64,000 nt of DNA, taken from positions 25,260 to 89,259 of the forward strand of contig PLYN01000014.1 of NCBI GenBank assembly GCA_003151815.1, in the 5' to 3' direction. Position 1 is the first letter of the stretch. Each line of letters opens with the position of its first letter. Source of the stretch: Bacteroidota bacterium. Its GTDB lineage: Bacteria > Bacteroidota > Bacteroidia > 2-12-FULL-35-15. A program made the position numbers and the translations under genes. The notes under the pieces are model-generated. The model searched no databases. It worked only from the letters and a program-made list of their open reading frames with translations, and had not been told where the DNA came from. Shown here in pieces: positions 1-64,000 of this stretch.

Positions 1-83
1 TTGCACATGGCACATTGCGCAAATGTATTTGCTTTGTTGATGAGCAACAACAATCCTATTAAAAGCGAACCGTATTTTTTCAT
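1..83 (-). CDS. Small secreted or membrane protein with CAMC motif (5' part only)
   Basis: An open frame starts with ATG at 83 and runs off the left edge of the window after 27 codons. It encodes a lysine start, a hydrophobic stretch (SLLIGLLLLI) and then a cleavage-like site followed by FAQCAMC. From memory, Bacteroidota carry a small (about 60-70 residue) protein of this form, with signal peptide, CAMCR motif and one further membrane helix, at the end of the cytochrome oxidase/SCO/DUF420 gene train. That is the position it has here. The paired cysteines suggest metal or redox handling during oxidase assembly, but no function is established. Only the N-terminus is visible. Confidence 0.65.
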   Translation of the reverse strand, partial: MKKYGSLLIGLLLLINKANTFAQCAMC

Positions 84-107
84 CTAAATATAAATTTACA
101 AATTATT

Positions 108-240
108 TAACCACATAGAAACATAGTAATATTCTATTTCAAGTTTTACATAGTTTCCCGATAAATCGGGAACATAAAGAGCTATGCGTAAAAAAAATAT
201 TTTTCTATACTTCCTTTTTTTCTATGACCCTATGTGGTTA
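108..240. repeat. Nested inverted repeat with CCACATAG ends
   Basis: The outer arms TAACCACATAG (108-118) and CTATGTGGTTA (230-240) are perfect 11-bp complements. ACATAG words recur inside them. At 155-172 there is an inner hairpin, TTCCCGA and TCGGGAA around a 4-nt loop. The element fills the gap between the DUF420 gene and the small CAMC gene. It looks like a short mobile or dispersed intergenic element, or a structured transcript end. The right arm is followed by a T-run on the plus strand. Confidence 0.6.
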
Positions 241-247
241 TTTTTTT

Positions 248-778
248 TCAATTCACGTAATACGGCGAGATCATTATATATACAATCACACCAGTAACCG
301 TTACATATAGCCAGATGGGGAAACTCCAACGCGTTAATTTTTTATGTTTTTCCACCTGCATTTGTAATCCTTTATGAAACGACAATAATATCAAAGGCAA
401 CACCACTGCCGCTAATATAATATGACTAATGAGAATTGTTAAATAGATCGGTCGGATCGGATTATCCACCGGGAACGAGGTTTCCTGAGCTAACCAATGG
501 TAGGTTATGTAGGATAAAAGAAATACCGAAGATAAAATAAAAGTAAAGATGTTTATTTTTTTATGTGTTGCAATATTTTTTTGTTTGATCATGTATAATG
601 ATAACAAAAGCAATATGCTGCAAGTACCATTAATAATGGCATTAAGCTTCGGCAAACTATATACAAAAGTGGGAATGGTTTCCGGAACCGGCAATATTTT
701 TTTGTTAAGGATAACCACTGCAACCAATATCACTACCGATACTGTCATTACTAATCTGAAAACTAATTTATCGTTCAT
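248..778 (-). CDS. DUF420 family membrane protein
   Basis: A 176-residue protein with about five hydrophobic segments, matching the DUF420 (YozB/CtaM-like) family. Members accompany cytochrome oxidase genes and are thought to help oxidase assembly; the Staphylococcus relative CtaM is required for heme-copper oxidase function. Conserved-looking features are the HKKIN loop, the YHW segment near residue 98 and the RPIYLTILISHIILA helix. I chose ATG at 778 because the longer frame (to 832) would overlap the upstream SCO gene and adds 18 polar residues before the first helix. It follows SCO in the same operon with a 28-bp gap. The family call is firm; the exact role is inferred from family and context. 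Confidence 0.85.
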   Translation of the reverse strand: MNDKLVFRLVMTVSVVILVAVVILNKKILPVPETIPTFVYSLPKLNAIINGTCSILLLLSLYMIKQKNIATHKKINIFTFILSSVFLLSYITYHWLAQETSFPVDNPIRPIYLTILISHIILAAVVLPLILLSFHKGLQMQVEKHKKLTRWSFPIWLYVTVTGVIVYIMISPYYVN

Positions 779-806
779 CCTATATATTATTTGGTTATTA
801 CAATTT

Positions 807-1484
807 TTACTCAGTACTTTTTTTATGGGCATTATCCTTTATAAAATATTCAGCAATTAATACTTTGATGTCATCTAACAGATCGTTCACTTCTTTAATA
901 TTTGTTCCGTCATAAATACCGCGAATGTGTTTTTCCTTATCTACCAGAACAAACAATTCACTGTGTATGAAATCATCCGGTCCACCATCACCTTCCATGG
1001 CATTCAACAAATAACCATTTCTCGCAAGGTCATACAAAGCCTTTTTATCGCCTGTAACAAAGTTCCATATCTTCGTATCGGCATGCACCATGTTGGCATA
1101 TGCTTTTAATACTGGTACAGAATCGTTTTCAGGATTTACCGTATGAGATAATATTTGAACCATTCCTTTGGTGTATTCAAACTTATCCTGCACACGAAGC
1201 AATTCGGTTGTCATTTTAGGGCAGATGCTTTTACAGGTCGTAAAAAAATAATCGGCCACATAAATTTTACCATCATAGGTTTTATCAGTAATTGTATCTC
1301 CATCCTGATTAACGAATTTAAATGGCGGAATAGAATGGTATATCGTATCTTTTCCGTTTGCAGCCAACTCCCTTTCACCGATATAGCGCAAATGGATAAA
1401 ATTGGTTTTTCCGGTCGAAAGAAACACATACAAGACCGAAGGGAATGTGAGCAGAAAAAGGAGAATTAATAATTTCTTTTGCAC
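807..1484 (-). CDS. SCO1/SenC/PrrC family copper chaperone
   Basis: A 225-residue thioredoxin-fold protein that in this family delivers copper to, or reduces cysteines of, the CuA site of cytochrome oxidase subunit II. An N-terminal hydrophobic anchor (residues 4-22) would hold it on the periplasmic face of the inner membrane. The copper ligands are present: CKSIC gives the CxxxC pair at C84 and C88, and H174 lies in the conserved DDFIHS segment. The start codon is GTG at 1484. It lies downstream of the oxidase subunit genes and a hairpin terminator, so it may be transcribed partly by read-through. The family assignment is confident. Confidence 0.93.
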   Translation of the reverse strand: MQKKLLILLFLLTFPSVLYVFLSTGKTNFIHLRYIGERELAANGKDTIYHSIPPFKFVNQDGDTITDKTYDGKIYVADYFFTTCKSICPKMTTELLRVQDKFEYTKGMVQILSHTVNPENDSVPVLKAYANMVHADTKIWNFVTGDKKALYDLARNGYLLNAMEGDGGPDDFIHSELFVLVDKEKHIRGIYDGTNIKEVNDLLDDIKVLIAEYFIKDNAHKKSTE

Positions 1485-1523
1485 GATCGATGAGAGTTAA
1501 ATGAGAGTGCAAAAATACAAACA

Positions 1524-1555
1524 AAAATGGTCCCGTATTGCTACGCGACCATTTT
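1524..1555 (-). terminator. Hairpin terminator after the oxidase subunit genes
   Basis: AAAATGGTC and GACCATTTT form a 9-bp stem. It continues, after one C/C mismatch, into CGTA/TACG with a TTGC loop. On the minus strand, just after the subunit IV stop, the stem is followed by TTTTTGTTTGT. A T-rich stretch also follows on the plus strand. It separates the structural oxidase genes from SCO. Confidence 0.7.
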
Positions 1556-1621
1556 ATTTATTCCTGTAATTTTATTTTCAATCAACGATTTTTTTGTGCT
1601 TCGTCAATCGTAATTTATTTT

Positions 1622-2134
1622 TTAGTGATGCTCTTCTGCTTCATGATGTTCTCCACCTTCTTCATGAGTTGCTCCTGCTTCATGACCACCATGACCTAAT
1701 TTTGCTGCTGCATTCAAATCATTTTTTTGTTGCTCGATAAGATGATCCATTTTATCCTTGTGAACTTTTACATAATTCGCCTCAGCAACTAAAACATAAA
1801 CCAAATACAATATAAAAACGGTATATGGCGCAATAACAGCATATTTTAAACCTTTCTTTTCATGCTCCAAATGCATGAACTTATATATGATATAATATGC
1901 TTTACCAAGTGTTAAACCAATGAAAATAAGTTTAAGAAGACTTGTAGATGTTCTGAGTTCCGGATCCAACAAATGCCAATCCTTAGCATATGAACCAATG
2001 ATAAGTTCAGTAATTGTAACTGCTAACATTATCCAGAAAACATTCCATAGTTTTCTGCGCATTAATTTTCCTTCTTCTTCGCTATGATGAGCCATTAACT
2101 CATACTGTGGGTAATCATCGTGAAATTCTGACAT
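1622..2134 (-). CDS. Cytochrome c oxidase subunit IV family protein with His-rich tail
   Basis: A 170-residue protein with three predicted membrane helices (about residues 29-49, 65-83 and 97-117), as in the bacterial subunit IV (COX4_pro) family, an accessory subunit of caa3/bo-type heme-copper oxidases. The segment KLWNVFWIMLAVTITELIIG is typical of the first helix. The last 25 residues are unusual, rich in His, Glu and Gly (GHGGHEAG, EEHH end), and could bind metal. It lies 64 bp downstream of subunit III in the operon and before the terminator at about 1540. Confidence 0.88.
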   Translation of the reverse strand: MSEFHDDYPQYELMAHHSEEEGKLMRRKLWNVFWIMLAVTITELIIGSYAKDWHLLDPELRTSTSLLKLIFIGLTLGKAYYIIYKFMHLEHEKKGLKYAVIAPYTVFILYLVYVLVAEANYVKVHKDKMDHLIEQQKNDLNAAAKLGHGGHEAGATHEEGGEHHEAEEHH

Positions 2135-2161
2135 ATTTTTTATTTTTTTATTTTTTATTCC

Positions 2162-2190
2162 CTATTAACTATTGTCTATTTACTATTCTC
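2162..2190. repeat. CTATTnn heptad array
   Basis: Four consecutive 7-nt units, CTATTAA, CTATTGT, CTATTTA and CTATTCT, occupy the 64-bp gap between the subunit III and subunit IV genes. The period is exact and the last two bases vary. It resembles, in period but not in sequence, the CTTTnAA arrays seen elsewhere in the window. Confidence 0.55.
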
Positions 2191-2198
2191 TTCCTTTT

Positions 2199-2924
2199 TT
2201 ATAATAAATAGAAAAATGTAAATACGAATACCCATACTAAATCCACAAAATGCCAATACAATCCTGTCTTTTCGATCATTTCATAGTGACCGCGTCTTTC
2301 GTAAGTACCTTTAACTACATTTATAAAAATAATAATATTGATGATAACACCACTAAAAACGTGGAAACCGTGAAAGCCTGTGATGAAGAAAAAGAAGTTG
2401 GCGAATACCGGTAAACCGTATTCGTTCACTGTCATGTTAGCACCATAAATTGTTTTATCAACCCAATGTCCGTTCTCAAATACATTACGAACAGCACCAT
2501 GATCAGTTCCAACGATAAAGTGAAACCACTCCCAAGCTTGGGAACCCACAAACATAGCACCACCAATGATTGTTAAAAATAACCACATCGTTACTTTCTT
2601 TTTATCATTACGATGACCTGCCTCAACAGCCAACACCATCGTTACGGAACTCATGATGAGTATCAAGGTCATTAAACCCACATAAGCCAATGGAATATGT
2701 CCTTCATAAAAAGGGAAATGGGTAAATACATCGGCCGGATTAGGCCAAACTTCCGGATGTTTGTGGCGCATAAAACCGTATGCTCCTAATAAACCTGAAA
2801 ATGTTAATGCATCAGATACCAGGAAAAACCACATAAATAATTTTCCGTAACTAACGCCAAATGGTGATTTACCACCACTCCAAGCTGAACCTGAATCTTT
2901 TTCTGCTACTGCGTGACTTGACAT
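2199..2924 (-). CDS. Cytochrome c oxidase subunit III (first of two)
   Basis: A 241-residue heme-copper oxidase subunit III with about seven hydrophobic segments. Family landmarks are GFHGFHVFSG and the C-terminal YWHFVDLVWVFVFTF, which carry the conserved His and the HFVDxVW signature. Subunit III stabilises the catalytic core and may help proton uptake. It is 91 bp downstream of a second, shorter subunit III gene, an arrangement I know as normal for Bacteroidota aa3/caa3 oxidases. The genes for catalytic subunits I and II are not in this window. Confidence 0.92.
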   Translation of the reverse strand: MSSHAVAEKDSGSAWSGGKSPFGVSYGKLFMWFFLVSDALTFSGLLGAYGFMRHKHPEVWPNPADVFTHFPFYEGHIPLAYVGLMTLILIMSSVTMVLAVEAGHRNDKKKVTMWLFLTIIGGAMFVGSQAWEWFHFIVGTDHGAVRNVFENGHWVDKTIYGANMTVNEYGLPVFANFFFFITGFHGFHVFSGVIINIIIFINVVKGTYERRGHYEMIEKTGLYWHFVDLVWVFVFTFFYLL

Positions 2925-3015
2925 ATTTTTTTTCTAATTTATAATTCCACAATACTATGGAATGAGTTAACGACTAATTTTACGGGTGCTAATATGCGAA
3001 CTTTTTATTGAATTT

Positions 3016-3594
3016 TCAACGAACATATAATAAAAATAAGAACAAATATATCCACAAGGCATCTAAAAAATGCCAAAAAATGGCGCAAAGCTTTATTCCG
3101 TAAAGGTTTTCGGAATCATATCTTTTACCTAATGTTTTTATCCACACTACTGATAAAGCCAAAATTCCACCTACCAAATGTACTAAGTGTAAACCTGTTA
3201 AAATATATAAAAATGAACCGGCTGCATTGCTATAACTGCCTGCAAAAACAACCTTTTGTTCAACCAATACTCCCCAGGCTTTAAACTGACAAACAATAAA
3301 TGCAAAACCAAGTAATAAGGTAATTGATGAAGCAATTTTCATGTTTTTAAAATCGTTTTTTTTAGCTGAAGAAAGCACCCAATTCATTGTTACGCTGCTC
3401 AGAATAATAACAGCAGTACTAACATAAAATAATTGAGGCAGATCAAATTGCAACCAATCGCCTTTTTCCATGCGCACCACGTATGCACTTGTTAAACCGG
3501 CAAATACCATCACCATGCTCACCATAGCAACCCAAATAAGCGGTTTTCCTACTTTTTCCCTTATGATGCGCTCTTCACTTAATACTGTTTCCAT
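3016..3594 (-). CDS. Cytochrome c oxidase subunit III (second, shorter copy)
   Basis: A 192-residue heme-copper oxidase subunit III with about five membrane helices, lacking the two N-terminal helices of long-form subunit III. The diagnostic segments are GLHLVHLVGG and FWHFLDALWIYLFLF. It lies between ctaB and the longer subunit III gene in the same operon. Its 5' side faces an inverted CTTTnAA repeat pair, which may form a hairpin in the ctaB-to-subunit-III transcript. Confidence 0.9.
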   Translation of the reverse strand: METVLSEERIIREKVGKPLIWVAMVSMVMVFAGLTSAYVVRMEKGDWLQFDLPQLFYVSTAVIILSSVTMNWVLSSAKKNDFKNMKIASSITLLLGFAFIVCQFKAWGVLVEQKVVFAGSYSNAAGSFLYILTGLHLVHLVGGILALSVVWIKTLGKRYDSENLYGIKLCAIFWHFLDALWIYLFLFLLYVR

Positions 3595-3600
3595 TTTTTT

Positions 3601-3731
3601 AGTTTAAAGTTCAAAGTTTGAAAGTTTAAAGTTTTTTCAAACATCAATAATCAATCCTCTACTTCCTTTGTTCTCTAATAATAAAGTCTATAGTTAAAAA
3701 GCTTTGAACTTTAAACTTTCAAACTTTGAAC
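3601..3731. repeat. Inverted pair of CTTTnAA heptad arrays
   Basis: The segments 3609-3633 and 3707-3731 are perfect 25-bp inverted complements, with a 73-bp spacer. Both arms are made of 7-nt units of the form AACTTTn. The pair fills the space between ctaB and the next oxidase gene. It is the longest perfect pair of the family described in the findings. Confidence 0.75.
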
Positions 3732-3735
3732 TAAT

Positions 3736-4638
3736 TTACTTCCCTATCATTACCGCCAGCTGAACCACCGGCAAATAAATAAATGATCCGAACATCAACT
3801 TACGGGCAGATTCTATCGTTAGATCCTTATATAGTGTGTATGCCTGCAAAGCAAACAATATCCCGCAAATGGAGATAATAATTGCTGAAATAATTCCGGA
3901 CATTCCAAACAATACAGGAAATAAACTTATCGGCAATAAAAATAAGGTGTACACTAAAATCTGAAAAGCGCTGCTTTTATCCCTTCCACCTATAGATGGT
4001 AGCATCCTAAATCCCGCTTTTTTGTAATCATCATCTACCACCCAGGCAATAGCCCAGAAGTGAGGAAACTGCCACATGAACTGCACAGCAAATAAAATCC
4101 AGGCTTCAAATTTAATTTCACCAAAACCTGATGTTGAAGCCACATATCCTAACAAAGGAGGAATTGCACCCGGGAAAGCTCCTACAAATACCGCAAACGG
4201 TGTTACGCGCTTCAAGGGTGTATAAACAACAGTATATAAAATTAGGGCGAGTGTACCTAAGATCCCGCTCATGGGATTCATATATATCCATAATATAGCT
4301 ATGCCTGCAATGCCCATTATCGCTGCCAAAACAAACGATTCATTGATGCTCATTCGTTCCTGAGGCAATGGTCGGTTTTTGGTTCTATCCATTAATTTAT
4401 CAAGATCTTTTTCGATAATCTGGTTAAAACCATTGGAAGAGCCTGTTACTAAAAAACCACCCAAAATAAGCAATAACATTTTTGACCAGTTTACTTCCTG
4501 AGAACCAATCACAAAACCAAATGCAGCCGACAACACAACCAAAGAAGCAAGGCGCATCTTTACAAATTGTGCATAATCACGGACTTTACTCATTATGGTA
4601 ATTGAATTTTCGGCTGTATTGATATTTTCAACAATCAA
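3736..4638 (-). CDS. ctaB: Protoheme IX farnesyltransferase (heme O synthase)
   Basis: A 300-residue polytopic UbiA-superfamily prenyltransferase that adds a farnesyl group to heme B to give heme O, the precursor of heme A for the oxidase encoded downstream. The allylic diphosphate-binding motif is intact: N72, D78, D80 and the MDRTKNRPLP run at 83-92. The second aspartate-rich motif (DDDYKKAGFRMLP) is near residue 202. About eight or nine membrane helices are expected. An alternative start is ATG at 4593 (MSKVRDY), which removes 15 polar residues. It is the first gene of the oxidase train on this strand. Confidence 0.93.
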   Translation of the reverse strand: MIVENINTAENSITIMSKVRDYAQFVKMRLASLVVLSAAFGFVIGSQEVNWSKMLLLILGGFLVTGSSNGFNQIIEKDLDKLMDRTKNRPLPQERMSINESFVLAAIMGIAGIAILWIYMNPMSGILGTLALILYTVVYTPLKRVTPFAVFVGAFPGAIPPLLGYVASTSGFGEIKFEAWILFAVQFMWQFPHFWAIAWVVDDDYKKAGFRMLPSIGGRDKSSAFQILVYTLFLLPISLFPVLFGMSGIISAIIISICGILFALQAYTLYKDLTIESARKLMFGSFIYLPVVQLAVMIGK

Positions 4639-4771
4639 TTTTTATCGCTTTTTGTAAACGGGTACAATTTTACCATTTTTTTATGAGAATTAGATGGAGA
4701 AATTTAAAATTTAGACCATTTCTAAATTATGAGGTATGAGGATATATTTTTTTCAATTTTGAGAAGTTCCA

Positions 4772-6421
4772 TCAAAAATCATTATACAAATTACCAAGAT
4801 CGGTTTTAATACCAACAAAAATATAAGGAGTTTGTTTTGTATAAGTGCTGGTTTGTTCAACACGATAGGATACACCTGCTTCTATTTTAAAATTCATTCT
4901 TGAATCTAAAATATAGGCTCCACGCAATGAGGTTGTAATTAAGTTTGTTCGGATACCTTGTGCAATATGATTACCATAATCACTCAGACGATTTACATAA
5001 GAAATAAATATGTTTTTTCCATAATCTTTACCCGTACTATCTGCACCGTAAACAGCATAGATGCATTTTGCTTCAATAAATATACGTTTGTATCTGTAAT
5101 TTAAAAATGTTGCCGATTCCATAAAATTAGCCCCCAATGGATGTGCTAATGGTTGATTGAGTTGCCCGTAATTTTGTTGAACGCTGCCATGTGAATAAGT
5201 ATAAGGCCTTGCAGAATTAAATTCGGTTTGAAAATTCAGCCTGTTTATTTTAAACACATCAAAACTTTTAAATCCCATTTGCAATGCCTCTTTATTCTGC
5301 CAATTGCCATTGTGTTGAAGTGCTTCTTTCAATGCAAAATCGTCCACTAATAGTTGTCCGTAAAGTTGTTGTTTTTTAAAGATTTTTATTTTATAACTCA
5401 ATCCAATTAAAGCATTATCACTTGAACCTAATGAATATTCTGTTGGACGAAAAAACAGTATCGGGTTCATATAATTGATGTCATAACCACGATAACGATT
5501 ATTATCCGTTCCCTGCCAAACAACGGACTCAAATAAACCAATGTTGATTCGTTTAGAAACATTTATTCCTAAGTAATGAAATGATGCATATTTAGTAGAC
5601 CAATCTTTTTTTAAGCCGGAAGGATTGGTTGCATCCTTCATTATTGTATAAAGATTAACGTAGTTAAATTTCCAAACATTTGTCGTAATTTTAAAATATG
5701 GATAAGGTGCCGAAACATCGGATAAAAATAAAGAACGATAACCATCACCCCAAAATTGCTTGTCCTGCCCTACCTGAAAATTGAAAATTTTATTCGGAGA
5801 ATACGACAAGTATCCGGTAAGATATTGATACGAATAAGCTCTGTTCACGCTGTCGTTATTAGCTCTATAAGCATAGCCAATACCAGGAATAATATGTGTT
5901 GCATTAATAATGGAATCTGTATAACTGTTAAATGTGGCTCTTCCTGCCAACGCTTTCAAGTTGAATGAAAATTTATTTCCTATACTTCCCATTATATTGC
6001 CACCGATTGCCAAATCACTTGTAAAACGTGATGGCGATGTGGCTTGGTATCCAAATGTTGATGTTATAAGGGGGGAAACATCTATTTCAATTTTCTTCTT
6101 TTTTTTATCTTTTGTTTTTATAACCGGAAGGTAACGTCCGTATGCATCCTTAAAAAGTGGGAATGCAATTGTTGAATCTTTTACCTGATTGATATCAGCA
6201 TAACGATAGGGCTTTACGAAGGTTTGAAATTTCTCTTCTTTGTTATTAAAATAATTATCGTATCCATATAAATAATCCCGATTAAGCGTGTAATTCAACT
6301 GTTGTGCAGATAATGAGAAGCAAGACAAAAGAACGGAGAGACAAGAAAAAAGAATAAGGATACAAGACTTAATTTGCCTTGAGCAAGTTTTTAATTTTAA
6401 AATTTTATTCTGTGTGATCAT
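4772..6421 (-). CDS. Outer-membrane beta-barrel protein, RemB/Wzi-like
   Basis: A 549-residue protein with a signal peptide ending at SLSAQ (about residue 41), then alternating polar and aromatic strands typical of a large outer-membrane barrel. The central block with GQDKQFWGDGYRSLFLSD and YPYFKITTNVWKFNYVNLY resembles, from memory, Flavobacterium RemB and the related capsule-assembly Wzi family. A basic KKKKK patch near residue 107 sits in a predicted periplasmic segment. Wzi anchors capsule at the cell surface and RemB supports gliding, so either role would suit the glycan locus downstream, but that link is inferred. It is not adjacent to known capsule genes. Closest neighbours are ctaB downstream and a small exported protein upstream. 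Confidence 0.6.
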   Translation of the reverse strand: MITQNKILKLKTCSRQIKSCILILFSCLSVLLSCFSLSAQQLNYTLNRDYLYGYDNYFNNKEEKFQTFVKPYRYADINQVKDSTIAFPLFKDAYGRYLPVIKTKDKKKKKIEIDVSPLITSTFGYQATSPSRFTSDLAIGGNIMGSIGNKFSFNLKALAGRATFNSYTDSIINATHIIPGIGYAYRANNDSVNRAYSYQYLTGYLSYSPNKIFNFQVGQDKQFWGDGYRSLFLSDVSAPYPYFKITTNVWKFNYVNLYTIMKDATNPSGLKKDWSTKYASFHYLGINVSKRINIGLFESVVWQGTDNNRYRGYDINYMNPILFFRPTEYSLGSSDNALIGLSYKIKIFKKQQLYGQLLVDDFALKEALQHNGNWQNKEALQMGFKSFDVFKINRLNFQTEFNSARPYTYSHGSVQQNYGQLNQPLAHPLGANFMESATFLNYRYKRIFIEAKCIYAVYGADSTGKDYGKNIFISYVNRLSDYGNHIAQGIRTNLITTSLRGAYILDSRMNFKIEAGVSYRVEQTSTYTKQTPYIFVGIKTDLGNLYNDF

Positions 6422-6484
6422 TTGTTAATTCCTTAATATGATGTCCCCATAATTGTAAATTGAATTTAATGCTGAGTTTACAAG

Positions 6485-7162
6485 CTATTTTTCTTTGTCC
6501 AATAGTCCGAGCATTGTTTCCAGTTCGTTGTATTCTTCTTTAAATGCGCCATCAAGTGTCCCGAATTTTGTTTCAAAATCAGCAAAATATAACCTTGCTT
6601 TTTTGTTGCCCGATATTGTAGAAATAAAAAGCCTGTTTGCTAATTCTATTTTGCTGTCGTCAAGTCCCAATTTTGCTGTTTCATATTCTTTGATCGTCTC
6701 TTGAATTTCTTGTTGATTATATTTTCTAATTTTTTTATTGGTAGCAAAATGTCTATTGAGTTTGCCTTTTGTAAAATAAATTTTTTCAATAATCCAAGTT
6801 GTCATTTGATATTTGCGGTCAACCGCTGTCGGGAGATTTCTAATGTCTTCAATTACTAAAGTGTCTTTTTTGAATTTGAATCGAAAAATCAACTTCGCTT
6901 CAAAAAAATCAATGATTGTATCTTGTCCGCATATTGAAAGAGTAAATTCTGAAAATGTTGTTGGTTTGATGTCAGGATTTTTATAGTCACATAAAATAAT
7001 TGTCTTTCCATTTGAAAAATGAAAAGAAGTATCCGGCTGTGCTCCCTTTGTTGTTCCTGCCATTTTATTTTCAAAGCATTTGCAGTCGGTCTTTGCCTTC
7101 TGTCCAGTACAAAAAAATACAGTTGTCAGAACAAAAATACATGTCAAAATTAGTTTTTTCAT
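6485..7162 (-). CDS. Exported protein of unknown function
   Basis: A 225-residue protein that I do not recognise. ATG at 7162 gives a clean signal peptide (MKKLILTCIFVLTTVFFC...), with cleavage likely just before Gln in CTGQ. A cysteine in the h-region end leaves a lipoprotein possible but not convincing. The longer frame to 7240 adds a second hydrophobic stretch and is less likely, because a TATTTTTG -7 element at 7208-7215 would fall inside it. The mature part has a Cys pair (DCKC), many Lys residues, and a helical C-terminus ending NELETMLGLLDKEK. It diverges from the aminopeptidase gene at 7345. Confidence 0.6.
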   Translation of the reverse strand: MKKLILTCIFVLTTVFFCTGQKAKTDCKCFENKMAGTTKGAQPDTSFHFSNGKTIILCDYKNPDIKPTTFSEFTLSICGQDTIIDFFEAKLIFRFKFKKDTLVIEDIRNLPTAVDRKYQMTTWIIEKIYFTKGKLNRHFATNKKIRKYNQQEIQETIKEYETAKLGLDDSKIELANRLFISTISGNKKARLYFADFETKFGTLDGAFKEEYNELETMLGLLDKEK

Positions 7163-7344
7163 ATACGTTGTTATAATAACAGTTGTTAAAAAACTGCTAA
7201 TATTAGCCAAAAATAGTAAATAAATACGCTTACAGTGCATTGATAAATGTTATTTGGATTGTTACCTTGGGTCTATATTTTGCGAATGCTATCAAATAAT
7301 TATAGAGTCGACGGATTAAGATTTCTTTTATTTACATTTACAAT

Positions 7345-8388
7345 ATGCTTAAAATTTCAATAAAAATATTTTTGTCTTTACTTCTTTTTGCAATTATGCT
7401 TTTCTCCTTAATTGCACATGATATTATAATTTATGGCCTTTCACAAGGAAAAGGTCAATTAACTATTGTGTTGAATTCACGACCTATCGAGGACGTTTTA
7501 CAAGATAAAACTTTTCCTGATTCATTAAAATACAAACTGAAATTGATCAATGAAATAAAACAGTTTGCAATCGACAGCATTGGAATTCATTCAAGCAAAA
7601 ATTATTCTACTGTCTATGATCAACATAACAAATCAATTTTATGGACGGTTACAGCCTGCGAACCATTTGCATTTAAAGCAAAAGAATGGACATTCCCTTT
7701 TCTTGGAACAGTTTCTTATAAAGGTTTTTTCAATAAAAAAGAAGCTCAAAAAGAAATTTCAGCATTAAGGTTAAAAGGTTATGATGTTGATGTTTACAGC
7801 CCTTCCGCATGGTCGACGCTTGGATGGTTTCAAGATCCGATCCTTTCCAACATGCTTTACAGAACTGATGGTCAACTTGCAAATTTGATCATTCACGAAC
7901 TCACTCATGGAACACTTTATGTGAAAGACAATGTTACTTTTAATGAGAACCTAGCCAATTTTATTGGTGACAAAGGCGCAGAAAATTTTTTAATACTTAA
8001 ATATGGAATTCATTCAAAACAATACTTAGATTATGAACACAGCAAAACAGATGAGAAAATTTTCAAAAAATATATTTTAAAGAGCTCCTACCGCTTGGAT
8101 AGCCTCTACTCCACTCTATCTGAAAAAGACAATCAAACAATAAAAAAACAGAACAAAAATAAATTAATTACTGATATAGTACGAGGTGTAAATAGCTTAC
8201 CATTGTTTAAGAAGAAAGCTTATTTCAGATATTCATTACAAGCTTTTGCCGAAAAAAATACTTTTTTTATGGCCTTCAGCCGGTATGATTCTCAATACGA
8301 AATCTTTGAAAAAGAATACCTAGAAAAACACCAATCCAACTTACGCAATTATATGATCTTTTTGAAAAACAAATACCCTTCTTTATAA
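7345..8388 (+). CDS. Predicted membrane-anchored aminopeptidase (COG4324 type)
   Basis: A 347-residue protein with an N-terminal hydrophobic anchor (about residues 6-30) and the zinc metallopeptidase motif HELTH near residue 188, followed by NENLANFIGDKGAENF, which supplies the downstream glutamate. This pattern matches the putative aminopeptidase family PF10023, found in Bacteroidota and Proteobacteria. The substrate is unknown. A periplasmic or outer-leaflet location is inferred from the anchor. A promoter-like TATATTTTG at 7274-7282 lies about 60 bp upstream. The inverted heptad repeats follow its stop codon. Confidence 0.8.
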   Translation: MLKISIKIFLSLLLFAIMLFSLIAHDIIIYGLSQGKGQLTIVLNSRPIEDVLQDKTFPDSLKYKLKLINEIKQFAIDSIGIHSSKNYSTVYDQHNKSILWTVTACEPFAFKAKEWTFPFLGTVSYKGFFNKKEAQKEISALRLKGYDVDVYSPSAWSTLGWFQDPILSNMLYRTDGQLANLIIHELTHGTLYVKDNVTFNENLANFIGDKGAENFLILKYGIHSKQYLDYEHSKTDEKIFKKYILKSSYRLDSLYSTLSEKDNQTIKKQNKNKLITDIVRGVNSLPLFKKKAYFRYSLQAFAEKNTFFMAFSRYDSQYEIFEKEYLEKHQSNLRNYMIFLKNKYPSL

Positions 8389-8390
8389 GT

Positions 8391-8465
8391 TCAAAGTTAG
8401 AAAGTTTAAAATTGCATTACGATTAGTCATTTAACTTTAAACTTTCTAACTTTAAACTTTAAACT
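8391..8465. repeat. Inverted pair of CTTTnAA heptad arrays
   Basis: The segments 8393-8410 and 8436-8453 are perfect 18-bp inverted complements (AAAGTTAGAAAGTTTAAA and its complement) with a 25-bp spacer. They occupy nearly the whole gap between the aminopeptidase stop and the IcmF GTG start, so any IcmF promoter or leader must overlap the repeat. Confidence 0.7.
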
Positions 8466-8474
8466 CAATTATTC

Positions 8475-11400
8475 GTGGAGCCTTATAGATCGAAAAATAA
8501 AATCAGAATTGTTACGTCCACCTCTTTATTTGATGGACACGATGCTGCCATTAATATCATGCGCAGGATCATACAAGCCACCGGTGCAGAAGTGATTCAT
8601 CTTGGTCACGACAGAAGCGCGAAAGAGATCGTGGATTGTGCCATTCAGGAAGACGCGAATGCTATTGCCCTTACATCTTACCAAGGAGGGCACATGGAAT
8701 TTTTCAAATACATGCACGACATGTTGAAAGAAAAAAATTGCGGACACATAAAAATATTTGGCGGTGGCGGCGGAACAATTTTACCGACCGAAATTTCTGA
8801 ACTCCAAAAATACGGGATCGAAAGAATTTATTCACCTGATGATGGGCGTTCTATGGGCTTGCAGGGGATGATCAATGACATGCTCGAAAAATGTGATTTC
8901 CCTACCGGTACAAATTTAACTGATGAAGTAAAAAAGTTAAAAAATAAAGATGTAAAATCCATTGCACGATTAATATCAGCGGCAGAAAATTTTCCACAAG
9001 AGTTTTCAAAATTCAGCACAGAAATTGAACAAATTGGAAAAACAAAAATGGTTCCTGTTATTGGTATCACAGGCACCGGAGGTTCAGGAAAATCAAGTTT
9101 GGTAGATGAATTGGTACGACGATTTTTAATTGATTTTGAAAATAAAACAGTTGCTATTATTTCCGTTGATCCTTCAAAACGTAAAACAGGCGGAGCATTG
9201 CTGGGTGATCGGATACGAATGAACTCTATCAGAAATGAACGTGTTTACATGCGTTCACTGGCAACTCGTCAGAGTAATTTGGCTTTATCAAAATATGTGA
9301 AAGAGGCTGTTGAAATTGTAAAAGCAGCCAACTTCGATCTGATAATTCTGGAAACATCCGGTATCGGACAAAGCGATACAGAAATAACCGAACATAGCAA
9401 TGTTAGTTTGTATGTGATGACACCGGAATATGGCGCTGCCTCGCAACTTGAAAAAATTGATATGCTTGATTTTGCTGATGTGATCGCCCTGAATAAATTT
9501 GATAAACGAGGCGCTCTGGATGCTTTGCGGGATATAAAAAAACAATACAAACGCAATCATCAGTTGTTTGATACCGATGATAAAGCATTGCCCATTTTCG
9601 GAACCATCGCATCGCAATTCAACGATCCGGGAATGAACCAACTCTACAAAACTATCATGGATAAAGTGGTTGATAAAACAGGTGTTGATCTTAAATCGAA
9701 TTTTGCTATTACCAATGAAATGAGTGAGAAAATATACATCATTCCTCCTCACAGAACACGTTACCTGGCAGAGATTGCGGAGAACAACCGCACTTATGAT
9801 AGGTGGGTGGAAACTCAAAAAGATATTGCCAATCAACTTTACAGCCTTCGCAAAACAATTCAAATCCTATCGAATAGATCGAACGCCAGTTTAATTGAGA
9901 CCTTAGAAAACAAGTATAAAGAAATTGAAATTAGTTTAGACCAACACAACAAAAAAATACTGGAAAGCTGGGCGGAAAAAATACAACGATACAAAAATGA
10001 CTTTTTTATTTACAAGGTGCGTGATAAAGAAGTTAAAATAAAAGCGCATTACGAATCGCTTTCTCATACTCAAATCCCAAAAGTTTCTACTCCACGATAC
10101 GAAGGTTGGGGAGATATTTTAAAATGGAATTTGCAAGAAAATGTTCCGGGTGAATTCCCTTATACAGGAGGCGTATTTCCGTTCAAGCGTGAAGGCGAAG
10201 ACCCAACGCGAATGTTTGCAGGTGAAGGCGGACCGGAACGTACCAACACACGTTTTCATTACGTGAGTTTAGGCATGGATGCGAGACGTTTAAGCACCGC
10301 ATTCGACAGTGTTACTTTATACGGTCAAAACCCTGATATACGTCCTGACATTTATGGGAAATTAGGTAATTCAGGAGTTTCTATTTGCTGTTTGGATGAT
10401 GCGAAAAAACTATATAGCGGTTTCAATCTTGCTGACCCAAAAACATCCGTAAGCATGACCATCAACGGACCTGCAGCCATCCTCGCCGGATTTTTCATGA
10501 ATGCTGCAATTGATCAGCAATGTGAGATCTACATCAAAAAAAACGGACTTGAGAAAGACATCGTTAAAAAGATAGAGGATATCTACAAGAAAAAAAATGT
10601 AAAACAACCACACTACCAAGGTGAACTTCCGGAAGGAAACAATGGACTTGGCCTATTATTATTAGGCATTACCGGCGATCAGGTATTACCCAAAGATGTA
10701 TATAAAAAAATAAAAGCAGAAACACTCGCTGTTGTCAGAGGCACTGTTCAGGCAGATATTTTAAAAGAAGATCAGGCACAAAATACGTGTATATTTTCAA
10801 CCGAATTTTCTTTGCGTTTGATGGGTGACATGCAGGAGTATTTCATTCAAAAAAACATTCGCAATTTTTATTCAGTTTCTATTTCGGGGTATCACATTGC
10901 TGAAGCAGGTGCAAACCCTATCACTCAGCTTGCATTAACATTATCAAACGGTTTTACTTTCGTAGAATATTATGCAAGTAGAGGAATGGACATAAATAAA
11001 TTTGCACCTAACTTGTCTTTCTTCTTCAGCAACGGCATTGATCCTGAATATTCTGTTATAGGTCGTGTAGCACGTAGAATATGGGCGAAAGCGATGAAGC
11101 TAAAATACAATGCAGATGAAAGTTCGCAAAGATTAAAATACCATATTCAAACAAGTGGCAGGTCGTTACATGCTCAGGAAATTGACTTTAACGATATCCG
11201 CACCACACTGCAAGCGTTGTACGCGATTTATGATAATTGTAATTCTCTCCACACCAATGCGTATGACGAGGCGATCACAACTCCAACGGAACATTCTGTT
11301 CGCAGAGCCATGGCTATTCAGTTGATAATTAACCGTGAATTGGGTTTGGCGAAAAATGAAAATCCATTACAGGGTTCATTCATCATTGAAGAATTAACCC

Positions 11401-11837
11401 ACATCGTAGAGGAAGCGGTATTATTGGAGTTTGAACGCATCAACGAACGCGGTGGTGTGTTAGGCGCTATGGAAACGATGTATCAACGCGGCAAGATCCA
11501 GGAAGAAAGTTTGTATTATGAAACATTGAAACATACCGGCGAATACCCTATAATAGGCGTAAACACCTACCTTTCATCAAAAGGATCGCCTACCATCATT
11601 CCAAAAGAAGTGATTCGCGCCACCAAAGAAGAAAAAATGTATCAGATCTCCATGCTTGCTGAACTGCATAAAGCGCATGCTGATGAAGCCCCTCAACTGT
11701 TGCGCAATTTACAAACGGTAGCGATCAATAATCAAAACATGTTTGAAGAACTGATGGAAACAACTAAATATTGTTCTTTGGGACAAATCACGAACGCCCT
11801 TTTTGAAGTGGGTGGTCAGTATAGAAGGAATATGTAA
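8475..11837 (+). CDS. icmF: Fused isobutyryl-CoA mutase IcmF (B12 domain, GTPase, mutase)
   Basis: A 1120-residue fusion that interconverts isobutyryl-CoA and n-butyryl-CoA using adenosylcobalamin, with its own G-protein chaperone. In order: a cobalamin-binding domain (DGH at 20-22, GGGGG near 96-100), a MeaB-like GTPase (P-loop GTGGSGKS at about 200-207, NKFDKRG near 344), a linker, and a TIM-barrel mutase ([10 protein letters not shown] near 562 and SGYHIAEAG near 803). The phenylalanine in VFPF, where methylmalonyl-CoA mutase has Tyr, favours IcmF over methylmalonyl-CoA mutase. Length fits the family (about 1090). The start is GTG at 8475, preserving the family N-terminus ([19 protein letters not shown]). 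It is monocistronic between heptad repeats. Confidence 0.93.
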
Positions 11838-11841
11838 AATT

Positions 11842-11876
11842 AGTTTAAAGTTAGAAAGTTTAAAGTTTAAAGTTCA
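11842..11876. repeat. Single CTTTnAA heptad array overlapping the rdgB 3' end
   Basis: The array (AGTTTAAAGTTAGAAAGTTT and continuation) lies between convergent icmF and rdgB. Its right part encodes, on the minus strand, the last codons and stop of rdgB (NFKL-stop). No inverted partner is seen in this gap. Confidence 0.65.
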
Positions 11877-12438
11877 GGAACTCTACCAATTTACGAACTG
11901 CCAAAGCGCGATGACTAATTTTATTTTTTTCTGACATATCTAATTCTGCAAAGGTTTTATCATATCCATTCGGTATAAAAATCGGGTCATAACCAAAACC
12001 TTTATCTCCTCTTTTTTCCTTTAAAATTACGCCTTCAACAATACCTTCGAATTGAATTTCTTTTCCATCCATCACCAAAGAAATAACAGTTTTAAAACGG
12101 GCGTTTCTATTTGTTACATTTTTCAATTCAGCCAATATTTTATTCATATTGTCATCCGCATTTTTGCTCTCCCCCGCATATCGCGCCGACAATACTCCCG
12201 GTCGGCCATCTAGCGCTTCTACTTCTAATCCTGTATCATCCGCAAAACAATTGAAATGGTAATTAGTATAAACGTAAAATGCTTTCTGTGACGCATTACC
12301 TTCGATGGTGGCTTGTGTTTCAGGAATTTCTTCCATACAATCGATATCATTCAAACTCAACAATTTAATTTCATCAGGTATCAGTTGCTGAATTTCATTC
12401 ACTTTATTGATGTTTCCTGTGGCAAATACTAATTTCAT
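11860..12438 (-). CDS. rdgB: Non-canonical purine NTP pyrophosphatase (dITP/XTP)
   Basis: A 192-residue HAM1/RdgB-family enzyme that hydrolyses dITP, ITP and XTP to the monophosphates and keeps damaged purines out of DNA and RNA. Conserved motifs are complete: [12 protein letters not shown] at the N-terminus, [18 protein letters not shown] with SARYAGES around residues 66-90, and GYDPIFIP with SHRALA near the C-terminus. The final four residues (NFKL) and stop codon lie within a heptad repeat, so the C-terminus may have been rewritten by it. It sits downstream of the T9SS protein gene but is separated by a strong hairpin. Confidence 0.95.
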
Positions 12439-12440
12439 AC

Positions 12441-12591
12441 GTTAGTTAAAAAGTTTAAATTTAGAAAGTAAAGTACTGTATTATGGTTTGTAAACGTCAT
12501 TGGGAGTTCTGCGTTGAAGCAGAACTCCCAATGACAGCGATTAATCAAATTGGATATTACACAAAGTTAAACTATCCAACTTTAAACTTTT
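12441..12591. repeat. Degenerate heptad arrays flanking a perfect hairpin
   Basis: Weak CTTTnAA-type sequences at 12441-12475 and, inverted, at 12563-12591 bracket the gap between rdgB and the T9SS protein gene. The right one touches the stop codon of the latter. The centre carries the hairpin at 12496-12535. Confidence 0.5.
12496..12535. repeat. Perfect 17-bp hairpin, 6-nt loop
   Basis: The arms 12496-12512 (GTCATTGGGAGTTCTGC) and 12519-12535 are perfect complements around GTTGAA. The hairpin is GC-richer than its surroundings and has no T-run on either side, so it is not a standard terminator. It may be a dispersed palindromic element or an attenuator at the 3' end of the T9SS protein transcript. 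Confidence 0.7.
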
Positions 12592-15500
12592 ATTCAATAA
12601 TAAACTTCTTAACTACCGTTTTACCATCATATACAATGGTGAAGGCATAAAATCCTTTCCCTAATCCAATTAAATTAACAGTTATTAATTGTAAACCTTC
12701 GGTGATCGTTCCCGAATAAATTGTTCGCAAAGATTGCCCTCTTGCATTGCAAATAGTTACATCCAAATTATTGCTGGCAGGAATCAAAAGCGGTAAGGTA
12801 ATAAATTCTCCTGCCGGATTTGGATAAGGTTCCAAAACTTCAAAAGAAGATTTATCAATTGCTATACAACTTTCATTATCCAAAGGGAATTCATCATCCA
12901 AATTATTGGGTTTGATTGCAGAAACACATACAAAAGATTTTGGATCTTTCATATAAATGGAAGTACTAATGGTGTCTACGATAACCCCTCCCCTAAGCAG
13001 CAAACCTGTCCAGTTTTCTTTTACCACTGCTCCATTATTCAATGTCACCGTCAATTCTAAAGTTTTTACGTCCACTGTTCCTTTGTTGATAATTTGTGTT
13101 GAAACAATCAAAAAATTATTTTGCAGTACAGTAACAATATTCTGTACTGCAACATCGATAAAAGCTTCCAAAACATCAATTGTATTTTTAGTGGTATCAG
13201 CACAACCAAAACTATTAATAGCTATTAATGAAACATAGTAACTTCCAGTATCTGTAAAAACAGTATGAGTATTTGCCAGTGAATCATGATTTGAATTACC
13301 AAAATCCCATTTATAAATGGAAGCACCTATACTATTATTAGTAAAAGAGACTGCTAATGGAGGACTACCATTATCAGGAGTAGAAGTAAAATTCGCAATA
13401 GGCACCGGATGAATAACAATGGTCTTTGTTATTGAATCTTTACAACCCTTATCAGATGTTACCAACAATTTAACTTGTGGACTAAGAGCTGCATTAAAAG
13501 TATGTTGACCATTTTTAAGAGTAGATGTCATACCGACAGCATAGGTCCATAGCCAATTGGTAATTGTCCCTCCTGAGATAACCGAAGAATCAGAAAAAAT
13601 AGTTGGGAGAGACACGCAAGCATTTCCGGCAGTATATAAGGCAGTAGGTTTAGGATTAACTTTTAACGCTTTTGTATTCGTGTTACTACATCCATTTGAT
13701 GCAGTAATAGTGTGAACCACATTATATGTATTACTCACCGTATAAGTATGTATCGGGTTTATAAAAGGTGAAAGAGCGGTATTGTCGCCAAAATTCCAAG
13801 AACCGGATTGTTTGGTCAAAGGCGCTGGCAGAATGGTAATGTCATTAAATGAAATTGATTGTTTTTCGCAGAGCGATGAAAAATTAAAATCGGTTGTTGG
13901 TGATGGTTTAATAACTAAGGAATTATTTATTGGTGTGGAGCAACCGAAAGCATTTTGAATAGTTAAGGTTACCGAATAAGTTGCACTTGCAGCATAAATA
14001 TGTGCCGGGTTTTGAAGTGTTGAAACATTATTGACACCACCACTTGATGCTTCCGCAAAGTTCCAATTCCATTGTGTTATAGGATAACCAAATGTTGTGG
14101 CTAAAGCTGTAAAGTGAACACTATCCCTCTCACATAAATTAGCTGAGGTGAAATTCCCTTGAGGGTAAGGAAATACTTTAAGCGTTTTTGATAATTCGGC
14201 AGAGCACCCTATGTTTGTTGTTACAGTATATGTGACGATATACGCACCAGTATCAGCGTATGTATGCGAAGGAGATGTTAACGTAGAAGGCAACGTAATA
14301 TCTCCAAAGTCCCAAGCTCTCGATGTGATAGTATTTGTTAGAGGAGCACTTGACAGTTCAGTAAATTGACTGGACGAACCCAAACAGACAGATGTAAAGG
14401 AAAAGTCAGCCATAGGCGCTGAACCTTTTATTGTAATGTTGATGATATCCTTTTTTATACAACCGTTTATACTGGTGGCTGTTAAACTATATTGTCCCGG
14501 ACTTGAAATCATCAAAGAATCATTTGTTGAACCTCCTGACCAGCTATACGTTGCCGCCTGCGATGCTCCCGTTTTTAAATAAATAGAGTTACCAATACAA
14601 AGAGTGGTATCAGGGCCTAAACTAGCTATTTGAGGAAAATTATCTATCAGAACATTTATCGTATCGTAAGAACTGCATCCCGGATTTGTTAATTGTAAGG
14701 AATAAGCCCCTGAAGTATTTACCGATATGGATGAAGCCGTTGAACCTGTTGACCACAAATAAGAAAATGATCCTACTATATTGGGAGTTAAAACAAGCGG
14801 ATTACTTCCGGTATAACAGACTATTTGATCTAAACCCAAACTAAAAGCCGGATAAGGAACCACTACTGTATTTATTGCATCTTGCGATGTATTTCCTATA
14901 CAATCTTTTACACTTACGGTATATGATGATGATGAATTTACCAAAATACTATTAGTTGTAGCTCCATTTGACCATATATAACTAAGGTGGGAAGGACCTG
15001 CATTTATTAACTTTTGCTGACCACTACAAATAGATATATCACTCCCTAAATTCACAGTATAAGCACCCCCATTCAAAGTAACTGTTACTGTATCTTTGCT
15101 TGTAGATCCGAAAATGTCTGTTGTTGTTAAAACATAATTACCCGCTGCATTCACAACCAATGAATCATCTGTAGAACCACCTGTCCATAAATAATTGGTG
15201 AAATAATCTTTTTTGGCTCTGACTGTATAGGGTAATGAACATACTGTTTTATCCGGACCTAATTTTACAGGAGGTGCATATTTATTATGAAGATATTGCT
15301 CTACAGAATTTCTATCAGTATCATTTAATGGTTGATCATATATAAGAAGTTCGGTTATATCCCCGTTCAAATTTTGATTACCGTTAAACGTTCCTATATT
15401 GAGGGGTTGATTAGAAGATCCTTCAATATAAGGCAAAGTATTACCTTGAATCCCATTTTTATAAAACGAAAATTGACTTGTTGATATAACTCTACTAATA

Positions 15501-15988
15501 ATCTGGTACTTCGATGTAAATGTAATATGATGATCTCCTGGGTCTGAATAAAAACTACTATCACCATTCATAACATATAATTGATAATAAGGGGGATTTT
15601 GCGACATTATTAAAGTGTGGTAAACACCTGTTGATAGTCCATTTCTTTTTATTACAAAAAATTCTGTTCGTTGACCAATATTAATTGAAGGGGTGGTTAA
15701 ATAATCATCTAAAAATCTTAAAGTAGGATAACCATTCAGTGTATTCAAAACATAAGCAGGTTGATTGGAGGCTGATGGTTGAAAAACATCATTTCCATTG
15801 CCACTTTGATCAGCCCAATTAGAAACATTCCCAGAATTTAAGGTAACACCAACATCAGATTTTAACCACAGTTTTAAACCGGAAATCGAAGATGGAGAAA
15901 TGGAACTTTGGGCATTTAAGTGACAGGTAATAACACTTAAAAAAAACAAAACAAATAAGCATCGAAGAAAATTAAATATATTTGCCAT
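12590..15988 (-). CDS. T9SS-secreted LamG/PKD multidomain surface protein
   Basis: A 1132-residue surface or secreted protein. A signal peptide (MANIFNFLRCLFVLFFLSV, ending HLNAQ) is followed by a concanavalin-type (LamG-like) lectin domain (about 35-245), four 65-70-residue repeats starting LGxD...C with WsgGsT cores (about 245-520), and five PKD-type repeats (WDFGD, WNWNF, SWNFGDN, WLWTY, YKWDFG; about 520-930). Then come a CARDB-like stretch and a type A sorting tail (YPNPAGEF ... VVKKFIIE). The tail directs export by the type IX system and cell-surface attachment. ATG at 15988 is chosen because the longer frame starts at a TTG lying inside the promoter -7 box. Adhesion or glycan binding is likely; the ligand is unknown. 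Confidence 0.88.
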   Translation of the reverse strand: MANIFNFLRCLFVLFFLSVITCHLNAQSSISPSSISGLKLWLKSDVGVTLNSGNVSNWADQSGNGNDVFQPSASNQPAYVLNTLNGYPTLRFLDDYLTTPSINIGQRTEFFVIKRNGLSTGVYHTLIMSQNPPYYQLYVMNGDSSFYSDPGDHHITFTSKYQIISRVISTSQFSFYKNGIQGNTLPYIEGSSNQPLNIGTFNGNQNLNGDITELLIYDQPLNDTDRNSVEQYLHNKYAPPVKLGPDKTVCSLPYTVRAKKDYFTNYLWTGGSTDDSLVVNAAGNYVLTTTDIFGSTSKDTVTVTLNGGAYTVNLGSDISICSGQQKLINAGPSHLSYIWSNGATTNSILVNSSSSYTVSVKDCIGNTSQDAINTVVVPYPAFSLGLDQIVCYTGSNPLVLTPNIVGSFSYLWSTGSTASSISVNTSGAYSLQLTNPGCSSYDTINVLIDNFPQIASLGPDTTLCIGNSIYLKTGASQAATYSWSGGSTNDSLMISSPGQYSLTATSINGCIKKDIINITIKGSAPMADFSFTSVCLGSSSQFTELSSAPLTNTITSRAWDFGDITLPSTLTSPSHTYADTGAYIVTYTVTTNIGCSAELSKTLKVFPYPQGNFTSANLCERDSVHFTALATTFGYPITQWNWNFAEASSGGVNNVSTLQNPAHIYAASATYSVTLTIQNAFGCSTPINNSLVIKPSPTTDFNFSSLCEKQSISFNDITILPAPLTKQSGSWNFGDNTALSPFINPIHTYTVSNTYNVVHTITASNGCSNTNTKALKVNPKPTALYTAGNACVSLPTIFSDSSVISGGTITNWLWTYAVGMTSTLKNGQHTFNAALSPQVKLLVTSDKGCKDSITKTIVIHPVPIANFTSTPDNGSPPLAVSFTNNSIGASIYKWDFGNSNHDSLANTHTVFTDTGSYYVSLIAINSFGCADTTKNTIDVLEAFIDVAVQNIVTVLQNNFLIVSTQIINKGTVDVKTLELTVTLNNGAVVKENWTGLLLRGGVIVDTISTSIYMKDPKSFVCVSAIKPNNLDDEFPLDNESCIAIDKSSFEVLEPYPNPAGEFITLPLLIPASNNLDVTICNARGQSLRTIYSGTITEGLQLITVNLIGLGKGFYAFTIVYDGKTVVKKFIIE

Positions 15989-16012
15989 AATTCCATACTT
16001 AAAAGTATCATT

Positions 16013-16043
16013 CAAATTTACAAAAACATTTCAATTAATCAAA
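16013..16043 (-). promoter_or_regulatory. Bacteroidota-type promoter for the T9SS protein gene
   Basis: On the minus strand, TTTG (16043-16040) is followed by exactly 19 bp and TAAATTTG (16020-16013). This fits the Bacteroidota -33/-7 consensus (TTTG and TAnnTTTG). Transcription would start near 16008, about 20 nt before the ATG at 15988. Confidence 0.65.
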
Positions 16044-16208
16044 GGTATAATTATAAACTGTAATATATTTATAGACAATTAGAATGTTTAGTTTAATTGC
16101 AAACTAATAAGACCCAAATGCAAAGAAATTTGAAGGGAATCCGAATACAATAAATGAGAAAACGAGCAAACAGAAAATATTTATTAGGAACTACTAAACT
16201 TTAAAATT

Positions 16209-16895
16209 ATGAAAAAAATAGTTTTTTTAGTTTCAGGTTCCGGTGGATCTTTAAAATTTCTTCACTCTGCTTTGGAGCGAATGAATATAAATGCTAAAAT
16301 CATTGGTATACTAAGCGATCGAAATTGTTTGGCCTTAGATTTTGCCAATCAAAAAAAAATATATTCAAAACAAATTAAGTATAATCAAAATTATGTTATA
16401 GAATTACAAGATGAATTAGATTTTTTAAATCCAGACTTAATCATTACCAACATTCATAAAATAATTGATGAGGGAACACTAAATAGATTTCCTGATAAAT
16501 TTATTAACCTTCATTATTCACTTTTACCAAGTTATAAAGGCTATATAGGTATGAAAACAGTCTTAAAAGCAAAAGAAGATAATGTAGGTTTCATTGGAGG
16601 AACATGTCATTTGGTAAATAAGGAAGTTGATGGAGGTAAGATAATACAACAGGGATGTTTTTCAGTAGATTGGAATAATGTAGACAATGTAATTGATACT
16701 GTTTTTAAAACTTCCTGCTTATGTCTTTTAGAGGGGGCAATAGGCAGATTGGGGTTGGATAAGGAGGTGGGGCGGGAACAACTAGTGTTTAATAATAGTA
16801 TTGTCTATTTTTCCCCAAAATTATCAGTTGGAGATTTTAATTTTGATGATTCATTTTGGAGTTTAATAAACAACAATGAATCGTTAATTTTTTAA
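16209..16895 (+). CDS. Formyltransferase-fold enzyme (PurN/sugar N-formyltransferase type)
   Basis: A 228-residue protein with the N10-formyl-tetrahydrofolate transferase fold. The catalytic triad is present: N100 and H102 in INLHYSLLPSYKG, and D141 in EVDGGKIIQQ. The core resembles PurN, but HYSLLP replaces the usual HPSLLP, and the gene is the first of the glycan locus. It is therefore more likely to N-formylate an amino sugar nucleotide, such as the dTDP-Fuc4N expected from the RffA-type gene at 20178, than to act in purine synthesis. That substrate is inferred. About 47 bp separate it from the next gene in the same direction. Confidence 0.75.
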   Translation: MKKIVFLVSGSGGSLKFLHSALERMNINAKIIGILSDRNCLALDFANQKKIYSKQIKYNQNYVIELQDELDFLNPDLIITNIHKIIDEGTLNRFPDKFINLHYSLLPSYKGYIGMKTVLKAKEDNVGFIGGTCHLVNKEVDGGKIIQQGCFSVDWNNVDNVIDTVFKTSCLCLLEGAIGRLGLDKEVGREQLVFNNSIVYFSPKLSVGDFNFDDSFWSLINNNESLIF

Positions 16896-16942
16896 CAAAC
16901 AAAATATAAAAAGGGAGATCGAAATCAAATTATATTAGAAAA

Positions 16943-17581
16943 ATGAATAAAATTGCAATGGTAGGTTATGGGGAATTAGGAAAGCAGTTTTTTGATTTTT
17001 TAAAAGTTAGTAATCCTCAGATAACAGAGAGCATTTTTTTTGATGATAATCTATTTAGAATAAATAAAAATTCAGCATACTCATTTAATAACTTTACAAA
17101 TGAAGAATTCGGTGATTACGAATTTTACGTTTCGTTAGGTTACCTGTATTTAAAGAGTAAATCAGAGGTTATAAATAAATTATTAGATCTTGGAAGAAAA
17201 CTTCCTGTTTTCATTCATCCTACAACATTTGTTAATTCAACAACAAAATTAGGACATAATACATTTGTATACCCAATGTGTAATATTGATAAAGAGTGTT
17301 TAATAGGAAAAGGAGTATTAATAAATAATTCAGTTACTTTATCTCATAATAATATTATCGGGGATTGTTGTTACATTTCTCCTGGAGTCACGACTTCAGG
17401 GTACGTAGAAATTGGAGAAAACAGCTTCATCGGTATCGGTACAATTATATCCAATAAGATTAAAATAGGAAAAAATGTTAAAATAGGAATTGGTTCTGTT
17501 ATTAATCGTGATATTCCGGATGGCTGTTCAGCAATTGGAAACCCTGTTAAAATTTTAGATAAGGAATTAAATCTTTTATAA
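16943..17581 (+). CDS. NeuD/PglD-type sugar O- or N-acyltransferase
   Basis: A 212-residue protein with an N-terminal Rossmann-like domain (KIAMVGYGELGKQFFDFL) and a C-terminal left-handed beta helix of hexapeptide repeats (about residues 100-200, for example IGKGVLINNS, IGENSFIGIG, IGKNVKIGIG). This is the NeuD/PglD architecture, in which acetyl-CoA is used to acetylate nucleotide or glycan sugars. It is tightly coupled (3 bp) to the WbqC-like gene downstream. Its exact acceptor cannot be read from the sequence. Confidence 0.85.
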   Translation: MNKIAMVGYGELGKQFFDFLKVSNPQITESIFFDDNLFRINKNSAYSFNNFTNEEFGDYEFYVSLGYLYLKSKSEVINKLLDLGRKLPVFIHPTTFVNSTTKLGHNTFVYPMCNIDKECLIGKGVLINNSVTLSHNNIIGDCCYISPGVTTSGYVEIGENSFIGIGTIISNKIKIGKNVKIGIGSVINRDIPDGCSAIGNPVKILDKELNLL

Positions 17582-17584
17582 TCT

Positions 17585-18286
17585 ATGGAAAAAAAAACAG
17601 TCATTTTACAATCAAATTATCTTCCCTGGAAGGGATATTTCGACTTAATAAATGATTCAGATACATTTTGCTTTTATGATGAAGTTAAATACACTAAAAA
17701 TGATTGGAGAAATCGAAATCAGTTATATACTAAAAATGGTCTTCAATGGATTTCAATACCAATCAATAAAGATGCGGTAAACAAAAAAATAAGTGAAGTA
17801 GAATTGCCTGAAAATTGGCAGAATGAACATTACAAAACTATAAAGTATGCTTATGGAAGGGCTCCATATTTTTCTAACTTGCTGCCCTTTATGGAAGATT
17901 TTTATAAAGAAAACAATTTTAAATATCTTTCAGAATTCAACCAATATTCGATTCAACAAATTTCAAAATTCATTGGAATAAGAACAAATTTTGTGAATTC
18001 AAAAAATTTTGATTTACGAGGCGATAAAGTGCAACGTTTAATCAACTTAATAAAAAATATTGAGGCTACGGAGTATATCACAGGTCCATCTGCGCTAAAT
18101 TATCTCTCCGGTCAAGAGCACCTGTTTTCAGAAAACAATATTAAACTCACCTACAAAAATTACACAAATTATCCTGAATACAAACAACTTACATCACCAT
18201 TTGAAAATTACGTTTCCATTTTTGATTTATTGGCAAATATCCATAAAGACGAAATACTACACTATATTTGTAGTCGTAAAAAATAA
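17585..18286 (+). CDS. WbqC-like family protein
   Basis: A 233-residue member of the WbqC-like family (PF08889), which occurs in O-antigen and capsule loci. The signature LQSNYLPWKGYFDLIN opens the protein and DWRNRNQL follows near residue 40. The fold and reaction are unknown to me; a role in amino-sugar or aminoacyl modification has been suggested from context only. It begins 3 bp after the acyltransferase gene, so the two are almost certainly co-translated. Confidence 0.88.
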   Translation: MEKKTVILQSNYLPWKGYFDLINDSDTFCFYDEVKYTKNDWRNRNQLYTKNGLQWISIPINKDAVNKKISEVELPENWQNEHYKTIKYAYGRAPYFSNLLPFMEDFYKENNFKYLSEFNQYSIQQISKFIGIRTNFVNSKNFDLRGDKVQRLINLIKNIEATEYITGPSALNYLSGQEHLFSENNIKLTYKNYTNYPEYKQLTSPFENYVSIFDLLANIHKDEILHYICSRKK

Positions 18287-18338
18287 GTTCTAAATTGACA
18301 AAGATATATGACTATAAAACAGAATTAATATTCTAAAG

Positions 18339-19277
18339 ATGTCCATTATACATAAGAAAAAAATATCTCTAATTGTAGCTGTCTATTTTGAAGAAGATTG
18401 TATTACCCAATTTATAAAAGAAACAGAAGCCGTACTTAAAACATTATCCATTGACTATGAAATTATTTTTATAGATGACGGGAGCACAGATAATACTGTA
18501 CTCCTTATTAAAGAAAGTGCAAAAACATCGCCCAATATTAAACTTATAGAATTATCATATAATCAAGGGAAACCAATTGCTGTAAGTAGTGGAATTTCAT
18601 ATGCAACAGGTCATTACTTATTGTGTATGGATCCCGATTTACAAGACCCTCCCAATGAAATACCCAATTTTATTGCTGAAATAGAAAAAGGCTATGATTT
18701 AGTATTTGGTTTAAGAAAAGAAAAAAGGGATAGCTTTATAAATAGACTACAGTCTAAAATTTTTTGGAGATTTCTAAATAAATTATCAGGGCTGCAAATA
18801 CCTGAAAATATTGCAGTAATGCGTATATTCAACAGGAAATTTGCAAATAAGTTTTTGGAATATTCGGAGCAGAGTAGATTTATAGAGGGTATTTTCATGC
18901 ATATAGGAATGAAAAGAGGCTCTCTATTAATTGAGCAACAAGAAAGATTTGCAGGAAAAAGCAAATTTAATTTCAGCCGAAAAAAAAGTTTAGCATTAGA
19001 TGCTATTTTTGATTTTTCAGAAATCCCACTTAAAATTGCAGTAAAAATTGGAGCTTACCTATTTGTAGGAAGCTTAATCTTTTTAATTTGTATATTCATT
19101 TCAAAACTATTGTTTGTTGATTTTCAGGCAGGTTGGGCATCAATCATATGTTTTATCACTTTATTTTCAGGGTTACAATTAATTTTTACTGGTATTGCAG
19201 CAATGTATATCGGTCGAATATATAAGGAAGTCAAAAAAAGACCACTTTATTCAATTAAAGAATTGACTAATTTATAA
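18339..19277 (+). CDS. GT2 glycosyltransferase, DPM1/GtrB type
   Basis: A 312-residue inverting glycosyltransferase. The GT-A domain carries DDGSTDNT (46-53) and DPDLQDPP (about 98-105), followed by two C-terminal membrane helices (about 230-252 and 262-285). This layout matches polyprenyl-phosphate sugar transferases (DPM1, GtrB, ArnC), which load a sugar on undecaprenyl phosphate for use by GT-C enzymes on the periplasmic side. Such a donor would suit the large GT-C-like membrane proteins at 21378, 23349 and 38242; this partnership is inferred. A second protein of the same type lies at 25537. Confidence 0.87.
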   Translation: MSIIHKKKISLIVAVYFEEDCITQFIKETEAVLKTLSIDYEIIFIDDGSTDNTVLLIKESAKTSPNIKLIELSYNQGKPIAVSSGISYATGHYLLCMDPDLQDPPNEIPNFIAEIEKGYDLVFGLRKEKRDSFINRLQSKIFWRFLNKLSGLQIPENIAVMRIFNRKFANKFLEYSEQSRFIEGIFMHIGMKRGSLLIEQQERFAGKSKFNFSRKKSLALDAIFDFSEIPLKIAVKIGAYLFVGSLIFLICIFISKLLFVDFQAGWASIICFITLFSGLQLIFTGIAAMYIGRIYKEVKKRPLYSIKELTNL

Positions 19278-19346
19278 AATAGAAATTTAAAAATACTTGT
19301 GATTATTGCCTTACCATATCAAAACAATAGCCATAAATTAATTAAA

Positions 19347-20159
19347 ATGCCCGAATTAATAATCGATAAAAATGGTATTTGGATTGATGAATTGGAGAGC
19401 AAAGTCTCTTTTCCGGAAGAAGGTTATAATGTAAATTTCAAAGTAGAAGATAATAGTTTTTGGTTTAAACATCGTAACAATATTATTAAAAAAGTTATTG
19501 AACGATTTCCATTTAAAGGTAATTTTGCTGACATAGGGGGAGGCAATGGTTTTCAGGCTAAATTTATTTCCGAAAATTTTACATCAGAAAAAGTAATACT
19601 TCTCGAACCTGGTTATCAAGGTTGTTTGAATGCAAAAAAAAGAGGTTTGGAAAACATTTTCAATATACCTTTTCAAAAATTTAATTTTCAGCAAAACAAT
19701 GTTGATGCTGTTGGTTTATTTGATGTAATCGAACACATTGAAGATGATGTTAAATTCTTAAATCAACTCAAATTACAACTGCCATCTAAATCTATTATTT
19801 ATATTACAGTTCCTGCCCATAAATATTTATGGTCGGACATTGATAATAACGGAGGCCATTTTAGAAGATATAACTTGGAGATGATCGAGGCTTTAGCGAA
19901 TAAAAGTCAAGTTGAATTGGTATATTTCTCATATTTTTTTTCATATGTACCATTTATTACATATTTTGTTAAACACCTTCCATATAAACTTAGAGGAAAA
20001 AGAAATAAAACTGCTATTCTTGATTCCGAGACGGAACTGCTTTTGCCACCAAGATTTATCTCGAAATTTTTCAATTTATTCCATAAATCAGAATTGAAAG
20101 CTTTTGAAAAAGGTCTGATTAAACATGGAGGAAGCTGTTTCGCAGTATTCAGAACTTAA
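19347..20159 (+). CDS. Class I SAM-dependent methyltransferase
   Basis: A 270-residue methyltransferase. The SAM-binding motif I is NFADIGGGNGFQAKF (near residue 58) and a post-I acidic residue lies in LLEPGY. DVIEHIEDDVKFLNQL is motif II/III, as in UbiE/Coq-like methyltransferases, and an YFSYFFSYVPFIT hydrophobic run lies near the C-terminus. ATG at 19347 is preferred to the GTG at 19299, which would add an unsupported 16-residue leader. It may methylate a sugar hydroxyl or a lipid carrier. It lies between a GT2 gene and the RffA-type gene. Confidence 0.8.
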   Translation: MPELIIDKNGIWIDELESKVSFPEEGYNVNFKVEDNSFWFKHRNNIIKKVIERFPFKGNFADIGGGNGFQAKFISENFTSEKVILLEPGYQGCLNAKKRGLENIFNIPFQKFNFQQNNVDAVGLFDVIEHIEDDVKFLNQLKLQLPSKSIIYITVPAHKYLWSDIDNNGGHFRRYNLEMIEALANKSQVELVYFSYFFSYVPFITYFVKHLPYKLRGKRNKTAILDSETELLLPPRFISKFFNLFHKSELKAFEKGLIKHGGSCFAVFRT

Positions 20160-20177
20160 TAATTGAATTATTAGAAG

Positions 20178-21320
20178 ATGAGCAAAACAAATAAATTAAT
20201 TGACTTCAACAAACCTTACCTAACAGGAAAGGAAACTCAATACATTCAACAAGCAGTTGAACACGGGAAAATTTCCGGCGATGGAATGTTTACCAAGAAT
20301 TGTCACCATTTTTTTGAAACTAAATACGGCTTTAAAAAAGCATTGTTAACCACCTCTTGCACTGATGCGCTTGAAATGGCAGCCATCTTACTTGAAATAA
20401 AAGAAGGAGATGAGGTTATTGCACCTTCTTTTACATTTGTATCTACAGTAAATGCTTTTGTATTAAGAGGCGCTAAAATTGTATTTATTGATAGCAGTGA
20501 TGGAAATCCTAATATGGATGTAGACGCAATAGAAGCTTTAATAACACCTAAGACAAGGGTCATTATACCTGTTCACTATGCCGGCATTGCCTGTAACATG
20601 GATAAAATAATGGCCTTGGCAACCAAATACAATTTATTTGTGGTAGAAGATGCTGCGCAAGCAATAGATAGTTTTTATAAAGATAAACCATTGGGCAGTA
20701 TTGGTCATCTTTCAGCTTTTTCCTTTCACGAAACTAAAAATATTATTTCAGGAGAGGGGGGCATGCTGATTATTAATGACGAACGTTTTATAAAGAGAGC
20801 AGAAATAATCAGAGAGAAAGGCACCAACAGATCCGCATTTTTTAGAGGCGAAGTGGATAAATATGGTTGGGTAGATATCGGATCCTCTTTTTTACCTTCC
20901 GATATCATTGCAGCATTTTTGTACGCACAAATAGAAAACCTAGATGATATTCAAAGTCGAAGAAAAACAATTTGGGAAAAATATTATAATTTACTTGAGC
21001 CTTTGCAGAAAAGAGGACTTATCAGACTACCTAAAATTCCGGAATATGCAAGCAACAATGCACACCTGTTTTACATTGTTTGCAATAACCTGAAAGAAAG
21101 AACCAGTTTAATTGAGCATTTGAAAAAATCTAATATCTATGCAGTGTTTCATTATCAAAGTTTACATAAAAGTGAATTCTTTTTAAAAAATAATAAAGCA
21201 ATATCTCTTCCACAAAGCGACCATTATGCTGAGTGTTTGTTACGACTTCCTTTCTTTTACCACCTTACAGAAAATGATCAGGAGCGGGTGATAGATTCTA
21301 TAAATAAGTTCTATTTATAA
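20178..21320 (+). CDS. rffA: dTDP-4-amino-4,6-dideoxygalactose transaminase (RffA/WecE type)
   Basis: A 380-residue PLP aminotransferase of the DegT/DnrJ/EryC1 family. It matches E. coli RffA/WecE closely over long blocks (APSFTFVSTVNAFVLRGAK, AEIIREKGTNRSAFFRGE, VDKYGWVDIGSS), closer than to other sugar aminotransferases I know. The PLP lysine is K187 in SFHETKN and D158 lies in VVEDAAQ. The reaction makes dTDP-4-amino-4,6-dideoxy-D-galactose (Fuc4N) from dTDP-4-dehydro-6-deoxyglucose. RmlA and RmlB, which make the substrate, are not in this window. The WecD-like acetyltransferase at 26454 would be the next step. Confidence 0.93.
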   Translation: MSKTNKLIDFNKPYLTGKETQYIQQAVEHGKISGDGMFTKNCHHFFETKYGFKKALLTTSCTDALEMAAILLEIKEGDEVIAPSFTFVSTVNAFVLRGAKIVFIDSSDGNPNMDVDAIEALITPKTRVIIPVHYAGIACNMDKIMALATKYNLFVVEDAAQAIDSFYKDKPLGSIGHLSAFSFHETKNIISGEGGMLIINDERFIKRAEIIREKGTNRSAFFRGEVDKYGWVDIGSSFLPSDIIAAFLYAQIENLDDIQSRRKTIWEKYYNLLEPLQKRGLIRLPKIPEYASNNAHLFYIVCNNLKERTSLIEHLKKSNIYAVFHYQSLHKSEFFLKNNKAISLPQSDHYAECLLRLPFFYHLTENDQERVIDSINKFYL

Positions 21321-21377
21321 AATCTATTGATTAGACTAAATTCCGTAATTTTATTTATTCAATAATTGCATTTCTAT

Positions 21378-23306
21378 ATGTTCAGCTTTTATTTTTTAAA
21401 ATTACTTCTGGTATACCTGATAGTTATGATTACTCTATACCTAATAGGTAAGGGTATTACTAACATTTGTTTAAAAAAGTCTACTTATTTCTCCAATAAT
21501 ATTTTTCTAAATATTCTTTTCAATATATTTATTTCATTTTTATTGATTTCGTCCTTAAGTGCAATTATATCAACAAAAGGACAAACATTTCAGTGGGTAA
21601 TTTTCTGCTCAATAGTTGGATGGTTTATTTACGCAAATAAAAAAATAAATCAAGAAATTGTTTCTGAAAATAATATAATCCCTGTCAATAATTTATCGAA
21701 GATTTTAATACTATCTATACTATCTGTATTTTCCTTCTCTTTTATTTATTACATAAACGGTGTACCAAAAAATTCAATGGACGTTGATGTCTATTATGAT
21801 TTATTTTATTATTCCAAAATATCCAGTAAATTACTTGAAGTGGGAGTTGAAAACCCTTTAGTTTTATTATCATCGTATCTCGATATAAATGGAACTTATT
21901 TATACCATTATACAGACCTTTGGTTTAATGGATTTATTTGTAAAATTACCTCCTTAAGCGAAACAGAAACATTACTATTTGTTACCTACCCTATTTTACT
22001 TTTCCTCACTTTATTAGGAACTTTTAGCGTACTATATGAAAAGTTAAACATCAATGCTGCCAAAATTATATTAATCACTATTATATTGTTATATGGATGC
22101 AGCGTATATCTCCCTTTTGAAAACTCAGCCATCTACAAACAAGCGTATTCTCGTTTTCAAGGAGGTCCCGGGTTAGATTGGATGCTAACAAAAACATTGA
22201 TCTCATTTCCTTCTTTGTTTCTAGCATTTTATTCTTTAAAAAGAGAGAGACTTACTGAATTTACTATTTGGATATTGATTGCGATGGCATCCTACAACAC
22301 TGCTATACCGGTACTTACGGGTGGTACATTTATGATTTTAATTTATACACTTTATAAGGTGTTTTTCAAAAAGCAAAATTATTTTAAACGAGAGATATTT
22401 ATTTCAGTTGTAATTACAGGGGTCTTCTTTTTATTTCTTGTATTGTACACGAAATTTTTTATTCTAAAAGAAGTCCCTCCTACTACTATTGAAATACTTT
22501 CTATCAGATCAATGATCATTTTATTTATTGAATCTATGATCTCACCATGGATGGTGTACTTATTTGCAGCAATTATTGTGTTGATAGAAGTCCTAAAAAG
22601 AAGAGTTAATGAATTTCAGATTCTCCTAATATTGTTTCTTTTAGGAGGGCAACTAGCAGGTGCAGCATTTGTAATTCTTAATCACCATATCAATAATGTT
22701 ACACAAGCACTAAGTAATCCGATTCCACCATTAATACTTGTATTTACCATTTTTTTTTTGAAAACAATACCAAAAAATAAATATCTGTATTTAAGCTGTA
22801 TTATTTTATTGACTTTTAGTTCATTTCATAATATTTATCTAAACAAGAATGTTATTATGAATGATGCCAAACACAGAAATCTCAATTATTCTGATATTTT
22901 TAAGAAGGCAATATCTACTGAAATAAATTTAAACCACAAAAAAGCAAAATGGGTTACTTTGAATAAGAGCTACAACTCTACTTATTTCTATTACTGCCAT
23001 GCACCCGGCAGTTTCATTTTTAATATAAAAAATGCTGATTACCCTTTAGATATTTCACCTTATTTAACAGATAGCGCATCAGATTTTTGTAATATATATT
23101 GGAATTCGTCTTTCCCTTTGTGTAAAGAAATTATAAAAAAACCAGATTCATCAGAACAGATTATTCTTGATTTTCTAATGAAAAAAAAGGTTTCGTATGT
23201 ATTTATTGAAAACCAAACAGCAATACCTTCAATTCTTTCAAAACGAATAAAATTAGTGGTAAAAGACAGATATACCGGAGATGCATTTTATAAATTGATA
23301 TTCTAA
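21378..23306 (+). CDS. Large polytopic membrane protein, GT-C-like (paralogue 1)
   Basis: A 642-residue membrane protein with about 12 hydrophobic segments and a soluble C-terminal domain of about 150 residues. The first large external loop has MDVDVYYDLFYYSKISSKLL followed by YLYHYTDLWFNGF. The same Asp...Tyr-Tyr and YHYxxLW pattern is found in the proteins at 23349 and 38242, so this is a more diverged third member. An acidic loop after the first helices and an aromatic segment are typical of GT-C glycosyltransferases, but I cannot name a family. ATG at 21378 is preferred over TTG at 21366. Glycan polymerase or polyprenyl-sugar-dependent transferase are the leading options. Confidence 0.6.
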   Translation: MFSFYFLKLLLVYLIVMITLYLIGKGITNICLKKSTYFSNNIFLNILFNIFISFLLISSLSAIISTKGQTFQWVIFCSIVGWFIYANKKINQEIVSENNIIPVNNLSKILILSILSVFSFSFIYYINGVPKNSMDVDVYYDLFYYSKISSKLLEVGVENPLVLLSSYLDINGTYLYHYTDLWFNGFICKITSLSETETLLFVTYPILLFLTLLGTFSVLYEKLNINAAKIILITIILLYGCSVYLPFENSAIYKQAYSRFQGGPGLDWMLTKTLISFPSLFLAFYSLKRERLTEFTIWILIAMASYNTAIPVLTGGTFMILIYTLYKVFFKKQNYFKREIFISVVITGVFFLFLVLYTKFFILKEVPPTTIEILSIRSMIILFIESMISPWMVYLFAAIIVLIEVLKRRVNEFQILLILFLLGGQLAGAAFVILNHHINNVTQALSNPIPPLILVFTIFFLKTIPKNKYLYLSCIILLTFSSFHNIYLNKNVIMNDAKHRNLNYSDIFKKAISTEINLNHKKAKWVTLNKSYNSTYFYYCHAPGSFIFNIKNADYPLDISPYLTDSASDFCNIYWNSSFPLCKEIIKKPDSSEQIILDFLMKKKVSYVFIENQTAIPSILSKRIKLVVKDRYTGDAFYKLIF

Positions 23307-23348
23307 AAATTTGTTTCGCATACTTAAACCATAGAAATTACAAGTATT

Positions 23349-25325
23349 ATGGACATTCATTTTTTATCTTTTGCTTTCTATAATCTTCTATTTCTAGTAT
23401 TTATTTACATAGCAGGACATTTTTTTCTCTCCATTTTCAAGATCGATATAAAAGAAAAACATGGAAGTGTGTTCATTAAACTATTGACCGGAACACTTTT
23501 TATCATTGGGATCTATTCAATCATAAAAACGGGGTTTTCTACTATACAAACAGGTTTTATTGTTTCGTCTTTACTTCTATTCTGGAATAGAGGATTTAAA
23601 AAATCATCAATTCCTGCAACAACCTCTTTATTGAAGAAAGATCAAATTATATCTGAATTGGGTATTATCATACAGTTATATGTTGTGGGCATATTGATAT
23701 TAACGCTGAACTACTTTTTCCTTCAAAGTGGCGGAAATGGAATCCCTCAAAATCCACACTGCGATATGAATTATTACAGCAATATCTCATCGTTTTTAAA
23801 TAATGTTGGTATTGAGACATTTGAAATGAATTACCTTGAACCCGGTAACGTTGGAAATTCACCTTATCATTATTTTGAGTTATGGACAACGGCTTTTTTT
23901 TCTTTCACCTTTCATTGCCCTTCTACACTAATAGTTAATCTCCTGATTACCCTACCCATATTAATAATGATCATAATTGCCGGTATATGGGCAATCATGG
24001 AACAATTTAAGATCAACCTATTTTACAAAATATTTTCATTGTTTTTGATCCTTATCAATGGAATGTATTTCAGTATTTATGTTCATATTCATTTGTTCTG
24101 GACGGCACAATTTCAATCCTCAATCTTGGATCAATCTATAGGATTAAAAACCTCTCCTATGTATATAGGTATCATCTTGTTTATTTTTCTGATAGGCAAA
24201 AATAAATATGTTGAATCGATCATGTGCCTCCTGTTCTTCCCATTCATTTCTGTTTATGCCTTTACCACATTTATCCCTGTTGCAATAGGTATGTCAATTT
24301 ATTTTTTCATTGCAAAAAAGATCGACAAAACTCAACTGATAAAATTGCTCATTTCAATTGCAGTTGTTTTAGGTTATTACAAGCTGTTTTATGCATTTAC
24401 TTCTAATTCCAAATTTTATGGCGACATGATTGATATAAATACGATTATTCCTCAATTATTTCAACTTCCTATTAAGTCCAGAATTATAAATATTGTAGAA
24501 AAATTAATTGAATCGATCCTCGTTTATATTCCATTTATTGCTCTGCTTCCTATCCTATACTTCAACTTAAAAAAAAACAAACCTAAATACACTGAATTTT
24601 TAGTGATGTCATTTTGGGCACTTATCTCATTTTACTTTTTTGCGATGGCCGCCTGGCATCTTTTCTTTTATATCTTTTCATCTAATCAACTTTTATATGT
24701 GGTGGCAGCTTCTGCAATGAATATCTTTTACTTCTTTGTCATTTATTTTATTCTCATTAATACCGAAAAAAATATATTTTCAGTTGTTATAATTATATAC
24801 GTTTCTATTATTGCTGTTGCGCTTTTCAGTACTCTTTATATTAATAATAAGAATTGCAGCAATTACTTTTCTAAAACATATAGTGATACCTATTTCCATA
24901 AAATCAATACTATAAAAGAACCCTTAAAAAAGGGAGCCATGTTGCTAACTCCTGACCAGATCTATAATAATTTCACCAACAATCCATTTTATTATGGCTC
25001 TTCTTTATACTTAAATTATATAAGACCGGGGTATCAATTAACCTCATTTTCAGTTTATTCTATTCCGGGAGGAGAAAAGGAAATTGACAAACTATGTCAG
25101 AATAATTTCTTAAGAGGTTCACCATTTATACAGTTTATAAATGAAAAGAAAAACAAAGGGGACTTTAGATCAATGGTTCAGAGCCAACTTGATTATATTG
25201 ATAAATACCATCTTACCTTTATTGTGATCTCAAAAGATGTAGAACCCGATTCACTTATAAGAACCAGGATGAAAGAGGAGATCAAGGATAGTCTTTCGGG
25301 AGAAAAGTTTTGGATATTGAAATGA
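23349..25325 (+). CDS. Large polytopic membrane protein, GT-C-like (paralogue 2)
   Basis: A 658-residue protein with about 12 membrane helices and a C-terminal soluble domain. It is clearly paralogous to the protein at 38242 along its full length. Shared blocks include NPHxD (near 138), FEMNYLEP, PYHYFELW, LLDQS/ILDQS with GLKTS, IPGGE-EID, and the identical end SGEKFWILK. No known catalytic family is recognised. The NPHCDMNYY loop placed after the early helices resembles the acidic first external loop of GT-C transferases. It is the second of two tandem members here; a 211-bp gap and a DPM1-type gene follow. Confidence 0.6.
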   Translation: MDIHFLSFAFYNLLFLVFIYIAGHFFLSIFKIDIKEKHGSVFIKLLTGTLFIIGIYSIIKTGFSTIQTGFIVSSLLLFWNRGFKKSSIPATTSLLKKDQIISELGIIIQLYVVGILILTLNYFFLQSGGNGIPQNPHCDMNYYSNISSFLNNVGIETFEMNYLEPGNVGNSPYHYFELWTTAFFSFTFHCPSTLIVNLLITLPILIMIIIAGIWAIMEQFKINLFYKIFSLFLILINGMYFSIYVHIHLFWTAQFQSSILDQSIGLKTSPMYIGIILFIFLIGKNKYVESIMCLLFFPFISVYAFTTFIPVAIGMSIYFFIAKKIDKTQLIKLLISIAVVLGYYKLFYAFTSNSKFYGDMIDINTIIPQLFQLPIKSRIINIVEKLIESILVYIPFIALLPILYFNLKKNKPKYTEFLVMSFWALISFYFFAMAAWHLFFYIFSSNQLLYVVAASAMNIFYFFVIYFILINTEKNIFSVVIIIYVSIIAVALFSTLYINNKNCSNYFSKTYSDTYFHKINTIKEPLKKGAMLLTPDQIYNNFTNNPFYYGSSLYLNYIRPGYQLTSFSVYSIPGGEKEIDKLCQNNFLRGSPFIQFINEKKNKGDFRSMVQSQLDYIDKYHLTFIVISKDVEPDSLIRTRMKEEIKDSLSGEKFWILK

Positions 25326-25536
25326 TCTTAATAGCCTATTAACACAGTTCATTGCGAGGCAAAAACTCACATAAAATAGGAGCTTACACATTTAAACTTA
25401 TACAATATTTAGAGTATATTTTTTGTTTGTCAAATCCCATAAACTTTGTACTTTTAATATACATTTACAGTCGTAAAAAGTATTGTTTGAATAAAAACCG
25501 GTTAACCATTCGGTCAAGTTAAATAAATAATAAACA

Positions 25537-26454
25537 ATGAAGATATCCATTGTAAGTCCTGTATATAAGGCTGAAAAAATTATCCCTGTTTTAGTTGACC
25601 GGATTGAAAAAGCGGTTTCCAAAATAACGGATAACTACGAGATCATTTTAGTAGATGATTGTGGTCCGGACAGATCATGGGAAGTAATAGAAAATATCAC
25701 AGTCAATAACCCGAAAATTATTGGCATCAAGCTAAGTAGAAATTTCGGACAACATCACGCAATTACCGCAGGGTTAGATTATGCCAAAGGAGATTGGGTC
25801 GTAGTAATGGATTGTGACTTGCAAGACCAACCGGAAGAAATAGAAAAATTATATAAAAAAGCTATCGAAGGTTTTGATATTGTATTAGCAAGTAGATTGA
25901 TCAGAAAAGATAATCTGGTTAAGCGTTACCTTTCTTCCCTGTTTTATAAACTATTCGGCTACCTAACAGGAACCGACCAAGATCCAAGTATTGCCAATTT
26001 TGGCATATATAACAGAAAGGTGATCAACGCTGTTTGCAGTTTACGGGAATCGACACGATTTTTCCCTACAACCATTAATTGGGTAGGATTTAAAAATACA
26101 AAATTAGATGTCGATCATGACTCCAGATTTGAAGGCGAAACAAGTTATGACCTAAAAAAACTATTTCAGTTGTCATTTAATATCATCATAGCTTATTCAG
26201 ACAAACCAATACGCTTATTAATTAAATTTGGTTTACTTGTTTCTTTCTTTTCATTTGCTTTAGCGATCCGAACTTTTATTCAATGGTTAAATGGTGAAAT
26301 ACTCGTTTTGGGATATAGCAGTATCATGATCTCCATCTGGTTCTTATCAGGTGTGATCATTTCTACCCTTGGGATTGTGGGTCTATATGTTGGGAAAACA
26401 TTTGAAGGGATTAAAAACAGGCCTATTTATATAATAGACAAAATAACAGAGTAA
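25537..26454 (+). CDS. GT2 glycosyltransferase, DPM1/GtrB type (second)
   Basis: A 305-residue GT2 enzyme with VDDCGPDRSW (near 38-47), DCDLQDQPEEI (near 86-96) and two C-terminal helices (about 228-250 and 262-285), the polyprenyl-phosphate glycosyltransferase layout. It shares type but not close identity with the gene at 18339, so the two probably handle different sugars. Its stop codon overlaps the start of the next gene by one base (TAATG), indicating coupled translation with the WecD-like acetyltransferase and hence a possible Fuc4NAc link. Confidence 0.88.
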   Translation: MKISIVSPVYKAEKIIPVLVDRIEKAVSKITDNYEIILVDDCGPDRSWEVIENITVNNPKIIGIKLSRNFGQHHAITAGLDYAKGDWVVVMDCDLQDQPEEIEKLYKKAIEGFDIVLASRLIRKDNLVKRYLSSLFYKLFGYLTGTDQDPSIANFGIYNRKVINAVCSLRESTRFFPTTINWVGFKNTKLDVDHDSRFEGETSYDLKKLFQLSFNIIIAYSDKPIRLLIKFGLLVSFFSFALAIRTFIQWLNGEILVLGYSSIMISIWFLSGVIISTLGIVGLYVGKTFEGIKNRPIYIIDKITE

Positions 26455-27146
26455 TGATTGAAAAATTAATTTGGGATAGTTCTTTTTTTGGATATCCTGT
26501 TGGGCGAATCTATTTCGAATCCCCGAAAAATATTGATCTTAAATCTCTCCAGCTTCAATCGAAGGACTATAAGTTAGTTTACGTTTTCAGCAAGGAAGAA
26601 TTAATAGACGAACGATTTCAGTTAGTTGATGAAAAGGTAACCTTAACAAAAAATATATATAATTCTTCCTCTCAACTAATTTATAAATACTGCCAACCTT
26701 TTCATGATAGCGAAATTAATTTCGAGCAGTTGCTTGAGCTAGCCTATCTTAGTGGTCAATATTCCAGGTACAGATTAGACCCTAATTTTGTAAATGATGA
26801 ATTTAAGCGACTGTATAACGAATGGATCAACAAAAGTTTAAAAAAAGAAATAGCAATTGAAACAATTGTTGTAACAGATCAGGGTATCCTAAAAGGTTTT
26901 ATATCCTTGAATAAAAAAGATGAAAAAACATCAAAAATAGGATTAATTGCTGTTAACACTAATTTTCAAGGACAAGGAGTTGGAAGTCAATTATTGCAGG
27001 ATGTCGAATTGTTATCCTCTCATCTGGGTCTTAATACTATTCAAGTGGATACACAAATGCTCAATTCAGCCGGCATGAAACTTTATTTGAATAACGGGTA
27101 TACCATTTCGAACGTGGTTAAAATTTATCATTTATGGAACAAATAA
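26454..27146 (+). CDS. WecD/RffC-like dTDP-Fuc4N N-acetyltransferase (GNAT)
   Basis: A 230-residue GNAT protein with the acetyl-CoA loop FQGQGVGSQLLQ (near residue 170). From memory it lines up with E. coli WecD/RffC along its whole length: LIWDSSFFG against LTWENAFFG, YSRYRLDP against QSRFRAPW, YNEWI against YAQWI, and DTQMLNSAGMKLYL against ATQMGNTAALKRYI. WecD acetylates dTDP-Fuc4N to dTDP-Fuc4NAc, the product expected after the RffA-type enzyme at 20178. Presence of both in one locus supports the call. It overlaps the preceding GT2 gene by one base. Confidence 0.78.
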   Translation: MIEKLIWDSSFFGYPVGRIYFESPKNIDLKSLQLQSKDYKLVYVFSKEELIDERFQLVDEKVTLTKNIYNSSSQLIYKYCQPFHDSEINFEQLLELAYLSGQYSRYRLDPNFVNDEFKRLYNEWINKSLKKEIAIETIVVTDQGILKGFISLNKKDEKTSKIGLIAVNTNFQGQGVGSQLLQDVELLSSHLGLNTIQVDTQMLNSAGMKLYLNNGYTISNVVKIYHLWNK

Positions 27147-27215
27147 AAGCACGACATCACCAGTGTTTTCATCCCTCCGATGGAGGCAACGTGTTTTTAG
27201 GATTCAATTTTATTG

Positions 27216-27223
27216 TAAATTTG
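27216..27223 (+). promoter_or_regulatory. Promoter -7 element before the ABC exporter
   Basis: TAAATTTG matches TAnnTTTG and lies 55 bp upstream of the permease ATG. The upstream -33 region (GTGTTTTTAG at 27191-27200) is T-rich but lacks a clear TTG. It suggests a separate transcription start for the ABC transporter genes. Confidence 0.45.
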
Positions 27224-27278
27224 TAGATATACAGCCTGAAAGGAAATACCCCTTCAAAAAAAAAGGAAAACAAACAAG

Positions 27279-28151
27279 ATGACTAACAGCACCATCTCTT
27301 CAGAAAAACAAGAACAATGGACGGAGATCATAGCACCGGAAAGAGGTTTGTTAGATTTGCAACTTACTGAACTTTGGCGCTATCGTGATTTATTATTGAT
27401 GTTTGTTCGCAGAGATTTTATTTCCACATATAAACAAACAATTTTAGGACCTCTTTGGTTTTTTCTACAACCTATTTTAACAACCTTTATTTATGTTGTA
27501 ATTTTTGGACATTTTGCCGGCTTGTCGACAGATGGAACACCAAAGATTTTGTTTTATCTTGCCGGCATAACCTCTTGGAATTATTTTTCTGAATGTTTAA
27601 ATAAAACAGCGACAGTATTTAAAGACAATGCCAGCATTTTTGGTAAAGTATACTTTCCTCGTTTAATAATGCCATTGTCTATTGTAGTTTCTAATCTAGT
27701 AAAGTTTATCATTCAATTTATTTTATTTTTAGCATTTTTTTTCTATTCTCTTTTTAATAGTGATTTGAACGTACATCCCAATACAACTATTTTACTTACC
27801 CCTTTGCTTATATTTATTATGGCAGGCTTGGGATTGGGTTTCGGTATGATAATATCTGCACTTACTACAAAATATAGGGATCTGATTTTTTTATTAACCT
27901 TTGGTATTCAGTTGTTAATGTATGCTACTCCTGTTATTTATCCTCTATCTTCTATCCCGGAACAATATCAATTGTTCATACAAGCAAATCCAATGACAGC
28001 AATCATAGAAACATTTCGTTATGCTTATTTAGGCCACGGACATTTCAGTTGGGGGACTTTGTTATATAGCTTTAGCTTTACCATAGTGCTTGTAATACTT
28101 GGAACAATAATATTCAACAAGGTTGAAAAAGGATTTATGGATACTGTATAA
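27279..28151 (+). CDS. Polysaccharide ABC exporter permease (Wzm type)
   Basis: A 290-residue ABC-2 type permease with about six membrane helices. Typical segments are LRYRDLLLMFVRRDF-like (WRYRDLLLMFVRRDFI, residues 29-44), GPLWFFLQPILTTFIYVVIFG and the C-terminal PEQYQLFIQANPMTAIIETFRYA. These mark the O-antigen/teichoic-acid exporter family (Wzm, TagG). With the ATPase 78 bp downstream it would export the finished polymer across the inner membrane. The pair implies synthesis by the ABC-transporter-dependent route, in which the chain is built in the cytoplasm. Confidence 0.92.
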   Translation: MTNSTISSEKQEQWTEIIAPERGLLDLQLTELWRYRDLLLMFVRRDFISTYKQTILGPLWFFLQPILTTFIYVVIFGHFAGLSTDGTPKILFYLAGITSWNYFSECLNKTATVFKDNASIFGKVYFPRLIMPLSIVVSNLVKFIIQFILFLAFFFYSLFNSDLNVHPNTTILLTPLLIFIMAGLGLGFGMIISALTTKYRDLIFLLTFGIQLLMYATPVIYPLSSIPEQYQLFIQANPMTAIIETFRYAYLGHGHFSWGTLLYSFSFTIVLVILGTIIFNKVEKGFMDTV

Positions 28152-28229
28152 TTTGAAAATATGTCAATTTGAAAATTTAATGTGAATCTTGGCAGAATGT
28201 AATTAGTTTTAAAAAAACTTGAATTTTAA

Positions 28230-29516
28230 ATGAGTGATGTTGTAATACGAGTAGAAAATCTTTCCAAACAATACCAATTGGGTGAAATAGGCACAGGCAC
28301 CATTAGCTATGACCTAAACCGTTGGTGGGCTAAAACGCGAGGCAAGGAAGATCCATTTTCGAAAATTGGCATTAACTTCTCTCCTACCCAAACAACTAAT
28401 TCTGATCATATATGGGCTTTAAAAGACGTTAATTTCGAAGTAAGACAAGGAGAAATATTAGGCATCATTGGAAGAAATGGAGCAGGAAAATCAACCTTAC
28501 TAAAATTACTTTCGAAGGTAACGAAGCCAAGTACCGGGCAGATCAAACTAAAAGGAAGAATAGCCGCATTGTTGGAAGTGGGAACAGGCTTTCACCCTGA
28601 ATTAACCGGGAGGGAAAACATCTTTTTAAATGGAGCCATCCTCGGGATGACCAAATCTGAAATAAAAAACAAATTTGATGAAATAGTTGATTTTAGTGGC
28701 GTAGAACGATACATCGATACACCTGTAAAAAGATATTCCTCAGGAATGTATGTTCGATTAGCCTTTGCAGTAGCGGCAAATTTGGAACAGGAAATATTGA
28801 TCGTTGATGAAGTGTTAGCTGTTGGCGATGCCGAATTTCAAAAAAAATGTTTGGGAAAAATGCAGGATGTCAGCACAAATGAAGGAAGAACGGTTTTGTT
28901 TGTGAGTCATAACATGACTGCGATAAACGCACTTTGCAACAAAGGCTTGTTATTAAAAAACGGCACTGTTGAAAATTATGGACCGATTGGAGAATGTGTT
29001 AAAATTTATTTAAATAATAATGCCGAGCAAACAAAAATAAATCTTTCAGATAGAAAGGATAGGATCGGAAATGGAGTGTTTCGATTTATTGAAGTTATAC
29101 TTCTCAATAAATATCTAAAACCACAAAATGAATTTCTGTCGGGAGAAGAAGTAAATATAATGATCAGGTATAAAAATATAAATGATATGACACTTAAAAA
29201 CGTAAGTATTGCAATTGCTCTCAACAATAGCTTTGATACGCAATTAACAAATATGGCAAATTACATCTCGGATAAAACATTTGAAACTTTACCTCATGAT
29301 AGTACCATTATCTGCAAGATCCATAAATTACCTTTAGTTACAGGGACGTATTCATTTAATTTTTTCTCAAGGGTAAATGACGACATTTCGGATTGGATTA
29401 TCAACACATGCGCTTTAAATGTGGAGTCTGGCGACTATTACAAAACAGGACAAGTAACGGAAAGCAATCAGGCTTTATTTTTAATGGATTATAACTTCTC
29501 ATTAATTAACAAATAA
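28230..29516 (+). CDS. Polysaccharide ABC exporter ATPase with C-terminal glycan-binding domain (Wzt type)
   Basis: A 428-residue ATPase. The Walker A motif is GRNGAGKST (81-89), the signature YSSGMYVRLA (169-178), and Walker B ILIVDEVLAVGD (189-200). An insert after the first strands (about 18-60) is usual for the Wzt/TagH group. Residues about 275-425 form an extra beta-rich domain corresponding to the Wzt C-terminal carbohydrate-binding domain, which in Wzt proteins recognises the capped end of the polymer. A methylated cap would fit the many methyltransferases in the locus; that is inference. Confidence 0.92.
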   Translation: MSDVVIRVENLSKQYQLGEIGTGTISYDLNRWWAKTRGKEDPFSKIGINFSPTQTTNSDHIWALKDVNFEVRQGEILGIIGRNGAGKSTLLKLLSKVTKPSTGQIKLKGRIAALLEVGTGFHPELTGRENIFLNGAILGMTKSEIKNKFDEIVDFSGVERYIDTPVKRYSSGMYVRLAFAVAANLEQEILIVDEVLAVGDAEFQKKCLGKMQDVSTNEGRTVLFVSHNMTAINALCNKGLLLKNGTVENYGPIGECVKIYLNNNAEQTKINLSDRKDRIGNGVFRFIEVILLNKYLKPQNEFLSGEEVNIMIRYKNINDMTLKNVSIAIALNNSFDTQLTNMANYISDKTFETLPHDSTIICKIHKLPLVTGTYSFNFFSRVNDDISDWIINTCALNVESGDYYKTGQVTESNQALFLMDYNFSLINK

Positions 29517-29588
29517 AAACAGAAGGAATTTTTTGATTTAGTAAAGTTTAAATTTTATTTGAAAATATTGTTATTGCCACCCCCAATG

Positions 29589-29640
29589 CCTTCGAAAAGC
29601 TCAGGCTGACTAAGCGCATGGTTATATTGAGCCAGTCGAA
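29589..29640. repeat. Imperfect inverted repeat (TTCGA...GCTCA arms)
   Basis: The left arm TTCGAAAAGCTCAG (29591-29604) and right arm TTGAGCCAGTCGAA (29627-29640) pair imperfectly (10 of 14). The sequence CTTCGAxAAGCTCAGGCTGAC is one I associate with short dispersed intergenic elements in several bacterial phyla. It lies in the 201-bp gap before the first asparagine synthase. Confidence 0.45.
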
Positions 29641-29717
29641 AAATATGTGCAATGAATTACCTGTAAATAATTTGGATAAATTTTAAACCTTTCTTAATAT
29701 AACATCAACACTTTATT

Positions 29718-31667
29718 ATGTGCGGAATTGCAGGAATATTTAACTTTAATGGAGAAGATAAAATCAAAGATCAGATTGAGATCCTGACCGATGCTGTTAC
29801 ACATAGGGGACCTGATGACAGAGGAGTTTGGTTTAATTCATCTGCTGATCTTGCATTGGGTCATCGAAGATTATCCATTTTAGATACCAGCGAAAATGGG
29901 CATCAGCCCATGAGTTTTGATAATGAGAGGTACTGGATCACATTAAATGGTGAGGTATATAATTTTTTGGAATTAAGAAAGGAGCTGGAAGAAAAAGGCT
30001 GTACGTTTCACACCCAGACAGATACCGAAGTAATACTTGCAGCATATAAAGTCTGGGGCGTTGAAATGTTAGATCGTTTTAACGGAATGTGGGCTTTTGC
30101 AATTTATGATACTTTTGAAAAAACAATATTTTTATCCAGAGATCGATATGGCGTAAAACCTTTATATTATTACTTAAATAAAAATCAATTTTTCTTTTCT
30201 TCAGAAGTTCAGGCTATCCATAAAACATTAGGCTATTCGATTGACTTAAATAAAAAAGTAATTGAGGATATTGCTCAAGGAGGGTTTTTAAGCCATGGCA
30301 CCACAGAAACTTATTTAAAGGATGTTTATGCCCTACCCGGGGGATATAATTTAATTTTGAAAGACGGGAAAGTGGAATTGAAAGAATGGTATACATTAAA
30401 AAAAGTGAGTGTACCTGATACATTTGAAAAACAGGCCGATGTATTAAAGGAATTGATAAAAGATGCCTGCATACTCCGCATGCGCAGTGATGTCCCTATA
30501 GCCACCTGCCTTTCGGGAGGGCTGGATAGCGGAACAATTACAGCTATGATCACTACTTACTATCGGGAACAAAAAAACCGTTTTAACAATTATACTCATA
30601 AAAGTTTTTGTGCCGCATTTCCAAACACACCACTCGACGAAAGTAAAGATGCTATCAGACTTGCAAAACAATTGAACACTCAAATAAATATACTGGAAAT
30701 AAAACCACCGACACGTTCCGAACTGACCGAAGCAATGAAAAAATGTGACGGTCCCATGCATGCACTTGCCTTCTACCCTATCTGGAGTTTATACCGACAT
30801 ATCCGAGAAAACAACATCATTGTAACACTTGATGGTCAAGGGCCTGATGAAATGCTGGGAGGGTATCGTCCATTAAAAGAGGCATTGCAAACAGCTATTG
30901 AATTGAAAAAAATTTCATGGTTCAAGGATGTTTATAATACCTATTCAGAAATGGGTGAATCCGAACAATTCAGTTCTAAGCAATTTGCCAAAAATGAACT
31001 GAATAAAGTGATAAAGGAAGAAACAAGATGGTTCGTAAAAAATAAGATCCTCCAGATCAAACAATTTGCACAAAAAGATAAAATTGTTAAAACAAAGAGT
31101 AGCAGTATTGGATCAGCTCACATAAATAGTTATGAATTAAAAGCACCCCTTATGCCTGTAAGGCAAGCCGATCAGAGAGAGAATATTTTCAATAAAAGTT
31201 TATACGGTCAATTTTTTCAAAGTCCGTTACCCGGAATATTACAGCAGTACGATCGATGTTCGATGGCAAATGGTGTAGAATGCCGAATGCCATTCATGGA
31301 TTATAGGATCGTTGAATTTCTATTTTCACTACCTTTAGAGTCGAAAGTGGGGGGAGGATATACAAAAAGAATATTAAGAGAAGCTACAAAAGGGATTTTA
31401 CCAGATGAAACCAGATTGAATAAAAAGAAAATAGGATTTAATGCACCGATTGTAGATTGGTTCAGTAATGATTTGAAAAGTTTCATGTTAGAATATATTA
31501 ATTCAGATCTATTTTTAAACTCCAACTATTTTGATGGAAAGAAACTTAAAATGGAGTTCGATAATTTCCTTAATACTGAATCTAAAAATTGGGATGAAGC
31601 CTGGAAATTTTGGGCACCCGTTCATTTAACATGGTGGTTGAATAATTACCATCTTGAAAAAAAATAA
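29718..31667 (+). CDS. asnB: Asparagine synthase, glutamine-hydrolysing (first copy)
   Basis: A 649-residue two-domain amidotransferase. The N-terminal glutaminase starts MCGIAGIF with nucleophile C2 after Met removal, then HRGPDDRG and LNGEVYNF. The C-terminal synthetase domain has the ATP PP-loop CLSGGLDSGT near residue 262 and DGQGPDEMLGGY near residue 372, a variant of the usual SGEGADE. Copies inside glycan loci often amidate uronic acids or amino-sugar groups rather than making free asparagine. Which applies here is unknown. The next gene starts 10 bp after its stop. Confidence 0.9.
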   Translation: MCGIAGIFNFNGEDKIKDQIEILTDAVTHRGPDDRGVWFNSSADLALGHRRLSILDTSENGHQPMSFDNERYWITLNGEVYNFLELRKELEEKGCTFHTQTDTEVILAAYKVWGVEMLDRFNGMWAFAIYDTFEKTIFLSRDRYGVKPLYYYLNKNQFFFSSEVQAIHKTLGYSIDLNKKVIEDIAQGGFLSHGTTETYLKDVYALPGGYNLILKDGKVELKEWYTLKKVSVPDTFEKQADVLKELIKDACILRMRSDVPIATCLSGGLDSGTITAMITTYYREQKNRFNNYTHKSFCAAFPNTPLDESKDAIRLAKQLNTQINILEIKPPTRSELTEAMKKCDGPMHALAFYPIWSLYRHIRENNIIVTLDGQGPDEMLGGYRPLKEALQTAIELKKISWFKDVYNTYSEMGESEQFSSKQFAKNELNKVIKEETRWFVKNKILQIKQFAQKDKIVKTKSSSIGSAHINSYELKAPLMPVRQADQRENIFNKSLYGQFFQSPLPGILQQYDRCSMANGVECRMPFMDYRIVEFLFSLPLESKVGGGYTKRILREATKGILPDETRLNKKKIGFNAPIVDWFSNDLKSFMLEYINSDLFLNSNYFDGKKLKMEFDNFLNTESKNWDEAWKFWAPVHLTWWLNNYHLEKK

Positions 31668-31677
31668 AAATCACAAA

Positions 31678-33381
31678 ATGAATTTAGCTCCTGTTATCCT
31701 CTTCGCTTATAACAGGCCCTGGCATACAAAACAAACATTGGATGCTTTGGCAAATAACGCCTTGGCCGATGAATCGAAATTATATATTTTCTGTGATGGA
31801 GCAAAGGATGATGCCTCAAAAGAAACCTTGAGCCAAATTGAAGAAACCAGAAAATTTGTAAAAGAAGAGAACCGATTTAAAGAAGTTATTGTAATAGAAC
31901 AAAAGGCAAATAAAGGATTAGCTAATTCTATTATAGATGGGGTAACAGAAATTGTGAATAAATATGGAACAGTCATCGTATTAGAAGATGATATTGTAAC
32001 ATCTCCCGGCTTTTTAAAGTATATGAATGACGCATTAAGGGTATATGAAAACATTGAAAATGTTATGCATATAAGTGGTTATATGTTTCCATTAAAAACT
32101 CAATTACCCGAAACTTTTTTCATTAAACCAACCTCTTGCTGGGGTTGGGCAACATGGAATAGAGCCTGGAGACATTTTGAAAAAAATACTGCAAAACAAA
32201 TGCAATTAATAGAAGAAAGAAATGGATGGAAAGAATTTACAATCGATTATTCTTTTCCTTCTTATAAAGAACAAATAATTGCAAATAAAAATGGAGATCT
32301 AAATTCCTGGGCAATATTTTGGTATGCATCTGTTTTTTTAAAAGGAGGAACTTCTTTACATCCATATCCCAGTTTAGTTCAGAACATTGGTTTTGATGGC
32401 ACAGGGCAAAATTGCGATGATACAATAAATTCAACAAATCTATATCGATGGGAAAGGCTGGCGCAAGAAATAACTGTTATTAAAAAATTTAACTTTACAA
32501 ATCGAAAAGGCTACAATCAATTAAAGCAATTTTTCAATGATGTATCCAGTCAGCGAAGGAACCTTACAACTCGTGATAAATTTTATTTGTTCAGGCAGAA
32601 CCTTATTTCCTCTGCGAAAAACTTTACCAATAATCTATTTTCAAAAAAATCAAATGTCAACCTTGCAGAGCTATACAGATATACAAAAGGCACAACAACA
32701 CTATTTGAAAAACCATTTGAATATGCTGATTTTGCTTCATTTAAATTTATTCATGAAGAAATATTCAAAAAAGAAATTTACAAATTTTATACTATTAATC
32801 CCAAGCCATATATAATTGATGCTGGGGCAAATATTGGATTAAGTATAATTTACTTTAAAATGATGTATCCAGATGCAGAAATTACGGCTTTTGAACCTGA
32901 TGATACTATCTTTAATGTCTTGCAGAAAAACATATCCTCTTTTAATTTAAAAGATGTTAAACTTATAAAAAAAGGATTATGGAATGAAGAAACAATTTTA
33001 AATTTTTTCTCTGAAGGAGCTGACGGAGGTAGGATTGCAATAACTGAAGACAAAAATAAACTAATTAAGATTGAAACAGTAAGACTAAGAGAATTTATAA
33101 ATAGGCCTGTTGACTTTCTAAAAATTGATATTGAAGGTGCAGAAACTAATGTTTTAACAGATTGCATAGATCTATTGCCTAATGTAGAGCGAATTTTTGT
33201 TGAATATCATTCATTTGTGAATGAACCTCAACATTTACATACCCTGCTTTCTTCCCTCTCTACATCTGGTTTTAGATATTATATACAACATATTGGTGTA
33301 TATTCAAATAAGCCATTCGTAAAATTAGAAAACTATTTAAGAATGGATTTACAACTTAATATTTATGCTTTCAAAAAATGA
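31678..33381 (+). CDS. Fusion: GNT-I-like glycosyltransferase + FkbM methyltransferase
   Basis: A 567-residue two-domain protein. Residues about 1-230 are a GT-A domain of the GNT-I-like/GT2 type: VILFAYNRPWHTKQTLDAL, an acidic VLEDDIVTSPGFLKYM segment where nucleotide sugar and metal bind, and SCWGWATWNRAW. Residues about 330-560 are an FkbM-family SAM methyltransferase: IDAGANIGLSIIYF (motif I), AFEPD, and FLKIDIEGAE. The product may add a sugar and O-methylate it. ATG at 31678 is preferred; an upstream TTG at 31654 would overlap asnB. The stop overlaps the next start by four bases. Confidence 0.88.
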   Translation: MNLAPVILFAYNRPWHTKQTLDALANNALADESKLYIFCDGAKDDASKETLSQIEETRKFVKEENRFKEVIVIEQKANKGLANSIIDGVTEIVNKYGTVIVLEDDIVTSPGFLKYMNDALRVYENIENVMHISGYMFPLKTQLPETFFIKPTSCWGWATWNRAWRHFEKNTAKQMQLIEERNGWKEFTIDYSFPSYKEQIIANKNGDLNSWAIFWYASVFLKGGTSLHPYPSLVQNIGFDGTGQNCDDTINSTNLYRWERLAQEITVIKKFNFTNRKGYNQLKQFFNDVSSQRRNLTTRDKFYLFRQNLISSAKNFTNNLFSKKSNVNLAELYRYTKGTTTLFEKPFEYADFASFKFIHEEIFKKEIYKFYTINPKPYIIDAGANIGLSIIYFKMMYPDAEITAFEPDDTIFNVLQKNISSFNLKDVKLIKKGLWNEETILNFFSEGADGGRIAITEDKNKLIKIETVRLREFINRPVDFLKIDIEGAETNVLTDCIDLLPNVERIFVEYHSFVNEPQHLHTLLSSLSTSGFRYYIQHIGVYSNKPFVKLENYLRMDLQLNIYAFKK

Positions 33382-34247
33382 AATATTTAAATCTTGGTTG
33401 TGGAAATCGATATAGTACAAGTCCCGAATGGACAAATATTGATATTGTTTCGAGCGGAGAAAATGTAATGGCTTATGATTTAAAGAAGGGCGTACCGTTT
33501 CCTGATGAATCTTTCGACCTGATATATCATTCACACGTTTTTGAACATATCCCTAAATCACAAGCTGATTCATTCATAAAAGAATGTATAAGGGTTTTGC
33601 GTCCTAATGGTATACTTCGCATCGTTATTCCGGATCTAGAGCAAATTGTTAGAAATTACATTCGACTGCTTGATAGTGGGATGAACAACCTGGAATCAGA
33701 TAAAATAGCCGCAGATTATGATTGGATAATGCTGGAAATGTATGACCAGGTGGTTAGAAATAAAAGCGGTGGCGAGATGATGAAGTTTATCGCCGATGAA
33801 AAATTTTCTAATCAGGAGTTTGTTATTGAACGCTGCGGATCCGAAATTAAAAAAATAATTACCGGATTAAATAATAATAATAAATACCCTTTAATAAACA
33901 ATCAACCTAAACCTGCTTTTTTAAATAAGGTATTAAACTATCTAGGGAATAAAGAATTAAGAAGGAGAATATTGCTCCGAATCCTTTTTAAAAAAGAACA
34001 TGGCCTTTTGTATAAGGACGGCAGCCCATTTCAAGTTGGTAAATTTAGAGAAGAAGGAGAGGTACACCAATGGATGTATGACAGATATTCGATAAATAGA
34101 ATCTTCACCAAAAATTTGTTGAGAAATATTAAACAGCAAAAAGCAGGTGAAAGTTATTTAGAAAATTGGAGTACCTATAACCTCGATACGCAAGAAGACA
34201 AAACGGTTTACAAACCAGATTCAATCTACATGGAAGCCATTAAATAA
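33378..34247 (+). CDS. Class I SAM-dependent methyltransferase
   Basis: A 289-residue methyltransferase whose motif I is at the very N-terminus (YLNLGCGNRYS), followed by WTNIDIV, HSHVFEHIP and RVLRPNGILRIVIPD (motifs II-III). This short-N-terminus form is common in polysaccharide clusters. The C-terminal half (from about 170) includes a Lys/Arg-rich region and the GEVHQWMYDRYSI block often seen in this group. It overlaps the fusion gene by four bases (ATGA) and is followed after 3 bp by the next gene, so it belongs to a tightly packed operon. Confidence 0.85.
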   Translation: MKYLNLGCGNRYSTSPEWTNIDIVSSGENVMAYDLKKGVPFPDESFDLIYHSHVFEHIPKSQADSFIKECIRVLRPNGILRIVIPDLEQIVRNYIRLLDSGMNNLESDKIAADYDWIMLEMYDQVVRNKSGGEMMKFIADEKFSNQEFVIERCGSEIKKIITGLNNNNKYPLINNQPKPAFLNKVLNYLGNKELRRRILLRILFKKEHGLLYKDGSPFQVGKFREEGEVHQWMYDRYSINRIFTKNLLRNIKQQKAGESYLENWSTYNLDTQEDKTVYKPDSIYMEAIK

Positions 34248-34250
34248 ATT

Positions 34251-35285
34251 ATGCAATATTATACTACCTTTTTTGACATTAACTATTTAAGTAGGGGCTT
34301 GGCCCTTTGGGGTTCTCTTAACAAGGAATCTAAACAACCTTTTGTTTTGTATATTTTATGTTTGGACGAAGATGTCTTTAATTATTTCGAGAAAAACAAT
34401 ACACTAAATGTTAAAACAATCAAGCTTGCAAACATTGAAAACAAATATCCAATCCTGAAATCAAGTAAAGAAAACAGAAAAAATTATGAATACTATTTTA
34501 CCTTAAAATCTTTTTTATGTTTATATATCTTAGAAACGAATCCCACTGTTGAACAGATCACCATTATGGATGCTGACTTATTATTTTTTGATGATCCATA
34601 TAAAATCATTGATTATTATAAACAATATTCGATCTTAATAACTCCACATCTGTTTCCAGACAGAATAAAACATTTTGAAATAAATGGGAAATACAATGCG
34701 GGTTTTCAAAGTTTTAAAAATGATCAATATGGCTTAAAATGTCTAAGAGTATGGGCAAATAATTGTGCGGAATGGTGTTTTGACTATTATGATAACGTCA
34801 ATCAAAGATATGCAGATCAAAAATATATAGACAGATGGATGGAAGAAAATGAAAATATTGTATCTATTGAGTTAATGGGTGCAGGAATTGCACCATGGAA
34901 CATTGAAAGATATAATATCAATTACAGCAACAATAAACCTTTTATAGGGAAGGATCCGGTTATTTATTATCATTATCATGGGTTAAGAAAAATCAATACA
35001 TATTTTTTTTCTCATTGCCTAAATGAATATGGTGTTTCATATAAAAAGAATCCAATAAAACTTTACAAGGCATACATTAAACAGCTTAAGCTGTTTAATC
35101 AAAATTCATCTGATAGCGTAACAAGGATCAATGTTAAAAAGGATAATTTATTAAATACGCTTTTAAATACAAATGGAGTTTATTTTTTGAGTCCTTTGAT
35201 CTCATTCGAAATTAATTTCATGGAAATCCATTTTAAATTGAGTAAAATAAAGATCCGAATGAAAACATTATTCACAATAAAATAA
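34251..35285 (+). CDS. GT8-like retaining glycosyltransferase
   Basis: A 344-residue protein with a GT-A-type core. MQYYTTFFDINYLSRGLALW opens it, and a DxD metal motif is present as MDADLLFFDDP (D107, D109). Further blocks are YNAGFQSFKND (near 146) and YYHYHGLRKI near residue 243, where GT8-like enzymes have a metal-coordinating His. Family GT8 or a close relative is likely, but sugar and linkage are not readable. Gaps of 3 bp upstream and 2 bp downstream show that it is co-translated with the two methyltransferases beside it. Confidence 0.72.
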   Translation: MQYYTTFFDINYLSRGLALWGSLNKESKQPFVLYILCLDEDVFNYFEKNNTLNVKTIKLANIENKYPILKSSKENRKNYEYYFTLKSFLCLYILETNPTVEQITIMDADLLFFDDPYKIIDYYKQYSILITPHLFPDRIKHFEINGKYNAGFQSFKNDQYGLKCLRVWANNCAEWCFDYYDNVNQRYADQKYIDRWMEENENIVSIELMGAGIAPWNIERYNINYSNNKPFIGKDPVIYYHYHGLRKINTYFFSHCLNEYGVSYKKNPIKLYKAYIKQLKLFNQNSSDSVTRINVKKDNLLNTLLNTNGVYFLSPLISFEINFMEIHFKLSKIKIRMKTLFTIK

Positions 35286-35287
35286 CC

Positions 35288-36088
35288 ATGAACGATATAA
35301 TCAAAGCTTTTATTAAAAAAATATTCCTTAAAAAAAAAGAACCTTCCAGCTTATCCGACAATGAAGTATATCCTTCCTTCTGTCTTAAAGCCAGCAAGGA
35401 TAAGGCTGTTTTTGCTAATTTCAGGAGAAACGAAATATACAATCAAATACTCGAACATGTTTCTGAACAAGAGGGTGCTGAATATATCAATGAAATTAAA
35501 AGGCAATCTATCAGGTTAAAAGATCTTAATTTATTCAAAGACAATGATCTTTATGGCAATCCGATCAAAAAAAATTATCCTGAAACAGGTGAAATTTCTC
35601 CTACAACATTAAGATATATTAAAGTTTTAACCGACCTGGAACTTGCTGTTGGAGACCTGAGCAATTTACGTATTGTAGAAATTGGAGTTGGTTATGGAGG
35701 CCAATGCAGAATAATTAATAGCGTTTATACTCCCGGCATTTATACATTGATTGATTTGAGTCCTGCTCTTGAACTTGCAAAAACATACCTGAAAAATTTC
35801 AACTTAAAGTCCAAACTTGATTTTAAAACCATGGAAGAGCTAGAGATCAGAGACTATGATCTTATAATAAGTAATTATGCGTTCTCTGAATTACCAAAAA
35901 ACATTCAAGATGTTTATTTAGAAAAAGTGATATTGAAATCAAAAAGAGGTTATATCACCTATAACGAAATAAATCCACCCCATTTTAATTCATATAATTC
36001 AGGAAAATTAATTCAACTAATTCCGAATTCAAAAATATCGAAAGAGGTTCCTTTGACTCATGAGAAGAACTGTATCATTACGTGGTAG
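35288..36088 (+). CDS. Putative sugar O-methyltransferase (NanM/TIGR04371-like)
   Basis: A 266-residue protein resembling the putative sugar O-methyltransferase family found in glycan loci. The motif-I-like segment is LRIVEIGVGYGGQCRII (near residue 134), followed by YTLIDLSPALELAK and DYDLIISNYAFSEL. The N-terminal region (YGNPIKKNYPETGEISPTTLRYIK) is characteristic of the family. It closes the packed operon 29718-36088. Downstream is a 430-bp gap and then the minus-strand GNAT-like cassette. Confidence 0.78.
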   Translation: MNDIIKAFIKKIFLKKKEPSSLSDNEVYPSFCLKASKDKAVFANFRRNEIYNQILEHVSEQEGAEYINEIKRQSIRLKDLNLFKDNDLYGNPIKKNYPETGEISPTTLRYIKVLTDLELAVGDLSNLRIVEIGVGYGGQCRIINSVYTPGIYTLIDLSPALELAKTYLKNFNLKSKLDFKTMEELEIRDYDLIISNYAFSELPKNIQDVYLEKVILKSKRGYITYNEINPPHFNSYNSGKLIQLIPNSKISKEVPLTHEKNCIITW

Positions 36089-36155
36089 TTTGTTTTTTCG
36101 ATAAACTACAAACTGACTGAATTAATTAAAATTTAGTCAACCTGTTGACCCAATT

Positions 36156-36329
36156 ATGTATATTTCAGTCACAAACAAAATCAAATTTTATGAACATATT
36201 TTCCCATCATGTCCAAAATATGAACATAAAAAAACACGACCTTACAATGGAATAAAACCATACAATGAATTACCTTTACTACACCACTTAGTAAAAATTT
36301 TAGGCAATAACGCCTCTCGACGAAGGTAA
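36156..36329 (+). CDS. Possible small ORF, 57 aa, unrecognised
   Basis: ATG at 36156 opens a 57-codon frame (MYISVTNKIKFYEHIFPSCP... ending NNASRRR). The residue mix looks protein-like, but no signal, membrane segment or known motif is seen. It could be a short gene or the leftover of a longer gene broken by the rearrangement that placed the minus-strand cassette here. The remaining intergenic sequence from 36089 to 36519 shows no other supportable feature. Confidence 0.2.
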   Translation: MYISVTNKIKFYEHIFPSCPKYEHKKTRPYNGIKPYNELPLLHHLVKILGNNASRRR

Positions 36330-36519
36330 GTTCGGTGCGGTTTTACTTGCACTCCTTTTAATTAACCGATAAAATTTATAGAATGTAATGATGCGAATGG
36401 AAAATGTTTAGAAACAAAATTCACCGCTAAAAAAACATTTGCAATAGCTCCAAAATCCGCATCGAACTTAGGTAGTGTAGTAGCTTTGCTTTCTTTTTCA
36501 TAGCGGTTTACTTATCAAA

Positions 36520-36678
36520 TTACGCTAACGTCTTTTTCTTAGCTTTAGATAGCGGCATTTTTCTTCCTGTCGCTTTGTAATAAGCAATTATTTCGCTTAT
36601 TTTTTTTCTGTCTTCGATTGTTAACGGTGTAGAGTCAACTACAAAGTCTACACCTACTGGTTCTTTAATGTGTCCCAT
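36520..36678 (-). CDS. Small protein, 52 aa, partner of the GNAT-like gene
   Basis: ATG at 36678 opens a 52-codon frame (MGHIKEPVGVDFVVDSTPLT..., ending in a Lys-rich tail KAKKKTLA). From memory, short Bacteroidota proteins starting MGxxKEPxGVDFxV recur, which supports it being a real gene. The central part (EDRKKISEIIAYYKATGRK) is predicted helical and basic. It begins 12 bp after the stop of the GNAT-like gene on the same strand, so the pair is very likely an operon. Function is unknown; antitoxin-like or acetylation-target roles are possible. Confidence 0.65.
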   Translation of the reverse strand: MGHIKEPVGVDFVVDSTPLTIEDRKKISEIIAYYKATGRKMPLSKAKKKTLA

Positions 36679-36690
36679 TGTCTTTGTGAT

Positions 36691-37218
36691 TTAAGTTGGA
36701 TAATATTTTCTGATTAGTTTAAGTGCGTCATGAGGGAAGATTACCATTTTATGTCCACCTACATGAGTTGCTCCTAAGGTCTTTTCGTAATGTTCAACCA
36801 ATTTGGTCTTTGAGGTGAAGGAAATGAAACCTTGATAACCTTTGTCCCATGACGATTTACAGGTATATGCGAACAAGTTACCGGGCACTCCTTCATAAAG
36901 TTTGTGTTTCCCTAAATTGAATGGAGCACTTTCAATAAGATGTAAATAGAAATGGTCTTTGTAGTCACTAATGCTTAAAAGTCCTTGAACGATTTCGGGA
37001 TTATTCCGAATTGTCAGCTTAAAAACTTGTCTATCCTTGAGTTTGTACTCATTAGCCCAGTTGAAAAACCAACCATTTTTCATGATCGTGTTTTTTAAGT
37101 CAGCTTTGGTTACAGGGTGAACATCAGTAGGAAAACTGTCGCCTGAAATGACGTTTAGAATGCTGTTTGTCAGCTTGTCAATTTCAATTCCTAAATGATA
37201 TTTAGTTTGTTTTTCCAC
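36691..37218 (-). CDS. GNAT-like acetyltransferase of unknown substrate
   Basis: A 175-residue protein with a GNAT-like pattern. A beta strand (VQGLLSISDY) is followed by IESAPFN, then the acyl-CoA loop region GVPGNLFAYTCKSSWDKGY, the strand GFISFTSKT, and a helix KLVEHYEKTLGATHVGG. The usual Q/RxxGxG/A loop is degenerate (GVPGN). The start is GTG at 37218, since the next Met is at residue 46. A TACCTTTG -7 box ends four bases before it, so the mRNA may be leaderless. It is oriented against the glycan genes and pairs with the 52-residue gene downstream. Confidence 0.65.
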   Translation of the reverse strand: MEKQTKYHLGIEIDKLTNSILNVISGDSFPTDVHPVTKADLKNTIMKNGWFFNWANEYKLKDRQVFKLTIRNNPEIVQGLLSISDYKDHFYLHLIESAPFNLGKHKLYEGVPGNLFAYTCKSSWDKGYQGFISFTSKTKLVEHYEKTLGATHVGGHKMVIFPHDALKLIRKYYPT

Positions 37219-37222
37219 ATAT

Positions 37223-37230
37223 CAAAGGTA
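37223..37230 (-). promoter_or_regulatory. Promoter -7 element for the GNAT-like cassette
   Basis: TACCTTTG (minus strand) fits TAnnTTTG and ends four bases before the GTG at 37218. A T-rich segment (GTTTC at 37250-37246) stands in the -33 position but lacks a TTG. It implies an independent promoter for the minus-strand cassette and a very short or absent leader. Confidence 0.45.
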
Positions 37231-37382
37231 CAAAAAATGTCTTTTGAAACCTATAAAAAAAGTGATAACTTCGGCACCGAAAGTTTGTTTTTAAAAGGTC
37301 GAATCTTTCTCTTAGCATTGCTACTAACTATATGTAATATACTGTTAAACTAAAATTGTAAATTGTTATTCAATTGAACTAT

Positions 37383-38216
37383 ATGTTAGTATTCCATTCG
37401 CACTGCCAGCTTGGCAATCAAATGTTTATTTACGCTTGCGCCAGAAGTTTGGCAAAGAAAAGAAAACTGAATTATTGTTTAAGTGACAACAAACAATTAA
37501 TTGAATATTTCGATTTATCCGATCAGGACAAATTTTTAAATACTTTAAAATACCAGTTTTTTCGCATTAAGAATAAAATTGTACCTAGCTCCCATTCGTA
37601 TTTTCATTTTCAGGATAATCGGAACGATTACGCTGAAACGCTGAAAAAAGAACCTTCCAAAAATGCCTGGTATTATGGTTATTTTCAGGGACTCAACTAT
37701 TTTATTGAAAACCAGGAGGAGGTAAAAAAGCTATTCACTATTCGATTGCAGCATCAAAATAAATTTAACCTCATCATTGATCAATTTCCAAAAGAAAAAA
37801 AAATATTGGTAGTTCACATCAGACTGAAAGATTATAGAACTTTCGGATCGGAATATTTAAATGGCCCCGATATGACGTTGCCTTTCGCTTATTATCATAA
37901 ATTATTAAATTCGTATCCTCTAGAAGACTATCAAGTGATTTTTACATCGGATGAAATTGAAACAGTAAAAAAAGAGTTTCAAAATATGAAACAAGCCTAC
38001 TTTTCAGAATACGAAGCTATTATTGATTTTCAATTTATAAAAAATGCGGATGTGGCGTTAATATCCAACAGTACATTTGCCTGGTGGGCAGCATGGCTAA
38101 ACGATAAAGCCGACAAACAAATAATGGTACCTGAATATTTTTTAGGATTTAAAATAAAGGAAGAGTATCCAATTAATATAATACCTGTGGAATGGACTAA
38201 AGTGGCTGTTTCATGA
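37383..38216 (+). CDS. Alpha-1,2-fucosyltransferase family protein (GT11)
   Basis: A 277-residue GT11 enzyme, which transfers L-fucose from GDP-fucose. CQLGNQMFIYACARSLA at the N-terminus, VVHIRLKDYRTFG near residue 143 (usually HxRRxDY; here one Arg is Leu and one Lys) and ISNSTFAWWAAWL near residue 229 are the family landmarks. The altered HxRRxD motif could change activity. ATG at 37383 is used; a TTG three codons upstream is the alternative. It restarts the plus-strand locus after the GNAT-like cassette, followed 25 bp later by a GT-C-like protein. Confidence 0.87.
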   Translation: MLVFHSHCQLGNQMFIYACARSLAKKRKLNYCLSDNKQLIEYFDLSDQDKFLNTLKYQFFRIKNKIVPSSHSYFHFQDNRNDYAETLKKEPSKNAWYYGYFQGLNYFIENQEEVKKLFTIRLQHQNKFNLIIDQFPKEKKILVVHIRLKDYRTFGSEYLNGPDMTLPFAYYHKLLNSYPLEDYQVIFTSDEIETVKKEFQNMKQAYFSEYEAIIDFQFIKNADVALISNSTFAWWAAWLNDKADKQIMVPEYFLGFKIKEEYPINIIPVEWTKVAVS

Positions 38217-38241
38217 GTTTCAAATTAAAAATATAATACAT

Positions 38242-40212
38242 ATGGAATATCCATTGATCTTATTTGGGACTTATCTTATTCTTTTTATTTTTCTGCTATT
38301 TACTGTAGGGCATATTTCTTTTTCTATCCTTAATCTCCAAATTACAGGAGAGTACTCAAAAGTATTTTCAAAATTAGTGTCCGGTATATTTATTATCATC
38401 TTTTTCTATTCGATCTACAAAACCAATTTTCACACGATCACTTCAGGATTTATCATTGCCGGCTTATTATTATGGTGGAACAGAGGATTTAGACTGCCTT
38501 CAATGAAAAAAGCGTATCAGATATTTACTGATAATGAAATTAAAGATCAACTATTCATTTTACTTCAACTTTGCATTGTTGCACTATTAATACTTGCCTG
38601 GAATCATCATTTTATGTTTTCAGGAAATGTAACAATAGTGGAAAACCCTCATCCTGATCTAAGTTTTTATGCACGGGTTTCAAGCTTTTTAAATGGCGCA
38701 GGTAAAGAAACATTCGAAATGAATTATCTTGAACCACAGACATTAGGAGCCACACCTTATCACTATTTTGAATTATGGGGCAATGCTTTTGTGTCGTTTC
38801 TCTTTCATAACCCATCAACACTGGCAACCATCCAACTAATATCTATACCTGCATTTCTTACACTCGTTATTTCAGGAGTCTGGGCGCTAATGGAACAAGT
38901 TAAAATTAACCTGTTTTATAAACTCCTGTCAATTGCTCTTTTATTCATAACAGGCTTTTATTTCCCGGTTTATGATAGTATACATTTATATTGGACATCT
39001 TATTTTCAGGTAAATCTTTTAGATCAAAGTACAGGCTTAAAGACATCAATACTTTATATTGCCATACTGATGTTTACTTTACTTTTAGTTAAAAAAAAAT
39101 ATCAGGAAGCATTGGTCTGTCTTTTATTTTTCCCTTTCGCCTCCGTATACGGAATGTTTACGTTTATTCCATCTTGCGTAATTCTATCAATTTATTTTTT
39201 TTCTATAAAAAAAATAAATTTCGCCTCAGCCATTAAAATAATCATCGGAGCAATGATCGCTACAATTTATTTTCAGCTATTCTACAAATTAAATTCGGAT
39301 AAGGAATTCTATTCAAATATGGTTGATATACTTACGGTCATCCATCAACTTTTAGAATTAAGTGTGAGATCAAGAATTATTATTGCTACCGAAAAATTTA
39401 TTGAACTCTTGATTCTATATAGCCCACTAATTTTATTATTCCCATTATTGATAAATCATTTGAAGTCTTTAAATAACGAATCGAAAGCGAATTTGACCGA
39501 TATATTTATTGGGTTTTGCTGTTTTATTTTAACATCGTTAATTTCTTGGAACTTTTTTTATTTTGTATTTGGCTCGTCAGAATTTTTTTACACAATAACC
39601 AACACTGTAATGAACGTATCTGTTTTCATGCTGATCTACTTTTTTTTTATCTTTAATAAAAACCTTTTAGTTCGTGGCTGCTTGGTTTTATATATATCCA
39701 TATTTATTTTGTTTCAAGTCAAAAAAATTAATGATGTTAATAATTCATTCAGTAATACGTTTCGAGAAAAACACAGCATTGAATATGTCAATGCAATAGA
39801 TACATTAAATATCGGAAAACAAGGAGCCTGCCTATTATCGCAGGAAGAAGCGTTAACCATTCATGTGAATCCTTTTTATTACCAAAATGCGCCATATTTT
39901 CATTATTCCAAGCCGGATTGTGAAGTAACAAATATTTCTATTTATGACATTCCGGGTGGGGAAGCAGAAATAGATAAACATGCGAAAATAACCTTTATAC
40001 ATGGCTCACCGTTTTTCAGATTTATACAATCGCAAAAAAAAACGGGTCTATTTGAGTCTATTAAAAAAAGTCAAATACAGTTCATTGAATATTACAACAT
40101 TCGTTTTTTGATTATATCGAAGAATTTCGAACCCGATAGTTTATTGAAAATAAGATTAAAGAAGGAAATAAAGGATGAGAGATCCGGGGAAAAATTTTGG
40201 ATCTTAAAATAA
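38242..40212 (+). CDS. Large polytopic membrane protein, GT-C-like (paralogue 3)
   Basis: A 656-residue protein with about 12 membrane helices, a full-length paralogue of the protein at 23349. Matches include the N-terminal GHISFSIL/GHFFLSIF stretch, LLWWNRGF, NPHPDLSFYARVSSFL, FEMNYLEP, PYHYFELWGNAF, IPGGEAEID, EPDSLL and the identical C-terminus SGEKFWILK. The conserved external-loop Asp and aromatic residues suggest a GT-C-type active site. The copies are separated by 13 kb with different neighbours, so the duplication is not recent tandem. Its sugar is unknown. Confidence 0.6.
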   Translation: MEYPLILFGTYLILFIFLLFTVGHISFSILNLQITGEYSKVFSKLVSGIFIIIFFYSIYKTNFHTITSGFIIAGLLLWWNRGFRLPSMKKAYQIFTDNEIKDQLFILLQLCIVALLILAWNHHFMFSGNVTIVENPHPDLSFYARVSSFLNGAGKETFEMNYLEPQTLGATPYHYFELWGNAFVSFLFHNPSTLATIQLISIPAFLTLVISGVWALMEQVKINLFYKLLSIALLFITGFYFPVYDSIHLYWTSYFQVNLLDQSTGLKTSILYIAILMFTLLLVKKKYQEALVCLLFFPFASVYGMFTFIPSCVILSIYFFSIKKINFASAIKIIIGAMIATIYFQLFYKLNSDKEFYSNMVDILTVIHQLLELSVRSRIIIATEKFIELLILYSPLILLFPLLINHLKSLNNESKANLTDIFIGFCCFILTSLISWNFFYFVFGSSEFFYTITNTVMNVSVFMLIYFFFIFNKNLLVRGCLVLYISIFILFQVKKINDVNNSFSNTFREKHSIEYVNAIDTLNIGKQGACLLSQEEALTIHVNPFYYQNAPYFHYSKPDCEVTNISIYDIPGGEAEIDKHAKITFIHGSPFFRFIQSQKKTGLFESIKKSQIQFIEYYNIRFLIISKNFEPDSLLKIRLKKEIKDERSGEKFWILK

Positions 40213-40222
40213 ATAAAAACGA

Positions 40223-40252
40223 TTGATTTAATGGCTCTTGTAATTAAATTTG
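40223..40252 (+). promoter_or_regulatory. Bacteroidota-type promoter
   Basis: TTG (40223-40225), 19 bp, then TAAATTTG (40245-40252) fit the Bacteroidota consensus. The predicted start is near 40258, about 37 nt before the GT2 ATG at 40296. It would drive the 40296-43102 gene group. Confidence 0.55.
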
Positions 40253-40295
40253 TGTTTTCATTAAAATCAAAATTTATTCGGTAACTTTACTCTAA

Positions 40296-41195
40296 ATGGG
40301 CATAGAAAATAGCAATACTCCTTTTTTCAGCATTATCATTCCGACCTATAACCGGGCGCACATGTTACCTGCATCCATTAGAAGTATACTAAATCAAAAA
40401 TTTCAAAATTTTGAAGCAATTATTATAGATGATGGATCAACAGATAATACTTCAGAAGTAGTAAATAATATATCTGATAAAAGAATAAGATACATTTATC
40501 AAACCAACCAAGAAAGAAGTGCTGCCCGTAATAACGGGATAAAAAATGCCAAAGGCGAATACATTTGTTTTTTGGATAGTGATGACCTTTTTGTAGAAAA
40601 TCATTTGCAAGTACTGTTTGATTATATTATATTAAATAATCATCCTATGGAACTTATTTTCACCAATTGTTTTTTTCTCAACAATGAACAAAACGAAAAA
40701 CCAGATTTCCCCTTATTAAAAAATAATCCCATAATTTATTTCCTTCAAAATTCAGTTATACCTGACAGAGTGTGTATTCATAAAAATATATTAACTGAAT
40801 TTCAATTTAGAATTGATGCCAATATTTCAGAAGATACTATATTATGGGTATCCATAGCAAATAAATATCCAATTAAACAACTTGATGAACATACCGTTCA
40901 GTATAGAATTCATGACGATAATTCCGTAAATATAAAGTACAACTGTTATTTTGAGAGACTAAAAGGTTTGGAAAAATTATTTAAAGATGAGAGTATCTCA
41001 AAAAAAGCAGGAAAAACAATTATCTCAGAAACCTTGAGTATTTGTTATCTTGGTATTGCCAGACATTATGAATATAAACGATCCTTCATAAAAATGGCAG
41101 CAAATCTTTTTATGTCTTTTATTTACCAACCATCATCTAAATATAATAAATCAAAAGTATATATGGTTTATAAATATTTGCTTTTACAAAAATGA
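40296..41195 (+). CDS. GT2 family glycosyltransferase
   Basis: A 299-residue inverting glycosyltransferase of the GT2/EpsJ-like type. The GT-A signatures are FSIIIPTYNRAHMLPASIRSIL (11-32), IIDDGSTDNTSEVV (47-60) and the DxD in FLDSDDLFVENH (near 92-103). The C-terminal part (from about 215) is helical and ends with a hydrophobic basic stretch suggesting membrane association. It overlaps the downstream methyltransferase gene by four bases. Confidence 0.9.
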   Translation: MGIENSNTPFFSIIIPTYNRAHMLPASIRSILNQKFQNFEAIIIDDGSTDNTSEVVNNISDKRIRYIYQTNQERSAARNNGIKNAKGEYICFLDSDDLFVENHLQVLFDYIILNNHPMELIFTNCFFLNNEQNEKPDFPLLKNNPIIYFLQNSVIPDRVCIHKNILTEFQFRIDANISEDTILWVSIANKYPIKQLDEHTVQYRIHDDNSVNIKYNCYFERLKGLEKLFKDESISKKAGKTIISETLSICYLGIARHYEYKRSFIKMAANLFMSFIYQPSSKYNKSKVYMVYKYLLLQK

Positions 41196-41965
41196 GATCC
41201 TTTTTACATAAAATATATACATCTACCTTTTTATCGAAAGAAAAAGCGAATCACTTTCAAATGATCGCGCGAAATGAAGAATGGAATGCGATAAAAGATC
41301 ACATTCCGAAAGGAAGTAAATTTCTGGATGTAGGCTGTGGCGCCGGATATTCAATGAAAAGAGCAAAAGAAGATCGCAACTGTGAGATACATGGCATCGA
41401 CCCTAACCCAACAGAGCATGGAGTTGGAAGGATCGGGTCAAATTATTTGATAGAGAATATTGATATTAAGCAAGCATTTGCAGAGTCAATTCCCTTTAGT
41501 GACAAAATATTTAATACAGTTTATTCCTCCCACGTTTTAGAGCACGTCAATAGTGAATCGAAAGCATTAAAGGAAATGAAAAGAGTTCTTAAAGATGATG
41601 GTATCCTTATCATTGGAGTCCCAACTTCCACTATGACAATCATTAACTGGATCTCTCAGATCTTATTCCTGACCCATATAAAGATAATTTCAATACTATT
41701 TTCAAAGGTAATTAATACAGAAAAATATCGTTGGTGGGAATTATTTGTTCCGAGATCTCATAGCTTTGAAAACAAATCGATCCTTTATGATCTTAACCAT
41801 TATAGAATAAATAACTGGTCAAACATTATTTCAAAGGAGTTTAAAATAGAGCAGACCATCCTACCCGCTTTATACCCTTATCCTGAATTTATTCAACTAT
41901 TTAAAATAAGAAAATTTAAAAAATTTTCCAGTAGCGTATTTTTTATTTGTACAAAAATAAAATAA
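41192..41965 (+). CDS. Class I SAM-dependent methyltransferase
   Basis: A 257-residue methyltransferase. Motif I is KFLDVGCGAGYSMKRAKED (near residue 45), followed by IHGIDPNP, SSHVLEHVNSESKALKEM and RVLKDDGILIIGVPT. A hydrophobic stretch (INWISQILFLTHIKIISILF) near residue 155 suggests interaction with membrane or lipid-linked substrate. It starts within the previous gene (ATGA overlap) and is followed after 6 bp by a GT4 gene. Confidence 0.87.
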   Translation: MRSFLHKIYTSTFLSKEKANHFQMIARNEEWNAIKDHIPKGSKFLDVGCGAGYSMKRAKEDRNCEIHGIDPNPTEHGVGRIGSNYLIENIDIKQAFAESIPFSDKIFNTVYSSHVLEHVNSESKALKEMKRVLKDDGILIIGVPTSTMTIINWISQILFLTHIKIISILFSKVINTEKYRWWELFVPRSHSFENKSILYDLNHYRINNWSNIISKEFKIEQTILPALYPYPEFIQLFKIRKFKKFSSSVFFICTKIK

Positions 41966-41971
41966 CCTTTT

Positions 41972-43102
41972 ATGCCTGTTCTGAAAATACTACATGTAAT
42001 ACCCAACCTGGCAAAAGGCGGAGCTGAACGACTCGTCATTGATATTTGCAATGAACTAACCAAACAAAAAAATATTCAGGTAAAACTTATTGTATTTGAA
42101 GACCGGAATGAATTCAAGGAACTCTCGAAGAATATTGATATAGAAATTTGTAATTCCAAAGTAATCCCTTCCATCCTTAAAAAAAAACACATTGACATTT
42201 ATCACTTTCAAAAAATAATTGAAACATTTAAACCTGATATCGTCCACTCCCATCTTTTTGAGGCTGAAATAATTTCCAGATGGCATATTTACCCAAATAT
42301 CAGGTACTTCACTCACTGTCATGATAACATGATGCAATTTAAAAATTTACCACTAAACGTGCTAAACAAAAAAAAGATAACTAATTTTTTCGAAAAAAAT
42401 TTATTACTAAAGCAATATAAAAAATGCAATAATAGCTTTATTGCAATTTCTAAAAATACATTAGCCTATTTTAAAACAAATCTATCAAAGTCATTCAGCA
42501 AAAGGATTACCTTACTACACAATGCTATAAACTATCAAGCCTTTTCAAATAAAAAGGCTAAAATGATAAATAAAAAATTGATACATCTAATTACAATCGG
42601 AAGCTTAGTGGATAAAAAAAACCAAACTTTTCTAATTGATGTAATGGCCTATCTACAAAACAAAGGATATACAGCAAAACTTCAAATTATTGGGGAGGGT
42701 GTTAATAAAGCTAAAATTGAAAATAAGATAAATGAATTGCGATTACGTGAGGCTATAACATTAAGAGGAAATGTGGATAACGTGGAGGCTTACCTTCACA
42801 CATCTGACATATATCTCCACAGTGCCACCTACGAACCATTTGGCTTAGTATTAATAGAAGCTATGGCCTCGGGCTTGCCGGTAGTTTGCCTGGATGGCGG
42901 AGGAAACAAAGACATCATCGAACAAGGAAAGAACGGTTTTATCCTTCATGAAAATGATCCGATATTGTTTGCAGAAAAAATAATCTCTCTGATTGAAAAT
43001 AAAGACCAATACAATGCTATTAGTAAATACGCTGTATCGTATGCCAAAAAATTCGATATAAAAAATTATGTAGATAAGCTATTAGAAATTTATCGTCAAT
43101 AA
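41972..43102 (+). CDS. GT4 family glycosyltransferase
   Basis: A 376-residue retaining GT-B enzyme. NLAKGGAERLVIDICNEL is the N-terminal glycine-rich acceptor-side loop, HSHLFEAEIISR follows near residue 91, and the donor-site motif EPFGLVLIEAMASGLPVV (near residue 288) gives the E-x7-E pair. The donor is probably a nucleotide sugar; identity unknown. It is the last gene of the 40296-43102 operon and converges with the minus-strand pair that follows after 12 bp. Confidence 0.9.
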   Translation: MPVLKILHVIPNLAKGGAERLVIDICNELTKQKNIQVKLIVFEDRNEFKELSKNIDIEICNSKVIPSILKKKHIDIYHFQKIIETFKPDIVHSHLFEAEIISRWHIYPNIRYFTHCHDNMMQFKNLPLNVLNKKKITNFFEKNLLLKQYKKCNNSFIAISKNTLAYFKTNLSKSFSKRITLLHNAINYQAFSNKKAKMINKKLIHLITIGSLVDKKNQTFLIDVMAYLQNKGYTAKLQIIGEGVNKAKIENKINELRLREAITLRGNVDNVEAYLHTSDIYLHSATYEPFGLVLIEAMASGLPVVCLDGGGNKDIIEQGKNGFILHENDPILFAEKIISLIENKDQYNAISKYAVSYAKKFDIKNYVDKLLEIYRQ

Positions 43103-43114
43103 AATAAGATCCCG

Positions 43115-44035
43115 TTATTTTGTTGCAACGAAATAAAAATGACGTTTAAAAACTTCTTCTTTTTTAATTGTAAAACCGGAATTTAAAATTGCCTCTTTAA
43201 CCGGTTTTTCATTTTCAAGGTGAAGGGTATGATCATCAGTACCTACAGCATACTTTTTATAATATAAAAAACGTGCAACCCTTTCCCAAAAACTGAAAGA
43301 AAATAATTTAGAACTTGTTTTTGTAGCGTCTTCTTTTGATGCAGGAATGTCTAAATGACTTGTTACAAAAAAGGTCCCGCTGGGTTTAAGAACACGATAC
43401 GCTTCGGAAATAAATTTCTTATAATCATTCAAATGATCAATGGCTGAAATATTAAGAACAACGTCGAACGAATTATTTTTAATGGGCAAAGACTCGGCAT
43501 TTGCTAATATATGTCCCATTTTCAGATATGATAATTTCGGATAAAATCTGATGAACTGATCGTGCAATAATCTTAAATTGGGGTCTACTAAATAATATTC
43601 AATTGTTTCCGGAAATTGGAAAAAGCTACAAAATGTTTGCCCGGTACCACCACCTACATCTAATACTTTAACATCTTTCATTAATCCGATCTCGGATCTT
43701 AAAGAAAGATAATTATTGACAGGTGCGCTGTTTATAAAAGTATATACTGACAATGATTTATGATAATTAAGAAACTGTTTGTTGAGTCTTTTCCATTCTT
43801 CAGAATTTGAATCGTTATCCGTAAAATTGGGAACGTTATCTTCTATTGTATACGTTTTATTTCCGATGATCTTATCGTTCTCAATTTTTAAAGGGATACC
43901 CGTTTTTGGATCCTGTAATAAATCTATATAAGTACTGACTTCCCTTCTATTCTGAGGATAAAGTTCGGCAAGCTCATAAATATTCCTTTCCTTATCCATA
44001 AGATTAAAATATCTATCCACCATTTTATTCATCAT
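43115..44035 (-). CDS. SAM-dependent methyltransferase with N-terminal Trm112-like segment
   Basis: A 306-residue protein. The first about 75 residues (LLQDPKTGIPLKIEND...NKTYTIEDNVPNF) resemble the small Trm112p-like domain that precedes many class I methyltransferases, but lack its metal-binding Cys pairs. The catalytic domain has VKVLDVGGGTGQTFC (motif I, near 121), YYLVDPNL, DVVLNISAIDHL and YRVLKPSGTFFVTSH. It is transcribed with the GT4 gene at 44045 (9-bp gap), opposite to the rest of the locus. Confidence 0.82.
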   Translation of the reverse strand: MMNKMVDRYFNLMDKERNIYELAELYPQNRREVSTYIDLLQDPKTGIPLKIENDKIIGNKTYTIEDNVPNFTDNDSNSEEWKRLNKQFLNYHKSLSVYTFINSAPVNNYLSLRSEIGLMKDVKVLDVGGGTGQTFCSFFQFPETIEYYLVDPNLRLLHDQFIRFYPKLSYLKMGHILANAESLPIKNNSFDVVLNISAIDHLNDYKKFISEAYRVLKPSGTFFVTSHLDIPASKEDATKTSSKLFSFSFWERVARFLYYKKYAVGTDDHTLHLENEKPVKEAILNSGFTIKKEEVFKRHFYFVATK

Positions 44036-44044
44036 CTGATTCTA

Positions 44045-45319
44045 TTAAAGAAGTTCAATTTGTTTAGTGAATTTTTCATAATTTATTTCTGCATTATACT
44101 CAGCATTCCAAGTATTATAAGCAAATTTCTTTTTTATTTTGGTTTGGTCCTCACTCATATTAACAAAACTAAGAATTTTTTTTGCTAAAGACTCACTAGA
44201 AATATCTTTCGGAACTAATTCCCCATTTTTACAATTCACAATTTCGGAGACACCTCCTACATTAGTTGCAATAACAGGAATACCAAAAGACATGGCTTCC
44301 ATAATAGAAACAGGTATACCTTCAGATTCACTTACATTAATGAATAGATCCACCTTGTTTTCAGAATAAAATTTCATCAAATCTGCATTTGAAATGAGCC
44401 CCAATAATTCAACCGAAATATTTTTATTTGCTCGTAGTGATTCTATCAATTCATGAAAATCTTTTTTATATTTAACAGTTATGCTTTCAATAAACTCTCC
44501 AAAATGTATCCACCGTATTTTTTTATCTGTAATTAATTTTAAGCATTTTGCAATTGTTTCAACCCTTTTATTTGGATAAATATGGGAACAACTAACAATG
44601 ACAAATTCATCATCTTTATTCAAAAAAAATGAATTAATTTGTTGTTTTTCAGTACCTAGGCGTGAAACGAATGCTTTATTCCCGTTGTTAAGTTTTAATG
44701 TTTCCTGCAAATAATTGAGTCCGTGTTCAGAAATCAAAAAAACTGCATTCAGATTTTCAAAAGTGTATTTCTTAAATGGTAAATATCCAAACGATGTTCT
44801 ATCAAAATAAAGATCGTACCCGTGAGCTCTTGTGAAACATCGTACTTCCGGATTTTTTTTATGATAACGTGCAATGCCAATCGCCTCATCCATCCACCAA
44901 TAGGAATATAGATACAATTGACTTTTTTCAACATTTAATTCCTTCCTTAATTTTTCAATATAATTTGAATTTTTTTTGGATTTAAAATAGGAAATTAACA
45001 TATAATTAATGTTTGACCTTTTAAAAGGGATTTTTAATTTTCCCCAGTTAAAAAGTTCTGTAAGCACAGGAAATGAAAAAAAACCCAAAAGAGAAATAAT
45101 CTTACTATACCAATTGATCTCAATATTATTTCTAAATAAAATTACATTTTTCGGAACATTTCTTGTTTGCTTATTAATGAGGTCTGAACTTATTATAACT
45201 ATTCGATGATATTTTTTTGCCAAATAACAGATTTCTGATTCAAAAAAAGTCTCACCGCTACTAAAGGGATATTCCATAGTAAAAACAAACAACACTTTTT
45301 TATCAAATTTTATTTTCAT
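44045..45319 (-). CDS. GT4 family glycosyltransferase
   Basis: A 424-residue GT-B glycosyltransferase. The N-terminal FVFTMEYPFSSGETFFESEICYLAKKYHRIVII segment marks the acceptor domain. The donor motif is SEGIPVSIMEAMSFGIPVIATNVGGVSEIV (near residue 331), with the E-x7-E pair. VSCSHIYPNKRVETIAKCL is the hinge strand. It heads a two-gene minus-strand operon with the methyltransferase. A 266-bp divergent gap separates it from the tandem glycosyltransferase gene; I saw no clear -7 box for this side. Confidence 0.88.
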   Translation of the reverse strand: MKIKFDKKVLFVFTMEYPFSSGETFFESEICYLAKKYHRIVIISSDLINKQTRNVPKNVILFRNNIEINWYSKIISLLGFFSFPVLTELFNWGKLKIPFKRSNINYMLISYFKSKKNSNYIEKLRKELNVEKSQLYLYSYWWMDEAIGIARYHKKNPEVRCFTRAHGYDLYFDRTSFGYLPFKKYTFENLNAVFLISEHGLNYLQETLKLNNGNKAFVSRLGTEKQQINSFFLNKDDEFVIVSCSHIYPNKRVETIAKCLKLITDKKIRWIHFGEFIESITVKYKKDFHELIESLRANKNISVELLGLISNADLMKFYSENKVDLFINVSESEGIPVSIMEAMSFGIPVIATNVGGVSEIVNCKNGELVPKDISSESLAKKILSFVNMSEDQTKIKKKFAYNTWNAEYNAEINYEKFTKQIELL

Positions 45320-45548
45320 AGTTATGAAGTACCTTTTAGCCTCGGATAATTATTCTAATTTCTTTATTAAATATAACCTAAACAAGCAATTCAACAATTC
45401 CGCATTATTAAAAATAACATTTTTTTTTAAAATAATTTTACTTTTTATGAAATCTTTAACAGAAATATTAAAGACTCGTTTTTAGGAGGTACAATTAATT
45501 GATATTGTCAATTTTTATAGAATTAGTATAAAGGGATATTTAGCTCTT

Positions 45549-45581
45549 TTGCAATAATACGTCATAAATGCCTTATATTTG
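45549..45581 (+). promoter_or_regulatory. Bacteroidota-type promoter directly before a GTG start
   Basis: TTG (45549-45551), 22 bp, then TATATTTG (45574-45581). The -7 box ends four bases before the GTG at 45586, so transcription would begin at or very close to the start codon. Confidence 0.45.
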
Positions 45582-45585
45582 TTAA

Positions 45586-48213
45586 GTGAAAAAAGTCTTG
45601 ATACTCGCTTACGATTTTCCACCTTACGTATCTGTTGGAGGGTTACGGCCTTACAACTGGTATAAATACCTTCACGAGTTTGACGTTTACCCCGTTGTTG
45701 TAACGCGGCAATGGAGTGGCGAATATGGGAATCATCTCGACTATATTGCCCCGAGTGATTCATTTGAAATAATTATTGAAGATAGCTCTAAGGGGACAAT
45801 TATAAGGACTCCTTTCCAACCAAATTTTGCGAATAGATTAATGCTCAAGTATGGAGATTCACGGTACAAATTTTTAAGAAAAACGGTATCTGCCTATTAT
45901 GAATTTGCACAATTTCTTTTATCAGCAAGCCCTAAATCATCCATTTACTTTGCTGCAGAAGAATACCTAAAAAATAACAAGGTGGATGCAATTATTGCCA
46001 CCGGCAGCCCTTTCGTACTTTTTAAATTTGCTTCCAAATTAAGCAAATCGCATAATATACCATGGATAGCCGATTATCGTGACCCCTGGACACAAAATAT
46101 CACCATACAGCAAAACTTTTTGTTTAAGGTATGGCAATCTTATTTTGAAAAAAAGTTTGTCAAAACGGCCTCTTTGATCACCACTGTTTCAGAATTTTGT
46201 GAAATTACCATTTCAAGTCTGATCAAAAATAAAGAGTTCTTGATCCTTCCCAATGGGTATGACCCTCACGCAATAGAAAACATAAGAGGTATTGATCAAC
46301 AAAAGGAAGAGCTAAGTATCGCTTTTGTAGGCACTATGTATGACTGGCATCCCATAAAAAGTTTTCTTTCGGTTATTTCACAATTTATTGAAGATACGAA
46401 AGGCGCTAAACTGAATATTAGTTTTTATGGTATTAACATAGCTTCTGAACTTACAGAAATGGTATCGAGCGATTTCCCTAATTTAAAAAACCATATTTTC
46501 ATTTACCCAAAATCTCCCAACAACTTATTAATAAAAGAATTGGCAAAGGCAAATGTTATGCTTTTGTTTAATGATTATTCTATTACAGGAACAAAAATAT
46601 ACGATTATATAGGTATAAAAAGGAGCATTTTATTTTGTTATGCCGATGATACTGAAGCAAATAAATTAAAAGCTGAACATTATCTAATAGAAGAAACGAA
46701 TGAAACCAGCAAGAGCCTTCAGGAAGATCTGATCAAGGAAACGAATGCCGGATATATCATCAGAGATACGGAACATTTAAAAACAGTTATCAGCCAGTTA
46801 TATGATGAGTTTATAAAAAATGGTTCCATTCAATGCAATACTACAAATGAAGAAAAATATTCCAGAAAGATTCAGGTAAAAAAATTATCAGAAATAATAA
46901 AACGTATTTCTCCGCAAGAGAACGCGAAAAAAATCCTTATTCTTTCTTATTATTTCCCACCGTCAAATTTTGCAGGAAGCTATCGGATCGTTTCCTGGGC
47001 AAAATATTTATATCAATTTGGTTATTATCCGGTAATCATTACCAGATGCTGGAATCCAAATCAAACAGAAATTACGGATGAAGTAATAAATAATACATTC
47101 AGTTTTGAAAAACATGAACATTACGAAGTATATAATATACCTTATAGCAGAAACTTAAGGGATAGGATACACACCACGAACACTAATATATTTGGGAAAT
47201 GGATAAGTAAATTTTTGAGTTTTAATGAGTTAATTCTTCAAAATTATTTTAATTCTGCAATTCCCTATTCCAATTTATACAAATTTGCTGATAAATTATT
47301 GAGCCAAAATAAAGATTTTTCTGCATTAATAGTATCAGGAAGACCATTTCAATTGTTTCGTTTTGGCTGGTTGTTAAATAAAAAATATGGAATCAAATGG
47401 TTTGCCGATTACCGTGATGAATGGACAACATGCCAATGGGTAAAAGGGTATAACATAGTACAGAAAACTTTGAACGAATTAGAAACCATCAGTGAAAAAA
47501 AATGGCTGAGCAATGCCACCGGTTTTATTTCATGTTCAGATTATTGGGTACAAAGTATTGGTTCATTAAATGCAAAAAAGGGATACAATATATTGAATGG
47601 GTACGATCCTGTAGATTATGAATCAGAATTAAAGGTAGCCGAAAACAAACATTCATTTGTAATTGTTTACAATGGAACCCTCTATTCTACACAGCCCATC
47701 GAAATTTTCATGGAAGCGTTCAAACAAATTATTGATACGTTTAAGGACAAAATAACCTTAAAAATGAAATTCCCCGGACTTATGGCCGATTCTGTTCAAG
47801 CGGAACGTGTAAAAATTGCAATTAAAGGTTATGAGGATTCTTTTGAAATACTCGAACGAGTTTCAAAAGAAGAGGTCATTGAAATGCAAAAAAGTGCTGA
47901 TATCCTTTTTATGTCGGGACATCACAATATCAAAGGGAATTTTTCAAGTAAAATATTTGAATACCTGGGTTGTAAACGCCCGATCTTTCTTTGCCCAACA
48001 GACAATGATGTAATGGACCGGTTGATAAAAACAACAAATACAGGAATTGTTTGTTCATCAATAAATGAAGCCTACGCGGAATTAAGCAAACTGATCATTG
48101 AAAAACAAAATACAGGATTGCTTAGCTATGAACCAAACAATTTAGAAATTGAAAAATATACCAGAAATCTTCAAACAAAATATTTAGCAAATATACTTGA
48201 CCAGATATGTTAA
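45586..48213 (+). CDS. Tandem two-domain GT4-type glycosyltransferase
   Basis: An 875-residue protein made of two homologous GT-B glycosyltransferases joined head to tail near residue 446. Paired motifs are KKVLILAYDFPP and KKILILSYYFPP, IADYRDPW and FADYRDEW, VGTMYDWHPIKSF and NGTLYSTQPIEIF, and KIYDYIGIKR and KIFEYLGCKR. Both halves look complete, so both may be active and could add two sugars in sequence. The start is GTG at 45586, which aligns with the start of the second half. The stop overlaps the next gene by seven bases. Separate single-domain homologues are what I would expect elsewhere. Confidence 0.85.
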   Translation: MKKVLILAYDFPPYVSVGGLRPYNWYKYLHEFDVYPVVVTRQWSGEYGNHLDYIAPSDSFEIIIEDSSKGTIIRTPFQPNFANRLMLKYGDSRYKFLRKTVSAYYEFAQFLLSASPKSSIYFAAEEYLKNNKVDAIIATGSPFVLFKFASKLSKSHNIPWIADYRDPWTQNITIQQNFLFKVWQSYFEKKFVKTASLITTVSEFCEITISSLIKNKEFLILPNGYDPHAIENIRGIDQQKEELSIAFVGTMYDWHPIKSFLSVISQFIEDTKGAKLNISFYGINIASELTEMVSSDFPNLKNHIFIYPKSPNNLLIKELAKANVMLLFNDYSITGTKIYDYIGIKRSILFCYADDTEANKLKAEHYLIEETNETSKSLQEDLIKETNAGYIIRDTEHLKTVISQLYDEFIKNGSIQCNTTNEEKYSRKIQVKKLSEIIKRISPQENAKKILILSYYFPPSNFAGSYRIVSWAKYLYQFGYYPVIITRCWNPNQTEITDEVINNTFSFEKHEHYEVYNIPYSRNLRDRIHTTNTNIFGKWISKFLSFNELILQNYFNSAIPYSNLYKFADKLLSQNKDFSALIVSGRPFQLFRFGWLLNKKYGIKWFADYRDEWTTCQWVKGYNIVQKTLNELETISEKKWLSNATGFISCSDYWVQSIGSLNAKKGYNILNGYDPVDYESELKVAENKHSFVIVYNGTLYSTQPIEIFMEAFKQIIDTFKDKITLKMKFPGLMADSVQAERVKIAIKGYEDSFEILERVSKEEVIEMQKSADILFMSGHHNIKGNFSSKIFEYLGCKRPIFLCPTDNDVMDRLIKTTNTGIVCSSINEAYAELSKLIIEKQNTGLLSYEPNNLEIEKYTRNLQTKYLANILDQIC

Positions 48214-49184
48214 GAAAAATTGGCTTTGCCGCCCTAAAGGCTATAAACATTAATAAAATATTCGGTTCGCCAAGGAATTTCGGAGTTACCGTAGTTTGTT
48301 TTCATCGCATATCTGATGAAATAGATTATTCTTATCCTTCCATGCCTATTGAAACTTTCAGAGGAATAATTAAATACTTTTCTCAAAACTATTCGGTTAT
48401 TCTTCCAGATGAAATTGGAAAACCAACTCCCAAACCTAAATTAATTATCACTTTTGATGATGGTTATAAAGATTTTTTAAGTAACGCATTGCCAATATTA
48501 ATACAATATAAGTTCTCTGCAATTATGCATGTAGTTGTAAATACAACCTTAACAGGAGAGCCCTTTTGGACACAAAAAATATCTCAAATTGTTAATCATT
48601 TCCTAAAATCGGGCAAATATTTGAATATAAAAACAGATAGTTTACAAACAACTTACAAGATAAATAATTCTAATGCCGAAAATATTTCTTTAAAAATATT
48701 CCAGATATTATCTAAACTGGAAACTAAAAAACGCAATTTAATTTTAGATGAGCTATTATTTGAGAACGATATTCCAAACTCGTTAGAAATGATGGACGAA
48801 ACAGATCTGAAGATCTGTTTGAAAAATAATATTATGATCGGTTCACACAGCTATACACATGAAAATTTATCCATGAAACTGAGTACAGATCAGTTAAACA
48901 AGGAAATAATAGAATCTAAAAATGAATTGAAAAAAATAGTAGATCGTAACATAGAATGTTTCGCCTTTCCGAATGGATTAACAAATAAAGCATTGACAGA
49001 TTATTTGATAGATGCAGGGTATAAATATGCATTTACAACGGAGAATTCACTCTATACCCCCCAACCATATTCAAAATTAAATATTATCCCAAGGATCATT
49101 TTATATGGAAACAGCGTAAATGAGAATATCTTAAGAATGAGTTTATTCCAAGAAAAAATCAAACATTTTATAAATGGACAATAA
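48207..49184 (+). CDS. Polysaccharide deacetylase family protein (NodB domain)
   Basis: A 325-residue CE4-type protein. The metal and catalytic motifs are present: ITFDDGYKDF (D84, D85) and SHSYTHENL (HxxxH, near 213-217). No signal peptide is obvious, only a weak hydrophobic N-terminus, so it may act on cytoplasmic or lipid-linked glycan. It overlaps the tandem transferase gene by seven bases and the next methyltransferase by eleven, so the three are co-translated. Confidence 0.87.
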   Translation: MLRKIGFAALKAININKIFGSPRNFGVTVVCFHRISDEIDYSYPSMPIETFRGIIKYFSQNYSVILPDEIGKPTPKPKLIITFDDGYKDFLSNALPILIQYKFSAIMHVVVNTTLTGEPFWTQKISQIVNHFLKSGKYLNIKTDSLQTTYKINNSNAENISLKIFQILSKLETKKRNLILDELLFENDIPNSLEMMDETDLKICLKNNIMIGSHSYTHENLSMKLSTDQLNKEIIESKNELKKIVDRNIECFAFPNGLTNKALTDYLIDAGYKYAFTTENSLYTPQPYSKLNIIPRIILYGNSVNENILRMSLFQEKIKHFINGQ

Positions 49185-49938
49185 TCAAGAAGCATATACT
49201 TCAACTGAAATTGTTGAGAAATACGTTAAATATGATTCTTTGCAAAAAGGTGAGGAAAAGATTTTTGAAAAATTCAGAGACAAAATTACAAGTGGAAAAA
49301 TTTTAGATATTGGAATAGGTGCAGGAAGAACAACAGCTCATTTGATGTCCTTTTCGAAAGAATATGTAGGTGTGGATTTTTCACAGCCCTTTGTAGACTA
49401 CTGCAAAACCAAATATAAAAACCAATCACAAGTATCCATACAATTTGGAGACGCCAGAAAACTTGATAAACTAAAAGATCAGGATTTTGACTTTATATTA
49501 TTTAGTTTCAATGGAATTGATTATGTTGATTTTGAAGGAAGAAAAAAAATAATGGCTGAATTTTCAAGACTTCTGAATGTTGGCGGAGTTTTAAGTTTTT
49601 CTTTCCACAACAAAAATAACCTCGACCAACTATACTCTTTTCAATTTCCACGAAATCCATTTAAATATCTGAAAGAATGGAGACGTATGAATAAGGTGAG
49701 AACTTTAAACGGGAACATAGAGAATTATAAAAATAAAGATTGGTTTATTATTAAGGATGGGGGCGATAATTTTAAGGTAAACACATTTTATATTGATGCA
49801 TTATTTCAGCAACAGTGCCTACAAGAATTAGGATTCAAAACATTTTATTTTCATGATGCTGTTACCGGCAAAAAATTGAGTGACTTCGATCTAAAAATTT
49901 CTACTACACCTTGGATTTATATTAGTACACACAAATAA
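49174..49938 (+). CDS. Class I SAM-dependent methyltransferase
   Basis: A 254-residue methyltransferase with ILDIGIGAGRTTAHL (motif I, near 41), YVGVDFSQPFVDYCK, DFILFSFNGIDYVD and LNVGGVLSFSFHNKNN. It resembles small-molecule or sugar methyltransferases of glycan clusters. Its start lies 11 bases inside the deacetylase gene, and the FemAB-type gene follows after 3 bp, consistent with one operon. Confidence 0.86.
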   Translation: MDNNQEAYTSTEIVEKYVKYDSLQKGEEKIFEKFRDKITSGKILDIGIGAGRTTAHLMSFSKEYVGVDFSQPFVDYCKTKYKNQSQVSIQFGDARKLDKLKDQDFDFILFSFNGIDYVDFEGRKKIMAEFSRLLNVGGVLSFSFHNKNNLDQLYSFQFPRNPFKYLKEWRRMNKVRTLNGNIENYKNKDWFIIKDGGDNFKVNTFYIDALFQQQCLQELGFKTFYFHDAVTGKKLSDFDLKISTTPWIYISTHK

Positions 49939-49941
49939 CAG

Positions 49942-50958
49942 ATGGAGTATTTTTTTTTATCAAAACTTTCAGAAAATTATATTAAACAAATAGGAGTATT
50001 GTTCAATCAAATCGAATTTTCATCTATTGAACAATACCCCGGCTTTGCCGAGATTGCCTATCCGAATGAAAAAACAATTCATTCTATTATGTTAAGCAAT
50101 AATGAAATAGTTGGATATGCACAGATCAAAATAAAGAAAAATCTCTTGGCAATCATTTACTTTGGTCCAATAGTAAAAAGTGAAAACGACTTTGTTGTCT
50201 TCATAAAAGAAATAAAAATTTATTGCAAAAAAAAATTTATACCCTTGCTTAAAATATTTCCTCCAAGATATACAAAAGAATATTCCCCTTCATTTTGGAA
50301 GAAACTGAAGGATGAAACTGATTTTGAAGTTTCAGATTCAGGTTTTAACTGGTCTACATTATTATTGCCAATAAATTTATCAGATGAAGAAATTTTAAAA
50401 AACTTCTCAGAGAATCATCAACGTTCAATAAAAAAAGCAATTAAAACCGGCTTAAAATCGAGACTTATAAAACAGGAAGATATTGGTGTTTATAACCAAC
50501 AATATTGTGAAATGTATGCATCCAGAGGAATTAAAATAAACCCAATTGATAATTTTAAAAAAGTCAGTGGTATGTTCCGTTTTTTTGAAAACAATCATAC
50601 CGGTTTCTTTATGGGTGTTTGGCAAGAGAATCAATTGATAGGTGGTTTATGCATAAGTTTTGGAACCAATGTTGCATTTTATTCAGAAGGCTATTCCCAT
50701 CCGGATTTCAGGGAATTCCCCATTAGTCATCTGGCATTTTATGAATCAATGAAGTTCGCAAGAGATAAAGGTGTTTCGTATTTTGACTTTGGGGGATATG
50801 CAATCAACACAAAAGAAGGAGAACAACTTTTTCAGATCAATAGGTTTAAAGATGGTTTTAAGGGAGAACTCATTCATTATTCAAAAACCATGATATTTTA
50901 TACCTCATTAGCTGCAAAATGGATATATAAACTAATTTTATTTATAAGAAAACAATGA
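49942..50958 (+). CDS. FemAB/GNAT-type aminoacyl or acyl transferase
   Basis: A 338-residue protein of the FemA/FemB-like (GNAT superfamily) type. Features are a tRNA- or acyl-CoA-binding-like pattern with NHQRSIKKAIKTGL near residue 154, FFMGVWQENQLIGG near 218 and the C-terminal HLAFYESMKFARDKGVSYFDFGGYA. FemX-type enzymes in Gram-negative glycan clusters may attach amino acids or acyl groups to sugars. It ends the co-translated group 45586-50958. Confidence 0.8.
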   Translation: MEYFFLSKLSENYIKQIGVLFNQIEFSSIEQYPGFAEIAYPNEKTIHSIMLSNNEIVGYAQIKIKKNLLAIIYFGPIVKSENDFVVFIKEIKIYCKKKFIPLLKIFPPRYTKEYSPSFWKKLKDETDFEVSDSGFNWSTLLLPINLSDEEILKNFSENHQRSIKKAIKTGLKSRLIKQEDIGVYNQQYCEMYASRGIKINPIDNFKKVSGMFRFFENNHTGFFMGVWQENQLIGGLCISFGTNVAFYSEGYSHPDFREFPISHLAFYESMKFARDKGVSYFDFGGYAINTKEGEQLFQINRFKDGFKGELIHYSKTMIFYTSLAAKWIYKLILFIRKQ

Positions 50959-51036
50959 TTTTTTGATTAAATATATTGAAAACTCCAAAACAAAAATTCA
51001 CCAAGCAATCTAATGTTTAGAAATTTAGGGTTATAG

Positions 51037-51279
51037 TTATATCAACAACCTATCAATTGCATTTTTGAATTTTTCGGGATTTAGATAAAACCCTTTTTCA
51101 GGATAACTATTGGTATAGCTCAATCTTCCCCCAAGTATAACATCATAATACTCAATTCCTAATGTCTTTGACAACCAATAATACTGGGAAGAAATGCGGT
51201 TAGAGGGATTGATTTCCAGAAACCTTAAATTTTGTTCTGAAAAAATAATATTGGTCTGTCCTGCTCCATGTATGCTAAT
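51037..51279 (-). pseudogene. 3' fragment of a GT61 (DUF563) glycosyltransferase
   Basis: On the minus strand an 80-codon frame without start codon encodes SIHGAGQTNIIFSEQN, FLEINPSNRISSQYYWLSK and TLGIEYYDVILGG, ending with a stop at 51037. This matches the C-terminal region of family 61 (DUF563) glycosyltransferases, where HGAGLTN is the most conserved block. A stop (TAA at 51080-series, 51280-51282) precedes it and nothing upstream continues the protein. It is a decayed remnant inside the 400-bp gap between the FemAB-type gene and the second asparagine synthase. Confidence 0.72.
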
Positions 51280-51328
51280 TTAAGAAGGAGAATTAATTCA
51301 GTTATCTTAAGAATGACAGGTTTATTGT

Positions 51329-51336
51329 TATTTTTG
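51329..51336 (+). promoter_or_regulatory. Promoter -7 element before the second asparagine synthase
   Basis: TATTTTTG matches TAnnTTTG and ends 20 bp before the ATG at 51357. No clear TTG stands at -33, so the call is tentative. Confidence 0.35.
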
Positions 51337-51356
51337 TTTCTAAGAACCAGTAATAA

Positions 51357-53264
51357 ATGTGTGGCATAACAGGATACTACTCTCCCAACAAGGTATTTTC
51401 AGAATCTGAATTACATGACATGACCAATACTATTGCGCATCGAGGACCGGATGCGGAAGGTTTTTTTATGGACGAGGTTATCGGTTTAGGACACCGGAGA
51501 TTGAGTGTTATTGATCTGTCAGATGCTGCCAACCAGCCTATGCATTCGGCTTGCAATCGCTACGTAATGGTTTACAATGGCGAAGTATACAATTACCAGG
51601 AAATTGCAACTGAATTAAAACAAACATTCAAAACCAATTTTTATACTACTTCCGACTCTGAAATAATTTTGGAAGCCTTTGCCCGATATGGTTCAGATTT
51701 TGTCGAAAAATTAAATGGCATGTTTTCCATTGCTATTTATGATAAACAAAAAAATGAACTTTTTGTGTGCCGCGACCGGATGGGAATTAAACCGCTTTAT
51801 TATTTTTGGGACGGGGAAAATTTTGCATTTGCCTCTGAACTAAAAGCAATCATAAAACCCAAATGCATTCCTTTAGATATAAATTACAATGCCGTCTATC
51901 ACTTTCTGCATTTGGGTTTTATCCCATCCCCTCTTTCTATTTATCGATCGATCAAAAAATTAGAATCGGGAATCTGGCTTAAAATTTCAAAAAACGGCCT
52001 TCAGCAAAACACCTATTGGTCCATCAATCAACACATCACCGAAACGGTGATAACTGACGAAAAAAGAGCGACATCTGAACTTAAGGACTTATTGATGAGT
52101 TCAATTCAATATCAAATTAAAAGCGATGTCCCTTTTGGTGTTTTTTTAAGCGGAGGAATTGATTCAAGCTTAATTACTGCCAACGCTGTTAACGTATCAG
52201 GAACTAAAGTAAACACATTTTCAATTGGATTTGAAGAGAGTAGTTATAATGAATCTACTTATGCTAAGGCTGTTGCTGACCATTTGAAAACCAACCATCA
52301 TGAATTTATTGTGTCATACAAGGATGCAATTGATCTGATCGACTCCCTGGATGAATTATATTCAGAGCCTTTTGCTGACTCTTCTTCCATTCCAACCATG
52401 TTGGTTTCCAAACTTGCGAAACATCATGTTACTGTTGCTCTTTCGGGAGAAGGTGGAGATGAATTATTTTTAGGTTATGGGGCATATCAGTGGGCAAAAA
52501 GGTTGAATGACCCATTTATAAAAACATTTCGTCATCCTATAGCGTATGCTCTTTCGAAGTCGCAATCACGGTTTCAGCGTCATGCTGATTATTTTAAATA
52601 TCCAAATGAAAATTTAAAGTACAGTCATATTTTATCGCAGGAACAAAATTGTTTTTCATTTACTGAATTAAATGATCTATTGACAAAAGATTTCGCTGCC
52701 CATTCAAATTCAAAAAATACTGAGTTATTTAGCCATTTCGATACCGATATAAATCGTACAAAAAGAGAATTAATGGCGACAGAGAAACAAGCTGTTTTTG
52801 ATCTGAATTTTTATTTGCAAGATGATCTGTTAACTAAGGTGGATCGAGCAAGTATGCATTATTCATTGGAAACACGCGTTCCTTATCTTGACCACAGAAT
52901 TGTTGAATTTGCATTGAACCTATCACCCGACTTGAAGTACAAAGATGGAACAGCTAAATACCTTTTAAAAAAGATCCTGTATCAGCAAGTCCCGGAAAAA
53001 TTGATCAACCGGCCAAAACAAGGTTTTGCAATACCTTTAGAAAAATGGTTAAAGAATGAACTCCGTTATTTGATCGAAGAATATCTTTCAAAAAAAGTTA
53101 TTGAAAAATATAATTTCGTCAATTTCAATATGGTCGAACAATTGAAAAAAGATTTTTTGTCAGGAAAAAACTATCTCTATAATCGCATCTGGATATTGAT
53201 CGTGTTGCACAAATGGTTAGGAAAGAATATAAGTAATAACCCTCACCCAACACCTCTCCTTTAA
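51357..53264 (+). CDS. asnB: Asparagine synthase, glutamine-hydrolysing (second copy)
   Basis: A 635-residue amidotransferase. Glutaminase domain: MCGITGYY with nucleophile C2, HRGPDAEG, YNGEVYNY. Synthetase domain: FLSGGIDSSLIT (near 262) and LSGEGGDELFLGY (near 363), both canonical. It diverges clearly from the first copy at 29718, including in the PP-loop and GEGxDE motifs, so the two are likely separate acquisitions with different acceptors. It stands alone between a decayed GT61 fragment and a convergent membrane protein gene. Confidence 0.92.
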   Translation: MCGITGYYSPNKVFSESELHDMTNTIAHRGPDAEGFFMDEVIGLGHRRLSVIDLSDAANQPMHSACNRYVMVYNGEVYNYQEIATELKQTFKTNFYTTSDSEIILEAFARYGSDFVEKLNGMFSIAIYDKQKNELFVCRDRMGIKPLYYFWDGENFAFASELKAIIKPKCIPLDINYNAVYHFLHLGFIPSPLSIYRSIKKLESGIWLKISKNGLQQNTYWSINQHITETVITDEKRATSELKDLLMSSIQYQIKSDVPFGVFLSGGIDSSLITANAVNVSGTKVNTFSIGFEESSYNESTYAKAVADHLKTNHHEFIVSYKDAIDLIDSLDELYSEPFADSSSIPTMLVSKLAKHHVTVALSGEGGDELFLGYGAYQWAKRLNDPFIKTFRHPIAYALSKSQSRFQRHADYFKYPNENLKYSHILSQEQNCFSFTELNDLLTKDFAAHSNSKNTELFSHFDTDINRTKRELMATEKQAVFDLNFYLQDDLLTKVDRASMHYSLETRVPYLDHRIVEFALNLSPDLKYKDGTAKYLLKKILYQQVPEKLINRPKQGFAIPLEKWLKNELRYLIEEYLSKKVIEKYNFVNFNMVEQLKKDFLSGKNYLYNRIWILIVLHKWLGKNISNNPHPTPLL

Positions 53265-53281
53265 AAATAAGGAGTATAGAG

Positions 53282-54616
53282 CTATATCCCCAATTTCTTT
53301 TTTGATTTTTTTTCATATAAATACTTGAGAACAAACAAACTGGAAACAAAAAAAGGAATACAAGGAATTTTCAATCGAACCAGAGAACCAAAATTAGATG
53401 TTGCTATTCCTACCGAAAAAGCAAAAAACAATGAAAAAATAACCGAAAACAACAATAAAGGTTTTTCACCTATCAATCTAAAGAATCCGAAAAATTGCAA
53501 ACGAATTAATAAGAAAATAGTAAGAAGCATAATATACGTATTCTCGAGAGCAGACAGAAGCATTACTGGATTTTTTGCATCTAATAAAGTAGGTCGAAAT
53601 AGTGTGGCAGCGATTGCTAAATGCGCTTTACTAATCATACTTGGAGCTGTTGCATCAAATTCTCCAATATCAAAACTATTGCCCCCGTAATATTCACTTT
53701 TCTGGTCGAGATTTGATTCTACTGCTTTGTATAAAATTTTATTCACAGAATAAACACCTAAAAAATCTCCCAACTGAGTCAAAATAAAAAAGCCCAGCCC
53801 TAAGGCTAAAGAAATTAAAATGGGTGCTGCCAAAAACTTTAACAATTTACTTTTTACATTTACCAATTGTTCGTTCGCTAGCCAAATGACAGAACCAGGA
53901 ATTAAAGCAAAAAGAATATATGGCTTTATAGTACCTAATAAATAAGAAGCTAAAACAATACAAACTAAATTTTTTAGCCTATCTTCCTTTTTTATAAAAA
54001 AATAATAAAAACAATAAGTAAACCAACCGACAGCAGATATTGTAACCGTATCCTTCAACAAGCCAGAGCCCCAAAAAACAACTGAAGGAATAAATAAGAT
54101 CGAAATTGTAAATTGTTTTTCTAATTCGGGGAACACTTCATTAAACAATAAAAATAAACGCCATATCCCGGAATAACATATCCAAGCTAATAATAAAGAT
54201 GTTCCTATATAAGTCTTGAATCCCAAAAAACACAATGGAACAAACAGCCGCGATACAAAAATAGCTAAAGGATCACGCCAATTGGGCGGCCACCCTGTAT
54301 TACTATCAAAAACAGAATAAAAATCTTTACCTTTCCCTAGCATCATTTCAACAAAAGCATGCATATCTTTTCCTAACACATTTGATATAGATTTAGCAGC
54401 TTCAAAGTAATTGGTAGTATCACCTCCTTCGTAGTATAAGGTATAAATTAAACAAAGAGCAATAGCTCCAAAACATTTAGCCATTAAACCCCTTGTATAC
54501 CACCTATACAAAGGTTGCTGTTTCCCACGTTTATTCTCAATGTACTTTCCCCATACAAATATTATTGCCAAATAAATAATACCAACAAAGAAGTCCCAAA
54601 AAGTAAGTATGAACAT
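53282..54616 (-). CDS. Polytopic membrane protein, candidate polymerase or GT-C
   Basis: A 444-residue protein with about ten hydrophobic segments. An acidic, aromatic external loop GGDTTNYFEAAKSI near residue 65, and SILFIPSVVFWGSGLLKDT near residue 170, recall EpsG/Wzy-like membrane proteins of Bacteroidota glycan loci. A Lys-rich end (KYLYEKKSKKKLGI) is expected in the cytoplasm. I recognise no formal family. It points against the surrounding genes and has its own -7-like TATTTTTG at 54660-54653 (minus strand). It could polymerise a repeat unit or transfer a polyprenyl-linked sugar. Confidence 0.65.
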   Translation of the reverse strand: MFILTFWDFFVGIIYLAIIFVWGKYIENKRGKQQPLYRWYTRGLMAKCFGAIALCLIYTLYYEGGDTTNYFEAAKSISNVLGKDMHAFVEMMLGKGKDFYSVFDSNTGWPPNWRDPLAIFVSRLFVPLCFLGFKTYIGTSLLLAWICYSGIWRLFLLFNEVFPELEKQFTISILFIPSVVFWGSGLLKDTVTISAVGWFTYCFYYFFIKKEDRLKNLVCIVLASYLLGTIKPYILFALIPGSVIWLANEQLVNVKSKLLKFLAAPILISLALGLGFFILTQLGDFLGVYSVNKILYKAVESNLDQKSEYYGGNSFDIGEFDATAPSMISKAHLAIAATLFRPTLLDAKNPVMLLSALENTYIMLLTIFLLIRLQFFGFFRLIGEKPLLLFSVIFSLFFAFSVGIATSNFGSLVRLKIPCIPFFVSSLFVLKYLYEKKSKKKLGI

Positions 54617-54846
54617 TTGTTTAAGGCAATTTTCGTGTGTAACTAATTAAAACAAAAATAGTACAATGTTTGAAGAATTCATTTAAAATTTCAGGAAGTT
54701 TGATAACAATCTGAATCTTCATGGTTCTTGAAAATGTTTGAATTGGTTCATTTGAACCTGATTCAGAATAACGCTCCTTAAAACTATTTAATTTTTATTT
54801 CAAAATTTATAAATAATGTGCTAAACTTGCATTATAGATTTTTTAA

Positions 54847-56073
54847 ATGAAAGTAATCTACATCTCTTACGACGGAATGACTGATCCATTGGGGCAATCT
54901 CAAGTAATTCCGTATTTGACAGGCCTCACAAAAAAAGGACATCAACTAACTATTATTAGTTGTGAAAAAAAAGACAAGTTTGAACAATACCATCAACCCA
55001 TTCAAGAACTTTTAAATTCAAATAGTATTTCCTGGCATCCTATTCACTATTCCTCTTTACCTTCTATTTTATCCAAACAACTCAACCTGTTACGCATTAA
55101 ACAAAAGGCATATCAAATTTGTAAAAATAACATCCCTGATGCTGTACATTGCCGAAGTTATATGGCTGCTTTGATCGGACTGCAATTAAAAAATAAATAT
55201 GGAGTAAAATTTATTTTTGATATGCGCGGCTTTTGGGCAGACGAGCGTATTGATGGACGTATCTGGAATCCCGAAAAAACAACTGATAAACGCATTTACA
55301 ATTATTTTAAAAAGAAAGAAATAGAGTTTCTCACCAATGCTGATCATACAATAAGTTTAACACAAAATGCAAAAGATGAAATTTTGGGATGGGCAGTATT
55401 TCAACGAAAACCAATACCAATTGAGGTAATTCCCTGCTGTGTGGATCTAAACTTATTTACAACAGAACATATTAATTCATCTGAACAAGATAAATTAAAA
55501 GGTCAATTAAAAATCAATTCAACCGACTTTATCATTAGCTATTTAGGCTCCATTGGAACCTGGTACATGCTGGACGAAATGCTTGATTTTTTTAAGATCC
55601 TTTCTACAAAAAAGGCAAATGCTAAATTCCTTTTCATAACACAAGATGATAAAGAATCAATTATCTCAATTGCTGAATCCAAAGGGATTCCTAAGGAAAA
55701 ACTAATTATTCATTCGGCCGACAGAAACGAAGTACCACTGTATTTAAGTCTTTCACAGGTTTCTATCTATTTCATCAAACCTTTATATTCAAAAAAAGCC
55801 TCCTCGCCAACTAAAACAGGAGAAATTATGGCTATGGGAATTCCGATCATCACCAATTCAGGCATCGGCGATAGCGACCGGATACTTTCTGATTCAGGTG
55901 CCGGAATGTTGGTAAAAAAATTTACGGACGAGGAATACAATCGAATAATTGAACAAATTGATGTACTTTTAAAGATCGATAAAACAAAAATAAGAGAAGC
56001 TGCGATCAACTATTTTTCACTTGAAAAAGGAGTTGAATTGTATGATGCTGTTTATCGCAAGGTGATGTGCTGA
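54847..56073 (+). CDS. GT4 family glycosyltransferase
   Basis: A 408-residue GT-B enzyme. The N-terminal ISYDGMTDPLGQSQVIPYL is typical of a GT4 subgroup in exopolysaccharide loci. FDMRGFWADERIDGRIW follows near residue 126, and the donor-side segment KTGEIMAMGIPIITNSGIGDSDRIL near residue 318 replaces the usual E-x7-E by a shorter KTGEIMA form. That variation is seen in this subgroup. The donor sugar is unknown. It is followed by galE after 65 bp containing a heptad repeat. Confidence 0.88.
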   Translation: MKVIYISYDGMTDPLGQSQVIPYLTGLTKKGHQLTIISCEKKDKFEQYHQPIQELLNSNSISWHPIHYSSLPSILSKQLNLLRIKQKAYQICKNNIPDAVHCRSYMAALIGLQLKNKYGVKFIFDMRGFWADERIDGRIWNPEKTTDKRIYNYFKKKEIEFLTNADHTISLTQNAKDEILGWAVFQRKPIPIEVIPCCVDLNLFTTEHINSSEQDKLKGQLKINSTDFIISYLGSIGTWYMLDEMLDFFKILSTKKANAKFLFITQDDKESIISIAESKGIPKEKLIIHSADRNEVPLYLSLSQVSIYFIKPLYSKKASSPTKTGEIMAMGIPIITNSGIGDSDRILSDSGAGMLVKKFTDEEYNRIIEQIDVLLKIDKTKIREAAINYFSLEKGVELYDAVYRKVMC

Positions 56074-56118
56074 TGTGATAATTGAAGATGGGAAGATTAA
56101 TATACTCGTCAATTGAAA

Positions 56119-56146
56119 TGAACTTTAAACTTTGAACTTTGAACTC
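56119..56146. repeat. CTTTnAA heptad array at the galE start
   Basis: Consecutive units AACTTTA, AACTTTG and AACTTTG end in the first codons of galE. The only upstream ATG (56118) is cut off by TGA inside the array, which forces a TTG start at 56139. Confidence 0.65.
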
Positions 56147-57173
56147 TAATAAAAACACTATAATAGTAACAGGAGGAGCCGGATACATAGGGTCTCACAC
56201 CATTATTGAACTTCTGGAAAATACAAACTTTAATGTCATCTCGATAGACAATTACTCCAACTCATCTGCCAAAACATTCAATAGAATTGAAAAGATAACC
56301 GAAAAAAAAGTACGCAATTATGAGATAGATATTTGCAATAAAATTGAATTGGCAAAAATATTTGAAAACGAAACAAACATAATTGGTATTATTCATTTTG
56401 CAGCTTATAAATCAGTTCCGGAATCTGTTTTAAATCCTTATAAATACTATTATAACAACATTAATTCATTATTGAATATTTTAGAATGTTGTTTAAAATT
56501 CAATATCGAAAACTTTATCTTTTCTTCATCCTGTTCGGTTTATGGAAACATAGACCAATTGCCGGTGAAAGAAGATACCCCATTGGGAATATCGGAATCA
56601 CCTTATGCGTATACCAAACAAGTGGGAGAAACAATACTTAAAGATTATACAAAGGCGTATCCAATGATCCAAAGTATTGCATTACGTTATTTTAATCCTG
56701 TTGGGGCGCATATTTCAGGTTTAATTGGAGAAGATCCGATAAACAAACCGACCAGTCTGGTGCCGGTAATAACACAAACTGCAATTGGAAAGATAAAACA
56801 AATGGCTGTGAATGGCATTGATTACTCTACCAGGGATGGCTCTTGTATTCGTGACTACATCCACGTTACAGACATTGCAATTGCTCATATCAAAGCTTTG
56901 GAATACGTTATAAATAAGAAACAAAAGACTAATTATTCCATCTTCAACTTAGGAACCGGAAATGGTGTGAGTGTTCTGGAAGCAATTCAGGCTTTTGAAA
57001 AGATCAGCAAACAAAAATTGAATTATACCATCGGACCAAAAAGAGAAGGAGATGTGGTAGAAATATATTCCGACACCACTTTATCTGAAAAGCAGTTGGG
57101 CTGGAAACCTAAATTCAACTTGGACGAAATGATGGAAACAGCTTGGAAATGGGAGTTAGAACTACAAAAATAA
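56139..57173 (+). CDS. galE: UDP-glucose 4-epimerase (or UDP-GlcNAc 4-epimerase)
   Basis: A 344-residue extended short-chain dehydrogenase. The NAD-binding GxxGxxG is IIVTGGAGYIGSHTI at 8-22, the catalytic Ser lies in FSSSCSVYGN and YAYTK provides the Tyr-x3-Lys pair. NPVGAHISGLIGEDP is typical of GalE. It interconverts UDP-glucose and UDP-galactose, or the N-acetyl forms, supplying galactose-type donors for the locus. The start is TTG at 56139: the nearest ATG (56118) is in frame but closed by TGA within a heptad repeat. Confidence 0.93.
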   Translation: MNSNKNTIIVTGGAGYIGSHTIIELLENTNFNVISIDNYSNSSAKTFNRIEKITEKKVRNYEIDICNKIELAKIFENETNIIGIIHFAAYKSVPESVLNPYKYYYNNINSLLNILECCLKFNIENFIFSSSCSVYGNIDQLPVKEDTPLGISESPYAYTKQVGETILKDYTKAYPMIQSIALRYFNPVGAHISGLIGEDPINKPTSLVPVITQTAIGKIKQMAVNGIDYSTRDGSCIRDYIHVTDIAIAHIKALEYVINKKQKTNYSIFNLGTGNGVSVLEAIQAFEKISKQKLNYTIGPKREGDVVEIYSDTTLSEKQLGWKPKFNLDEMMETAWKWELELQK

Positions 57174-57185
57174 AATCCTTTTGAG

Positions 57186-58313
57186 ATGTTAGATCAAAAA
57201 AAAGTGTTTTTTCCAAACTTGGATGGCTTACGTTTTTTGAGTTTCCTATCTGTTTTTTTTTTTCATAGCTTTTACACAGAACTTGATTCCATAAAATACT
57301 CCGGTAATTATATTTTCATAAAAAAAAGCTTATTTGGCAATGGCAATATTGGCGTGAATTTTTTCTTTGTGTTAAGTGGTTTTTTAATCACTTATCTTCT
57401 GATGGAAGAAAAAAAGATAACAGGAAAAATTGAGATCCAAAAATTCTGGCTTAGACGAATTTTAAGAATTTGGCCACTTTATTTTTTTTGTGTTTTCTTT
57501 GGTTTTATTCTCTTCCCCATTATTAAAAGCTATTTTGGACAGGTATCTAACGAAAGTGCCGAACCATTCTATTATCTGACGTTCATCAGCAATTTTGATT
57601 TTTTAAAAAACGGCAAACCGGATTGTTCTGTGCTGGGCGTATTATGGAGCATTGCCATTGAAGAACAATTTTATTTTGTGTGGCCAATTTTATTAATGAT
57701 CGTTCCCGACAAACATTATCTAAAACTTTTTATTGTCATTATCATGGGTTCCTGCATTTTTCGATTTTTTGTACCTGATCCGATAGCAGATGAAATTCAC
57801 ACGTTGTCGTGTATGGGTGATTTAACCATGGGGGCTTTAGGCGCTTATCTTTGTAGAACAGATGAATTTAAAAAATGGTTGGAAGATTTAAAACGTGGAT
57901 ACATCCTCCTGATTTACTTCCTTTTCTTTGTCTTTTATTTTTTCAGGGAACAATTTTTATTTCTTAATACTTATTTCTATGTTTTTGATCGTACCATTAT
58001 TGCTTCCATTATCCTAATGATTATTTTAGAACAAAATTTTTCTAAAAACTCTTTCTTCAAAATGTCGAAACTAAAATTTATTAGTAAGCTTGGTACTATT
58101 TCCTATGGACTTTATTGCCTTCAGTTTGTCGGAATTTTGACTACCATCACACTTTCAAAAAAGTTTCACCTGAACCAAAATATCTGGAATGTGATCTTTC
58201 TTGAAACATTGTTGGCTCTATCCATAACTATTCTCTTCAGCCAATTGAGTTTCAAATTTTTCGAGGCTCCCTTTCTAAAGTTAAAAGAAAAATTTGCTTA
58301 CATAACTAAATAA
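57186..58313 (+). CDS. OafA/YrhL-type membrane acyltransferase (acyltransferase 3)
   Basis: A 375-residue integral membrane acyltransferase with about ten helices. The N-terminal FPNLDGLRFLSFLSVFFFHS carries the family His, followed by GVNFFFVLSGFLITYLL, RRILRIWPLY and CSVLGVLWSIAIEEQFYFVWP. It transfers acetyl or similar groups to surface glycan. It follows galE by 12 bp and ends the glycan locus. The core gene rsh starts 55 bp downstream. Confidence 0.91.
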   Translation: MLDQKKVFFPNLDGLRFLSFLSVFFFHSFYTELDSIKYSGNYIFIKKSLFGNGNIGVNFFFVLSGFLITYLLMEEKKITGKIEIQKFWLRRILRIWPLYFFCVFFGFILFPIIKSYFGQVSNESAEPFYYLTFISNFDFLKNGKPDCSVLGVLWSIAIEEQFYFVWPILLMIVPDKHYLKLFIVIIMGSCIFRFFVPDPIADEIHTLSCMGDLTMGALGAYLCRTDEFKKWLEDLKRGYILLIYFLFFVFYFFREQFLFLNTYFYVFDRTIIASIILMIILEQNFSKNSFFKMSKLKFISKLGTISYGLYCLQFVGILTTITLSKKFHLNQNIWNVIFLETLLALSITILFSQLSFKFFEAPFLKLKEKFAYITK

Positions 58314-58340
58314 CTGTTTTCATAAAACCGCATTATTTAG

Positions 58341-58349
58341 TAACTTTAC
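58341..58349 (+). promoter_or_regulatory. Possible -7 element upstream of rsh
   Basis: TAACTTTAC resembles TAnnTTTG with one mismatch and lies 19 bp before the ATG at 58369. T-rich sequence (CTGTTTTC, 58313-58322) stands in the -33 region. It is the only promoter-like signal in the 55-bp gap after the glycan locus. Confidence 0.3.
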
Positions 58350-58368
58350 GTCAAACAATTAAACGAAT

Positions 58369-60585
58369 ATGCAAGAACAACAGGTAATTGATATTGAGGC
58401 GGAAAAAAAAGAAATACTGAAGCGTTATCGTTCACTCCTTCATGCTTGCCGCAGAACGCTTGAAAAAGGCGACAAACTACTTATCCGTAAAGCATTCGAC
58501 ATTTCTTTAGAAGCGCATAAGAACATGCGCAGAAAATCAGGTGAACCATACATCTACCACCCTATTGCTGTTGCACAAATTTGTGCCGAAGAGATCGGAC
58601 TAGGTACCACTTCAGTTGTTTGCGCACTGTTGCACGATGTTGTTGAAGATACTGAATTAACTATTGAAGATATCCAACGATTATTTGGTGATAAAGAAGC
58701 GAAAATAATTGACGGACTTACCAAAATTTCCGGGGTGTTTGACCAGGGTTCATCACTACAGGCAGAGAACTTCAGAAAAATGTTACTCACATTGTCGGAT
58801 GATGTTCGTGTAATACTCATTAAGCTTGCCGATCGCCTTCATAACATGCGTACCCTCGATAGCATGAAGCGCGACAAACAATTAAAAATTGCTTCTGAAA
58901 CACTCTATTTATATGCTCCTTTAGCCCATCGCCTGGGTTTAAATGCCATTAAAACAGAACTGGAGGATCTGGGATTAAAATATACGGAGCCGGAGAGTTA
59001 CAATGAAATTCTTCAACGATTAAAGGAAACTGAACCCGAACGCAAAAAATTCATTTCCAAATTTATTGTCCCTATAAAGGAAATATTAGAAGAGGAAGGA
59101 ATGAAATTTAAGATCATCGGAAGGCCAAAATCCATCTCCTCCATTCATAATAAAATAAAAACCAAGGGTGTTACATTCGATGAAATATTTGACCTTTTCG
59201 CGATTCGAATAATCATCGAGTCGGAACCTGAAGATGAAAAGGCTGATTGCTGGCGGGTTTACTCGATGGTGACGGATTTCTATCATCCCAACCCTGAGCG
59301 TTTGCGCGATTGGATATCCAGTCCGAAGGCTAATGGATATGAGAGTTTGCATGCTACCGTAATGGGCCCCGATGGTAAGTGGGTGGAAGTGCAGATCCGG
59401 ACAGTCAGGATGGATGAGTTAGCCGAAAAAGGATATGCTGCCCATTGGAAATACAAAGGAAGCGGAACCGAAAATCAATTAGACGATTGGATCCGAAAGA
59501 TCCGTGAGGTACTGGAAAGTCCGGAAGAAAATGCCATGGACTTTATTGATGATTTTAAACTCAATTTATTTGCTGAAGAAATTTTTGTTTTTACCCCTAA
59601 AGGTGAATTAAAAACACTACCCTTAAATTCTACCGCGCTAGACTTTGCCTTTGATATCCATACTCAGGTTGGAGAAAAATGCATCGGTGCAAAAGTAAAT
59701 CATAAGCTCGTCCCTTTAAGCTATAAGCTTAAAAGCGGCGATCAGGTAGAAGTGCTTACCTCTACCAAACAAACACCAAAAGAAGATTGGTTGACATATG
59801 TGGTATCTGCGAATGCCAAATCAAAAATTAAAAATGCCCTCAAGGAAGAAAAGCGTAAAGTTTCAGAAGATGGCAGAGAAATGCTGGAGCGTAAATTCCA
59901 TCATTTGAAAATTGATTTTACAGTTTCTAATATTAATGATCTTGCGAATTATTTTAAACTGCCCAGCAATCAGGAGTTGTTTTATCGCGTGGCTGTTGGC
60001 AATATCAACTTAAAACATTTAAAGGATTTCCATCAGGAGAAAGGCAAGATAGCTCATAAATCAGGTATCATCAAAAAAACGGAACCCGTTAAATCGCTTG
60101 AACAGATGGTTACTGCGGCACGTGGCAAATCCGATATGCTGGTAATAGGTGAAAATCTTCAGAAATTTGATTATAAACTTTCGCCCTGCTGTAACCCGAT
60201 TTCAGGTGACGATGTATTTGGTTTTATCACTATCAATGAAGGAATAAAGATACATCGTGTAAACTGCCCCAATGCCATTCAATTACTTTCAAACTATGCT
60301 TACCGCGTTGTAAAAGCAAAATGGACCAGCCAGGAACTAATATCTTTCCTTGCAGGAATAAAAATTACCGGAATTGATGAAGTTGGCCTGGTAAACAACA
60401 TCACCAAAATTATTTCTAATGAATTGAACGTAAATATGAGATCTATCAGTTTCGATAGTAATGACGGCACGTTTGAGGGAACTGTTATGGTATTTGTACA
60501 CGATACCAACCACTTAACCGACCTGATGAATAAACTCAAAAAAGTGAATGGTGTGCTATCTGTTACCCGTATGGATGGGAATTAA
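58369..60585 (+). CDS. Bifunctional (p)ppGpp synthetase/hydrolase (RelA/SpoT homologue)
   Basis: A 738-residue RSH enzyme. The HD hydrolase domain has YIYHPIAVAQ (H64) and ALLHDVVED (H89, D90), with LIKLADRLHNMRT later. The synthetase domain has GRPKSISSIHNK, FDLFAIRIII and SSPKANGYESLHATVMG. A TGS domain follows (EIFVFTPKGELKTLPLNSTALDFAFDIHT), then a helical and Cys-containing region (LSPCCNPISGDDVFGF) and a C-terminal ACT domain. Intact HD residues make it likely to hydrolyse as well as make (p)ppGpp. It precedes fur and purA, a gene order I know from other Bacteroidota. Confidence 0.95.
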   Translation: MQEQQVIDIEAEKKEILKRYRSLLHACRRTLEKGDKLLIRKAFDISLEAHKNMRRKSGEPYIYHPIAVAQICAEEIGLGTTSVVCALLHDVVEDTELTIEDIQRLFGDKEAKIIDGLTKISGVFDQGSSLQAENFRKMLLTLSDDVRVILIKLADRLHNMRTLDSMKRDKQLKIASETLYLYAPLAHRLGLNAIKTELEDLGLKYTEPESYNEILQRLKETEPERKKFISKFIVPIKEILEEEGMKFKIIGRPKSISSIHNKIKTKGVTFDEIFDLFAIRIIIESEPEDEKADCWRVYSMVTDFYHPNPERLRDWISSPKANGYESLHATVMGPDGKWVEVQIRTVRMDELAEKGYAAHWKYKGSGTENQLDDWIRKIREVLESPEENAMDFIDDFKLNLFAEEIFVFTPKGELKTLPLNSTALDFAFDIHTQVGEKCIGAKVNHKLVPLSYKLKSGDQVEVLTSTKQTPKEDWLTYVVSANAKSKIKNALKEEKRKVSEDGREMLERKFHHLKIDFTVSNINDLANYFKLPSNQELFYRVAVGNINLKHLKDFHQEKGKIAHKSGIIKKTEPVKSLEQMVTAARGKSDMLVIGENLQKFDYKLSPCCNPISGDDVFGFITINEGIKIHRVNCPNAIQLLSNYAYRVVKAKWTSQELISFLAGIKITGIDEVGLVNNITKIISNELNVNMRSISFDSNDGTFEGTVMVFVHDTNHLTDLMNKLKKVNGVLSVTRMDGN

Positions 60586-60733
60586 GTTCAAAGTTTAAAG
60601 TTGAAAAGTTTAGAGTTGTGTTAGTTCTTGGAATATTATCAAAAGTATATTAGAAATTAAATCAATTTCAAATTTTAAATTTCTGTTTATTAATTTTTTT
60701 AACTTTAAACTTTCTAACTTTAAACTTTAAACT
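60586..60733. repeat. Inverted pair of CTTTnAA heptad arrays
   Basis: The left arm 60586-60616 (GTTCAAAGTTTAAAGTTGAA and on) and right arm 60701-60733 (AACTTTAAACTTTCTAACTT and on) are imperfect inverted complements with an 84-bp spacer. They fill the gap between rsh and fur. Confidence 0.7.
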
Positions 60734-60743
60734 AATTTTTATT

Positions 60744-61214
60744 ATGTTAGTTGTTGATACCAAAGAAACAGTGAAACAGATTTTTTCGGAGTTCCTTGCT
60801 AAACAAGGGCACCGCAAAACTCCTGAACGATATGCTATATTAAACGAAATTTATTCGCAAGGTGGGCATTTTGATATTGAATCGCTGTATATACAAATGA
60901 AAAACAAAAAGTATCGTGTAAGCCGCGCTACTCTTTACAATACAATTGAATTGCTACTTTCCTGCAACCTGGTGACAAAACATCAGTTTGGAAAAAATTT
61001 AGCTCAATTCGAAAAATCGCATGAATTTAAACAACATGATCATTTAATTTGTCAGGATTGCGAAAAGGTCTTTGAATTTTGTGATCCAAGAATACAACAA
61101 ATACAAAAAACGGCCGGTGAGATGTTAGGATTTGATATTGATCATCATTCACTTAATTTATTTGGCAAATGCGGTAAACTTGCTAAGAACGGGATCTGCG
61201 AGCATAAAAAATAA
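60744..61214 (+). CDS. fur: Fur family transcriptional regulator
   Basis: A 156-residue metal-dependent regulator. The N-terminal winged helix (about 10-90) includes [15 protein letters not shown] and the recognition part [15 protein letters not shown]. The C-terminal dimer domain carries metal ligands: [16 protein letters not shown] (His pair and CxxC) and [16 protein letters not shown]. Fur, Zur and PerR subtypes cannot be told apart surely from sequence alone. It lies between rsh and a STAS gene. Confidence 0.9.
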
Positions 61215-61266
61215 TATCAATATTTGAAATTTAGTAATTAATATTTAAATTTTAACTTTTTGTAAT

Positions 61267-61611
61267 ATGATATTCGACTATAACACCACTACAAAAGAAA
61301 ACATCATAATAATTCAGCTATCAGGCGAATTGATCGATAGAAACCAGGCAGTAGCATTGCTTGAAGAAATTGAAGCTGCAATTTCCAGCGGGGCAAATAA
61401 ATTTTTACTTAATCTTCAGGAGTTAAAATATGTGAATAGCAGTGGGTTAAACGTTCTCATTAATATTTTAACAAAAGCTCGCAAAGCCGGTGGCGATCTG
61501 GCTGTTTGCAATGTTAACAGCAAAATATCTCAATTAATGTCCATTACAAAGTTGGATACAATTTTTAATGTGAGTGCAGACGAGGCAATTGCTTTTACTA
61601 AATTAAAATAA
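61267..61611 (+). CDS. STAS-domain anti-sigma factor antagonist-like protein
   Basis: A 114-residue single STAS domain. The phosphorylation site region is YVNSSGLNVLINIL with S58 and S59, following LNLQELKYV, and the N-terminal strand is IIIIQLSGELIDRNQ. Such proteins relay phosphorylation signals in partner-switching systems with anti-sigma or kinase partners, which are not seen in this window. It is in line with fur and purA. Confidence 0.88.
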   Translation: MIFDYNTTTKENIIIIQLSGELIDRNQAVALLEEIEAAISSGANKFLLNLQELKYVNSSGLNVLINILTKARKAGGDLAVCNVNSKISQLMSITKLDTIFNVSADEAIAFTKLK

Positions 61612-61620
61612 ATAAAAAAA

Positions 61621-61771
61621 GTTCAAAGTTTAAAGTTAGAAAGTTTAAAGTTTACGATAAACGGATTTAAAAAGTTTGCAGTAGACATTAAGCAAAAAGA
61701 AGGTTGATTACAATAAATGAATTGTAAAATCAGATGCCAACTTTCTAACTTTAAACTTTCTAATTTAAAAC
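61621..61771. repeat. Inverted pair of CTTTnAA heptad arrays before purA
   Basis: The left arm 61621-61653 and right arm 61739-61771 share about 20 bp of inverted complementarity (AAGTTTAAAGTTAGAAAGTT and its complement). The right arm lies just upstream of the purA ATG and is open in frame with it. Confidence 0.7.
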
Positions 61772-61782
61772 TAATTAAAAAT

Positions 61783-63063
61783 ATGAAAGTAGATGTATTA
61801 TTAGGTCTTCAATGGGGAGACGAAGGAAAAGGAAAAATTGTTGATGTATTAACACCAAAGTACGATATCATTGGTCGTTTTCAGGGAGGTCCGAATGCAG
61901 GTCATACATTAGAGTTTAATGGAATAAAACACATTTTACACACCATTCCATCCGGTATTTTTCACGACAAAAAAATAAATATTGTTGGTAACGGTGTTGT
62001 TATTGATCCCGTTATCTTTAAAAAAGAAATAGACGCATTGGTAACTTTAGGAGTTGACGTAAAGTCGAAACTCGTCTTATCGAAAAGGGCGCATTTAATT
62101 TTACCTACTCATCGCTTGTTGGATGCTGCATCTGAAGCTGCGAAAGGAAAGGACAAAATTGGCTCTACACTTAAGGGTATCGGTCCAACTTATATGGATA
62201 AAACGGGACGCAATGGCCTGCGAATTGGCGATATTGACAGTCCGAATTTTTTAACCAAATACAACGCCTTAGTTGAAAAACATAAACAACTATTAAATTT
62301 TTATAATTTCCATTACAACCTTGCAGAGCTGGAACCTGCATTTTTTGAAGGCATTGAAGTATTGAAAAGTTTAAAACGTATTGAGAGCGAACATTATATT
62401 AATGATGCATTAAAAAATAAAAAAGCAATTTTAGCCGAAGGTGCGCAGGGTTCATTACTGGATATTGATTTTGGTTCTTATCCATTTGTAACATCATCCA
62501 ATACCATATGTGCAGGCGCTTGCACGGGTTTAGGCATTGCACCGAATAAGATCGGTAATGTGATCGGGATCTTTAAAGCTTATTGTACACGTGTTGGAAG
62601 CGGTCCGTTCCCAACAGAATTAAACGACGAAGTAGGTGAACAAATCCGTAAAACAGGTAATGAATTCGGTTCAACAACCGGTCGTCCGAGACGTACAGGA
62701 TGGCTTGATCTGCCTGCACTAAAATATGCAATTATGATCAACGGTGTTACCGAATTAATGATGATGAAAGCAGATATTTTAAGCGGATTTGAAACGATTA
62801 AAGTATGCTCGCATTATATTTACCAAGGTAAAAAAATTGATTACTTGCCATATGATTATTCTCCTGAATTGTTATCCCCATTTTATACTGACCTTCAAGG
62901 CTGGAACCAGGATTTAACCGGACTGAACAGTGCAGAACAAATGCCTGAAGCATTAAATAAGTACATTGCATTTATTGAGCGAGAAACCGGTGTTCCTATA
63001 AGTATTGTTTCTGTTGGTCCGGACAGAACACAAACATTAATCCGAAAAAAAGAATTGGTATAA
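61783..63063 (+). CDS. purA: Adenylosuccinate synthetase
   Basis: A 426-residue enzyme catalysing GTP-dependent condensation of IMP and aspartate to adenylosuccinate, the first step to AMP. The N-terminal P-loop is QWGDEGKGKIVD (residues 10-21, with catalytic D13), followed by GGPNAGHTL (His near 41), GIGPTYMDKTGRNGLR, FVTSSNTICAGACTG and TTGRPRRTGWLD. ATG at 61783 matches the family start. The in-frame extension to 61717 would read through a heptad repeat and is rejected. Confidence 0.96.
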   Translation: MKVDVLLGLQWGDEGKGKIVDVLTPKYDIIGRFQGGPNAGHTLEFNGIKHILHTIPSGIFHDKKINIVGNGVVIDPVIFKKEIDALVTLGVDVKSKLVLSKRAHLILPTHRLLDAASEAAKGKDKIGSTLKGIGPTYMDKTGRNGLRIGDIDSPNFLTKYNALVEKHKQLLNFYNFHYNLAELEPAFFEGIEVLKSLKRIESEHYINDALKNKKAILAEGAQGSLLDIDFGSYPFVTSSNTICAGACTGLGIAPNKIGNVIGIFKAYCTRVGSGPFPTELNDEVGEQIRKTGNEFGSTTGRPRRTGWLDLPALKYAIMINGVTELMMMKADILSGFETIKVCSHYIYQGKKIDYLPYDYSPELLSPFYTDLQGWNQDLTGLNSAEQMPEALNKYIAFIERETGVPISIVSVGPDRTQTLIRKKELV

Positions 63064-63141
63064 AATTGCGAAAAAACTATGTGAATTAAACACATTGTTC
63101 CGTACTAAACAAAAGCAAAATAAATAATTACGAAACAATCA

Positions 63142-64000
63142 TTGCAAATCATTTGTAAAAAATATTTTTATAATAACACCCTAAATGTTTTAAAAACCTT
63201 TAGGGTGTTTCCATTGGTGGTTATTTTATTATTTCCACTTTTCTCTTTTTCGCAAAGTTCAGGAACAATTGACGGAAAAAAAATAGAAATACTTCACGCC
63301 GGCTCATTAAAATTTGACGAAAACTTAGGTAATGGGGCTAAGCGATTGATCGGCGATGTTCAATTCAAACATGGTAATGTACTTATGTTTTGCGACAGTG
63401 CTTATTTTTATTCCGATAATTCATTGGATGCATTTGGACATGTCCACATTCAACAAAATGATAGTATTCACCTGTATGGTGACTTGTTAAAATACAACGG
63501 TAACACAAAAAAAGCAGTTATCTCAAAAAATGTTATTGTCAACAAAGGCGACATGCAGCTTACCACCGATATATTGAATTACGATATGGCGACAAGTGTT
63601 GGATTTTACACTACCACTGCAAGAATCATCAATAAAGAAAATGAACTTGTAAGTAATCAGGGATATTTTTTTGCTAAAACGAATGACCTGAACTTTAAAA
63701 AAAATGTAGTACTTACCAACCAAAAACCCGGACAAAAAAGCCCGCAATTTGTAATAAATTGTGATACGATGCATTACAACACTTCATCAAAAGTTACCTC
63801 CTTTATCGGACCAACCACCATCAAGAGTAAAAACAATTTGATCTATTGCGAAGATGGGTGGTATGATACAAAAAAGGATCTATCGCGTTTCAGCAAAAAT
63901 TCTTACATACTAACTGCAGAACAAAAAATGTTGGGTGACAGCCTCTATTACGATCGAACAAAAGGCATAGGCAGAGCAATTAAAAATGTTCAAATTATTG
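63142..64000 (+). CDS. OstA/LptA-like protein (5' part, cut by window end)
   Basis: An open frame runs to the window end without stop. A hydrophobic segment (VFPLVVILLFPLFSFSQ) serves as signal peptide, followed by repeated beta-strand units such as DVQFKHGNVLMFCDSAYFYSD, DLLKYNGNTKKAVI and KNVIVNKGDMQLTTDILNYD. This is the pattern of OstA-like (LptA/LptD N-terminal) proteins that move lipopolysaccharide across the periplasm in Bacteroidota. No ATG is available. The start may be TTG at 63142, giving positive residues before the signal, or GTG at 63205. A hairpin at 63175-63209 complicates the choice. It follows purA in the same orientation. Confidence 0.8.
   Translation, partial: MQIICKKYFYNNTLNVLKTFRVFPLVVILLFPLFSFSQSSGTIDGKKIEILHAGSLKFDENLGNGAKRLIGDVQFKHGNVLMFCDSAYFYSDNSLDAFGHVHIQQNDSIHLYGDLLKYNGNTKKAVISKNVIVNKGDMQLTTDILNYDMATSVGFYTTTARIINKENELVSNQGYFFAKTNDLNFKKNVVLTNQKPGQKSPQFVINCDTMHYNTSSKVTSFIGPTTIKSKNNLIYCEDGWYDTKKDLSRFSKNSYILTAEQKMLGDSLYYDRTKGIGRAIKNVQII
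63175..63209 (+). terminator. Hairpin after purA
   Basis: AACACCCTAAA (63175-63185) and TTTAGGGTGTT (63199-63209) form a perfect 11-bp stem with a 13-nt loop, followed only by a weak T-run (TTTCC). It lies about 110 bp after the purA stop and could terminate it. It also overlaps the possible GTG start of the ostA-like gene. Confidence 0.5.

What the first reader, a model, noticed from the sequence alone, without database searches (positions are those of the whole stretch)
36520..37230. Two-gene GNAT-like / 52-aa cassette inserted antisense in the glycan locus
Seen: a 175-residue GNAT-like protein (GTG start) and a 52-residue basic protein (MGHIKEPVGVDFVV...) lie 12 bp apart on the minus strand, with their own -7 box, surrounded by gene-poor sequence and splitting a plus-strand glycan operon. 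Established: GNAT enzymes are the toxin part of several toxin-antitoxin pairs (e.g. TacT-type), but their antitoxins normally precede the toxin and carry DNA-binding domains. Inference: this may be a different, mobile two-component module (toxin-antitoxin, defence or acetylation of a small partner).
Basis: partly seen in the sequence, partly recalled or inferred. Interest (0 to 1): 0.62.

Follow-up and report, generated by a model that had tools for sequence, protein, structure and literature searches.

The report
Mobile GNAT toxin and small antitoxin
Two small adjacent genes sitting backwards in a sugar-coat gene cluster are one copy of a widespread, unannotated, horizontally moving gene pair that most likely encodes an acetyltransferase toxin and its tiny antidote, with a kind of antidote not described before for this toxin class.

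Summary
In detail: a 175-aa GTG-started ORF (37218-36691) and a 52-aa ORF (36678-36520), both minus strand, 12 bp apart, with a TAnnTTTG -7 box 4 nt before the start. They sit in a 1.3-kb gap between plus-strand glycan genes. No profile library names either protein. Of 107 loci with a 175-aa relative, 105 carry a 35-82-aa partner immediately downstream. Both genes are under purifying selection. AlphaFold (pLDDT 92) plus Foldseek gives a GNAT fold; the toxins AtaT, TacT3 and KacT are among the best matches. Toxin evidence: the same domain forms the C-terminus of two phage MuF proteins, each with a small ORF after it; distant relatives pair with HTH proteins; and in 396 genomes, 8 of 29 small genes lack a full GNAT gene, but no intact GNAT gene lacks its partner. 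I infer a toxin-antitoxin module with toxin first and a non-DNA-binding antitoxin. In several genomes it has integron-cassette format, once as first cassette beside an integron integrase; elsewhere it lies between long direct repeats. The window copy has neither signature. Toxicity, target and neutralisation are inferred, not shown. New variant of a known kind.

The parts
36691..37218 (-). Predicted GNAT-fold toxin, 175 aa, GTG start; Y144 invariant in 76 aligned relatives
   Evidence: ORF; alignment A2; AlphaFold pLDDT 92.3, pTM 0.88; Foldseek matches to GNATs including AtaT, TacT3, KacT
36520..36678 (-). Predicted small antitoxin/immunity protein, 52 aa: conserved MGxIKEPxGVDFxVxxxPLTxxExxxISExIxxYK followed by a Lys-rich tail
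   Evidence: ORF; conserved partner in 105 of 107 loci; alignment A4; selection
37223..37230 (-). Bacteroidota-type -7 promoter box TACCTTTG, 4 nt before the GTG start, predicting a leaderless mRNA
   Evidence: sequence; conserved position in relatives, 45 of 84 exact against 11 of 339 background ORFs

Best explanation
The pair is a horizontally mobile type II-like toxin-antitoxin module. Gene 1 encodes a GNAT-fold acetyltransferase toxin, read from its own promoter, probably as a leaderless mRNA. Gene 2, translated from the same transcript, encodes a small antitoxin that binds and blocks the toxin: a conserved N-terminal strand-like segment plus a helix, with a Lys-rich tail and no recognised DNA-binding domain. 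If the module is lost, the antitoxin would decay first and the freed toxin would stop growth, most likely by acetylating an aminoacyl-tRNA or another part of the translation machinery. That would keep the module, and whatever flanks it, in the genome. Shown here: the operon, its conservation and selection, the GNAT fold (model), the invariant Tyr, the phage MuF fusions, the HTH partners of distant relatives, the one-sided decay, and the cassette and repeat contexts of some copies. Inferred: toxicity, target, binding, antitoxin lability and addiction.
For: Partner in 105 of 107 loci, the other two being a contig end and a pseudogene. Confident GNAT model; TM about 0.54-0.55 to AtaT, TacT3 and KacT, near the top among PDB matches. 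Y144, invariant in 76 sequences, sits in the helix after the fifth strand of the GNAT core, where the catalytic Tyr of GNAT toxins lies (position from general knowledge; AtaT was crystallised as Y144F). The same domain is the C-terminus of two Phage_Mu_F proteins (L139 and Fusobacterium phage phiPaco), each followed by a 58-72-aa ORF; two phage minor capsid proteins match at TM 0.86-0.87. In MuF polymorphic toxins the C-terminal domain is the toxin and a small ORF after it the presumed immunity gene (PMC5576092). Distant relatives, one in the window's own genome, are followed by HTH proteins of an antitoxin-like kind. In 396 genomes, 29 small genes: 21 beside a full GNAT gene, 4 beside a fragment, 4 without; no intact GNAT gene without a partner. 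L034, L037 and L038 have lost most of gene 1 but keep gene 2.
Against: No toxicity, binding or enzymatic data. The canonical acetyl-CoA loop (Q/R)xxGx(G/A) is only partly recognisable (K106xYxGVxGN), and acetyl-CoA binding was not tested. The single-chain read-through model of both proteins gives a confident antitoxin helix (residues 201-217) but low confidence elsewhere, so no interface is supported. The small partner shows no convincing homology to the HTH partners of distant relatives (hhalign probability 9%). Gene order is the reverse of DUF1778-GNAT modules.
Confidence: 0.78

Rival explanations
1. Enzyme-substrate pair: the GNAT protein acetylates the Lys-rich tail of the small protein, a DNA- or RNA-binding peptide, and the pair is a benign regulatory module rather than a toxin and its antidote.
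For: The small protein has a conserved N-terminal half and a variable, Lys-rich tail. The near-perfect pairing fits an enzyme and its dedicated substrate as well as a toxin and antitoxin.
Against: Distant relatives pair with unrelated small ORFs or with HTH proteins that lack such a tail, and the phage fusions fit a toxin. The small gene survives without the enzyme, which a pure substrate would have no reason to do.
Confidence: 0.1
2. An anti-phage defence unit: the toxin is released when phage infection disturbs the antitoxin, causing abortive infection. This is the same module with a different main benefit, so it overlaps with the best explanation.
For: Many toxin-antitoxin modules act this way (established knowledge). 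Relatives occur in phage contigs and on plasmids. L157 has a small-gene homologue behind an AAA_15 ATPase gene and a 166-aa nuclease-like ORF.
Against: No PADLOC model matches. The copies read sit alone between host genes rather than clustered with defence genes. It does not exclude the best explanation.
Confidence: 0.25
3. An ordinary metabolic or glycan-modifying acetyltransferase with a small accessory protein, serving the surrounding glycan cluster.
For: It lies inside a glycan locus that has another GNAT-like gene at 26454-27146. Many GNATs are metabolic.
Against: It is antisense to the cluster with its own promoter, relatives sit in unrelated surroundings such as beside an integron integrase or the ends of unrelated housekeeping genes, and the domain is fused to phage head proteins.
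Confidence: 0.04

Closest known systems
DUF1778-GNAT type II toxin-antitoxin modules (TacAT, AtaRT, KacAT)
   Same: Two-gene module with a GNAT-fold protein of about 160-175 aa and a conserved Tyr; TacT3, AtaT and KacT are among the best solved-structure matches
   Different: Toxin gene first, antitoxin second; the antitoxin is a 46-82-aa protein without a ribbon-helix-helix or any other recognised domain; sequence similarity to these toxins is not detectable by profile search of PDB chains
DUF4065-GNAT (VcaA-VcaT), described in PMC9177977
   Same: Shows that a GNAT toxin can exchange its antitoxin for an unrelated one
   Different: The partner there is DUF4065; here it is a short Lys-rich protein matching no Pfam family above cut-off
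MuF polymorphic toxins of temperate phages (PMC5576092)
   Same: Two phage relatives have the MuF domain upstream, this GNAT domain at the C-terminus and a small ORF immediately after
   Different: The window gene is a stand-alone toxin without a delivery domain; the words GNAT and acetyltransferase do not occur in that paper's main text
Toxin-antitoxin cassettes of chromosomal integrons, such as the 19 in Vibrio cholerae (PMC11023631)
   Same: Carry their own promoter and sit between recombination sites; several relatives here have cassette format and one is next to an integron integrase
   Different: Most copies are not in recognisable integron arrays; the window copy shows no cassette signature

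Membership tests
GNAT superfamily | GNAT fold | tested here: met
   AlphaFold pLDDT 92.3; the PDB matches with E up to 0.001 are acetyl/acyltransferases of GNAT type; one of 76 members also matches Pfam Acetyltransf_10 at 9.4e-5
GNAT superfamily | Acetyl-CoA loop (Q/R)xxGx(G/A) | tested here: inconclusive
   Conserved KxYxGVxGN at 106-114 resembles but does not match the motif; no ligand modelling was possible
GNAT-type toxin | Conserved catalytic Tyr in the helix after strand 5 | tested here: met
   Y144 invariant in 76 sequences, in helix 138-148; equivalence to the toxin Tyr inferred from position only
Type II toxin-antitoxin module | Two-gene operon, conserved as a pair | tested here: met
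   105 of 107 loci
Type II toxin-antitoxin module | Toxin gene not kept without its antitoxin gene | tested here: met
   0 intact GNAT genes without partner; 8 of 29 small genes without a full GNAT gene
Type II toxin-antitoxin module | Toxin stops growth and antitoxin neutralises it by binding | not testable with these tools
   Needs expression and binding experiments; the read-through model gave no resolved interface
DUF1778-GNAT modules | RHH (DUF1778) antitoxin gene | tested here: not met
   No Pfam family matches the 52-aa protein above cut-off
MuF polymorphic toxins | Phage_Mu_F domain upstream of the toxin domain in the same protein | tested here: not met
   Absent from the window protein; present in relatives L139 and L140
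Integron gene cassette | R'' box after the genes complementary to the cassette start, and an attC hairpin ending at G|TTR | tested here: not met
   Window copy 7 of 14 matches, inside the null distribution; met in 11 of 101 relatives at 12 or more of 14 against 11 of 3000 mismatched pairs; hairpins

The most novel reading that the evidence does not exclude
The small Lys-rich protein is a sacrificial decoy antitoxin: it occupies the GNAT active site and is itself acetylated on its Lys tail, so protection depends on turnover of an acceptor rather than on tight binding alone, unlike known GNAT antitoxins.
Probability: 0.08. Interest if true: 0.78.

Novelty: new variant of a known kind. Interest (0 to 1): 0.56.

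Why it matters
A family with at least 484 detected relatives, with no name in Pfam, NCBIfam, PADLOC or PHROGs for the window copy, would be a large toxin-antitoxin class in Bacteroidota with a small antitoxin that has no known DNA-binding domain. It ties together three settings usually studied apart: stand-alone toxin-antitoxin pairs, integron cassettes in Bacteroidota, and phage-borne MuF toxins that share one GNAT domain. It also supplies a short, clean test construct: about 700 bp including the promoter.

Tried and rejected
Pfam, NCBIfam, PADLOC and PHROGs for both proteins: nothing significant. Rfam on the locus: only chance hits. PDB sequence search with the family profile: nothing. Homology between the 52-aa protein and the N-terminus of the HTH antitoxins of distant relatives: hhalign probability 9%, not accepted. 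attC site for the window copy: the inverted repeat 36327-36344 / 36453-36470 is not accompanied by the expected complementary cassette start, and the single-strand fold is not better than shuffles (z -0.20), so rejected. Toxin-antitoxin interface from a read-through single chain: uninformative. Integron integrase in the window's own genome: no match over the family cut-off, but the genome is 76.6% complete. Empty site in the same genus: flanking DNA too diverged to find. The B. fragilis 'cfiA element' GNAT plus Lys-rich peptide (PMC9138018): described there as closest to elongator protein 3 and AtaT-type toxins; no sequence comparison was made here, so no link is claimed.

Full report
Observation. 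The two ORFs are present as described: 175 aa from GTG at 37218 to 36691 and 52 aa from 36678 to 36520, both on the minus strand, 12 bp apart. They lie in a gap of about 1.3 kb between a methyltransferase-like gene ending at 36088 and a fucosyltransferase-like gene starting at 37374, inside a mainly plus-strand glycan cluster (gene names by reading, not by profile search). A -7 box TACCTTTG lies 4 nt before the GTG.

Real genes. A search of 396 genomes of the phylum found relatives of the 175-aa protein in 31. A scan of one genome per bacterial and archaeal species confirmed 484 relatives and kept 80 loci, in records labelled Chitinophagaceae, Sphingobacteriales, Flavobacteriales, Cytophagales, Bacteroidales and others, with up to 86% protein identity to the window across these groups. 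In 105 of 107 loci with a good relative, a 35-82-aa partner starts -11 to +15 bp from the first stop codon; the two exceptions are a contig end and a pseudogene. DNA similarity between copies starts near the -7 box and stops near the end of gene 2. In unsaturated pairs gene 1 has dN/dS of 0.04-0.14, and gene 2 also has dN well below dS. An exact TAnnTTTG lies within 20 nt of the start in 45 of 84 relatives, 41 of them at 3-4 nt, against 11 of 339 other ORFs. A box at that distance places the expected transcription start at the start codon, so I infer a leaderless mRNA.

What the proteins are. No library names either protein. With 76 relatives as alignment, AlphaFold gives a confident model (pLDDT 92.3, pTM 0.88). 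Foldseek against the PDB gives 43 matches at E up to 0.001, acetyl/acyltransferases of GNAT type, and AtaT, TacT3 and KacT give TM about 0.54-0.55, near the top of the list. F52, G79, N101, L115 and Y144 are invariant. The 52-aa protein has a conserved first 36 residues and a variable Lys-rich tail.

Why a toxin. First, the closest phage structures are minor capsid proteins (TM 0.86-0.87). Two phage relatives, L139 and Fusobacterium phage phiPaco, carry a Pfam Phage_Mu_F domain followed by this GNAT domain at the C-terminus, with a 58-72-aa ORF immediately downstream. This is the layout of MuF polymorphic toxins (PMC5576092), whose main text mentions no GNAT domain. Second, distant relatives (L040-L051) are followed by HTH-bearing proteins of 156-195 aa instead, a usual antitoxin type; one such pair lies in the window's own genome. 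Plasmid relatives in Paenibacillus and Treponema are followed by other small ORFs. So the GNAT domain is constant while its small neighbour changes, as expected for toxins that exchange antidotes. Third, gene loss is one-sided: of 29 small genes in 396 genomes, 21 stand beside a full GNAT gene, 4 beside a fragment and 4 without one, while no intact GNAT gene lacks its partner. L034, L037 and L038 keep gene 2 after loss of most of gene 1. These lines are circumstantial; nobody has shown toxicity.

How it moves. In 11 of 101 loci the sequence upstream of the promoter begins G|TTRnnn and is complementary (12 or more of 14) to a box just after gene 2, the format of an integron gene cassette; mismatched pairs reach this in 11 of 3000. 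Hairpin attC-like sites ending in CG|TTR follow in L061, L068, L094, L115, L121, L122 and L133, and in L014, which had scored 10 of 14. Single hairpin scores are not all above the null maximum, so the case rests on the complementary boxes and on genome G235, where the module is 250 bp from a full integron integrase gene (TIGR02249, E 1.6e-129), divergent from it, as the first cassette. Separately, 33 of 89 modules lie between direct repeats, mostly 60-490 bp, made of local sequence, against 7 of 313 control intervals in the same loci. Where the repeat is the end of a long gene, some copy pairs differ mainly at third codon positions (L130 9/0/35, L083 2/1/8, L009 1/0/7 for positions 1/2/3). That suggests the second copy came in from another genome with the module rather than from a decaying local duplication; other pairs (L060, L081) do not show it, and some repeats are insertion sequences or attC sites. 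The window copy shows neither a cassette signature nor flanking repeats.

Judgement. I commit to a mobile toxin-antitoxin module with toxin first and a new small antitoxin (0.78). The target (aminoacyl-tRNA or other translation component) is by analogy with GNAT toxins (PMC9177977) and much less certain, about 0.45. That paper also notes TA-like GNAT loci outside its main clade whose short neighbours lack DNA-binding domains, so loci of this general kind have been glimpsed; the small-protein family, its pairing statistics, the MuF fusions and the integron link are, to my knowledge, new.

Noticed in passing
L130, L083, L009, L131, L066 and others: Modules flanked by long direct repeats of the local host gene end; in some, the two copies differ almost only at third codon positions, hinting at import of a donor gene end with the module
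   Followed up: partly
L157:1480-2599: A small-protein homologue directly behind an AAA_15 ATPase gene and a 166-aa nuclease-like ORF, with no GNAT gene: possible use of the same antitoxin type by another system
   Followed up: partly
L172:1495-1674 (window's own genome, contig C13): A 34-codon remnant resembling the small protein behind a DUF4160/HTH gene pair
   Followed up: partly
L037, downstream of 1438-1614: A second small-protein gene of the other subtype follows the first within about 150 bp, next to a toxin remnant
   Followed up: no
L203:659-4954: The module of a close relative (81% identity) lies between two near-identical transposase genes
   Followed up: no
window 36327-36344 and 36453-36470: An 18-nt inverted repeat (89% complementary, 108 nt apart) downstream of the pair; not a recognisable attC site
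   Followed up: yes
window 23349-25325 and 38242-40212: Two paralogous membrane proteins of 658 and 656 aa in the same glycan cluster
   Followed up: no
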